Below are positions 1-38,095 of a stretch of 38,095 bases of DNA, piece after piece. Source of the stretch: a virus; IMG/VR virus record IMGVR_UViG_3300025669_000100, positions 1-38,095 of that record; one strand, given 5' to 3'. The notes below the pieces were generated by a model that did no database searches, was not told the origin of the DNA, and saw only the letters and a program-made list of their open reading frames with translations. The first letter of the stretch is position 1. Each line of letters begins with the position of its first letter. A program made the translations under genes and the position numbers.

Positions 1-208
1 TTTTATTCCATACGGGCTTTGACCACTTCCACTTACTTAATCCAAGAGTAATTGTAGCGCCAAGCCCGTAAAAAAACTTTCCGGTAAAGTCTTTAATCTT
101 GCTGTTGGAAATAGTTTTTAACAGCCACCCCAAAAGAACAACAGCGAGACTCCCACCAACAGCAGCTAAAGGTTGTGCTACTAAAAAAGAAAAAATAGAA
201 GAAAACAT
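1..208 (-). CDS. Holin-like small membrane protein (C-terminus cut by window)
   Basis: The ORF starts at an ATG at 208, preceded by a strong GGAGGG site, and runs off the left edge after 69 codons. The N-terminus is hydrophobic (MFSSIFSFLVAQPLAAVGGS, then LAVVLLGWLL), giving one long or two short membrane segments, followed by a basic and aromatic tail rich in Lys and Trp. It starts two bases after the stop of the DUF5675-like gene, in a group of small membrane proteins at the end of the late operon. Size, topology and place fit a holin, but no family signature was recognised and the C-terminus is missing. Confidence 0.55.
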   Translation of the reverse strand, partial: MFSSIFSFLVAQPLAAVGGSLAVVLLGWLLKTISNSKIKDFTGKFFYGLGATITLGLSKWKWSKPVWNK

Positions 209-209
209 T

Positions 210-749
210 TTAAATCCCTCCATTACTGGTTAATTCGTCTGTATCTTCATCAACGCTACAATCGCCATAATTATCATTTATGTATTTCATTATACCATTA
301 TCTCCGGTATGTTCTTTTATTATCTTTGGTGTACCAAATAAGTTTTCTATAACAAGCGTAAAAGATTTATCACCAAAAAACTCTCTCATTCTCTCCATCG
401 CAACCGATGAACTGATAGCCGCCACCTGCTCCACTAATTCACTATGATATAAACCGGGTGCTATACAGCCCATCAATTCACTCTTAAACTTTTTGCTCCT
501 ATCGCCCGCCCAATTTGCGATATGAAATAATATGTCAGTGCGATCCCCTGTTTCTTTGAGAAGATAAACATTTCCTTTTGTTGGTGATTTATGCGGTACA
601 ACAGGATATATCCCATTTGGGATACAGGAAATAAAAGGCATGTTATGCCGCCACGGTAACTCAATGGTTGCACAGGAGAACCCCTCAGTATATAGCACTC
701 CAAGCGTACCGTCATCGCCTGTCTTATACCTCTTTAATTCAACTATCAT
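210..749 (-). CDS. DUF5675-like protein, possible lysis-associated enzyme
   Basis: This 179-aa protein has the pattern I associate with the phage DUF5675 family: an early FSCATIELPWRHN block, SCIPNGIYPV, then TGDRTDILFHIANW and GCIAPG. The His in ILFH and the Cys in GCI are arranged somewhat like the HG...GC catalytic motif of L,D-transpeptidases, so a cell-wall role is possible; that is inference. The ATG overlaps the previous gene's stop (ATGA), with a GCAAGGAT ribosome site. The neighbours are two small membrane proteins, which fits a lysis cassette. No conventional endolysin is visible in the window. Confidence 0.65.
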   Translation of the reverse strand: MIVELKRYKTGDDGTLGVLYTEGFSCATIELPWRHNMPFISCIPNGIYPVVPHKSPTKGNVYLLKETGDRTDILFHIANWAGDRSKKFKSELMGCIAPGLYHSELVEQVAAISSSVAMERMREFFGDKSFTLVIENLFGTPKIIKEHTGDNGIMKYINDNYGDCSVDEDTDELTSNGGI

Positions 750-982
750 ATCCTTGCATCCTCTAATCTTTTTATTCTATCACAGATAGCTTCGTGCCTT
801 ACTTCCGCCGTGTTTTTATCAGCTAAATAAGTTTCTCGCCATACAATATCTTTTATTATTCCGTCAATGGATTTGTTTAATGTTCGTATAGCAAGCGTAT
901 TAACGATTGTCATTATGAGCAAGACAAGTAATATCACCGGAGTTCCATATCTTACCATTAAAGCTAAACCAATAAATTCCAC
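746..982 (-). CDS. Small single-span membrane protein, lysis-cassette candidate
   Basis: The 78-aa product begins at a GTG after AGGAGGAATAA. Residues about 4-30 form one hydrophobic span (LALMVRYGTPVILLVLLIMT), followed by a charged, probably helical tail rich in Lys, Glu and Arg. It starts directly upstream of the stop of the 968-aa gene and overlaps the DUF5675-like gene by 4 bp, so the genes are translationally coupled. The layout recalls accessory holin or spanin-like proteins, but XhlA-type proteins have the span at the other end. Function is uncertain. Confidence 0.6.
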   Translation of the reverse strand: MEFIGLALMVRYGTPVILLVLLIMTIVNTLAIRTLNKSIDGIIKDIVWRETYLADKNTAEVRHEAICDRIKRLEDARI

Positions 983-3889
983 TTATTCCTCCTGTTTAAG
1001 ATACTTGCGGTAGTTATCCAAGTCTCGTCTTAAATCATATATACGTTTCTTATCTTCTTGATTTTTCGTTAAAGGTAACAACCTTACACCTATCACCTTA
1101 GATAGAACCTTATAAAAAGTATCAGGCTTATCAGTATGCGCTGCCAGCATAGATATTTCTTTTGATAAATCAGTTCCATATCTTTTAATAGCCGGGGCGA
1201 CATGCTCGATTCCATATACCAATCTTGGATCAACATTAATTTCTTTCGATCCTACCTGAATAGCTGTCATTGTTTGTCCGGGAAATTCTTTTATCTTTTC
1301 CTGATAGAAAGGATCGTAGTTTGATATGAGACTCCCCAATGCCCCTGCCGGGCCCAAACTTCCAGTGGGATTAGTGAACACTGAGTTAAGGTCAGAGTAC
1401 GGTAGCCCCATAGCAATAGCCATCTTGTTGCCATCCTTATCCTGGAACTTGGTTTCCCATACGTCTTGTTCCTTCCACCAATCAGGGTTAAGTTTGCCTT
1501 CCGGTCCACCCCTCACAGCGTTCTTTAGTTTTGATATATTAAGATATTTCTTCGGGGCTTTCATAAGCATTTCAAGTTGCAACGGTATATTCTTACGTGT
1601 CCATGAATAAAAAGGCATAAGGCGTTTCATTGTTCCGCGCTCAAAATCTGTGAGTTCACCATAATCAAAATGGAACTTCTTAACCATTTTAGCTGCTTCG
1701 AGAGGTGAGTCTCCTTTTAATATTCTGTCCATGAATAACGGCGCACGGCTGATATTCTCAACGCTTGTTCCGATTGCCCTGTTTGCCTTGAACACTGATT
1801 CAACTCCGGGTATCCCTGTTTTGCCGACTTGCTGACCAACAAAAGAACCGCCTAAGATACCGTTTCTCTCCATCAGCTTTATCCAACCCGAGGCTGACTT
1901 CCCTTTTATTATTTTATTGGGAGTTTTTTTCGCAGTTCTAAACACACTAAGAGCATCCGCGTATCTTGTGGGGCTTACATCAGCAAGATAGTTCTGGAAT
2001 CCGGACGACATGAAGTTACGATTGTGAAAAAACGGTGAGAGGATAGCTGTGTTTTTAAATACGTTCAGCATCTTGTCATAATACTTCCACATTGTATCCG
2101 GATTACCAAGCCGTGTTGATGCTTTTGTTATATCCTCTATTATTTCAACAGGGACTTGATATGCTTTCACCTTCGTTGAAACGCCTATTACTGTTCTATT
2201 TAATTTATCAAGAACTGATGGGTCTAATTTTCCACCCGTTTCGCCCAGTGCCGTAATTAATGATTTTATATAATTACTTAATAATTTCTTATCAACCGAT
2301 GTTGTTTTCTCTATTGTTGATAATCCCCCCTCTACGCCACTTTTTAATTTTTTAACATATACTGACGCCTCACCTGTAGACATTCCCCGTGCCTCCAATG
2401 CCCCTGTTACTACAGCCTCTAATTTCTTGAGTGGACCAACAGCCTCAATTCCACCTGATTCAGTTGTTTTAACGACTGTTTTGGTTGCCATTTCTATTGC
2501 ATCATCTATCTTGTCCACCATTTCGCTCGTCAATCTTCCACCGGAATCTTCAATAGATTTTAATATTTGTTCAGGTATAATATCTTGCAGATTAATTTTA
2601 AAAAACCTTAAATTTCCCGAAGGCATCCACAGAGTGTTTCCGGGACGAACTATTGGCTCACCGTCTTTTGATAATTGGAAAACCTTTTTTGTGCCGAAAG
2701 GAACTTCTTCAAAAACATCAGGGAGTTCTTTAACAAGTCTGTTTGTCATTCTTATATTGCGAATCTTATTAGCTGACGTTTCCGCTCTTCCCATCAAATT
2801 TCGAGTAACGACTTCGGCAAGGTCATCATCTTTAACGCCGATAGTTTTTAACCATCCAAGAAAATCATCGCCTGTCCTTAATACCTTCTGTCTGTCAGAT
2901 GTTGTTTTCCAAAGTGCCAAACCTCTGTTATGACCTGTCGGCAAATACTCACCTATGTTTTCAGCAAATTCAGTGAGTTGTTTTGCGCTGTTAGGGAAAT
3001 AATCTTCCAGTAGCCATTCTGTACCCTTCCCTGCATATTTAGACTCACGGCTACCAATATGCCTTAGTTGTGTTTTTAATGCAACAGCGACCTCAGAAAC
3101 ATCATCTGAGAGGGGTATGGCATCAACGTCACCATACATCACTTTGATAAAGTTCTTTATCTTGTCAGGTTCCCATGTGGCAACCTTCTCTGCTTGCGGC
3201 TCTATACCCTTCTTTAATTTATTCCGAAGGGCAGTAGCAAAATTCCCCTCGTCCCACATAATATCAAAACCTTTTTGACCCGCAATTTTGCCAGCCCCTT
3301 TTTTCCATAGATAGGAAGTATCAAAAGTCCGTCCTAATGTTCCTGCTATCTTCTCGTATGTCTTAGTATTTCTGAGCGGTTTGGTAACTGTTTTGACACC
3401 GCCCCGAACTATTTTATTGGCTTTAGAAAATGCTACTGCAGGAACGTATGTAGTGGGATCAAGACCAACGCTTAACGCAAAATCGGTTGCCATGCTTAAT
3501 TTGGGATTTTCTTCGGCAAATTCCCTGTATCCTGTATGCTGTTTAAGCACGTCTGGAATAGTTTCTTTTTTGCCTTTAATGTCACCAATCCCGGAAGCTA
3601 ATTCCTGCCCGGCACGTTCAATGGCTTCGCCTCCTGTTCCTCCTGAATACAGAACATCGGCTGCTCCGGCAGTGGCATACTCTCCACGCTGTATAACATC
3701 AAGCGCTCCGCTGCCCAAACTTTTCATAGTCTTAAATGTCTTTTCGGCAAGCCCAACACCACCCTGATAATCTTTAAACTCACCCAATAATCCTAATTTA
3801 CCGAGTTCTTCAAGGCGGTTTTTATTAGATTTTTCTGTTCTTGACAAAAACGATGTGGGCTTATTTTTGCCGGGATAGATAGGCAGCAT
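983..3889 (-). CDS. Large internal virion / DNA-ejection-like protein with LPD38-like region
   Basis: This 968-aa protein is the largest in the window. The N-terminal part has amphipathic helices and the phrase FALSVGLDPTTYVP. The C-terminal half contains FHFDYGELTDFERGTMKRL then PFYSWTRKNIPLQLEML, closely resembling the signature I associate with large polyvalent protein domain LPD38, found in large phage proteins. It lies with two Gln-rich proteins between the fibre genes and the lysis cassette, where podoviruses keep internal virion proteins ejected with the DNA. Its ATG overlaps the previous stop by one base (TAATG). No lytic transglycosylase or protease motif was recognised. Virion location is inferred from position and composition. 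Confidence 0.6.
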   Translation of the reverse strand: MLPIYPGKNKPTSFLSRTEKSNKNRLEELGKLGLLGEFKDYQGGVGLAEKTFKTMKSLGSGALDVIQRGEYATAGAADVLYSGGTGGEAIERAGQELASGIGDIKGKKETIPDVLKQHTGYREFAEENPKLSMATDFALSVGLDPTTYVPAVAFSKANKIVRGGVKTVTKPLRNTKTYEKIAGTLGRTFDTSYLWKKGAGKIAGQKGFDIMWDEGNFATALRNKLKKGIEPQAEKVATWEPDKIKNFIKVMYGDVDAIPLSDDVSEVAVALKTQLRHIGSRESKYAGKGTEWLLEDYFPNSAKQLTEFAENIGEYLPTGHNRGLALWKTTSDRQKVLRTGDDFLGWLKTIGVKDDDLAEVVTRNLMGRAETSANKIRNIRMTNRLVKELPDVFEEVPFGTKKVFQLSKDGEPIVRPGNTLWMPSGNLRFFKINLQDIIPEQILKSIEDSGGRLTSEMVDKIDDAIEMATKTVVKTTESGGIEAVGPLKKLEAVVTGALEARGMSTGEASVYVKKLKSGVEGGLSTIEKTTSVDKKLLSNYIKSLITALGETGGKLDPSVLDKLNRTVIGVSTKVKAYQVPVEIIEDITKASTRLGNPDTMWKYYDKMLNVFKNTAILSPFFHNRNFMSSGFQNYLADVSPTRYADALSVFRTAKKTPNKIIKGKSASGWIKLMERNGILGGSFVGQQVGKTGIPGVESVFKANRAIGTSVENISRAPLFMDRILKGDSPLEAAKMVKKFHFDYGELTDFERGTMKRLMPFYSWTRKNIPLQLEMLMKAPKKYLNISKLKNAVRGGPEGKLNPDWWKEQDVWETKFQDKDGNKMAIAMGLPYSDLNSVFTNPTGSLGPAGALGSLISNYDPFYQEKIKEFPGQTMTAIQVGSKEINVDPRLVYGIEHVAPAIKRYGTDLSKEISMLAAHTDKPDTFYKVLSKVIGVRLLPLTKNQEDKKRIYDLRRDLDNYRKYLKQEE

Positions 3890-4776
3890 TAAAATGGTCT
3901 CGGGGTAAATGGTTTAGCAGCTTTTCTCGCTTCTTTGCCTGTTTCCGCTTTTCTCAATCTTTCTTGCCTTGCCGCTTCAGCTTGAGCCTTCTTTTCTCGA
4001 ATGGCTCTTGTCATTTCAGTAAGATAAACTTCCGTGTATTCAAGATATGCAACTTCATCAGTAGTGGACAATAAATCCCAAGCTGGTTTTATAATACTAT
4101 TTTCATCCAACTTATTCCATTCTTCAAGCCGTTGAGTCGGATCAGGAATGTTTGATATACGGATAAATTCATCATTTATCAGCCCTTTAATCTTATCAAC
4201 ATTCTTTGGCGGTTCTTCCCTGCTTTCCCTCTGCGTCTCTTTAAATATTTCACGGCTCCTAAAATCTTCAAATTGCCGCCCTCTTTTTATCTCACCCTGC
4301 CCTTCGGTGTAACCCCTTCCCTCTTCAAGAACTTCACGATTATAACCCCGTGTTTCTGCGGTATCGGCAGTTTTGTAAGCCCGAGATTGAGATTCATCCT
4401 GTCTTTTAAACATTAAATCTCTCGCTCTCGCAATAGCTGATATTGGCAAATTAGGGTTATTCCTAAATGTCTCCGCTAACTTTTCCCCGCCTGGAAAGTA
4501 AGCAAGTTCGTTTATCGCCTGCTCCCTTTTTTGTGTTTCTTCCAGGCTCCCCGCCTGTGTTTTTCTCTGTTGCTGTCCGAATTGAGCTAACGGTTGAAAG
4601 GTTTGTGGCGTAACAGCAGACGGTGGCAAGTTCTGCGTAAGTTCATGATTCATCATGCTCAATACTTGCCATAGCGCTTGCTGTGCCTGTTGTTCTTCCT
4701 GCTGTTTCCGATTCACATCTAACTGGTTATTATAGCTACCAGTAAAAGCCTGCGGTGACTGTCTGAATGCCGGCAT
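3889..4776 (-). CDS. Gln/Arg-rich coiled-coil protein, probable internal virion component
   Basis: A 295-aa hydrophilic protein. The first 100 residues are very rich in Gln (RKQQEEQQAQQALWQVLSMM). The middle and end are rich in Arg, Glu and Lys with long helical stretches and a basic C-terminus (EARKAAKPFTPRPF). The ATG follows GAGGTAATATA. It is coupled to the following 968-aa gene by a one-base overlap and follows another Gln-rich protein. The set resembles the internal or ejection protein triads of podoviruses. No specific family was recognised. Confidence 0.55.
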   Translation of the reverse strand: MPAFRQSPQAFTGSYNNQLDVNRKQQEEQQAQQALWQVLSMMNHELTQNLPPSAVTPQTFQPLAQFGQQQRKTQAGSLEETQKREQAINELAYFPGGEKLAETFRNNPNLPISAIARARDLMFKRQDESQSRAYKTADTAETRGYNREVLEEGRGYTEGQGEIKRGRQFEDFRSREIFKETQRESREEPPKNVDKIKGLINDEFIRISNIPDPTQRLEEWNKLDENSIIKPAWDLLSTTDEVAYLEYTEVYLTEMTRAIREKKAQAEAARQERLRKAETGKEARKAAKPFTPRPF

Positions 4777-4789
4777 TATATTACCTCGA

Positions 4790-7117
4790 TTATGTTATTT
4801 CCTCATTGCTGATTAAATTTTTCAGATTAACATACAGGTCGTTCATTCTGCGCTGGTCCGGCTTCTCTCCGTTCGGATGCTTACTATCCCAATCGTACCA
4901 GAAGTTTTCGTATTGATGTACGGCTTCAATAAAATTCTTTACGGGTTGCAACGTATATCCATGAGACTGAATGTCTTTTGCGCTAATGTCGTTTTGGTAT
5001 TTACTTTGCACCAACTCAGGCTTTATTGATAAGTCCTGATACCCTAAGAATCTGGCCATCGCATTAAATTTATCATCCTGAGACTCCTTGCGTTCCCCAC
5101 CACTTAACCTCGCATAATTCTTAAACCTTTCCTCAAACGGCATATTCATTAAGTCATAATAAGAACGGTCTGTTAATTCGGCAACAGCTTGTCCGGCACC
5201 TTCTATTGTATTATATTTTTGACTGAATTTATGCCTTGATTCTGCCGACTCTTTCTTGGAATCATAGATAGTTTTTCCTATTTTGTAGCCTGCATATAAA
5301 GCGGCATAGGGGGTAATTGTAGTTATGGCAGAAATAACACCATTACGGAAACTACTATCTTTCCCATCTTTGTCTTCAGGTTGTGGAGGCCCCTCTTCAT
5401 CATCCAGAGGAGCATTTCCACTTTCAAATACTTCACCATTTTTCCCAACTGAATATGTCTTGCCGTTATAGGTTATGGAGCCACCTTCGGGGAACATCCA
5501 ACTGAGAATACCCAAGCTCGGCAATACGGGGCCGGACCCAAAGTTTAAATATTTTGTCCAATCAGTAATATCACCCCAATTTACATCCCATCTTTTAATT
5601 CCAGACAGGTCAACACCGGGTATGTCAACACCGGAAACGTCAATACCAAATCCTTCCAAAACCTTGAGCAAACCTGACCAATCAAAGTCGCCGCCTTCCT
5701 GATTAACCGCACCGCCTGTCTGACTGACATTCGTGGTCGGCTGTGTGGCAAACATCTTTCCTAATATATCAAATATAGGGGCATATGGGTCGCTTGTTTG
5801 GTTATATGAATTTATGCCTGACTGCATAATACCTGCGTCCTGCCCGGCTGACTGTCCAAACGCTTGTAATAGCTGTGCCGGAGTAAGCTCTTGGTTCTGC
5901 ATATATGAGGCATAGTTGTATAACCCCGTATCTTGCTGACCTTGAGCGTCTTTCATCATACCCCACTCTTGGGATAAGCCCATGAAATAATCCTGCGACT
6001 CTCTGTCAGAAATACCCTGCTGATTAAGGAACATTCTCTGGTCAGTATCGCTCTGGAACCTCATCAGTTCCATGCCACGGGTAAACTCATTGTTTTGTGC
6101 AAGTTCTTCATGCCCCATCAATGACAGCATATCAGCAAAATTACCACGCTCTTGTCCGTAAAGCTGATCGTTAATGCCCATTGCCTGTTGCAATGCCATA
6201 TTTTCATCAGAGGCACGTTTATTAACAGCCTGTTCCGCTAACTGCCCTGTCAGGTCTGCTAATGATAAATCCCTCTTACCATAATAATCTTGGAAAGCAC
6301 TTGATGTTTGGCCTGATTGCCCACCCCAGCCGTAGGCTTCCGCCATGTCCATTAACTGCCGTGTCTGTTCGTCAACATTCATATTAAATCGGTTTATCTG
6401 GCGTTCGTATATTGCCGCTTCTTCTTCGGGTGTATAACCGTACTGTCTGTTAAGAAGCTCAACACCTCTGCTTTGTAACAACTGTGATAGTTCACTACCG
6501 GAACTCGATGGTAAAAACGGTTCCTGTGAGCCGGGGGCGACTTGACCGAGATTGTTCAATATGTCCAAAAGGTCTTGATAGTATTGGTCATATCCACCTG
6601 TTGATGGAGGTTGAACAACGGGGGGCTGATACGTTCCGGGCTCAACTGTCGGTGGCTGGTACAGTTCAGGCGCATACTCTGCTGAACCATATCCCGGAGG
6701 ATTGACGGGCGGGGCCTGAGGTTGTAATGGATTAACTGGGTTTCCCCATGCTGCAGGTGTCGGCAAGTTATTATTTGGGAACTGGCTCATATCAGGACCA
6801 TTACCAAACTGGTCAACAGGAGCGCGGGCAGCCCATGCACTATAATCATCGAAATTATTTAACTGGTCATATTCAGAAGCCCATCCACTAAAATCGGAAA
6901 ACATATTTGGATTCTGCTGTTGTTGCTGTTGCGCCGGTGGCTGGCTATATTCCGCTGCGCCAAAACTCGGTGGCTTCTGCGGTGGCAATATGCTTTGCGC
7001 TGGCCCCACAGAGTATCCGGGGTTTATTAGTTGTGTCGGAGGCTTCTGCGGTGCATATTCTGCCGCACCGTAGTCTTTGGTATCGTAATACTTGCCATTT
7101 CTAAATACTAAAGCCAT
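4790..7117 (-). CDS. Large Pro/Gln-rich protein with GAAEY repeats, probable virion protein
   Basis: This 775-aa protein opens with a low-complexity region containing a degenerate repeat: GAAEYAPQKPP, GAAEYSQPPA and GSAEYAPELYQPP, plus a poly-Gln run. Residues about 200-460 are Gln, Met and Asn-rich and helical. A short region is built of repeated ID-V-GVD phrases (GIDVSGVDIPGVDLSGI). Near residue 590 lies a moderately hydrophobic segment (VISAITTITPYAALYAGYKI), a possible membrane helix. It starts after AAGGAGTGATG. Composition and position suggest an internal virion or ejection protein; the repeat may be a flexible linker. Confidence 0.55.
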   Translation of the reverse strand: MALVFRNGKYYDTKDYGAAEYAPQKPPTQLINPGYSVGPAQSILPPQKPPSFGAAEYSQPPAQQQQQQNPNMFSDFSGWASEYDQLNNFDDYSAWAARAPVDQFGNGPDMSQFPNNNLPTPAAWGNPVNPLQPQAPPVNPPGYGSAEYAPELYQPPTVEPGTYQPPVVQPPSTGGYDQYYQDLLDILNNLGQVAPGSQEPFLPSSSGSELSQLLQSRGVELLNRQYGYTPEEEAAIYERQINRFNMNVDEQTRQLMDMAEAYGWGGQSGQTSSAFQDYYGKRDLSLADLTGQLAEQAVNKRASDENMALQQAMGINDQLYGQERGNFADMLSLMGHEELAQNNEFTRGMELMRFQSDTDQRMFLNQQGISDRESQDYFMGLSQEWGMMKDAQGQQDTGLYNYASYMQNQELTPAQLLQAFGQSAGQDAGIMQSGINSYNQTSDPYAPIFDILGKMFATQPTTNVSQTGGAVNQEGGDFDWSGLLKVLEGFGIDVSGVDIPGVDLSGIKRWDVNWGDITDWTKYLNFGSGPVLPSLGILSWMFPEGGSITYNGKTYSVGKNGEVFESGNAPLDDEEGPPQPEDKDGKDSSFRNGVISAITTITPYAALYAGYKIGKTIYDSKKESAESRHKFSQKYNTIEGAGQAVAELTDRSYYDLMNMPFEERFKNYARLSGGERKESQDDKFNAMARFLGYQDLSIKPELVQSKYQNDISAKDIQSHGYTLQPVKNFIEAVHQYENFWYDWDSKHPNGEKPDQRRMNDLYVNLKNLISNEEIT

Positions 7118-7131
7118 TTTATCATCACTCC

Positions 7132-7713
7132 TTACCCATAAAGTTTTGTATTACCCGGAGGTAGGGCAAGAGGATTTAATTGTCCCTGCATGTTTCGCTG
7201 GCCGAACCTGTTTGCTAACTGATTAAGAAGTACGTTTGTACCCCACAAACCCGTAGGACTCTGGCCACCGCCTGCTAAACGGCTGGTATTAGCCATTAAA
7301 GATGGGTCAACGCCTGTTGGCATCGGAACATTCGGCCCCACTTCGGAATATGGATTAAACCGTGCTGGGGGGTCAACAGGTAAAGGGCTGAACTGCTGTG
7401 TCGATCTCGCTTGTAGCTGCTGTCTCATACTGTCTATTGCCGGATTCTGCGTTTCTCCCTTCGAGGCATTTTGCAACAGCGTTTGCATGTAATTTGTTCT
7501 GCCCTGTGCGCCTGTTATGCCTTTACTTTCCGAACCGGTAAGAGCGTCCAATGGATTGATAACGTCCCTGTTCTGCTGTTTATCCATCATCTGTCCCAAG
7601 AGGTACAGAACGATTAATAGTGGCGATTGCCCCGCAACATTACCTGCCTGAGAAGCAAAGTCGTTAAACCCTCCTGCTGCACCGGAAGTGAAATTGTCAA
7701 TTATGTTTGGCAT
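7132..7713 (-). CDS. Small Gly/Gln-rich virion-region protein with one hydrophobic helix
   Basis: The 193-aa product has a Gly/Ala-rich start, one hydrophobic segment (SPLLIVLYLLGQMM, about residues 30-43) and a long Gln, Pro and Asn-rich remainder. The start ATG follows AAAGGA. It lies between the deacetylase-like gene and the 775-aa protein, 12-14 bases from each, so it is co-transcribed with them. The composition resembles its downstream neighbours, which suggests the same set of internal or ejected proteins. No known family was recognised. Confidence 0.5.
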   Translation of the reverse strand: MPNIIDNFTSGAAGGFNDFASQAGNVAGQSPLLIVLYLLGQMMDKQQNRDVINPLDALTGSESKGITGAQGRTNYMQTLLQNASKGETQNPAIDSMRQQLQARSTQQFSPLPVDPPARFNPYSEVGPNVPMPTGVDPSLMANTSRLAGGGQSPTGLWGTNVLLNQLANRFGQRNMQGQLNPLALPPGNTKLYG

Positions 7714-7725
7714 TTTGTATCCTTT

Positions 7726-8520
7726 CTATTTACGCACTCCATTTTTATATACGGTACCTTCCCAATTAATTCCGTTATGTGAATAGGCAAAGTCCTTGTT
7801 TGCAAATATCCCTGATCTCTCAGCTTGGTAGTATTGGCTCCATGTCAGCACCTCTATGTCACCGGAATCCTCTTTTGTTTTGAGATAATCACTTACAATT
7901 TCAAGACTGTCCACTTCTGCGCTTGTCAAGTCATGCGCAACGATAACCTGCAATCCACCTTCATCTATTCTCTGGTCTATCATGGCTTTAACTGCTGCTG
8001 TATTTCCATCATTTGCCCACGTTGGATAGTAGGCATTAAGTTCATACCAATCGTACCCTGTACCTATGCCGCTTGGGTGGGATTGATGGTCTCGTTTCCA
8101 AGCATTTACATTGATTATATGTTTGTGGCTAATAGAATCCATGACCGCCTGTGTTATCTCCCCACCACCTCCAGCGTATGTATAATAATCTGCTCCGCGT
8201 CTCATTCCATTATTAATAAGATAGTCTCTAGTAAAGTTGATTTCGACACTTATAGAGTCCGCATCTGCCATTGCTGATAAGTCTGCATGGGTCTTTCCGT
8301 GGTTACATAAATCCCATCCATAGCTGTGTAATGTTTTAAGTTCTGACAGATCGAGATATGAACCACCTCCTATACTATAATAATTACACATCACAGTACC
8401 TTTTTGTCCATTCGCCCTCAATACTGGTTCAATTTCATCAAGAACAACTTGATAACCATCGTCAAACTGCCAGATAAATACAGTCTTACCAGTATATCCC
8501 CTGAGGTTGTCAAAGTTAAT
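7726..8520 (-). CDS. Polysaccharide deacetylase (NodB-like) domain with no ordinary start codon
   Basis: The open frame holds the CE4/NodB motifs in order: FDDG (metal Asp; TTT GAC GAT GGT at about 8463-8452), NHGKTH (metal His pair), a degenerate motif 3 (YTYAGGGGE) and VIVAHD (catalytic His). The first TTG, at 8421, would remove FDDG, so translation must begin earlier. Between the in-frame stop at 8526-8524 and that TTG there is no ATG, GTG or TTG. Options are an ATT start at 8520 that overlaps the upstream stop (ATTAA), a +1 ribosomal frameshift from the upstream signal-peptide protein, or a sequence error. As a virion enzyme it could remove acetyl groups from surface glycans during adsorption. 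The C-terminus (NGINWEGTVYKNG) looks like a short beta appendix. Confidence 0.7.
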   Translation of the reverse strand: MNFDNLRGYTGKTVFIWQFDDGYQVVLDEIEPVLRANGQKGTVMCNYYSIGGGSYLDLSELKTLHSYGWDLCNHGKTHADLSAMADADSISVEINFTRDYLINNGMRRGADYYTYAGGGGEITQAVMDSISHKHIINVNAWKRDHQSHPSGIGTGYDWYELNAYYPTWANDGNTAAVKAMIDQRIDEGGLQVIVAHDLTSAEVDSLEIVSDYLKTKEDSGDIEVLTWSQYYQAERSGIFANKDFAYSHNGINWEGTVYKNGVRK

Positions 8521-9361
8521 CTGTTAAACCCCACCGCCACCTTCTGTCAAGATATATTAACCATTTTACATTCTGTCCGTTATCCGTCTGCCCATCAGCT
8601 TTTATATAGAAATGTTGCGAATTGGGGTAATATAATCTATATGGTTTAGACCACTGTTCCGTTCTGCCAATAACCGATATTGTAAAGGAATCAGGGGCAG
8701 CATGATTAAACGCCATTACACCCGTACTTACAATTGACGATTCTCGATTAACATTTGTCTGAATTGCCCTGCCGGGATATATCAGGAATTTACACACCGT
8801 AGAATCAACTCCCGTAACGCTGTCAATGCCTTTTACCTGTATTGAGGTATATGGAGCGCTAACATACACGCCTGTTGAATCATCGCCTGTACCTGCTGTG
8901 TAAAGCGTATCGTACATTGCCCTGAACGATTCTCCCGGATATGCTGCTTTCCACGACCTCGCGCCTCGCATCTGCATATATTCTCTGGCAACAGACTGTA
9001 GCTCAACTTCCGGTGTTGATGTGTAAAGCGTATCAAGATTAGACACATGAACAGAGTCATTTCTTAATACCCTCAACATCAAATCATACTGCTTGAAAGG
9101 TGTTAGCCCGTTCAAGGTATCGGCTCTCTGTGTCGAAGTAGGAAGAATGTATTCAAACATCGTTGAATCCGAACCATCCACAACCGAGATTGAGTCAGGG
9201 GCGACATCGTTTGAATCGCTGAATGACACAACCAGAGATGTTGGTGTAGGCAAACTTATCTCAAAATCATACGGTGCGGTGAAAGTATTGTCGGTTCTTA
9301 CCCTCACAGTAAAAGAGACAATCAATAGTACGATACAAATAAACGGTATAAATTTCTTCAT
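8516..9361 (-). CDS. Signal-anchored beta-rich protein, probable fibre or receptor-binding component
   Basis: I place the start at the ATG at 9361 (MKKFIPFICIVLLIVSFTV) because AGGA lies eight bases upstream; in-frame starts at 9376 and 9370 would add RMKKM residues without a better ribosome site. The protein has a basic n-region, a long hydrophobic core and no clear AXA site, so it may stay anchored. The remainder is Ser, Thr and Asp-rich and beta-like. Residues about 30-120 resemble a fibronectin type III fold (PTPTSLVVSFSDSNDV). It ends exactly where the deacetylase frame begins and may be extended into it by a frameshift. It follows the DNRLRE-like gene. Confidence 0.6.
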   Translation of the reverse strand: MKKFIPFICIVLLIVSFTVRVRTDNTFTAPYDFEISLPTPTSLVVSFSDSNDVAPDSISVVDGSDSTMFEYILPTSTQRADTLNGLTPFKQYDLMLRVLRNDSVHVSNLDTLYTSTPEVELQSVAREYMQMRGARSWKAAYPGESFRAMYDTLYTAGTGDDSTGVYVSAPYTSIQVKGIDSVTGVDSTVCKFLIYPGRAIQTNVNRESSIVSTGVMAFNHAAPDSFTISVIGRTEQWSKPYRLYYPNSQHFYIKADGQTDNGQNVKWLIYLDRRWRWGLTD

Positions 9362-9393
9362 CTTCTTCATCCTCACGTCAAATGGTACATTAA

Positions 9394-10665
9394 TTAAGGT
9401 TTATATAATGGTATATTGTCTCCTTTATTCCACAGGTATCGGGGTGTTTTATTGTATAATTTATAGCTCACAAGGTTTGCGGCGGTGTACGTTATTGTCA
9501 TATAGGGCGAATCATCTTCTAACTGCAAATATTCACTATCTGTAGGAGCACTGTCGCCTACATCTTCGTCTGATATAATCATTAATGTTGTATACCCAAC
9601 ATTATTAATGTTTGTTAATCCTGAGGCATTAAGCGTATAGGTTAAAGTATCACCACTGGATATGCCAACTGTGCTTATTGCTGTCGCTAATTGAGTTACT
9701 GAATAAACACCTGAGCTTGCCCATCCGGTAAAATCATTATACCAACCCGTAACCATATCTTCGCCATCAGCATTAAACGTACCATTTATAAGATACATAT
9801 TAAAATCTGTATCTGATACATCTGCCGATGCTACATATTTTAATGTTGCACTGCTAACGACACTTCCTTGACCTAATGCGGAAGTATCAAAAGACAATAC
9901 TGCCCTCCAACCATAATAATTACCAGTTAAAGTCTGCCCTACTGTCATGGCTGTTTTTCCAACAGCACCAACGGTAGCATCCCTGCCTCCTGCGTATGTA
10001 GCCTCACCAGCATATGACAGTCTACCTGTCTTATCATCTGTATCAGGGATTACCGTTGTTGTCGGGTCAACTGTCACCGGATATGACACAGGGTTTGGCA
10101 TATCTAAATCGTAAGTTAATACGCCGTTATCGTATGTGACAACAACAGGTATGTCCACTCCTTTGGCATCCCATGCCACAGGTTTTGTTGTGCGGAACAG
10201 AAAATCTCCATCATCATTGGTATATATCAACTGTCCATTACTCAACTCAACATTTGCGGCAGTGGTAATTGTCCACGATAATTTAGTGGGGGCTTTATCA
10301 TTATCAAGAATATAGTTCTGCTTAAATCTCGTATCGGTTTCAGTCGCCGCGATGTTAATATCTCTCAACTTGAATAACGGCGTGTAAGCGACTGAATAGT
10401 TCAAATGAGTGAAACTATAGCCTCCGGTTACTTTCTTTGTCACAGTGGCTTTAATGGGCTTGTATTTACCTGTACCCTTATCTTTATAATGCTTCGGCTT
10501 CGCATATATCTTTGTTACTCGTTTGCCGCCACCAATATCGTAAGTCTCTGAGGTTTCGGTAAGAGTCTGGCTATGGGATAGCTCACCCTGCCACCACGCA
10601 AAAAGCACGAGTATTATTATGCCCAATATTATAATAAGAAAGAAGTTAGTTAAACTTTTCAGCAT
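9394..10665 (-). CDS. Membrane-anchored DNRLRE-like beta protein, fibre candidate
   Basis: This 423-aa protein starts with a long hydrophobic helix (FFLIIILGIIILVLFAWW), probably a signal anchor. A beta-rich part ends at YPVTVDPT. Residues about 225-395 resemble a DNRLRE domain: GRDATVGAVG, then WRAVLSFDTSALGQGSVVSS and ATLKYVA, ending with YLQLEDDSPYMTITY. In other proteins such domains sit in extracellular stalks and surface proteins. It lies among fibre-like genes of the late operon, so a tail fibre or adhesion role is likely. The membrane helix is unexpected for a virion protein. The C-terminus is Lys and Tyr-rich. Confidence 0.6.
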   Translation of the reverse strand: MLKSLTNFFLIIILGIIILVLFAWWQGELSHSQTLTETSETYDIGGGKRVTKIYAKPKHYKDKGTGKYKPIKATVTKKVTGGYSFTHLNYSVAYTPLFKLRDINIAATETDTRFKQNYILDNDKAPTKLSWTITTAANVELSNGQLIYTNDDGDFLFRTTKPVAWDAKGVDIPVVVTYDNGVLTYDLDMPNPVSYPVTVDPTTTVIPDTDDKTGRLSYAGEATYAGGRDATVGAVGKTAMTVGQTLTGNYYGWRAVLSFDTSALGQGSVVSSATLKYVASADVSDTDFNMYLINGTFNADGEDMVTGWYNDFTGWASSGVYSVTQLATAISTVGISSGDTLTYTLNASGLTNINNVGYTTLMIISDEDVGDSAPTDSEYLQLEDDSPYMTITYTAANLVSYKLYNKTPRYLWNKGDNIPLYKP

Positions 10666-10674
10666 TTCATTCCT

Positions 10675-11355
10675 TTATGGATTTGATATATATAACTTAG
10701 GGACACCAACAAAAGTAGTATCGTTCTCAGTTTGGATTATACCCTTTAAGCGAAAGCGCCCCCCAGTTATATTGGGTGTGTCAATAGCTACTGTGCGTGT
10801 TGTTCTCGCTGTTGTGCTTACCGAATCATCAGCCACATCTTCAAATTTTAACTGCCATGAAACATCAGTTGAATCATCCCATACGCTGAAAGCTGCGTAG
10901 TCTGTGCCATCGGTTGTTTCTGTCCACAGGTCTATTTCAATACTGTCAAGAACAGCTAAAGGGTTACCCAAATTGTAATTAAGGTATAGGGTAACGGTTT
11001 CAACAACACCTTCATCGTTCGCTATATACAAGCATTGGTCGTTACCTATTGATGTATCAACGCTGATCTCGATTGTCAGGCTATCGTTCTCAGCAACAGA
11101 ATCAGCATAGGCTTGAGTCCAACTAAGATAAATGGTTTCCGGAAGTCTTACGTTGACCGTATCGCCTATTTCATCCTGTAAGGTATCAAGTAAGGTATCA
11201 AGCCCGGCGTTTAATAGGCTTAAATTCCCGTTGTATGTTGCTGCGGGCAAATTGTCACCAACGCTCTTGGTCGTCAAGGTAACATAACTGTAACCCCAAT
11301 GACTCAACAGACAGAAAGTAATAATCAATATTAGGATTGGATATGTCTTTTTCAT
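10675..11355 (-). CDS. Signal-peptide protein with fibre-like N-terminus
   Basis: The 226-aa product has an MKKTYPILILIITFCLLSHW signal sequence with a possible cleavage after GYS. The mature start (KSVGDNLPAATYNGNLSLLN) resembles N-terminal segments of phage fibre proteins, followed by a short helix and an acidic Thr/Ser/Asp-rich beta domain. The ATG overlaps the stop of the upstream tail-tubular-like gene by 4 bp, so the two are translationally coupled. The Cys in the hydrophobic core is not in a good lipobox. Probable role is a particle appendage; no family was firmly recognised. Confidence 0.6.
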   Translation of the reverse strand: MKKTYPILILIITFCLLSHWGYSYVTLTTKSVGDNLPAATYNGNLSLLNAGLDTLLDTLQDEIGDTVNVRLPETIYLSWTQAYADSVAENDSLTIEISVDTSIGNDQCLYIANDEGVVETVTLYLNYNLGNPLAVLDSIEIDLWTETTDGTDYAAFSVWDDSTDVSWQLKFEDVADDSVSTTARTTRTVAIDTPNITGGRFRLKGIIQTENDTTFVGVPKLYISNP

Positions 11356-12929
11356 TTTAGTATTATTTGCCTTCCTGGGATATAGGTTGAGCCAATGGAG
11401 TATATCTTGAATGGTTCATCAGCGCTATTATTCCTCACCTTTAATCGTATCATTCTGCCTTCGCCCTTTATTTCCTCACCGGTAATAACTAAATCAGTCG
11501 AGCCGGGAGTTCCTGCAAGAACACTATTGTCAAGATAAAATTCGTCAAATACAGCGTATGACGATGATGCTGTATGCGTGACAGTATATGTGTCGATAGC
11601 AAATTCATAATAGGCATCTATTGTTAAATCATAATTGCCGTAATAGATATATTGTAGATTAACCGATTTGAATAATTTACTATAAAGAGGCTGGCCGCCA
11701 TCATAAGATTTAGTTATAAAGTAAGCGTCAATCGCTGCGCCTGCATCGTTATAGCTATTATCATATTGATACCAATACCCGCTGTAGTCTGTTCCAACAA
11801 GGAGGTCAGCCCCTCCCACCTTCAATATTCCGAGTGAACTTATTTCCCAATCGAATAATCCGGAAATAGCCCAATTCCGTAAATCGTAAATGATTACCTG
11901 ATTATTACCGCCCGCACTGTTTGCTTCGCAAACGAACACATACCATCGTTTCGGTTTATAATGAACACCGATTGAATACTGAAGTTTAGCCGGTGTCAAA
12001 GTCTCCCACGTTGGATCAATCTTATCTGTTATCTTTATAATTGTTAGACCACTTGTCAGCATTTTTAAACCGTCATTGTCAGCCCATATAAGTATTAACT
12101 GACCGTCCGGAGTAAGGCATTCTTGGATACTATAGGGCGAAATGCACCCATGTTTCTTACTTATTACATCAACCCTGAAAGTTCCCCTGCCACCTATCGT
12201 TGCGCCTAAAGATGGGTCAAATGCAAGATAGTGTATTGATGATTTGCACAATACAATAAGCATCGAGTTATTAACATCGCCCAATACTTTTAAACCAATA
12301 ATCGGCTCCTCAAAATCTTGCCAATCGTCAGGATGAAATTCTTGCCAATCGGCCATATATCTTGACCAATATAATCGCCTTCCCTGAGAAAGAAATAACC
12401 GCCCGTGAAAAGTCTCGCAGGACGTTGGTGCTGTTGGTATGTTTGTTCCTGATAAAGTTGTTGCCGTACCTGTTCCTGTATAATAGAAGGCCGGATTTGT
12501 GCCGTTCACTCCTACCATTACATTGTTCACCATCGTAAATAAAATATTGGTATCGGCTGTCAATGTTACCGATCCCGTTATATCAACCCACGTTGAATCG
12601 CCTGACTTATAATTTATCTCTGTTCCGGCAGTTCCTATTATCTTATCGCCTGCCGTGAAATGAGCAAGATATATTCCTGTACCCTGACTCGTACCGGCTA
12701 TTCTTTTATATCCAGTATATCGGGTATATCCGTTGCGCTTGACTATTCCTTTGGCATCAAGAAAACAGTTTACGCTTTCTGTTAATTCGTTATCCTCAAC
12801 GCCGCCTGCACCGTCCCTTGTATTTAATCCACCTGCAAAAGACGGCATGTCGATAAACTGCAAATTAGGAATATCGGCATCGACAACAGAAACGAATAGT
12901 ATTAAAATTATAAATATGAGTTTTTTCAT
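11352..12929 (-). CDS. Tail-tubular-protein-B-like structural protein with a signal peptide
   Basis: This 525-aa protein contains the motif seen near the start of podovirus tail tubular B or stabilisation proteins: FAGGLNTRDGAGGVEDNELT, then SVNCFLDAKGIVKRNGYTRY. The beta-rich body matches a propeller-type tail nozzle. Unlike those proteins, it starts with a clean Sec signal (MKKLIFIILILFVSVVDA, cleavage likely before DIP). The ATG lies five bases after AGGA, which itself is on the 3' edge of a strong hairpin. The upstream adaptor-like gene and downstream fibre genes support a tail nozzle role. The signal peptide on such a protein is the odd feature. Confidence 0.7.
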   Translation of the reverse strand: MKKLIFIILILFVSVVDADIPNLQFIDMPSFAGGLNTRDGAGGVEDNELTESVNCFLDAKGIVKRNGYTRYTGYKRIAGTSQGTGIYLAHFTAGDKIIGTAGTEINYKSGDSTWVDITGSVTLTADTNILFTMVNNVMVGVNGTNPAFYYTGTGTATTLSGTNIPTAPTSCETFHGRLFLSQGRRLYWSRYMADWQEFHPDDWQDFEEPIIGLKVLGDVNNSMLIVLCKSSIHYLAFDPSLGATIGGRGTFRVDVISKKHGCISPYSIQECLTPDGQLILIWADNDGLKMLTSGLTIIKITDKIDPTWETLTPAKLQYSIGVHYKPKRWYVFVCEANSAGGNNQVIIYDLRNWAISGLFDWEISSLGILKVGGADLLVGTDYSGYWYQYDNSYNDAGAAIDAYFITKSYDGGQPLYSKLFKSVNLQYIYYGNYDLTIDAYYEFAIDTYTVTHTASSSYAVFDEFYLDNSVLAGTPGSTDLVITGEEIKGEGRMIRLKVRNNSADEPFKIYSIGSTYIPGRQIILK

Positions 12930-12937
12930 GGTTTCCT

Positions 12938-12974
12938 AAAAGGGCAGGCAGGCTTTGAACCCACCAGCCCTTTT
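12938..12974 (-). terminator. Strong hairpin between two virion genes, terminator or processing site
   Basis: AAAAGGGC at 12938-12945 pairs with GCCCTTTT at 12967-12974, and G/C-rich inner bases extend the stem with wobble pairs. On the minus strand the hairpin ends in a TTTT run, followed directly by AGGA, the ribosome site of the tail-tubular-like gene. Because the structure is symmetric it could act on either strand. Inside an operon it may reduce read-through, protect an mRNA end or be cleaved. Confidence 0.6.
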
Positions 12975-12995
12975 ATTTCAAGGGTAAACTCTGAT

Positions 12996-13586
12996 TTAAA
13001 AATCAGAATACGTCACAATGATATCGTACATGCTCCCCGTGTATGGGCATGTATCATCACTATCATTCATAAGTATATCGAAATACTTACTGTATGCTTT
13101 GGCTTTCTGATAGTTGACCAAATCATTAAGATAGACCATCGACGAATCGTAATCGCCCGTACCCGCTACTATTGCAGTTGCAGTCGGGTTCCATAACGTG
13201 ATCGCTGCCGAAGCACTGTCAAAATTAGTTGTAGTCGGCGCAATTTGCATCTGGAAGGGGTCAAACAGTTGTATTTGACCAACCATTACTTTACGTTGCT
13301 TGTCAGCATAGAATCGCGCATAAACATCACAGCCGGTAGAATCGTTGTTTGCTGTGTTGAACGAATCGGGCGAACTTGACGAATATCCCGGCCCGATAGA
13401 AACGGTCATATTCTTATGGACGACCCATACCGATGTTGAATCTCTACCCGAGCTAATAACAGTCAACGTGTTTTGGTACGTATCTATTATCGCATCGTTG
13501 GGCCAGGTTGCAATACCCACAAGCCCAATAAGAGACAACAGAAACACTGTTATCATTTTTGTGTATATCTTATTCATAATTATCAT
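12996..13586 (-). CDS. Small exported virion-region protein of unknown function
   Basis: I favour the ATG at 13586, closely following AAGGAAGGTG; an ATG at 13577 (MNKIYTK) is an alternative. The 196-aa product has a basic start and a hydrophobic core (MITVFLLSLIGLVGIA) with a likely signal peptidase I site before TWPND. The mature part is Ser/Thr/Asp-rich and beta-like, with a helical C-terminal third. It lies between the adaptor-like and tail-tubular-like genes and is separated from the latter by a hairpin. No family was recognised; a small tail or neck protein is plausible from position. Confidence 0.55.
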   Translation of the reverse strand: MIIMNKIYTKMITVFLLSLIGLVGIATWPNDAIIDTYQNTLTVISSGRDSTSVWVVHKNMTVSIGPGYSSSSPDSFNTANNDSTGCDVYARFYADKQRKVMVGQIQLFDPFQMQIAPTTTNFDSASAAITLWNPTATAIVAGTGDYDSSMVYLNDLVNYQKAKAYSKYFDILMNDSDDTCPYTGSMYDIIVTYSDF

Positions 13587-13598
13587 CACCTTCCTTTA

Positions 13599-14237
13599 TT
13601 AGAACTTACGAGGTATTGTTGCTGTTGGTTTGGCGCGTACACCACGCCCCTTTAGAGCCTTCTTTATACTGGAAAAAAAGTAATTCCCTTGTGCCTGCCA
13701 CTCTTCCTTTCCGTATCGTCTCATGGCAAGCCATAAAGCTCCATCAACAATGACACTGTGGTTTTTTGGATTATAAGAAATGTCAGCCGCCGCAGTCGTG
13801 TACTCAATCTCATCCGGTAGTGCCAAATAATCATAATAGACCGTTCCTGTGTGAAGAGGGTAAATGATTAAATTATACCCATTCATGGCATACCAATAGG
13901 GGTTCCCTGTCCGGGAATGGTCGGGGTCAACTCCATCAATATATCCTTTTGACTTCAACTCAAGATTGCGATTTTCTGCCCTTACGGTCTTGTCAATTAT
14001 TCTACCGAAATCAGATTGCTCAGACAGCATGTCATAACTGAAACTTCCTATAGCAGCAAGGGTGTTGTTTTGGGAAATCAACTCCGGCCAATCGCCTTCA
14101 GTAAACATATAGTCAGAAGCGATTTTATTAATGAATCTTATAATCTCGGTCTGCACTGCTGTTTTAGCCCTGTCTAAACTAACCACATTGCATACTTCGG
14201 CAACCATATCCTCGGCTGATATTCCCGCCCAACTCAT
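13599..14237 (-). CDS. Head-tail adaptor / tail-tubular-A-like protein
   Basis: The 212-aa product has an N-terminal helical region (AEDMVAEVCNVV) and a central segment typical of podovirus adaptor proteins: GNPYWYAMNGYNLIIYPLHT, followed by VYYDYLALPDE and a helical C-terminal part (IVDGALWLAMRRYG). Adaptors of this kind link the portal to the tail nozzle. It starts at an ATG overlapping the previous stop (TAATG). Unlike many neighbours it has no signal peptide. Family assignment rests on pattern and gene order. Confidence 0.6.
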   Translation of the reverse strand: MSWAGISAEDMVAEVCNVVSLDRAKTAVQTEIIRFINKIASDYMFTEGDWPELISQNNTLAAIGSFSYDMLSEQSDFGRIIDKTVRAENRNLELKSKGYIDGVDPDHSRTGNPYWYAMNGYNLIIYPLHTGTVYYDYLALPDEIEYTTAAADISYNPKNHSVIVDGALWLAMRRYGKEEWQAQGNYFFSSIKKALKGRGVRAKPTATIPRKF

Positions 14238-14572
14238 TATGCTTTATCCTTTTCCACCACAGGTGGGGTTGTTTTTGATTTTGGTACGTGAACGGGAACG
14301 GCTACTCTGAAGTTCTCGAACTTGCCGATATTATTAGGTTCTTTGAGCTTCTTGTTTTTGCGTTCGGCTTTCAGTTTGTTGGCGACTTGCTGCCCTCGAA
14401 TATCAGCGTTGACAACAGCCATGCCAATGTCCTCGGGCATTTCACAGACAGGATTGCGATAACCCGGTATTTTCTTAAATACGTGATTACCGATACGCTG
14501 TCTCGCACCAACAGCCTCAATCATAATGTTATCGACTGATACCATCTGTACTCTCTGCCGGTTCTGATTCAT
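14237..14572 (-). CDS. Small basic virion-region protein, unknown
   Basis: This 111-aa protein is basic and polar, with no membrane segment. A middle block (VFKKIPGYRNPVCEMPEDIG) is followed by a Lys-rich helix and a Pro/Lys tail. The start follows AGGAGATGATAAAAAA. It lies between the exported 153-aa protein and the adaptor, and its stop overlaps the adaptor start by one base. Position next to the capsid gene suggests a head or connector accessory, but no family was recognised. Confidence 0.5.
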   Translation of the reverse strand: MNQNRQRVQMVSVDNIMIEAVGARQRIGNHVFKKIPGYRNPVCEMPEDIGMAVVNADIRGQQVANKLKAERKNKKLKEPNNIGKFENFRVAVPVHVPKSKTTPPVVEKDKA

Positions 14573-14586
14573 TTTTTTATCATCTC

Positions 14587-15048
14587 CTAACGTAATCTTA
14601 TTGGTTTAATTTCTCGTTCTTTTGAAAATACATTTACATCAAATGTAATCGCACTGTCAGCATGACTATTCGTTAATCTTAATAATATATACGGGTACTT
14701 CGATTCAGCAAATAGGGTGTCGGATATAGCGTAATTCTTAGTTGTTTTAACCTGCCTTATAATAGCGGTTGTTTTAAGAATCCGGAACTTATTGGAATCA
14801 GATAACGCCGGTGAGAATCCTCCATAGATTCCCAACGTGAATTTAAGTGAATCCCCGTCTGCCAATCCATAAACACCAAAGTTTATTTCATCCTCTCTGT
14901 CGGTTACGTATAAAGGTCCTTTAATCGTAGTCTGCCCCTTTAACAGTTCAACTGATTCAACGGCCTCCCATACACCGTACTCATTAAATTGTTCGGCATG
15001 GGCAACCCCTATACACGCTAACAGTGCGATTATCATTATTGGTTTCAA
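14587..15048 (-). CDS. Small exported protein encoded directly after the capsid gene, possible lipoprotein
   Basis: I choose a TTG start at 15048, one base after the capsid stop (TAGATTG) and about ten bases after AGGGGA; an ATG at 15036 is a shorter option. The product (153 aa) begins MKPIMIIALLACIGVAHAEQ. This contains both a lipobox-like LLAC and a signal peptidase I site (AHA before E), so it could be a lipoprotein or a cleaved exported protein. The remainder is beta-rich (LLKGQTTIKGPLYV). In other phages this slot often holds a capsid decoration or structural protein. Confidence 0.6.
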   Translation of the reverse strand: MKPIMIIALLACIGVAHAEQFNEYGVWEAVESVELLKGQTTIKGPLYVTDREDEINFGVYGLADGDSLKFTLGIYGGFSPALSDSNKFRILKTTAIIRQVKTTKNYAISDTLFAESKYPYILLRLTNSHADSAITFDVNVFSKEREIKPIRLR

Positions 15049-15049
15049 T

Positions 15050-16261
15050 CTACCAAGTTCCCCTGATAGGCGTTGCCGGTGAATATGTGGACACAATCAA
15101 GCGTCCCTGGTCGATAAGGGTTGAGTTGCCATCATCAGAAATATACCTTGCCCCGGCCATTCCGAAGATACCACCTATCGCTTCACCGATTTTGTTGTTA
15201 TAGTCAAAAGTTTTCTTTTCCTCAAGATGAGGATGAACCGCTATAGCAACGGCTACAGCATTCGAGCCGAGGAATATAGCCCTGTACACATCAGACGCAT
15301 TTGAATCTATCTCAACGGTACTGAGCGTCCACGCTGTGTTAAACAGAGTTTCATCTCCCGAATGGACATAATTGCTTTCGAGAATCAAACAGTTGTTCCA
15401 GTAGGCTACTGCGCCGTTAAAGATACCACCTGAGAAAATAGGATTGCTCTTAGAATCTCTTGGGATAGCAGTTGCGGCAGCGTTGAACCAGTCGGTATTA
15501 GACCGCAACTGAGCGATCTGATAAGGATGGGCTATACAGATGTAACATTCCAATCCTTTGTACCGTACTTTCGGGAAATTGTTGACTTTCATTTTTGCAA
15601 CAGCACCCTCGATAGTTGACGGACTGAATTTATCAGTGTCAACATCAGTGAGTGCGGCTTCCGCGGCTTTGATATTGGTGAAATATGTTGCATCGGTTGA
15701 GGAATAAGTAATTGGATTACTCACCTCGTCGGCGGTGTACCAATATCTCGCTGGGATACTGGTGTTTGAATTGAGGTTCAAACCGCCAGTTGCGGTTGCG
15801 GGCAGAAGATGCGGAGAATAATTGTAATACATGGCATAAAACATTGATATTTCAAAATACTTCGCATACCACAACGAAAGGGCTTTCTTGCTTCTTTCGT
15901 GCAGGCCGTAATTATCCCGCTGCCGTGTCATTGCACCGTCATCAGTTACAGCGTTACGCCACTGATTGACGTACACCGCCTGATCGTAAAACAGGAGTCG
16001 TTCTTCGCTTGCTTCCAGGGTTACATCACCAATTTTACCAACCCCTGTAAGATTGCCCTGCATTCCGATCTTGATTGTGTCGCCTGCCTCTTTCATCAAC
16101 TGCGATTTGCGGACGAACGGCAACATATCGCCCTCTGTTCCCATTAGCGGAGACAGTATCATCTCATTTTCAAAATATGTCGCTAATGACTTTTCAATAA
16201 TCTCTGGTACGAGTTCCCGATAAGTCGCTGCTCCGGGGACTCCCCAACTTGTATCAGTCAT
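15050..16261 (-). CDS. Major capsid protein, N4-gp56-like family
   Basis: The 403-aa protein matches the N4-gp56 capsid pattern: an N-terminal RELVPEIIEKSLATYFEN, a GDTIKIGMQGNLTG block, EERLLFYDQAVYVNQWRNAV and a following helix (LHERSKKALSLWYAKYFE). A conserved-looking YICIAHPYQIAQLR and a C-terminal SNAVAVAIAVHPHLEEKKTF complete an HK97-like capsid fold. The start ATG is preceded by GGAAGGTGAAGTTTA. The scaffold gene lies upstream and the portal beyond it, the usual order. No protease cleavage region is apparent. Confidence 0.85.
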   Translation of the reverse strand: MTDTSWGVPGAATYRELVPEIIEKSLATYFENEMILSPLMGTEGDMLPFVRKSQLMKEAGDTIKIGMQGNLTGVGKIGDVTLEASEERLLFYDQAVYVNQWRNAVTDDGAMTRQRDNYGLHERSKKALSLWYAKYFEISMFYAMYYNYSPHLLPATATGGLNLNSNTSIPARYWYTADEVSNPITYSSTDATYFTNIKAAEAALTDVDTDKFSPSTIEGAVAKMKVNNFPKVRYKGLECYICIAHPYQIAQLRSNTDWFNAAATAIPRDSKSNPIFSGGIFNGAVAYWNNCLILESNYVHSGDETLFNTAWTLSTVEIDSNASDVYRAIFLGSNAVAVAIAVHPHLEEKKTFDYNNKIGEAIGGIFGMAGARYISDDGNSTLIDQGRLIVSTYSPATPIRGTW

Positions 16262-16306
16262 TAAACTTCACCTTCCCTTCATCATCAATTCATCAAGAAC
16301 AAACCG

Positions 16307-17380
16307 CTAACGCTCTTTTGCCGCCCGAGCAAGAATGACCTTGTATGCAGCATTAAACTCCGGAGAGTTCGGTATAAGCGAACTTATGTACGTTTTAAGT
16401 TGGCCTAAATCCATTGCGTTAGGATCGGTTCCTATTGTTTTTTGGTTTGTGTTTCGAGGTGCGGCGTTAGACGCTCGTTTGGGCTGATTTGAAACAGCTA
16501 TCAGCTTTTTGCGTTCGGCTTCGGCCCCCCTCTTTTCAGCTTCTTGGATCAGTGATTCTTGGCTAATAATTTTATGCACCATGCTCAGTGGATCAGTGGC
16601 AAAGTTTCTCTGGAAATCAAGAACAGCTTTGTTCACATCTTCCGGAGCCATTCCACTTGCGACAAGTCTTTGCGTACCTTCGGCTACTTTAGCATTAAAA
16701 TCGTTCTGCTGTTGAATAGTACGATTACGCTGAGTAGTCTGTATGCCTCTTTGAATCATTTCAGTCATCGCTTTTTGCGCGGCTGTGGCAGCCCTCTTGT
16801 CAACAGACTTCGGGTCGGTAAAATCATATTCTTCTTCTACTACCGGAGCCTGTGGAGGTTGATAAACTGGCATTTGATTCTGGTACGGATTAGGTGGAAT
16901 ATGTTGTACGGGAGGAACCTGCACTACAGGGTTCCTGAATCCGGACAATTCCACTCCTTGTTCGCTGATCTTTTTCTGAGCATCGACAACACGTTTTTTC
17001 TCTCTTGCGGCAACAGCCTTCCAAAATCCAATAGGGTCGGCATTCTCATCCGGCATAGCCTCTGATTCTTCCACCGGAGCATTATCGTCAGCAGGTGTTT
17101 CTTCTGCCGGTGTCTCTTTGGCCGGAGTATCTTCGACTTGGGGAGTGGAATACTTTTTGGTGACAACATCAGGAGTTTCATTGCCAATATCTCTGCCATT
17201 ACTTTGACTTTTAAAATAGTCTTTCATGACCTTATTGCGCTCTGATTCCGACATATCATCAACAATACGAGAAGTTTGTTCGTGTATATCAACTTCTTGT
17301 TCATCAATAGTTGGACCTTGTTCCGTTTCAACTACCGCGCCCTCTTCTGGCTCAACTGCTACTGCGTTTTCTTCTAACAT
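16307..17380 (-). CDS. Scaffold-like protein
   Basis: This acidic, low-complexity 357-aa protein has an N-terminal Glu/Val/Thr-rich part with repeated ETPAEETPA phrases, a Pro/Gln-rich centre and long Ala, Gln, Lys and Glu-rich helices at the C-terminus. Size, charge and position between portal and capsid genes match phage scaffolds. I place the start at the ATG at 17380, five bases after GGAGG; an in-frame TTG at 17392 is less likely. The basic, helical C-terminal third would contact capsid subunits in classical scaffolds. Confidence 0.75.
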   Translation of the reverse strand: MLEENAVAVEPEEGAVVETEQGPTIDEQEVDIHEQTSRIVDDMSESERNKVMKDYFKSQSNGRDIGNETPDVVTKKYSTPQVEDTPAKETPAEETPADDNAPVEESEAMPDENADPIGFWKAVAAREKKRVVDAQKKISEQGVELSGFRNPVVQVPPVQHIPPNPYQNQMPVYQPPQAPVVEEEYDFTDPKSVDKRAATAAQKAMTEMIQRGIQTTQRNRTIQQQNDFNAKVAEGTQRLVASGMAPEDVNKAVLDFQRNFATDPLSMVHKIISQESLIQEAEKRGAEAERKKLIAVSNQPKRASNAAPRNTNQKTIGTDPNAMDLGQLKTYISSLIPNSPEFNAAYKVILARAAKER

Positions 17381-17469
17381 CTGTTCCTCCAACCCGGGTC
17401 ATTCTAACAGGAATCCTTTTTTAAGGGCTGTCAATAAATGAGAGTCCGAATATTAGGTTATATAAAAAG

Positions 17470-17613
17470 TTATATTGGGGCTGAAAATATCAGGAATCCC
17501 AATAGTGAAATAAAGCCTGCAAAAACCCCAATAACTGACAGCGTTATGCCCCATCGAGGTATGCCCTCAAACTCATCTTTAATGTCTTGCACTGTATCGC
17601 TAAATAATTTCAT
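17470..17613 (-). CDS. 47-aa single-span membrane protein
   Basis: A complete ORF begins at an ATG four bases downstream of the portal stop. The first 20 residues are polar (SDTVQDIKDEFEGIPRWG) and are followed by one hydrophobic span (ITLSVIGVFAGFISLLGFLI) to the end. The ribosome site is weak (GGCG). It lies between portal and scaffold. It could be a small accessory membrane protein, but no family is known to me and the coding assignment rests on position, a clean span and an otherwise empty gap. Confidence 0.55.
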   Translation of the reverse strand: MKLFSDTVQDIKDEFEGIPRWGITLSVIGVFAGFISLLGFLIFSAPI

Positions 17614-17616
17614 AAT

Positions 17617-19479
17617 TTACGCCTGTAATGCTTGAGGTGGTCGCCGCACACCTCTCGCTGGTCTTGGTGTGCCTGCACTGCTGCCGCCCTGTGGAGGGCG
17701 TTGCTGACCCATCTGTTGCTGTTGAGACTCGAACGCCTGCATCGCTTCAAATTCTTTCTGTATATCATTGGCGAACGAGAACCCGTAAGACTTCAAAATA
17801 AACTTAGTTAATATTGTCTGGTACTGTGGCGGCAATCCACGCATAAGTTCAATCATCTGGAACTTCTCGCGCTCACGCTCTGTCTTTGACCTGCCATCAT
17901 GTTCGAGTACAAAGTCATACTGCCCTATAGAAAGATCATTCGCTATCTTTCCAAACGCAGCTTTGTTAATAACAAGTTCTTCGTTTGTGATATTCGGAGC
18001 TTCGTTTATTCCGGTTATACGGACAAACCTTTCTTCGGTATAATAGTTCTGTATCCACCATACCATAGCTTTCGACTCAAGATATTTTGATTCATCAAAG
18101 TTATCAAGAATACCCGCAAGTTGCGTGGCCGCCTGATTTGTCTCATGTCGTTTTGCGCTGCCTGACATAACCTTTTGGTTCATGCCGCCGATAGCGTCTT
18201 TTGCACCTGACGTTATCTTTGCCGCAGCATCCTCCCTATCTTCCATTGCCAGGAACGGAGAGATCAATCCCATATCAGCATGGCTGAAAGGTCTTACCTT
18301 GTCAATATATCCATCCTCGACCTCAAGATTAAATCCGTTTTGAACTATCTTCTCTGAGATGTTTTCTTTATCCTCTTCTTTAATTGCGCCTTCCTCATAA
18401 ATAAAACCTATCTGCGCTATTGATGAAAGGATATGTATAGCTGAAGCGTGGCGGTAATTTCTTTCTTCCTGTGGGCTGAACACGTTTTCCACTACACCCA
18501 TGTATCTGCCATCGTCCCAATACGGGAAGAAGAAATTAAATAGCTGATTAAATTCTATTGCGCCGGTGCTGCCATCCTCTATTTCAATACCATCGGGTCC
18601 CATTGTTGTCAGGTGAATATGGGGCATCTGTCTTTTAACAATATTATCACCCATAATATCTTGTATTTCTTTGTCAAACCCTTCAATGTCAGTGTAATCA
18701 TCTGTTACGGGATCATAAACAAAATCTTTTTCTTCCCATATTTTCTCATAACATTCGATTATCCGATACTGATTATTTTCAAGATCATACCCTCTGTCTA
18801 TTACATTGCCGGGTTTACTTAGATTGCCATAATCGTTAGACTCGCCCTCCCAGTTCGCCGGAGCTTGGTGCGTTCTGATACTTTCCCTTAGTACCATCCC
18901 ACCACCTTTTATTTGGTCTGCAGTCTTTTTCCCGTATATACGTTTTATTTCTTCATAGACAAGATATATAACACGATGGATTTTTCTTGTATCTGATTGG
19001 TCATATTGCCGGGTATTTGGGTCAAGATAGAAATCATCAGACGGTTTATAGTGTATCTTTAAATTGCCTTTCAAATCATCTTCTGTATCAAACCATAGTT
19101 CCTTAACACCGATACCAGTAATAATGCCTTTGTAGAACTGGCGTTTATCCTGGTCGTGTATTCGGTTAAGATTCTCGATTTGTTTTTTTACAGCAGTTAT
19201 TATCTCGGCAATTTCACTGTCAGCGTATTCATCAACCGGAACAGCGACCAGGTCAGTTCTGTTTTGTAAAAAATGGCCTAAGATAATATCCACAGCCGGA
19301 AGTATGATATTATTAACCACAGGAGCGCGATGCTGTGCTGTTAACTGCGCTTTCTCCTGATCCGTCCACTGATTACCCCTGAGATATTCACCGGCTTTTT
19401 TAGCTATATCGTCCCACACTTTTTCCCGGTGTGTTTTAGCCTCAAGATAACCCTGATATTTTTCGCTTTCTACCGACAT
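17617..19479 (-). CDS. Portal protein
   Basis: The 620-aa protein fits podovirus/P22-like portals. It has an N-terminal helical region with YLRGNQWTDQEKAQ, a VVNNIILPAVDIILGHFLQN block, VPVDEYADSEIAEI, GIITGIGVKELWFD, then YKPSDDFYLDPNTRQYDQSD. The middle includes FFPYWDDGRYMGVVENVFSP, and the C-terminus is Gln-rich and basic. Portals form the dodecameric DNA channel at one capsid vertex and bind terminase. The gene starts two bases after the terminase stop, with a modest GGAAAG site. Order terminase-portal-scaffold-capsid supports the call. Confidence 0.9.
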   Translation of the reverse strand: MSVESEKYQGYLEAKTHREKVWDDIAKKAGEYLRGNQWTDQEKAQLTAQHRAPVVNNIILPAVDIILGHFLQNRTDLVAVPVDEYADSEIAEIITAVKKQIENLNRIHDQDKRQFYKGIITGIGVKELWFDTEDDLKGNLKIHYKPSDDFYLDPNTRQYDQSDTRKIHRVIYLVYEEIKRIYGKKTADQIKGGGMVLRESIRTHQAPANWEGESNDYGNLSKPGNVIDRGYDLENNQYRIIECYEKIWEEKDFVYDPVTDDYTDIEGFDKEIQDIMGDNIVKRQMPHIHLTTMGPDGIEIEDGSTGAIEFNQLFNFFFPYWDDGRYMGVVENVFSPQEERNYRHASAIHILSSIAQIGFIYEEGAIKEEDKENISEKIVQNGFNLEVEDGYIDKVRPFSHADMGLISPFLAMEDREDAAAKITSGAKDAIGGMNQKVMSGSAKRHETNQAATQLAGILDNFDESKYLESKAMVWWIQNYYTEERFVRITGINEAPNITNEELVINKAAFGKIANDLSIGQYDFVLEHDGRSKTEREREKFQMIELMRGLPPQYQTILTKFILKSYGFSFANDIQKEFEAMQAFESQQQQMGQQRPPQGGSSAGTPRPARGVRRPPQALQA

Positions 19480-19480
19480 A

Positions 19481-21136
19481 TTACGCTACTTTCCAATTAA
19501 AACCTTCGTTTTTGGTAAGTCTGTTTTTATACCCACCTACATATCTTGATTTAGCCTTTTTTACTCGTTTCGGTTTTACCATGTCTCTTTGCATGTGCGC
19601 CAAAATATCAATTATATCCATCGTCTTACCCATAGGAAACCGGTTGAACTCTATCTCTATCTCAGAATGGTTCTGTGAGTGTGTCCAGATAAGCCCACGT
19701 TCCCACGGAAGTTGTAATGTGCGTATATGGTCGATTTTATCTTCCGTGCGTTTACGCTTAAACTCCTGAAACCTTGATATTGGTATCTTGCGTTTTTTCA
19801 GTTCTTTTATTATTGGATCGACGAGATGCACATCACCGCCTTCTGTCTCAAGACCGTATTTCAAAAGCCCGTAGTTGTTATACCAGTGTTCGACTTCATC
19901 ACAATAGGTTGGCACAATCTTACCTGACGACCATTTGCCAATTATATATTTCAATACGAACATGCGCCCAATGGTATCTACCCCAATAATAAGAATGACA
20001 GTATTTGATTTAGCGGTTTTTTTACTGCTCCTGTTAGGGTCGCACCCAAGAAATATATTGAGGCTACGATACCATTTGTCTAATAGCTTTTCATAATTAA
20101 CAGGTGGGGAATCGACAAAATCACCCTTCCTCAACACATCACCATCCCACTGTTTCCGAAACCCCACCTTAAACTCTTGCGTTTCTTTGTTAATAGGGTC
20201 GTTCATCATCTCGCATGAAAATGAATACGGTGTTACGTTGGCCTTGTCCCTTAACACTTTAGCTATTACTTCCTCATCGTTCCATATCCATTCACCATTC
20301 TCTATGACCGCTCTTTTATATATCTTAGCGTTTAAATCCGCAATCATGTACCCATAAAGATCGTCGTCCTTTTTCCGTGTCCCAATAGTAACCATATACC
20401 CACCGGGATTAAGCAGGTAGTTACTGCTATCAAAATTATCAATAATCGTCTGTGTTGTTTCGTCTGATTTAGCGTTCTTTTCAGCCATTAGATCATCGTT
20501 AATAATTAAGTCGCAATGAAGCCCTGTGGCGTTTGACGCTGCTCCGGCAACCTTTATAGAGGGGTCTTTGACAATAATGGTTCGCTCAACCTTTATTGCT
20601 CCGGTATTCCACATATCATATTTCTTTGTCTGAGTGTCAGCGCGCTTTGGTTTTAAATCGGGGAAAACAAACTGCAATCGTTTGTTCTGAAGTATATGGT
20701 CTTTTATTTCACTAAGATAACTTGAGGCAATATCATCAGTAGCAGCTTTTATTAATATTCTGCTATTAGGGTTTTTGCCTAATTCCCATAATGATTTGCA
20801 GATTGTGCCTATTTTAGTTTTGAGATGGTATCGGGGAATAACAAGTAGTTCGTCTTTCTGGTATTGCAATATCCAGCAGATTTCACCATGCAGGTTAACA
20901 TCGAGTTTATTAAAAAATATTGGGTCTCTAATGATTTCATCGCAGAAAAAATAAAAATCATTCACAGCAAGGAATCTCACACGCTCAACAAAAGCGTGGT
21001 ATTCTTCCGGACTGTGTTCAGGTGCATACGCCCACCAATCTTGATCCGGCCATTTCCAGGGATACCATTCCCTGTCCTTAACCGGACCAAAGCCTGCGAG
21101 TAATTCGTTGTCTGTTACCACACTTCCCATCATCAT
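19481..21136 (-). CDS. terL: Terminase large subunit
   Basis: This about 551-aa protein has an N-terminal ATPase: a deviant Walker A (VIPRYHLKTKIGT, near residue 100) and a Walker B (CDLIINDDLM, near 210) followed by VTIGTRKKDDD, a coupling-type motif. The C-terminal nuclease region has Asp residues in FLGCDPNRSSKK, VHLVDPII and MDIIDILAHMQRD. It packages DNA into the prohead in concert with the small subunit and the portal. Start choice is uncertain: GTG at 21142 or ATGs at 21136, 21133 and 21130, none with a strong ribosome site. Low coupling distance to the neighbours indicates co-translation. Confidence 0.9.
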   Translation of the reverse strand: MMMGSVVTDNELLAGFGPVKDREWYPWKWPDQDWWAYAPEHSPEEYHAFVERVRFLAVNDFYFFCDEIIRDPIFFNKLDVNLHGEICWILQYQKDELLVIPRYHLKTKIGTICKSLWELGKNPNSRILIKAATDDIASSYLSEIKDHILQNKRLQFVFPDLKPKRADTQTKKYDMWNTGAIKVERTIIVKDPSIKVAGAASNATGLHCDLIINDDLMAEKNAKSDETTQTIIDNFDSSNYLLNPGGYMVTIGTRKKDDDLYGYMIADLNAKIYKRAVIENGEWIWNDEEVIAKVLRDKANVTPYSFSCEMMNDPINKETQEFKVGFRKQWDGDVLRKGDFVDSPPVNYEKLLDKWYRSLNIFLGCDPNRSSKKTAKSNTVILIIGVDTIGRMFVLKYIIGKWSSGKIVPTYCDEVEHWYNNYGLLKYGLETEGGDVHLVDPIIKELKKRKIPISRFQEFKRKRTEDKIDHIRTLQLPWERGLIWTHSQNHSEIEIEFNRFPMGKTMDIIDILAHMQRDMVKPKRVKKAKSRYVGGYKNRLTKNEGFNWKVA

Positions 21137-21152
21137 CCACACGCGGTTACTA

Positions 21153-21545
21153 TTACGTTTGAAACGCTGAACCTAATTCCTTTGCATCGTGACCACTGGG
21201 TAATTTCGCCCTGTCCTGCGGACCTCGTATTATTTTCTTCTTAACAGGGTTTAGTTCTCTAAACAAAAACTTCGCTATATCTTGTTTGGCTTTTTTATCC
21301 TCGCCGTGTAATATGCCGCTTAATATTGCCCGGGATTCGGTGAACAGTTTTATATCGTTGGCCTCATAGTCAGTCAGATTAATTCCAAACTGATCTCTGA
21401 GCAGTATCGTATGTCTTTTTATTGCTTCTGTTATTCCGGTAAAAGAATAGCCAAACTTTTCCCTGATCTCCTCATTGGTGCATTTGGCGAAATATCTTAG
21501 GTTCCATATCTTTTCATCTTCCTGCTGTGTGAACGGCGCTCCCAT
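21153..21545 (-). CDS. Small terminase subunit-like DNA-binding protein
   Basis: The 130-aa product has an N-terminal helix-turn-helix (CTNEEIREKFGYSFTGITEA), a central helical part and a basic C-terminus (PVKKKIIRGPQDRAKL). Position directly upstream of the large terminase, length and HTH make a small terminase the best call. The ATG is preceded by GGAAAGGCCATAT and lies inside the end of the LspA-like gene, a 32-base overlap. Small terminases bind the packaging site and regulate the ATPase. No sequence family was recognised beyond the HTH. Confidence 0.65.
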   Translation of the reverse strand: MGAPFTQQEDEKIWNLRYFAKCTNEEIREKFGYSFTGITEAIKRHTILLRDQFGINLTDYEANDIKLFTESRAILSGILHGEDKKAKQDIAKFLFRELNPVKKKIIRGPQDRAKLPSGHDAKELGSAFQT

Positions 21546-21936
21546 ATATGGCCTTTCCCATCAATATAAACCCTATTGCAATATAAATATCGGCTAAATT
21601 GAATATTGGTGATTTAAAAAACCTGATATAATCCACAACATAGCCGAACACCATTCCGTCAAGCATATTACATACTACTCCGGCAATAAAAAAAGGAACG
21701 AACAAAGGTATCTTTTTGACGTTCCATAAAAGTTTGTATATTATTATTAAACTGATTATAACCATTCCGATAATTACTATCTCTGTCGCAAGCGCTGAAC
21801 GGTTCTTAAAGTACATCAGCGTGAACCAATCGCCCATAGTGTAGATTTCTTGGTCAAACCCGAAAAGAAACCGTATGAGGTTTCTAACAACTTGGTCAAC
21901 CAGTATCAGGCTTATCAGCAGCTTCTTCATCATCAT
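21514..21936 (-). CDS. lspA: Signal peptidase II (lipoprotein signal peptidase, LspA)-like protein
   Basis: The 140-aa protein has four hydrophobic segments and the LspA motifs in order: DQ at residues 14-15, a degenerate N-x-x-A (NRSA, 45-48), AGVVCNMLDGMVFGYVVD (85-102) and FNLAD (112-116). The catalytic aspartates are D102 and D116. Some usually conserved residues differ: K after DQ is R, the NxGA glycine is Ser, and the DR arginine is Gly. LspA cleaves prolipoproteins before the lipid-modified Cys in the inner membrane. The start is one of three tandem ATGs after AAAAAGGG (the third, 21930, has the best spacing). It sits inside the late operon, next to terminase. Activity is not certain with these changes. 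Confidence 0.8.
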   Translation of the reverse strand: MMMKKLLISLILVDQVVRNLIRFLFGFDQEIYTMGDWFTLMYFKNRSALATEIVIIGMVIISLIIIYKLLWNVKKIPLFVPFFIAGVVCNMLDGMVFGYVVDYIRFFKSPIFNLADIYIAIGFILMGKAIYGSAVHTAGR

Positions 21937-21981
21937 CCCTTTTTATGGTTTTTATTCTTATAACACATTACAAGTTAAAAG

Positions 21982-22326
21982 TCAAGTTCTTTTCTTGTCA
22001 GGTGCGCTGTATTTATCTTTAAAAACCAGCTTTCTCATGTCCTCAAGATGTATCTCGGTAGCTGTCAGCACACCTTCTGTCCTGGATTCTTTGTCAGGAC
22101 GTATCCCGCGCCCAAGAAAAGCATCAAGAAGTAGTTGTGCGTGTGGGGAACGGATAGTAAAAAAGGGCAATACGTTGCGTTCTTCAGCAGGATAGGCGTT
22201 GACCTCTTTTGTGTCACTCATACTTCCGTTTTGATAAAATACTCTTTTGTCTTCACTTATAGCGTCAAACAGATACACTTTGATCGCACCCTTATAATCC
22301 GGACCATCTAAGAACACCTCTAACAC
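21982..22326 (-). CDS. Small late-operon protein, unknown
   Basis: The 114-aa product starts at a GTG six bases after AAGGAGG. It has a beta-rich first half (VFLDGPDYKGAIKVYLFDAI) and a helical, basic second half ending in DKYSAPDKKRT. No family or catalytic motif was recognised. It precedes the LspA-like gene in the late operon with a 45-base gap. The 5' side contains a structured element (22347-22427) that would be the leader of this gene on the minus strand. Role unknown. Confidence 0.55.
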   Translation of the reverse strand: MLEVFLDGPDYKGAIKVYLFDAISEDKRVFYQNGSMSDTKEVNAYPAEERNVLPFFTIRSPHAQLLLDAFLGRGIRPDKESRTEGVLTATEIHLEDMRKLVFKDKYSAPDKKRT

Positions 22327-22346
22327 GTTATCCTCCTTATCTTAAA

Positions 22347-22427
22347 GTGCAGGCAAGCTGAGTGAAGTAATCTAACAGGGGAGTAAAGATTAGGCCAGGT
22401 GGCCTTTCAGAAGCGTTGCCTGCACCA
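22347..22427. ncRNA. Structured element with a closing stem, leader RNA candidate
   Basis: GTGCAGGCAA at 22347-22356 pairs with TTGCCTGCAC at 22416-22425, extended by GC/GC with a bulge. Inside are TAATCT (22368-22373) with AGATTA (22387-22392) and a hairpin, AGGCC (22392-22396) with GGCCT (22401-22405). On the minus strand this would be the 5' leader of the 114-aa gene, with AAGGAGG close by. On the plus strand it ends in ACCA and resembles a tRNA acceptor end, but the inner arms do not fit a tRNA. Strand and function are unknown. Confidence 0.55.
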
Positions 22428-22432
22428 ATTAT

Positions 22433-22684
22433 CTATTCGCAGTGTTCATGGATGCTGTCCTCGTCAAACAGAACTTTGCAGATAAGCCCAACCTTTCTCT
22501 TAATGTCTCTCACAACCCGTTTAAACCGCATGTATGGCGTTTGTTTAGGGCATTTAAGAGGCTCAAAAAGAAGATCTCTCAAAGAATTATATTCGGATAG
22601 TGTCTTAGATTCAGGAAAAATAATATTCCCATTGGTGTTAATTTTTATCAGATCGCCGTCTATGTTATCATTTTTCTGTTTCAT
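22433..22684 (-). CDS. First gene of the late operon, unknown small protein
   Basis: I start at the ATG at 22684, which follows GGAGGGAGTTCAA, rather than at the earlier in-frame start at 22726, which lies inside the promoter. The 83-aa product has a short beta-like start (IDGDLIKINTNGNIIFP) and a basic helical part (RFKRVVRDIKRKVGLI), which could bind nucleic acid, followed by an acidic tail with a final Cys. A strong promoter lies just upstream. It could be a late regulator or an accessory protein; no family was recognised. Confidence 0.55.
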   Translation of the reverse strand: MKQKNDNIDGDLIKINTNGNIIFPESKTLSEYNSLRDLLFEPLKCPKQTPYMRFKRVVRDIKRKVGLICKVLFDEDSIHEHCE

Positions 22685-22714
22685 TTGAACTCCCTCCGCT
22701 AAACTCTTGTCTAT

Positions 22715-22743
22715 AGCATACATCACATATCACAGCTTGTCAA
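22715..22743 (-). promoter_or_regulatory. Late promoter, minus strand
   Basis: TTGACA (22743-22738) is followed after 17 bases by TATGCT (22720-22715), near the sigma70 consensus. The start would be near 22708, giving a short leader before the ATG at 22684. An inverted repeat GCTTG/CAAGC surrounds the -35 box and could be an operator. It lacks the AAGCAA boxes seen at the early promoters, so it is probably controlled differently. It drives the whole left arm. Confidence 0.7.
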
Positions 22744-23473
22744 GCGATTTTTTTTGGTGGGATTTTTTTAAGTGTGGCGTGGAAGAGGTATATATGATAG
22801 CAGAGAAGACCGGCAGGATCAAGGGTCCCCCTATCCAATATCCTTAGCTATCTTGACTTCATATAGGTGAACAGGATCACACAAAAACAAACAGGCGTTA
22901 TTAATTATTTAATAGTCACAATATATACTATAATGTCAAGTTTCTGATAACAATACACTTATGGATATGGACCTGATCATTAGTATTGCGCATAAGGGAT
23001 ATTATGTAAACATGCACATATTATAGGGAAACGTGCTACTGGTAAATGATGCAATTTGCAACACACCCAAGCATTATCGTGATAGCGTAATAACGTTGTC
23101 TGACAACCTGTGTTTAAATACAAATAATAACCAAATAACCATTATTGGCATGCTTTATGCTTTTTTTAAAGACTATAGTAATAGATAGTATAAGATACTA
23201 AGCTTTTAAAAGACAGTATAAGACTATATATAAGATAGAATACATATTATCATTAACAATAGAATAAAGTTCATTACAATCTATTTAAACCTCTTTCCCG
23301 CCGATCCTGTGAATAACAATCAATACTCAATAAAATACTTTGGGTGAAATAACCAATATATAGGGGTGTTTACAAACTATCTTCATCTTTAAGCAAAATA
23401 ACGCTTGACAGATATTAATAATCAATATATATTTGCTTTATAACAATCAAACAACTAACAGGGAGGTTTTCAA
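22727..23473. other. AT-rich divergent control region without genes
   Basis: About 750 bases lie between the arms with no convincing gene. It is strongly AT-rich, with short repeats of AGTATAAGA and TAAGATA between about 23180 and 23260. An inverted repeat GTTGT/ACAAC at about 23094-23106 could be an operator. One TTATTCACA (on the complement, 23308-23316) matches a DnaA box but may be chance. A short ATG frame of 17 codons at 22794 is not convincing. Both arm promoters are at its edges. It is a candidate control region and possible origin. Confidence 0.6.
23405..23433 (+). promoter_or_regulatory. Early promoter P1
   Basis: TTGACA (23405-23410), 17 bases, then TATATT (23428-23433). AAGCAA at 23391-23396 lies upstream and its complement TTGCTT at 23433-23438 overlaps the start region, suggesting an operator. 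It leads into the first small early genes. Confidence 0.75.
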
Positions 23474-23665
23474 ATGTACTACTATTACAAACTTCGAGAC
23501 AACAACGGTCACGGTGATACTTACTATTGCCAGGCAAGAGATATAAACGAAGCAAGAGATACATTCGGACTAAATCCCTTTTATGAGAGCAAGGCAACGG
23601 GTTACAGGATTAGTAAGAAGAAATATGATGCAGCAAGAGCAGGATATGGTATTCATATTAGGTAA
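23474..23665 (+). CDS. Small early protein, unknown
   Basis: The 63-aa product is rich in Tyr (MYYYYKLRDNNGHGDTYYC) and basic at the end. The start follows GGGAGGTTTTCAA, the shared initiation module of this arm. It is the first gene after early promoter P1. Likely a host take-over or anti-defence factor by position only; no family was recognised. It has no membrane segment. Confidence 0.5.
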   Translation: MYYYYKLRDNNGHGDTYYCQARDINEARDTFGLNPFYESKATGYRISKKKYDAARAGYGIHIR

Positions 23666-23684
23666 TTTCAAACGGGAGGTTTTC

Positions 23685-23888
23685 ATGAAAACAATGAAAG
23701 CAGTCTTGAAGTATCACAAGCGCATACTGGCAAGAACGGATAATCAAAAAGCTATAACAGTATCAAGCATCAAAGTCGATAGTGGTGAGAGTGAATCTTT
23801 TAAGCATGCACTACAAGACTTAGTTATATCTGGAATGGTATGTTATACAGCACTGAATCCCGATTTAATGATTAGGCGGATAGCATAA
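23685..23888 (+). CDS. Small early basic protein, unknown
   Basis: The true start is the ATG at 23685, directly after GGGAGGTTTTC; the longer frame upstream overlaps the previous gene without a ribosome site. The 67-aa product has a basic N-terminus (KTMKAVLKYHKRILAR) and a short helical C-terminal part (FKHALQDLVISGMV). It could bind nucleic acid. No family was recognised; it is co-transcribed with its neighbours. Confidence 0.5.
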   Translation: MKTMKAVLKYHKRILARTDNQKAITVSSIKVDSGESESFKHALQDLVISGMVCYTALNPDLMIRRIA

Positions 23889-23961
23889 CCTGTCTATAAC
23901 GCATTATAATTGTCATAGGCATAGTAGAGTATGAGTAAAAACAACTAACAAGGAGAGTAAG

Positions 23962-24099
23962 ATGAATGAGCGCGCTCCAGAAACAGCAGAAGAAATGAAA
24001 GGGAAAGTAATAGCTTGGTATGACGCTGGTTTAATCACATTATGGGAATATAACAAGTTTATGACGGCCTATATGCTATCACAGCATCATTCTAAGTGA
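23962..24099 (+). CDS. 45-aa small early protein
   Basis: A complete ORF after AAGGAGAGTAAG. The product is helical (ERAPETAEEMKGKVIAWYDA, then LITLWEYNKFMTAYMLS) with no Cys or membrane span. The ribosome site and its place in the small-gene array support it. Function is unknown. Confidence 0.5.
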   Translation: MNERAPETAEEMKGKVIAWYDAGLITLWEYNKFMTAYMLSQHHSK

Positions 24100-24193
24100 T
24101 TATAATCACACAAGGCATAGTAAGTGTCGTAAATAAATTAAAATCAGTGTGGAGCAGCGGATATCTTTTTAACCTAAAATAAGGAGTAGTATA

Positions 24194-24379
24194 ATGGAAA
24201 CTTATGCATTTGAAACAAAAGACGGCAGCCGGTTTGATGTGAAAGCAACTTCGGTAAACGCTGCTCATAACAAGATTAAATCTATACCGTACTTACTAAG
24301 CATAATAACTGGTTATTATTATATGTATGATGCGGATGGTCTCCATGCCGTTTATGAAGGATGGGCAGGCAAGGTATAA
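24194..24379 (+). CDS. Small early protein, unknown
   Basis: The 61-aa product follows AAGGAGTAGTATA. It has a possible beta-beta-alpha start (TYAFETKDGSRFDVKATS) and an Ala-containing helix, then a Tyr-rich part (ITGYYYMYDADG). Its first part resembles the start of the gene at 23474 in size and Tyr content, so distant duplication is possible, but identity is low. No family was recognised. Confidence 0.5.
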   Translation: METYAFETKDGSRFDVKATSVNAAHNKIKSIPYLLSIITGYYYMYDADGLHAVYEGWAGKV

Positions 24380-24464
24380 CAACTATTAGATACACTATAG
24401 ACTTTATTAACCAAAAGAAAGAATATATAAGAAAGAAAAGGTAAACTTAAACGGAGGTTTTCAA

Positions 24465-24752
24465 ATGAAAACAATCAAAAAGATCAAAGTATCTGATATG
24501 ACAAGTAATAAATCTTATTCTGCTATCCCAAATCAATTCACAATCAGAACACCAGAAGGCTATTACTTTCAAAGCTACGATACTTTGATTGCTTTTCAGG
24601 ACAGCAAAACACGCATAACTTATCTTGACAAGGATAATTGGGATTATTCAGTGACTACTGGTAAATATCGCAATCAGTTTTTAGGCGAGGGAATACAGGA
24701 AACAAGGCAGAAAATCAAATCCGGCGAGTACAAGCTGGTTGATCTGAATTAG
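24465..24752 (+). CDS. Small early protein, unknown
   Basis: The 95-aa product starts with MKTIKKIKVSDMTSNKSYSA after CGGAGGTTTTCAA. It has a mixed beta/helical composition with aromatic residues in the middle (YYFQSYDTLIAFQD) and a short helix near the end. No family was recognised. It is followed by a double-hairpin leader before the next gene. Confidence 0.5.
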   Translation: MKTIKKIKVSDMTSNKSYSAIPNQFTIRTPEGYYFQSYDTLIAFQDSKTRITYLDKDNWDYSVTTGKYRNQFLGEGIQETRQKIKSGEYKLVDLN

Positions 24753-24803
24753 TCGAAACCGCCTCCGGGCGGTCTACTGGATATACCAGTACCGAAGAGA
24801 CTT
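24751..24803 (+). promoter_or_regulatory. Two-hairpin structured leader
   Basis: ACCGCC (24758-24763), TCCG loop and GGCGGT (24768-24773) form one hairpin. TACTGG and CCAGTA form a second, at about 24775-24791. AGTC and GACT outside can close them into a three-way junction. No T-run follows, so a terminator is unlikely. It may stabilise or process the mRNA or control the following gene. Confidence 0.45.
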
Positions 24804-24824
24804 AAACTAACAAGGAGAAATACA

Positions 24825-25211
24825 ATGAAACATGCTAAAACACCTTGGAGAACATCTGGGGCGGCAAACGGCTTTCAATCGTTAATATACAGCGAGCCCG
24901 ATCAGTCCGGCAAGACTATCGCCGTAGTTTACACCAGTCAGGCGGACGCTGAGTTTATAGTCAAGGCGGTAAACTCATATGAGAAATTACAAGAGGAAAT
25001 AGACAAATTACAATGTGATGTGGGATCATTGCACATGAAATATTCACCCGAACAGATGAAGGTAGCTCGACAACAATTTCAGCTGGACGACAGTATTGAT
25101 ATACCGAAAAATGAGAGGAAAACAGTTCCGAAATGGATGATTTTGGACTGGATTTACGCTATTGGCGGCTATGATGCGCTGATAGAAAATATGACAAAAG
25201 ATAACCATTAA
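24825..25211 (+). CDS. Phage early protein with TPW-type N-terminus
   Basis: The 128-aa product begins with HAKTPWRTSGAANGFQSL and continues with TIAVVYTSQADAEFIVKAVN, a pattern common in small phage proteins of unknown role (a TPW start, then a dA-x-x-Iv-x-aVN helix). A coiled-coil segment (YEKLQEEIDKLQCDV) follows, then a Trp-rich C-terminal helix (WMILDWIYAIGGYDALI). It follows AAGGAGAAATACA. The family is seen widely in phages but its function is not known to me. Confidence 0.55.
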   Translation: MKHAKTPWRTSGAANGFQSLIYSEPDQSGKTIAVVYTSQADAEFIVKAVNSYEKLQEEIDKLQCDVGSLHMKYSPEQMKVARQQFQLDDSIDIPKNERKTVPKWMILDWIYAIGGYDALIENMTKDNH

Positions 25212-25228
25212 GAACCGGAGGTTTTCAA

Positions 25229-25456
25229 ATGAACGATCTTGCTTGTGATAGAAATGGCTGCACAAATATCATGTGTGATAGATATTCTAATCTTTATGGT
25301 TGTATCTGTAATGAGTGTTTTGAGGAAATGGTAGTTTTTATAGCGGATGGTGGATCAGACATTGAGGATTTTATGGAATCAGAAAAAAAAGACATTCCAC
25401 CAAAAGGTCATATTGAATTAGCGAGAAATATGTTAAGTGATGAATTTAGAATGTAG
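25229..25456 (+). CDS. Cys-rich, probable zinc-binding early protein
   Basis: The 75-aa product has six cysteines in CDRNGC, IMCDRYS and CICNEC, a likely zinc site. The C-terminal half is acidic and helical (DIEDFMESEKKDIPPKGH). It follows CGGAGGTTTTCAA. It may be a small protein- or nucleic-acid-binding factor, but no family was recognised. Confidence 0.5.
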   Translation: MNDLACDRNGCTNIMCDRYSNLYGCICNECFEEMVVFIADGGSDIEDFMESEKKDIPPKGHIELARNMLSDEFRM

Positions 25457-25489
25457 TTAATAACCAAATAAATAACAGGAGGCTTTCAA

Positions 25490-25681
25490 ATGATTAATAT
25501 TTACAGAAAAGACCATAAAACCATAATCAACAGAAACAATAATACAACTTTTACCTTTGATGATACTCTTGAATCAGGTTATTATAATATTGATTATCGC
25601 GCATTGTATAACAGGACGAACGTTTCACGTCATGTATTTAACTTTGATCATGCTGGAGTAGCATATTATAACGTTATTTAA
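25490..25681 (+). CDS. Small early protein, unknown
   Basis: The 63-aa product is Asn, Tyr and Thr-rich (INRNNNTTFTFDDTLESGYY) with a beta-like pattern. It follows AGGAGGCTTTCAA, a variant of the repeated initiation module. Function is unknown. Confidence 0.45.
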   Translation: MINIYRKDHKTIINRNNNTTFTFDDTLESGYYNIDYRALYNRTNVSRHVFNFDHAGVAYYNVI

Positions 25682-25728
25682 TATGTTCCCGAAATCTGTT
25701 TCGGTGACTTAAACAGGGAGGATCAAAA

Positions 25729-25929
25729 ATGTTAGTAAACAAGCGTATTAATTCTTTGGGTACATTTGTTAGTACAGATAATGACCGCGAATCATTACAC
25801 AATGTATGTGTCACAAAAAAAGAGGTGGTGGTGACTGACGGCCATATTCTTATTACAATGCCGGTAAGTGATATGTTTAATTGTTGTAAAATCAAGGGGG
25901 GGGTAAAATGGATTTTTCAAATTTATTAG
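25729..25929 (+). CDS. Small early protein with sliding-clamp-like motif
   Basis: The 66-aa product has NDRESLHNVCVTKKEVVVTD followed by GHILITMP. This resembles the TDGHRL-type strand of DnaN-like clamps, but the rest of a clamp is absent, so the resemblance is weak. The start follows GGGAGGATCAAAA. A run of eight Gs (25896-25903) near its end lies in frame as GGG GGG, and a -1 slip there would continue into the XRE gene (about 159 aa in total). The normal stop is 22 bases past the XRE start. Confidence 0.45.
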   Translation: MLVNKRINSLGTFVSTDNDRESLHNVCVTKKEVVVTDGHILITMPVSDMFNCCKIKGGVKWIFQIY

Positions 25930-26207
25930 CATCATGGATTGACCACAAAGGTATTACACAAAAAGAACTAGCAGAAAAAATGGGTGTGACAAAATCATGT
26001 GTTTCACAATATGTTAGAGGCCGAAGGAAAAAACTCGGTCCTGAAATCCGAAAGAAATTTGCTAAGGGATTTGATTTATCCATTGATAATTTTATGAAAG
26101 GCCCATACAAAAAAAACCCAGACGTCCGAAGAAGCCTGGGGCCTGATAGGCAATTCCACCAGGGATGTACGTCTAACATATATATTATTGTTTGGCTTGT
26201 CAAGTAA
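25908..26207 (+). CDS. XRE-family helix-turn-helix regulator
   Basis: The 99-aa product has a clear HTH: GITQKELAEKMGVTKSCVSQ then YVRGRRKKLGPEIRKKFAKG. This is the Cro/CI-type fold. The C-terminal 30 residues are less ordered (RRSLGPDRQFHQGCTSNIYI) and overlap an antisense terminator. The ribosome site is the run of eight Gs just upstream. It overlaps the end of the clamp-like gene. It may control the early promoters, which carry AAGCAA boxes, but this is only inferred from location. Confidence 0.75.
   Translation: MDFSNLLASWIDHKGITQKELAEKMGVTKSCVSQYVRGRRKKLGPEIRKKFAKGFDLSIDNFMKGPYKKNPDVRRSLGPDRQFHQGCTSNIYIIVWLVK
26109..26168 (-). ncRNA. Antisense small RNA candidate under the XRE gene
   Basis: A minus-strand transcript starting near 26168 would end in a strong terminator (26140-26109): CCCAG/CTGGG with a C(UUCG)G tetraloop and a run of eight Ts. 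The predicted RNA is about 60 nt, lies opposite the 3' part of the XRE gene, and has its own promoter. It contains the short complementary segments CCTG/CAGG near its 5' end. No protein frame is apparent. An antisense regulator of the XRE mRNA is the simplest reading. Confidence 0.6.
26175..26203 (-). promoter_or_regulatory. Minus-strand promoter for the antisense RNA
   Basis: TTGACA (26203-26198), 17 bases and TATGTT (26180-26175) form a sigma70-like promoter. AAGCAA (complement of TTGCTT at 26212-26217) lies upstream, as at the early promoters. It overlaps the end of the XRE gene. Confidence 0.65.
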
Positions 26208-26437
26208 AATATTGCTTAAAGATTGAAAGACGAGTAGAAAAGCAGGCCAGTATATTTTGGATATTTATACCAATAGAGGGATAATTCCGAAATTATATAC
26301 GGCGGTTACGGAATGGAAGTCTCGAAGATATGCGTCGGAATACATCAGAGCGCTGAAGCCGGCGGTAAAGTTATTGATCTTGATACATTATAGGAATAGG
26401 TTCCAAATTTTTTCCTAAAACCAGGAGGTAATTTCAA

Positions 26438-26524
26438 ATGATTAATGACAAAGCAATAAAATGGATCATGGTAGTTGCTACATTATACATGTGGGTCCAC
26501 TGTATGGTTTATTTTGCAAGGTAA
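26438..26524 (+). CDS. 28-aa membrane peptide
   Basis: A short ORF with an AGGAGGTAATTTCAA initiation site. The product is mostly one hydrophobic helix (MVVATLYMWVHCMVYF) with a basic end. It follows about 230 bases without an annotated gene. The strong ribosome site favours translation; function is unknown. Confidence 0.4.
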   Translation: MINDKAIKWIMVVATLYMWVHCMVYFAR

Positions 26525-26556
26525 TAACGGAGTAATTTCAAGTGGAGGTATTTCAA

Positions 26557-26730
26557 ATGACAACACATCCTAAACGGATCAGAAAACCAGCTGAATGCGG
26601 CCGCTGTCAAAAAACGATGGTAGGACCGACAGGCAAAAAGCTGATGGTATATGCAGAGAACAAGGCAATCTATTTATGCCCTGAATGTATGAAAATCTTG
26701 CCTTGCAGAGGGAGGGGAAGCCATGTGTGA
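26557..26730 (+). CDS. Zinc-ribbon-like small protein
   Basis: The start is the ATG at 26557 after GGAGGTATTTCAA; the longer upstream frame lacks a ribosome site. The 57-aa product has CGRC and CPEC pairs about 25 residues apart, a typical zinc ribbon, with basic residues between. Such proteins bind nucleic acid or protein partners. It overlaps the next gene by 8 bases. Confidence 0.55.
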   Translation: MTTHPKRIRKPAECGRCQKTMVGPTGKKLMVYAENKAIYLCPECMKILPCRGRGSHV

Positions 26731-27001
26731 CGCTGAATATTGGTTAAATTTTAAAACCGATGGGGGATTGGTAGAAAGAGGGAAACCCCTAATTTCAGAA
26801 ACGGGTATTGCAAAGAATAAAAAAGTAATAAATCTATCAGAAGCAGAAGAGGATGAGGTATTGAATGGCGGGTTTGTTTTTATAAAAGCTGATTACGTCC
26901 GCTCGAACAGCTCCCTTTATAAACGAGTGACATACGATAACAGATGTGCGGGCTTTCAATACAGAAACGCAACAACAGGGGAAATGTTATTGTTGGATTA
27001 A
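26723..27001 (+). CDS. Small early protein, unknown
   Basis: The 92-aa product starts at an ATG inside the end of the zinc-ribbon gene, preceded by GGGAGGGGAAGCC. It has mixed beta/helical composition (KVINLSEAEEDEVLNGGFVF) and no obvious motif. It ends just before promoter P2. No family was recognised. Confidence 0.5.
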   Translation: MCDAEYWLNFKTDGGLVERGKPLISETGIAKNKKVINLSEAEEDEVLNGGFVFIKADYVRSNSSLYKRVTYDNRCAGFQYRNATTGEMLLLD

Positions 27002-27021
27002 GCAAAATATAATATTGCTTC

Positions 27022-27049
27022 TTGACAAATGCAGAGAACGAGCTATATT
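27022..27049 (+). promoter_or_regulatory. Early promoter P2
   Basis: TTGACA (27022-27027), 16 bases, then TATATT (27044-27049). Directly upstream is the palindrome AAGCAA...TTGCTT (27000-27020), and AAGCAA recurs at 27052-27057 near the start site. The promoter drives the coiled-coil gene and the recombination module. Confidence 0.7.
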
Positions 27050-27082
27050 TAAAGCAAACGAATAACCGGGGAGATAATACAT

Positions 27083-27310
27083 ATGAAAAAAGAAGATGAA
27101 ATACTGGCACGGCTTGAAGACCTTGAGCGTGAACTTGAACGTCAGAAGGCTGTTGTAGCAGTCTTTCCGAGTCCTGAAGAACTTGCCATAAAAGTCGTGG
27201 ATAAGATCAAGACTCCTATCAAAAATTACGTTGATAGCCAGCTTATTAAGTATAGTGGCACACCAAAAATATTAAACCCACACACGCGGAAACCATTTGG
27301 AGGTAATTGA
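27083..27310 (+). CDS. Coiled-coil early protein
   Basis: The 75-aa product begins with an acidic coiled coil (EDEILARLEDLERELERQKA), then a helical part (AIKVVDKIKTPIKNYVDSQL) and a basic tail. It follows GGGGAGATAATACAT and is the first gene after promoter P2. A scaffold-like or regulatory small protein is possible. No family was recognised. Confidence 0.5.
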   Translation: MKKEDEILARLEDLERELERQKAVVAVFPSPEELAIKVVDKIKTPIKNYVDSQLIKYSGTPKILNPHTRKPFGGN

Positions 27311-27311
27311 T

Positions 27312-27515
27312 ATGACAAAAGGATGTTGGTTGACCAAAGATGAGAGGACAGCCATCTTGAAAGCGTGTCAGAAAGAGAACTGCACCAGGGGAGAGCTTGC
27401 CCGGAAGATGGGCATAACATATTTTCAATTGTACAATGCCTTGAACGAGAGAACAAGGTGTGGATTAAAACCCTACGCTAAAATCGTTGATTACCTGGAG
27501 ATGAACAATGGATAA
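27312..27515 (+). CDS. Small HTH regulator
   Basis: The start is the ATG at 27312, after TTGGAGGTAATTGAT. The 67-aa product has a helix-turn-helix: CTRGELARKMGITYFQLYNA then LNERTRCGLKP. The C-terminus is short. It could be a small repressor or a transcription cofactor of the second promoter. The stop region overlaps the next gene start by 8 bases. Confidence 0.6.
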   Translation: MTKGCWLTKDERTAILKACQKENCTRGELARKMGITYFQLYNALNERTRCGLKPYAKIVDYLEMNNG

Positions 27516-27798
27516 ATACGGACTGACTGTTTCTGAGGTTTTAGGTGACAGAATAATCGTGGTAACGAAAAACGTGGTAAAGATGGAGAAAATCAGCTTT
27601 GCCACTGAGCCACTGATAAAAAACAAGCGCACGTTCGCTGTTATGATCGAGGATGATAAAAAAGCGCCGTTTTATATCGCCCGAAGAGTTGAAGTGGGCG
27701 AACAGTTCAGGGATATGGATAAGCGAACACTGAGAGCGATTACATCAACTATTCCGGGGCGTATATTACTACTCTGGATTAACGGTCACAAGGTTTAG
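27508..27798 (+). CDS. Small early protein, unknown
   Basis: The 96-aa product has a beta-rich composition (EVLGDRIIVVTKNVVKMEK, then FYIARRVEVGEQFRDMDKR). The ATG lies inside the end of the HTH gene after CCTGGAGATGAACA. It resembles no family known to me. Co-translated with the HTH gene. Confidence 0.5.
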   Translation: MDKYGLTVSEVLGDRIIVVTKNVVKMEKISFATEPLIKNKRTFAVMIEDDKKAPFYIARRVEVGEQFRDMDKRTLRAITSTIPGRILLLWINGHKV

Positions 27799-27800
27799 CA

Positions 27801-27869
27801 ATGGAAATGGAAACACTGTGGTGGCTTATGGGTATTTTGGCAGATGTCCTTACACAACTGGGAGGATAA
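27801..27869 (+). CDS. Possible 22-aa peptide
   Basis: A short ORF with a weak AAGG site two bases after the previous stop. The product is rich in Trp, Leu and Gly (LWWLMGILADVLTQLGG). Its end carries the GGGAGG used by the next gene, so it may function as a coupling ORF. Low confidence. Confidence 0.25.
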   Translation: MEMETLWWLMGILADVLTQLGG

Positions 27870-27876
27870 TAACATC

Positions 27877-28107
27877 ATGAAAAAAATGGCATTAAAGGTG
27901 AAACACTGGATGAACGGTCTCAATAAAGATAGGTGCATTGCTTGCTTGCTCTGTGTAAGTTTATTAATGGCATGTGGATGTGTGTCTTTGTTACTTCTGA
28001 TTGTATGGATATTAGCAGAGGTAATCCCACTGACTTATTCATTGTTGATAATAATCGCATTAATTCTGTTAGGTTTTACTTATGAGATTTATAAAAAAAT
28101 ATCATAA
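27877..28107 (+). CDS. Two-span membrane protein, unknown
   Basis: The ATG at 27877 follows GGGAGGATAATAACATC. The 76-aa product has a basic start (KKMALKVKHWMNGLNKDR) and two hydrophobic helices (LLCVSLLMACGCVSLLLLIV, then TYSLLIIIALILLGF). It is Cys-rich in the first helix. It could be a small inner-membrane protein of the early arm, for instance a superinfection factor; no family was recognised. Confidence 0.55.
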   Translation: MKKMALKVKHWMNGLNKDRCIACLLCVSLLMACGCVSLLLLIVWILAEVIPLTYSLLIIIALILLGFTYEIYKKIS

Positions 28108-28125
28108 AGAAAGGGTGGACAATCA

Positions 28126-29085
28126 ATGATAACTGAAGAACAGCGAAAACAGCGAAAGAATTTCATCGGGGCGTCAGACATAGCGGCACTGTTCACCGAT
28201 GATGAAGGTAAAAGCCTAAATCCGTTTGCTACTGCTCTCGATGTATGGGCTTTGAAGGTGTACGATCAGGAACCGGATAGCCAGAAAGAGTCAAAGGCTA
28301 TTTCAATCGGACATCGTTACGAGTCAGCACTTATCGAGTTTGCCGAGGGTGAACTTGGGTGCAAAATAGGAACACATCCCGAATCTATGAGATTTGTGGA
28401 CAAGAAACATCTTGACAAAAATGGCAACCCGGTTTTTGCCTGCAATTTGGATGGGCTTACTGTATATGACGGTGTAACAAATGAAATTGTCGAGGCTAAA
28501 ACAACAGGGCTGACAGGTGAATGGGGTGAACCGGGAACAGATGATGTGCCGTTCAGGGTACTTTTGCAAGTTCAACATCAAATGCTCTGTACGGGCTTAT
28601 TGAAGGCTCACATAGCGGTACTGCTCGGCAAGTGGGGGCTTGAAGAACACATGTACGTTGTTGAACGCAACGAGGACATTATCACCGCAATTGTCGAGCG
28701 TGGTTTACAGTTCTGGAACGAGCATGTGCTGACCAAGATACCACCACCGGATAGTGAACCTGGTAACATTGAATTATTTAAGCGGATCATAAGAGTGCCG
28801 GAGAAGTTCGCTGAAGTTGATAATTCCTTGATTGGAGAATGGGAAACGAGAAAAACAGAGAGACTTTACTCTGAGAAATTAGAGAAAATAGCGTTTGCCG
28901 AGCTTCTTCTCGAACTTGGTGACGCCGAAGGCGTGAACATGGACGATGGCAGAACACTCACCTATTTCAAACAGGAAAGGAATGGTATAGACTCGAAACT
29001 TTTGAAAGCAGATTATCCCGAAGTTCACAAAGCAGTTCAAAAAACATCAGTATTTCGTGTAGCTCGCATAAAGAAAGGAAAATAA
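28126..29085 (+). CDS. YqaJ-family recombination exonuclease
   Basis: The 319-aa protein has the YqaJ/lambda-exonuclease pattern: FIGASDIAALFTDDEG, GHRYESALIEFAEGELG, an Asp in CNLDGLTV, EIVEAKTTG and VLLQVQHQMLCTG, the D...EAK...QvQH metal and catalytic set. It degrades one DNA strand from ends so that the annealing protein, encoded next, can load. The start follows AAAGGGTGGACAATCA. The adjacent RecT-like gene starts two bases after this stop. The pair is a typical phage single-strand annealing module. Confidence 0.85.
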   Translation: MITEEQRKQRKNFIGASDIAALFTDDEGKSLNPFATALDVWALKVYDQEPDSQKESKAISIGHRYESALIEFAEGELGCKIGTHPESMRFVDKKHLDKNGNPVFACNLDGLTVYDGVTNEIVEAKTTGLTGEWGEPGTDDVPFRVLLQVQHQMLCTGLLKAHIAVLLGKWGLEEHMYVVERNEDIITAIVERGLQFWNEHVLTKIPPPDSEPGNIELFKRIIRVPEKFAEVDNSLIGEWETRKTERLYSEKLEKIAFAELLLELGDAEGVNMDDGRTLTYFKQERNGIDSKLLKADYPEVHKAVQKTSVFRVARIKKGK

Positions 29086-29087
29086 TC

Positions 29088-30110
29088 ATGTCAGAAGAAG
29101 TAGTTGTTAAACAACCTGACTCAATCGCAGTCCAAGGCAGAGGACTACACCTCAACTCACTCGACCAAATGTGGCGGTTTGCAGGCTATGTCGCCACAGC
29201 CAAGTTAGCACCAAAAGGCATGGAAGATCAGACAGCCGTTGTTGTTGCCCTTGAAATGGGCGCTGAACTTGGATTGCCACCAATGCAGTCAATACAGAAT
29301 ATCGCTGTAATAAATAACAGGCCGTGCGTGTGGGGCGATGCTGTGCCGGGACTGGTCGAAGCATCGGGACTTCAAGAGTATGGCTATCCAACAAAAATCG
29401 GGAACATGAGTTCTGACGGCAAACATCCAAACGATTTCGGGTTTACCTACACCACAAAACGCAAAGGCAGAGATGAATACACTTATACTTTTACTGTTGC
29501 AAACGCAAAAAAAGCCTCACTATGGGGAAAGGCGGGGCCGTGGACGTTCTATCCTGAACGCATGTTGCTTAACCGTGCCCGGACTTTCTGTCTTAGGGAT
29601 GTTTACCCTGACGTGTTGCGTGGCATAGTCACTGTTGACGAGGCCAAGAACATAGTTGATGCTGACTTTGATGTTGTCGAAGATGAAAAACCACGCACAG
29701 AAAAACTTGCTGAACTGATTGGCAAAAAAGAATCTGTTGTTGAAAAAGAGGTCGAGCCTGCCGAAGCAAAAGCTGTCGAACCTCCACCGGATCCCAAACC
29801 CAAGAAAACCAAACCCAAAGCTGAAAAGAAAGACCCTGGCGGTGAATTGGCTACCGCCCATCAGTCCGCATCAATAATGAATATATGCTATACGAAGTTC
29901 GGGCTGAATGAAGAGAATGCCCTGAAACTCGCAGGTGACATTCTCAAGAAAAAGGTTGGCAAGCAAGATGAGCTAACCCGAAATGATATTTTAGACCTGT
30001 CACAGAACTTTCAGCATCCAGACGTTGTCTATGCTCACATGAAAGGACTCGGGTTCCCCATTCCTGATGCAAAAGAAGAAGCGTTGACCGATGATCTGTT
30101 TAAACCATAA
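29088..30110 (+). CDS. RecT-like single-strand annealing protein
   Basis: The first 210 residues match RecT-like phage annealing proteins: SLDQMWRFAGYVATAKLAPK, VVALEMGAELGLPPMQSIQN, NNRPCVWGDAVPGLVEASG, ASLWGKAGPWTFYPERMLLN and RARTFCLRDVYPDVLRGI. The linker is acidic, then Pro- and Lys-rich (EPPPDPKPKKTKPKAEKK), and a short helical C-terminal domain follows. It anneals the strand left by the exonuclease and promotes recombination. The gene follows the exonuclease by two bases, with AAAGGAAAATAATC as ribosome site. Confidence 0.8.
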   Translation: MSEEVVVKQPDSIAVQGRGLHLNSLDQMWRFAGYVATAKLAPKGMEDQTAVVVALEMGAELGLPPMQSIQNIAVINNRPCVWGDAVPGLVEASGLQEYGYPTKIGNMSSDGKHPNDFGFTYTTKRKGRDEYTYTFTVANAKKASLWGKAGPWTFYPERMLLNRARTFCLRDVYPDVLRGIVTVDEAKNIVDADFDVVEDEKPRTEKLAELIGKKESVVEKEVEPAEAKAVEPPPDPKPKKTKPKAEKKDPGGELATAHQSASIMNICYTKFGLNEENALKLAGDILKKKVGKQDELTRNDILDLSQNFQHPDVVYAHMKGLGFPIPDAKEEALTDDLFKP

Positions 30111-30154
30111 CTAATTAATCGAGTAGGATTACCCTATAAAACGAGGTGTAAACA

Positions 30155-30448
30155 ATGGAACATAACGAAGCAGTATGTACCCCAGAAAAAGAATCGCCCA
30201 TGAACAATGGCAGATTCTCTGAGATTGAGAACTCTTTACATGATTTACAAGAAAGCCTAAAAGGTATCGCGGGCAGGCTTGACAAAAAGGTAACGCATTT
30301 AGTTGGTGCTACTCCAATTGAGACTAATAAATCTCCTGAAGCACAAGGCGGTAAAATCACAGGATCTTTTACAGGAAGCTGTATGGCCTCCCTCAATAAG
30401 TGCCATTCTGTTCTCAACGTCATAACAGGTTTAGTTGATGCAATGTAA
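30155..30448 (+). CDS. Small coiled-coil protein, unknown
   Basis: The 97-aa product has an acidic start, a central helix (SEIENSLHDLQESLKGIAGR) and a Gly/Ser-rich end with two Cys. It follows the RecT-like gene with a 44-base gap. A role with recombination proteins is possible from location only. No family was recognised. Confidence 0.45.
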   Translation: MEHNEAVCTPEKESPMNNGRFSEIENSLHDLQESLKGIAGRLDKKVTHLVGATPIETNKSPEAQGGKITGSFTGSCMASLNKCHSVLNVITGLVDAM

Positions 30449-30456
30449 CTAATCGG

Positions 30457-30533
30457 GTGCGCTGTGGCACGGCAGTAAAACGCAGGGGAAAGTAATAAAC
30501 CGTGATAAAATGAACTAATCCTGCCAGCGCACT
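30457..30533 (+). promoter_or_regulatory. Pseudoknot-like leader, riboswitch-type candidate
   Basis: GTGCGCTG (30457-30464) pairs with CAGCGCAC (30525-30532). Inside, CACGG (30468-30472) pairs with CCGTG (30500-30504) while GCAGG (30482-30486) pairs with CCTGC (30520-30524); the two pairings interleave as an H-type pseudoknot, and the second stem abuts the closing stem. The ribosome site AAAAGGAGG follows immediately. This is a plausible cis-regulatory RNA for the next gene. No known class was recognised. Confidence 0.5.
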
Positions 30534-30549
30534 CAAAAGGAGGAACCAA

Positions 30550-31029
30550 ATGTGTCAGACGATCTCAGGGATAGCGGTAAAATCAGGTGATACCGTTAAG
30601 GTTTACACATCATCAAAAAGTGATAGCCACACAGATATAAGAGAAGAGTTTCATATCAGGGACGACAACTCACCGATTGCCAACAACCAAACGCCGGTTG
30701 AATTAATACCCAAAACCAGCTTAACGGAAATTGGCGGCATGAATTTCATATTTGACGCCGGTCGTCCTGATTGGTGGACCGATGATATGACAGAAGAAGC
30801 CACACGGCAGCTTTATCATGATCTAATGAGAAGATGGAACAACGAGCGTACGGTATTTAGTTTTGAAGGCGACCTTGACCTTAACAGTCTCACATCTATA
30901 CCCGAAGGCGTGACACTCAAAGCAGGCGGCGACCTTTACCTTAACAATCTCACATCCATACCCGAAGGCGTGACACTTGAAGCAGGCAACATTTACCTCT
31001 TCGACAGTATCTTGGGACCGAGAGGGTAA
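30550..31029 (+). CDS. LRR-like repeat protein with decayed last repeat
   Basis: The N-terminal 110 residues (MCQTISGIAVKSGDTVKVYT, then DSHTDIREEFHIRD, and DAGRPDWWTDDMTEEATRQL) look like a family present in phages with C-terminal repeats. The repeat is GDLYLNNLTSIPEGVTLEAG: two copies are 60 bases each (about 30868-30987) and nearly identical in DNA, and a third (GNIYLFDSILGPRG) is degenerate and the frame then ends, giving 159 aa. LRR-like parts bind proteins. The family function is unknown to me. It is preceded by AAAAGGAGGAACCAA. Confidence 0.55.
   Translation: MCQTISGIAVKSGDTVKVYTSSKSDSHTDIREEFHIRDDNSPIANNQTPVELIPKTSLTEIGGMNFIFDAGRPDWWTDDMTEEATRQLYHDLMRRWNNERTVFSFEGDLDLNSLTSIPEGVTLKAGGDLYLNNLTSIPEGVTLEAGNIYLFDSILGPRG
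30868..30987 (+). repeat. Two tandem 60-bp direct repeats
   Basis: Two consecutive 60-base units, each starting GGCGACCTT and containing ACCCGAAGGCGTGACACT, differ at only a few bases. They encode LRR-like repeats. A partial third unit follows but has diverged. Recent duplication is the simplest reading. Confidence 0.8.
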
Positions 31030-31057
31030 TCAACCTGTACCAAGAAAGGAAAGACTG

Positions 31058-31171
31058 ATGGAAGTAGAAATTCTTGAATGTTTAAATGGAATCAAGTTGG
31101 CTGTTGCTACAATTATGGTTATTAACGGTATCAACCTTATGATAAACATAGCAAAATTCATAAATAAATAG
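31058..31171 (+). CDS. 37-aa small membrane protein
   Basis: The ATG at 31058 is preceded by AAAGGAAAGACTG. The product is a short charged start followed by one hydrophobic helix (LAVATIMVINGINLMI) and a basic end. It may have arisen in the space after the LRR-like gene. Function unknown. Confidence 0.4.
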   Translation: MEVEILECLNGIKLAVATIMVINGINLMINIAKFINK

Positions 31172-31174
31172 TCC

Positions 31175-31203
31175 TTGACATGACGTGAACACGGTGGTAA
31201 TCG
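31175..31203 (+). promoter_or_regulatory. Possible weak promoter before the methyltransferase
   Basis: CTTGACA ends at 31180, with an extended -10-like TGGTAAT starting 17 bases downstream; the -10 match is poor. TATATT lies much further at 31216-31221. It may help express the methyltransferase. Low confidence. Confidence 0.3.
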
Positions 31204-31238
31204 CTGTAATCAAAATATATTGTGGGTAGGTAATAGTA

Positions 31239-31871
31239 TTGAAGATCTTAATAGCTTGTGAGTTTAGCGGAATAGTCAGGGATGCTTTTACTAAGGTAGG
31301 TCATCATGCGGTATCGTGTGACTTATTGCCAACAGAGCGTCCGGGCGAGCATTATCAAGGTGATGTGATGGATATAATAGATGATGGGTGGGATATGATG
31401 ATAGCGCATCCGCCATGCACATATCTTGCTAATAGTGGGCTGCACTATCTTAAAACAAAACCGAACAGAATTGCTAAATTAAAAGATGCTTTTACTTTCT
31501 GGTTAGCGTTATGGGATTCTCCAATACAACTTAAGGCTTTTGAAAATCCGACAGGATGGTTAAACACGCATTGGCAAATACCAAATCAGATTATTCAGCC
31601 TTATTATTTTGGTCATAATGAGATTAAGACTACATGTTTATGGCTACAAGGGCTTCCATTGCTACAACCAACACAATTACTACCAAAACCAGTGCCTATA
31701 AAATCAATTCTGCGGAAAAGCGGAAAACACGCGGGCAAAATGTATAATTACTATTGGAGGCAAGGAAAGTCCGCGCACGATCGTTCCCGTACCTTTCAAG
31801 GCATAGCAGATGCAATGGCTATTCAATGGGGAACAGATTATAAACCCCAACAATGCAGCCTTAATTTTTAA
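31239..31871 (+). CDS. Phage DNA cytosine methyltransferase-like protein
   Basis: The 210-aa protein has the pattern of small phage C5 methyltransferase-like proteins: an N-terminal ILIACEFSGIVRDAF (SAM-site), VSCDLLPTERPGEH, WDMMIAHPPCTYL with the catalytic PPC, then WLQGLPLLQPTQLLP and RSRTFQGIADAMAIQW. It lacks a clear target-recognition domain, so it is short for a standalone methyltransferase. It starts at a TTG after GGGTAGGTAATAGTA. It could protect phage DNA from host nucleases. Confidence 0.75.
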   Translation: MKILIACEFSGIVRDAFTKVGHHAVSCDLLPTERPGEHYQGDVMDIIDDGWDMMIAHPPCTYLANSGLHYLKTKPNRIAKLKDAFTFWLALWDSPIQLKAFENPTGWLNTHWQIPNQIIQPYYFGHNEIKTTCLWLQGLPLLQPTQLLPKPVPIKSILRKSGKHAGKMYNYYWRQGKSAHDRSRTFQGIADAMAIQWGTDYKPQQCSLNF

Positions 31872-31882
31872 AGGAGTCTCCC

Positions 31883-32062
31883 ATGAATAAAACCGAAGGG
31901 CATCCACAGTCAAAGAAACATCCGTGGAACACCAAGGTAAAAGTTAATTTCGGCAAGAAAATCCCTTTTTTCAATGAAGAATTTATAGGTAACGCTGAAC
32001 GTCCACAGGCTGACGACCGCACAGGCTTTGAACAAATATTCGATGACGTGTTTGGAGATTAA
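31883..32062 (+). CDS. 59-aa small protein, unknown
   Basis: The ORF starts at an ATG after AAAGGAGTCTCCC. The product is basic in the first half (SKKHPWNTKVKVNFGKK) and acidic at the end (FEQIFDDVFGD). No membrane span or Cys. It follows the methyltransferase and ends just before promoter P3. Function is unknown. Confidence 0.45.
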   Translation: MNKTEGHPQSKKHPWNTKVKVNFGKKIPFFNEEFIGNAERPQADDRTGFEQIFDDVFGD

Positions 32063-32066
32063 ATAC

Positions 32067-32095
32067 TTGACAAAATTTCTATAATATGGTATATT
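32067..32095 (+). promoter_or_regulatory. Early promoter P3
   Basis: TTGACA (32067-32072), 17 bases and TATATT (32090-32095), the same boxes as P1. AAGCAA at 32098-32103 lies at the predicted start, as at P2. It gives an RNA that would begin near 32102 and run into the attenuator-like leader. Confidence 0.75.
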
Positions 32096-32102
32096 TCAAG
32101 CA

Positions 32103-32204
32103 ACCGAAAGTATAGAGGTATTTTTATGACATTAATAAGGCAGCATTTCCTACTAAGAACAGATAACTTCTGTACTTTCGGTCGTGGGGAGTGCTGCCTT
32201 TTTT
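32103..32204 (+). promoter_or_regulatory. Attenuator-like leader with two mutually exclusive stems
   Basis: ACCGAAAGTA (32103-32112) pairs with TACTTTCGGT (32173-32182). AAGGCAGCA (32137-32145) pairs with TGCTGCCTT (32192-32200), followed by a T-run (32199-32204). The second pairing is an intrinsic terminator. The arms interleave, so both cannot form as simple hairpins at once: the first acts as an antiterminator or the fold is a pseudoknot. It precedes the replication initiator. Confidence 0.6.
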
Positions 32205-32224
32205 GTTGTGGGAGTTGGTTGTAG
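32126..32224 (+). CDS. Possible 32-aa leader peptide
   Basis: An ATG with AGAGG upstream opens a 32-codon frame rich in Cys, Phe and Leu at its end (TFGRGECCLFCCGSWL). It runs across the terminator arms and stops three bases before the ATG of the initiator gene. Translation would unfold the terminator. Leader-peptide control is inferred; no amino-acid run typical of classical attenuators stands out, apart from Cys. Confidence 0.4.
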   Translation: MTLIRQHFLLRTDNFCTFGRGECCLFCCGSWL

Positions 32225-32227
32225 TAT

Positions 32228-33052
32228 ATGAAACGTGGATATATAAAATTATATAGAAAGATGCAAGATAATTTCCTATGGAAAGAGAATAGGGTGTTTT
32301 CAAAAGCTGAGGCATGGATAGATTTAATAATGGAGGCTCAATACAAAAAAACACCTAAAGAAGTATTAATTGGAAATATAATATTTACTCAAAATTATGG
32401 CGAATCATTAAAGTCTTTAGGCACTTGGTCGAAGCGATGGAACTGGACAAAGAATAAAACATGGCGTTTTCTGCATATGCTTCAGGATTGCAACATGGTG
32501 TGTATCAAGAACGAAATAAAAACAGAACGGATAACCATAGTTAATTATGGGATTTACGCAGATGAGCAGAACGCAAATAGAACGGACTTAGAACGCATTC
32601 AGAACGGACTTAGAACGGACTTAGAATCTAACAAGAAAGATAAGAAAGAAAAGAACAATAAGAATGTAAAGAAAGAAGTACCTTCTCCCGACCCAATTAA
32701 AAAGAAACCTTTAATTGTGTCTCCTGAGGATTTGAGACTTGCAAACTTACTTTCTTCCCTGATGTACCAAAACAATCCACTAAGAAAACCCACAGCTGAA
32801 AAACAGATTGAATCATGGGCGAACGATTGTAGGCTCATGAGAGAAAGAGATAATAGATCATCAAATGATATTGAAGAGCATATTAAATTTTCACAATCAC
32901 ATCATTTCTGGAAAAGCAATATTCTTTCAATGGATAAGCTCCGCAAACAATATGACACTTTAACATTGCAAATGAAGAAACCACAAACTCAACTTGATAA
33001 AAATGTTGAGGCCATGAAAGAATTTTCCAGAGACAGGGGGGACATGGAATGA
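32228..33052 (+). CDS. Replication initiator / replisome organiser-like protein
   Basis: The 274-aa protein starts GYIKLYRKMQDNFLWKENR then VFSKAEAWIDLIMEAQY, typical of phage replication organisers with a winged-helix N-terminus. A central low-complexity region contains RTDLERIQNGLRTDLES, followed by a Lys-rich stretch; the C-terminal half is helical and polar, with WANDCRLMRERDNRSSNDI. The gene carries 11-bp iterons like the origin inside lambda gene O. Such proteins bind the origin and load helicase via a loader. The next genes overlap by 4 and 1 bases. Confidence 0.75.
   Translation: MKRGYIKLYRKMQDNFLWKENRVFSKAEAWIDLIMEAQYKKTPKEVLIGNIIFTQNYGESLKSLGTWSKRWNWTKNKTWRFLHMLQDCNMVCIKNEIKTERITIVNYGIYADEQNANRTDLERIQNGLRTDLESNKKDKKEKNNKNVKKEVPSPDPIKKKPLIVSPEDLRLANLLSSLMYQNNPLRKPTAEKQIESWANDCRLMRERDNRSSNDIEEHIKFSQSHHFWKSNILSMDKLRKQYDTLTLQMKKPQTQLDKNVEAMKEFSRDRGDME
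32568..32633 (+). repeat. Five AGAACG iterons at exact 11-bp spacing, origin candidate
   Basis: AGAACGC or AGAACGG begins at 32568, 32579, 32590, 32601 and 32612, each 11 bases apart, followed by a degenerate copy at 32623. A further AGAACGGATA is at 32524. An A- and purine-rich stretch runs from about 32630 to 32690. The 11-base period is not a multiple of three, so it is a DNA-level pattern. It fits initiator-binding iterons beside a melting region, inside the initiator gene. Confidence 0.7.
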
Positions 33053-33615
33053 AAGAGCATCCGATACTATTCAAAGCTGAAATGGTGAGAGCTATACTTG
33101 ACGGTAGCAAAACACAGACTCGCCGTGTTCCTGTTGGCCGATACCGTATCTGGCAGGTTGGGGATAGAATGTGGGTACGTGAGACTCATTATCGTTGGAC
33201 AGGCTGCGGTGATGCACCTCCTGACTGGATACGTTCTCCCGATGGTGAAAGGTATCAATCGCGGGGTTATATTGGCATTGAAGAACATGATGATCTCCAT
33301 AATATATCAGCAGCAGCCGTAAAAATACCGTCAATCCACATGCCTCGATGGGCTTCACGAATACTGCTTGAGATTACAGAGATAAGAGAAGAGAAGTTAT
33401 CAGATATAAGCGAAGATGATATAAATCGAGAGGGTATTGCCTGCTCAGACTGTTGGACACAGGGCACACCATTCCCAAAAAATGACTTTCTTCGTCCATT
33501 ACACTGTGGATGTTGGTCTCTATTTTGCAATCTTTGGGACTCAATCAACGCCGCTCGTGGCTACGGATGGGACACTGACCCTATTGTCAAAGTGATAAAA
33601 TTTGAGGTGACATAA
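33049..33615 (+). CDS. ASCH-like phage protein
   Basis: The 188-aa product begins PILFKAEMVRAILDGSKTQTRR, cut here as PILFKAEMVRAIL and KTQTRR, and continues with VGDRMWVRETHYRW. This is a well-known phage family with an ASCH/PUA-like fold. A C-terminal region has IHMPRWASRILLEITEIR and DSINAARGYGWDTDP. ASCH proteins may bind RNA or act on modified nucleosides. It overlaps the initiator gene by 4 bases. Cys-rich part (ACSDCW, LHCGCW) may bind metal. Confidence 0.75.
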   Translation: MKEHPILFKAEMVRAILDGSKTQTRRVPVGRYRIWQVGDRMWVRETHYRWTGCGDAPPDWIRSPDGERYQSRGYIGIEEHDDLHNISAAAVKIPSIHMPRWASRILLEITEIREEKLSDISEDDINREGIACSDCWTQGTPFPKNDFLRPLHCGCWSLFCNLWDSINAARGYGWDTDPIVKVIKFEVT

Positions 33616-34163
33616 TGACTTCTGAAACTTTCACCAAAGGACTGGCATTGTTTACATCAACTTTCCCAAACGTTGATATAACAAAAGAGCGTCAGGATGT
33701 TTGGTTTGCTCTCCTGAAAGATTTGCCTGATACCGAGTACCTGTACGCTATCACAAAAATCTGCAACGATAGAAGCGAGTGGTATCCTAACTCAAACTTC
33801 GTGGCTGTCGTCAGAGATCAGTTAAAAGGCAACATGGATACTCAAGCTCTCCTGGCGTGGGGCATGGCAAAGAAAGCTATGGCACAGCACGGGGCGATGG
33901 CATCAGTACAGTTCGAAGACCCTGTAATACACTCGGTTATAGAAATAATGGGTGGTTGGGTCCAGTTCTGCCGCGAACCTGTCACCACATGGATGGAGAA
34001 AGGATTTATCGAGAAATACAAACTTCTCTGTGGCAGTCCAGAGCATCCAAAATACCTACAGGGTGAGGCTGAAATCCACAACAGGATAAAATTTCCCAAG
34101 TTTGTCAAACCACCGGTATTGATAGGCAAGAAACAAACCAAACAGTTGACAGGGGGAGAATAA
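33615..34163 (+). CDS. Probable helicase loader / replisome protein
   Basis: The 182-aa protein has a helical N-terminal part (QDVWFALLKDLPDTEYLYAI, then EWYPNSNFVAVV) resembling phage helicase loader N-termini. The C-terminal part has IEIMGGWVQFCREP and MEKGFIEKYKLLCG, as in the DUF6475-type region of such proteins. It follows the initiator with overlapping neighbours. A loader for host or phage helicase is inferred; no DnaB-like helicase is in the window. Confidence 0.6.
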   Translation: MTSETFTKGLALFTSTFPNVDITKERQDVWFALLKDLPDTEYLYAITKICNDRSEWYPNSNFVAVVRDQLKGNMDTQALLAWGMAKKAMAQHGAMASVQFEDPVIHSVIEIMGGWVQFCREPVTTWMEKGFIEKYKLLCGSPEHPKYLQGEAEIHNRIKFPKFVKPPVLIGKKQTKQLTGGE

Positions 34164-34164
34164 G

Positions 34165-34410
34165 ATGGGTTACTTCGCTACCAGTAAAGATGTTAAAGAG
34201 TATAAAAATGAATATTGCAAGGATTGTTTATTATACAAAAATCCAAGAGTTTGCCCTGTTATGCACATTCACACCAGATACAATGGAAGCCAACAAAGAG
34301 ATTCAACAGCAAAAGATATTCTCAAAATTTTCATCCCACGCAATCACGGTATCAACCAAGAGTGTAAAATGAGGCTGACAGCATCAGATTCACACGCTAA
34401 CGACTTTTAA
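34165..34410 (+). CDS. Small Cys/His protein, unknown
   Basis: The 81-aa product has YCKDCLLYKNPRVCPVMHIH, a possible zinc-binding pattern, and a final Cys in INQECKM. It starts two bases after the loader gene stop. It resembles small phage proteins of unknown role. No clear family assignment. Confidence 0.5.
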   Translation: MGYFATSKDVKEYKNEYCKDCLLYKNPRVCPVMHIHTRYNGSQQRDSTAKDILKIFIPRNHGINQECKMRLTASDSHANDF

Positions 34411-34463
34411 AACAGAAAAGGCAATATGAGTCGGCTGAAACTTTTAATGCGGGAGGATAGCAA

Positions 34464-34820
34464 ATGAGCAAAGGGAAAGCACGGGAACATATGTTTAGTG
34501 TGACAAAAAAAGATTTACAAGTTCAAACATTTCGGTGTGGCGGTAAGGGTGGGCAACATCAAAATAAAACCTCTTCTGGTATAAGAATTATTCATAAGGC
34601 ATCAGGTGCGAGGGGGGAGTCAAGAGAAGAGAGGCATCAGCATCAAAATAAGAAAATTGCTCTCAAGCGGCTTACAGAAACAGATAAGTTTAAACTGTGG
34701 GTGAAGATAAAAATGGGTGAAATATTAACTGGTGAAACATTAGGTGAAAAGGTTGAGAGAGCAATGGCGCCGGAAAACTTAAAAATAGAATATTTAGGTG
34801 TAAAACCGGAGGAATTATGA
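34464..34820 (+). CDS. RF-1 domain (GGQ) release-factor-like protein
   Basis: The 118-aa protein contains a GGQ motif (FRCGGKGGQHQNKTSSGIRI, GGQ at residues 29-31) and a following ARGESREERHQHQNKKIA, the conserved pattern of class I release factors and ArfB-type rescue proteins. It lacks codon-recognition domains and the basic tail typical of ArfB. It could hydrolyse peptidyl-tRNA on stalled ribosomes, or act as an RF-like host modulator. It starts after GGGAGGATAGCAA. Genuine function is uncertain; the motif is clear. Confidence 0.8.
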   Translation: MSKGKAREHMFSVTKKDLQVQTFRCGGKGGQHQNKTSSGIRIIHKASGARGESREERHQHQNKKIALKRLTETDKFKLWVKIKMGEILTGETLGEKVERAMAPENLKIEYLGVKPEEL

Positions 34821-35194
34821 GTACATCACCAACTCAACGTACCATGAGAACCTTACGCACAAACGGCAATATCTGCGCTGTGGTTGAGAAATTCAATCCG
34901 CATGTGGGGGACTTCGGTATCAGGCAAGACCTGTTTGGCATAATTGATATTCTTGTGCTTGATCCTGAACGTGGTGTTGTCGGTATTCAGGCATGTAGTC
35001 AGAGCAGCGCATCACATTTACGGACACTGAGGGAAATCAAGGCGCAGAATAGCATTGACTGGCTGTCAACACCTGGCACGAAATTAGAGTTGTGGTGCTG
35101 GCGTATGATAAAAGTTAAACGTGGTGGCAAGGCAAAACGCTGGATGCCGAAGATAACCGAGATAACACTAAAAGACTTTGGGGATGATAAATGA
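34817..35194 (+). CDS. PD-(D/E)XK-like nuclease or resolvase candidate
   Basis: The 125-aa product has VVEKFNPHVGDFGIRQDLFG, then IIDILVLDPERGVVGIQACS. This resembles a small phage family related to PD-(D/E)XK nucleases, with an early E, a central D and a GIQ strand where the E-x-K would be. The usual lysine is not evident, so activity is uncertain. A C-terminal basic region (VKRGGKAKRWMPK) would bind DNA. It overlaps the GGQ gene by four bases. Function inferred. Confidence 0.55.
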   Translation: MSTSPTQRTMRTLRTNGNICAVVEKFNPHVGDFGIRQDLFGIIDILVLDPERGVVGIQACSQSSASHLRTLREIKAQNSIDWLSTPGTKLELWCWRMIKVKRGGKAKRWMPKITEITLKDFGDDK

Positions 35195-35391
35195 AAGAGA
35201 TAAACAGAATAGCTAAGAGTGGCTATGAGCATATTGGAGCAATTATCTGTGATATGCTGGTGTGTGCCGATTGTCCCGTTACAAATGCTACACCTTCAGG
35301 ACAATTAAAATATCCAGAGTGTGTCGATTCCTTAGACGCTTACATCAAAACCAATGGGCTAACGATTAACATTCAGCCGGAAAAGGAGTGA
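35191..35391 (+). CDS. Small Cys-containing protein, unknown
   Basis: The 66-aa product has CDMLVCADCP and a later Cys (YPECVDS), possibly a metal site. It overlaps the nuclease-like gene by four bases (ATGA). Function unknown. Confidence 0.45.
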   Translation: MKEINRIAKSGYEHIGAIICDMLVCADCPVTNATPSGQLKYPECVDSLDAYIKTNGLTINIQPEKE

Positions 35392-35603
35392 TGAGAAGGA
35401 TTATGAAGCCACCATCCAAAATAGGCGATAGAGTTAAGCATGAATTTCTTGGTCTCGGTACTGTTAAAGGTTACAACGCAATTCTGAAAATGACCTTTGT
35501 TTTGTTCGATGTTACGCCACCGGATCATTATAATGGCGGATGTAATCCCTGTTTTGCTTTGTCGAAAGATGTTGAGATAGTTTCAGAAAAGGAGCAATCA
35601 TGA
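35391..35603 (+). CDS. Small SH3/KOW-like protein
   Basis: The product (about 70 aa) has IGDRVKHEFLGLGTVKGYN and FVLFDVTPPDHYNGGCNP, as in small beta-barrel proteins of phages. The start is uncertain: GTG 35388, ATG 35391 and ATG 35403 all have imperfect spacing from AAAAGGAG. It overlaps the next gene by four bases. Function is unknown. Confidence 0.5.
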   Translation: MRRIMKPPSKIGDRVKHEFLGLGTVKGYNAILKMTFVLFDVTPPDHYNGGCNPCFALSKDVEIVSEKEQS

Positions 35604-36034
35604 AACATATAAATCTTAAAGAAGGTGAAGTCGTCAAAGAAGGCTCGGTTTTGTTGAGAGTGTTGAAAGAGCAACCACCGGCAGGATATGAGTATGTAAC
35701 CATAATACCACAAAACCATCCTTCTCAACATGCGAGTTTTGCAAAGGGAAAGCACATGGTATTTTGTAAGCTTCGGTATCCATCAGGTGAGTATCTGGTG
35801 AAGGAAACTTATTTGTTATGGGATGTGCCTTATTTTAACAGACTGATGTACAGAGCTGATTGTGAGAAAGGTGAGATTCCGTATGTTTTTGGGTACGAAA
35901 AATCTAAGTGGCGTTCCCCTGTCACAATGCCCTTATCTGCCGTTAGGGATAAGGTGACGGTTGATACAACGGTTGAACAGAAAGATAACCTATGGTATCA
36001 GGTTATCAAGGTGATTAAGAAGGAGGATGTGTGA
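35600..36034 (+). CDS. Second ASCH-like protein
   Basis: The 144-aa product has CKLRYPSGEYLVKETYLLWD and SKWRSPVTMPLSAVRDKVTV, similar in logic to ASCH-type domains (WVRET, and a W-x-x-x-x-MP motif). It is the second such protein in the arm after that at 33049. A shared nucleic-acid-modification or RNA-binding role is possible. It overlaps the next gene (GTGA). Confidence 0.5.
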   Translation: MKHINLKEGEVVKEGSVLLRVLKEQPPAGYEYVTIIPQNHPSQHASFAKGKHMVFCKLRYPSGEYLVKETYLLWDVPYFNRLMYRADCEKGEIPYVFGYEKSKWRSPVTMPLSAVRDKVTVDTTVEQKDNLWYQVIKVIKKEDV

Positions 36035-36780
36035 TAAATAAACTAAAATCACTGCTTAACTTTATTGATTACATCGAAGAACTTATTGACTTCTGGTTTG
36101 CTAACCGGAAAAAGAAGATCAAGATTGCGTGGAAAGAACTCCGCCCATATATCTTTGACAGGAACAGACCATCCCAGGTGGAGAAACACTATTACCAGCA
36201 GGACTGCTGGGCCATAAAAAAGATATTAGAGAATCCTGACGTGCCTATATTTATACACCATTACGATGTTGGGTCCCGGGTTGACGGATTTGTGGGACAG
36301 TTAAGCGCAATGGGTGTCGTGTATTATGTTGATATAAACCCACCGGCTGAACTGACTCCCAATCTCCGCTTTACTAAAGGCTCTATCACCAGCTTGCCGT
36401 TTCCTGATGGCAAGATATATTCCCTGTCCTCACTCCATGTCATTGAGCATATCGGGCTTGGGCGGTACGGTGATGCTATTGATCCTGATGGATGGAAGAA
36501 AGCTATTGCTGAATTGATACGTGTTCTTGCTCCCGGTGGCAACCTGTTTATATCTGTGCCGGTTGGCAGGGAGCGGACAGTGTTTAACGCACATAGGGTG
36601 TTTCATCCATACACCATACTTAACCAGTGTAAAGATTTAAGATTAATCAAGTTTGATTTAATAAATGATAGCGGGGTATTGTGGGAAGGAATGACTGAAC
36701 ATAATTATTATATCCCGCGAGCATGGTGGGAAATTAACTACGGTTGTGGGCTGTTCCATTTCCGTAAGGAGGAAAGATAA
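36031..36780 (+). CDS. DUF268-type SAM-dependent methyltransferase
   Basis: The 249-aa protein matches the DUF268 pattern: HVIEHIGLGRYGDAIDPDGW, LIRVLAPGGNLFISVPVG and RTVFNAHRVFHP. It has an alpha/beta methyltransferase core with a degenerate SAM motif I (YDVGSRVDGFVGQL). This type often occurs in sugar or surface polysaccharide gene clusters. The start is a GTG after AAGGAGGATGT, overlapping the previous stop. It lies next to a cobalamin-binding radical SAM gene. Substrate is unknown. Confidence 0.75.
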   Translation: MINKLKSLLNFIDYIEELIDFWFANRKKKIKIAWKELRPYIFDRNRPSQVEKHYYQQDCWAIKKILENPDVPIFIHHYDVGSRVDGFVGQLSAMGVVYYVDINPPAELTPNLRFTKGSITSLPFPDGKIYSLSSLHVIEHIGLGRYGDAIDPDGWKKAIAELIRVLAPGGNLFISVPVGRERTVFNAHRVFHPYTILNQCKDLRLIKFDLINDSGVLWEGMTEHNYYIPRAWWEINYGCGLFHFRKEER

Positions 36781-36782
36781 CA

Positions 36783-36926
36783 ATGAACAGGGTTAAGCAG
36801 TGCAAAATATGTAACGCAAAACTACAGGTCTTAATGATTTGTGTCTGCCCGAAGTGTGGCAAGAAAGGAAAGCCCTCATCCACTTTCGAGGGCGCAATCT
36901 CAAACTGGAACGAGGTGAATAAATGA
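36783..36926 (+). CDS. 47-aa zinc-ribbon protein
   Basis: A complete ORF after AGGAGGAAAGATAACA. It has CKIC and CVCPKCG, a zinc ribbon, then a basic and a short polar tail. It resembles the Com-type zinc proteins found in some phages. It overlaps the radical SAM gene by four bases (ATGA), so is co-translated. Confidence 0.55.
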   Translation: MNRVKQCKICNAKLQVLMICVCPKCGKKGKPSSTFEGAISNWNEVNK

Positions 36927-38095
36927 AAATAGTCTTTGTGCGACCACAGGTTAAACAACGGTGGATGATAATACCGCCACTTGGATTGGGGTATCTTGCC
37001 GCAGCAGCTAAAACAGCAGGCCATGAAGTTAAGATATATGATGCGTGGCTTCTTGATAGTTCACCCCAGACCGCAGCTTACGATATTAGGCGTATTGATT
37101 CCGGCCTTATTGGGGTACAGGTGTTCTATGACACTGTTGATTGGACAAGGGCTTTTATTGCTCACCTGAAAAACTGGTATCATCCAGCAAAATGTCCACC
37201 CATCATGCTTGGCGGTCCTCAGATGACAGCGTTCCCGGAACTGGCAAAAGAACTCGGAGCCGATATTGGCATACAGGGCGAAGCTGAATATTTATGGCAT
37301 GGTAAACAACCGTTCGATGTGAACAGCATTCCAATGCCGGATTGGGATTCGTTCGATTTACCCGCATACTGGCCGTATATGTATAACGTGTCTGTACCTG
37401 TCAGGGGGAAAAGACCTGTGAACATACAGCGTACTCGGGGCTGTCCCTTTAAATGCACGTTCTGTGCCGGACATATTACACATGGGTATCCGGTAAGATT
37501 CAGGGATGATGCGAATGTTATTCAGGAAATATTATATCTCATACGGCGCTGGAACATTGACGAGATTTGGTTTCAGGATGATAACGTGATAGTCAACTAT
37601 GATAGGGGCATAGAACTGTTCGAGCGGCTCAAGTGGCTAAAACTACACATCAGGCTACCAAGTGGCATACGGATAGAAAACGTAAATCCCAACATGGTAC
37701 ACGCAATGAAACGTGCGGGGGTATATTATACCGGCGTGGGGATTGAGTCAGGGAATGAGAGGGTTTCAAAAAGAATAAAGAAACATCTTAATCTTAACAA
37801 GGCAAGAGATGCTATCGCGCTGCTCAGTCGAACCGGTATAAAAACAAACGGGTTCTTTATCTTCGGATTGCCAACAGAAACAGGGAAGGAAATGCAAGAC
37901 ACTTTGGACTATGCGTTATCAACAAAACTTCATCACGCACAGTTCGGAATATTCATCAAGTACCCGGGCAGTGAGGACTACAACGAGACACCGCTATTGC
38001 CGCCGGATGAACTCGTAAAGATACAGCGCCACGCTACCCTTAAATTTTATTGGCGGCCGCGGATTATATGGAACATGATAAAGATATTTAAGTTC
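36923..38095 (+). CDS. Cobalamin-binding radical SAM protein (C-terminus cut by window)
   Basis: The open frame of 391 codons runs to the window edge. The N-terminus has PPLGLGYLAAAAKTAGHEVK and a LGGPQMTAFP stretch, typical of B12-binding domains. The radical SAM cluster is RTRGCPFKCTFCAG (CxxxCxxC). Further on are WFQDDNVI, GIESGNERV and GFFIFGLPTETG, the usual core strands, and RHATLKFYWRPR near the end. These enzymes methylate or rearrange substrates using a cobalamin and 5'-deoxyadenosyl radical. The start follows GAGGTGAATAA. Together with the DUF268 gene it suggests surface-glycan or metabolite modification. Confidence 0.85.
   Translation, partial: MKIVFVRPQVKQRWMIIPPLGLGYLAAAAKTAGHEVKIYDAWLLDSSPQTAAYDIRRIDSGLIGVQVFYDTVDWTRAFIAHLKNWYHPAKCPPIMLGGPQMTAFPELAKELGADIGIQGEAEYLWHGKQPFDVNSIPMPDWDSFDLPAYWPYMYNVSVPVRGKRPVNIQRTRGCPFKCTFCAGHITHGYPVRFRDDANVIQEILYLIRRWNIDEIWFQDDNVIVNYDRGIELFERLKWLKLHIRLPSGIRIENVNPNMVHAMKRAGVYYTGVGIESGNERVSKRIKKHLNLNKARDAIALLSRTGIKTNGFFIFGLPTETGKEMQDTLDYALSTKLHHAQFGIFIKYPGSEDYNETPLLPPDELVKIQRHATLKFYWRPRIIWNMIKIFKF

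Follow-up and report, generated by a model that had tools for sequence, protein, structure and literature searches.

Candidate export signals on nozzle-like and fibre-like proteins of a tailed phage that carries a lipoprotein signal peptidase gene

The window analysed here is a virus record of 38,095 bases (IMGVR_UViG_3300025669_000100). Its late module lies on the minus strand, running from ~22 kb down to 0.2 kb, and comprises in order genes for a lipoprotein signal peptidase (LspA), terminase, portal, a scaffold-position open reading frame (ORF), capsid, adaptor, a nozzle-like protein and fibre-like proteins. It continues with a NodB-like ORF and long internal-virion-type ORFs, and ends with a small membrane protein and a DUF5675 gene. 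The presence of TerL, a P22-type portal, a PF13252 capsid and an SU10 adaptor identifies a tailed dsDNA phage with a P22/SU10-like head module (Table 1). A host search across 84,980 species genomes found neither a capsid relative nor a portal relative, and no tRNA was found within the window. Early genes, among them YqaJ and RecT-like recombination genes, are on the plus strand, where ORF 30550-31029 also contains two 60-nt tandem units (30868-30987) that are 92% alike and encode leucine-rich-repeat-like sequence.

Table 1 Features of the late module and of related contigs (window coordinates unless a contig is named).
Feature	Position	Strand	Evidence
LspA, 140 aa	21514..21936	-	PF01252, E=1.7e-17, 64.4 bits vs cut-off 25
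Terminase large subunit	19481..21142	-	phrog_38, E=8.1e-64; no signal
P22-like portal	17617..19479	-	PF16510, E=6.8e-77; no signal
Major capsid protein	15050..16261	-	PF13252, E=5e-36; no signal
gp15048, 153 aa, directly after capsid gene	14587..15048 (TTG)	-	signal MKPIMIIALLACIGVAHA, then EQ
111-aa protein inside the block	14237..14572	-	no signal
SU10-type adaptor	13599..14237	-	PF24175, 34 bits vs cut-off 27; no signal
gp13577, 193 aa	12996..13577 (ATG)	-	signal MNKIYTKMITVFLLSLIGLVGIA, then TWP
Nozzle/tail-tubular-B-like protein, 525 aa	11352..12929	-	signal MKKLIFIILILFVSVVDA, then DIP
gp11355, 226 aa	10675..11355	-	signal MKKTYPILILIITFCLLSHWGYS, then YVT
gp10665, 423 aa	9394..10665	-	N-terminal membrane anchor or long signal
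gp9361, 281 aa	8516..9361 (ATG)	-	N-terminal anchor or signal MKKFIPFICIVLLIVSFTV
NodB-like polysaccharide deacetylase ORF	7726..8520	-	PF01522, E=0.0013, below cut-off
Distant contigs L008/L019/L022 and L018	IMG/VR 3300035698_016814 and 3300031227_007443		
Signal-bearing late proteins and lipobox protein, distant contigs	L019 17413-20610, 20620-20952; L022 1712-2971, 4256-4870		

All six ORFs that the initial annotation had credited with N-terminal signals are present in the interval bounded by the major capsid gene and the deacetylase-like ORF, and each begins with a short charged region followed by a strongly hydrophobic core. They had been described as consecutive, which is not strictly so, as the adaptor gene and the gene for a 111-aa protein intervene. 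Using a heuristic filter that requires a basic n-region and 10 residues with a mean Kyte-Doolittle value of ≥2.2, none of them charged or strongly polar, we found that 6 of the 49 window genes pass at the chosen starts, all within the block (6/8 block genes vs 0/41 others; Fisher p=2e-6, a measure of clustering and not an independent test, because the block had been chosen for its signals). Composition-preserving shuffles pass in 0.5-1.6% of trials per protein. As previously proposed, the capsid, portal and adaptor proteins carry no such signal; it is also missing from the terminase and from the scaffold-position ORF. The six lack any second stretch of comparable hydrophobicity, which argues against ordinary multi-pass membrane proteins; when alternative starts are scanned more loosely, LspA, a true membrane protein, is picked up as well.

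Four of the proteins (gp15048, gp13577, the nozzle-like protein and gp11355) have the architecture of a Sec signal cut by signal peptidase I, that is, a basic n-region, an h-region and small residues at -3 and -1. The three sites named beforehand, AHA/EQ in gp15048, GIA/TWP in gp13577 and VDA/DIP in the nozzle-like protein, are all found in the sequences, and gp11355 has GYS/YVT. The c-regions of gp10665 and gp9361 are ambiguous, and these two resemble uncleaved anchors no less than cleaved signal peptides. A lipoprotein reading of the six was rejected, as no lipobox is conserved among them: the lipobox-like LLAC of gp15048 is missing in a sister phage, and the Cys of gp11355, kept in both phages, follows F or L at -1.

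In a mechanical ORF list, the first start of 3 of the 6 genes is not ATG. We refined the starts using Shine-Dalgarno sequences and the sister phage, and every start considered lies upstream of the hydrophobic core. Of the 6 starts, 4 have a suitably spaced Shine-Dalgarno match. The gp15048 TTG has AGGGGA upstream, and the gp11355 start overlaps the nozzle stop codon. An internal nozzle start at Met 28 (MPSFAGGLN), which would give a cytoplasmic form, was rejected because the sister phage carries Ile at that position.

The sister contig, L004, is 81% identical to the window in the capsid, 77% in the nozzle and 51% in LspA. It has all six genes with a signal on each, including MKLISIVVLILSIGVAHA then DN in the gp15048 homologue (7435-7896), SLA/LWP in the gp13577 homologue (8914-9498) and MKKLILLFLIILLSQSAYA then DIA in the nozzle homologue. 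Between the two phages, the signals are 44% identical (60/135) vs 64% (216/338) for the next 60 residues (p=1.3e-4), and dN is 0.50 for signals vs 0.28 for mature parts; synonymous sites are saturated, with a pooled mature dS of ~3 and a signal dS that is not estimable. Peak hydrophobicity of the signals is nevertheless unchanged (3.0-3.9). Signal peptides usually evolve in this manner, changing quickly in sequence while keeping their physical character. An excess of hydrophobic-to-hydrophobic exchanges in the h-region was not significant (41/65 = 63% vs 59% expected), and thus we do not take it as evidence. For gp15048 (AHA/EQ and AHA/DN) and the nozzle (VDA/DIP and AYA/DIA), both phages keep small residues at -3 and -1 with an acidic residue next in line, which points to cleavage of these two by signal peptidase I. 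A second contig, L003, is near-identical to the window and, like L004, agrees with it; the full six-gene arrangement is represented by only two closely related genomes. Two further features of L004 are a terminase large subunit in two ORFs (1313-2101 and 2108-2968) and an inserted NUMOD3 protein (11111-11659) that separates the nozzle from the gp11355 homologue.

One of the six had been called tail-tubular-B-like, and profile comparisons support this. In hhalign, the window and L004 proteins matched the nozzle-position proteins of KLEP18-1, RHph_Y1_10 and Mae-JY35 over residues 99-349 with 92% probability (E=6.7e-7); of these three, only that of KLEP18-1 carries a nozzle annotation. Comparison with the MW202497 stabilization protein gave E=4.1e-5 over residues 32-519. 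No hydrophobic N-terminal signal was found in the homologous nozzles examined. AlphaFold models built from two-sequence alignments reached a pLDDT of 32 for the nozzle and 31 for gp15048. PHROG 5107, labelled 'amidase', matches nozzle-like proteins including that of the window; we judged this a label problem, since the family also matches an annotated stabilization protein. The description of the other proteins as fibre-like is plausible for the distal ones, where gp10665 has a DUF7948 match and a weak DNRLRE match and gp9361 has a weak Fn3-type match.

The window shares with the P22/SU10-type phages Paracoccus phage KLEP18-1, Rhizobium phage RHph_Y1_10 and Microcystis phage Mae-JY35 a capsid family (25-29% identity), the portal-capsid-adaptor-nozzle gene order and similarity in the nozzle, but these phages have no N-terminal signals in their virion regions. 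More widely, among seven reference phages with a related capsid or nozzle, ~187 ORFs of ≥80 aa were filtered and five passed, none in a virion module, in line with the earlier view that a block of export signals is unusual. Annotated virion proteins of the Bacteroidota phages phi14:2 and phi38:1 of Cellulophaga (mostly MS/MS-supported in the phi14:2 record, by similarity for phi38:1) likewise have none. A signal match in contig L027 belongs to a lysozyme-like protein and was set aside as not a virion protein.

A comparison of homologues, as suggested in the initial annotation, thus finds all six signals kept in the sister phage, and a second lineage echoes the pattern in part. This distant lineage (L008, L019 and L022; capsid 24-32% identical) shares its metagenome number with L003. 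Signals are found there on the post-capsid gene, a 1065-aa fibre-like protein and proteins of 110 and 419 aa, alongside a lipoprotein-like 204-aa protein with the lipobox MTGC. The post-capsid site reads AWA/DN in L019 and AFA/DS in L018, whose capsid is 83% identical to that of L008 and whose post-capsid protein, at 64% identity, keeps the signal. As in the window, the post-capsid gene carries a signal and, in L019 and L022, so do fibre-like late genes; unlike in the window, the nozzle-like genes have none, LspA was not found in the contig record, and the post-capsid protein has no detectable homology to gp15048. A signal at this position therefore either recurs or is very old. In L008, a 994-aa portal-position ORF (5462-8446) has an intein-like insertion (CYSPDTEALTDKGW...).

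The LspA gene lies beside the terminase and is conserved in L004 (535-951; PF01252, E=6.9e-15). Like bacterial LspA (SPase II), the phage protein matches the family above the Pfam cut-off and has both catalytic-Asp motifs, VVDY/VIDY and FNLAD, which are kept in the window and L004 and align with the solved LspA 6ryo. It differs in being phage-encoded and short, in scoring below the NCBIfam TIGR00077 equivalog cut-off (40.1 vs 73.95 bits) and in having Gly where the usual bacterial motif, NLIDR, has Arg. A one-sequence tblastn of 50,697 phage records returned a single weak match, to an unverified, unannotated faecal scaffold; as such a search can miss diverged members, phage LspA is close to absent only at this sensitivity. 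No PHROG family convincingly matches, and we found no paper on phage LspA in the open-access literature, which is weak evidence of absence. A phage-encoded LspA thus appears from these searches to be new for phages. With no conserved lipobox among the six proteins, LspA has no evident link to them; its candidate substrates are host lipoproteins or an unrecognised phage protein.

For the tailed phages lambda, T7, T4 and P4, folding takes place in the cytoplasm; Sec precursors are processed by SPase I and lipoproteins by SPase II (PMC4823517). Export signals together with a signal peptidase gene are odd in a tailed phage, whose particles are generally taken to be built intracellularly. Our preferred reading, held tentatively and at somewhat less than an even chance, is that tail and fibre parts go by Sec to the inner membrane or across it, and meet DNA-filled heads either beyond the cytoplasm or when the cell lyses. 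Sec-type signals would target the six proteins to the inner membrane, where host signal peptidase I would probably cleave about four, making them periplasmic, and one or two (gp10665 and gp9361) would probably stay anchored. The terminase, portal, capsid and adaptor, made without signals, would form DNA-filled, adaptor-closed heads in the cytoplasm, and these heads would gain the nozzle and fibres at the inner membrane or when it is breached at lysis. The sequence evidence supports export well; that it takes place, together with cleavage, presence in the virion and the place of joining, is inferred. Split assembly is the simplest reading because the signals are on the nozzle and fibres and not on the portal, capsid or adaptor. 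The same distribution counts against it, since a nozzle with a signal and an adaptor without one would sit on opposite sides of the membrane until a breach. The nozzle of P22-type phages helps to retain DNA, and late joining would therefore need another plug. A wider version, in which particle building is split across the inner membrane, exported parts mature in the periplasm and the phage signal peptidase takes part in envelope processing, is possible but doubtful.

A known parallel is with filamentous phages (Ff/M13), whose pIII and pVIII carry signal peptides that are cleaved off. Their virion proteins pass through the inner membrane and assemble there, as proposed here, and leave from it (PMC4823517). 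They are ssDNA filaments without capsid, portal or terminase, whereas the window, with all three, belongs to a tailed dsDNA phage and not to an Inoviridae-type one.

It is unlikely, but a serious rival for the distal genes, that most of the six are exported non-virion proteins of a late operon, with only the nozzle-like protein structural. At the surface or in the periplasm they might prevent superinfection, bind envelope polysaccharide or modify it, or contribute to lysis. The domains of the distal genes (DUF7948, and weakly DNRLRE and Fn3) occur in bacterial secreted proteins and the NodB-like ORF adjoins them, but the explanation is weaker for the nozzle-like and post-capsid genes, which are also signal-bearing, sit where related phages have virion genes and, for the post-capsid gene, have a signal-bearing counterpart in a distant lineage. 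Improbable for the set as a whole is a role of the hydrophobic N-termini as uncleaved anchors that dock either tail assembly or the entire particle at the inner membrane. Anchoring without cleavage is likely for gp10665 and gp9361, which have long cores and no conserved cleavage site, whereas the small -3/-1 residues and following acid that gp15048 and the nozzle keep in both phages argue for removal.

Very improbable is a third possibility, that the N-termini stay on the virion and enter the membrane of the next host during DNA ejection. Short-tailed phages do have ejection proteins that interact with membranes, and several of the six may be tail proteins; a basic n-region with an AXA-type c-region is nevertheless the architecture of an export signal, and the homologous nozzles examined do without such an N-terminus. 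We give almost no credence to an artefact, whether from misplaced start codons, hydrophobic stretches arising by chance or a chimaeric contig: against the non-ATG first starts stand refined starts that all precede the cores, mostly behind a Shine-Dalgarno match, and the agreement of the near-identical contig and the sister phage.

If split assembly across the membrane is correct, it is a route that we did not find described for tailed phages in the open-access literature. If tail parts do carry conserved export signals, assembly would have to involve a second compartment, and the site of tail attachment would become directly testable. A phage-borne LspA would, for its part, represent a new way for a virus to control the host envelope.

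The frame of the NodB-like ORF that bounds the block opens at the gp9361 stop codon (8490-8530, minus strand; ATTAACTTTGAC), with no ATG, GTG or TTG ahead of the FDDG motif, which suggests either an ATT start or a +1 shift that fuses gp9361 and the NodB-like ORF.
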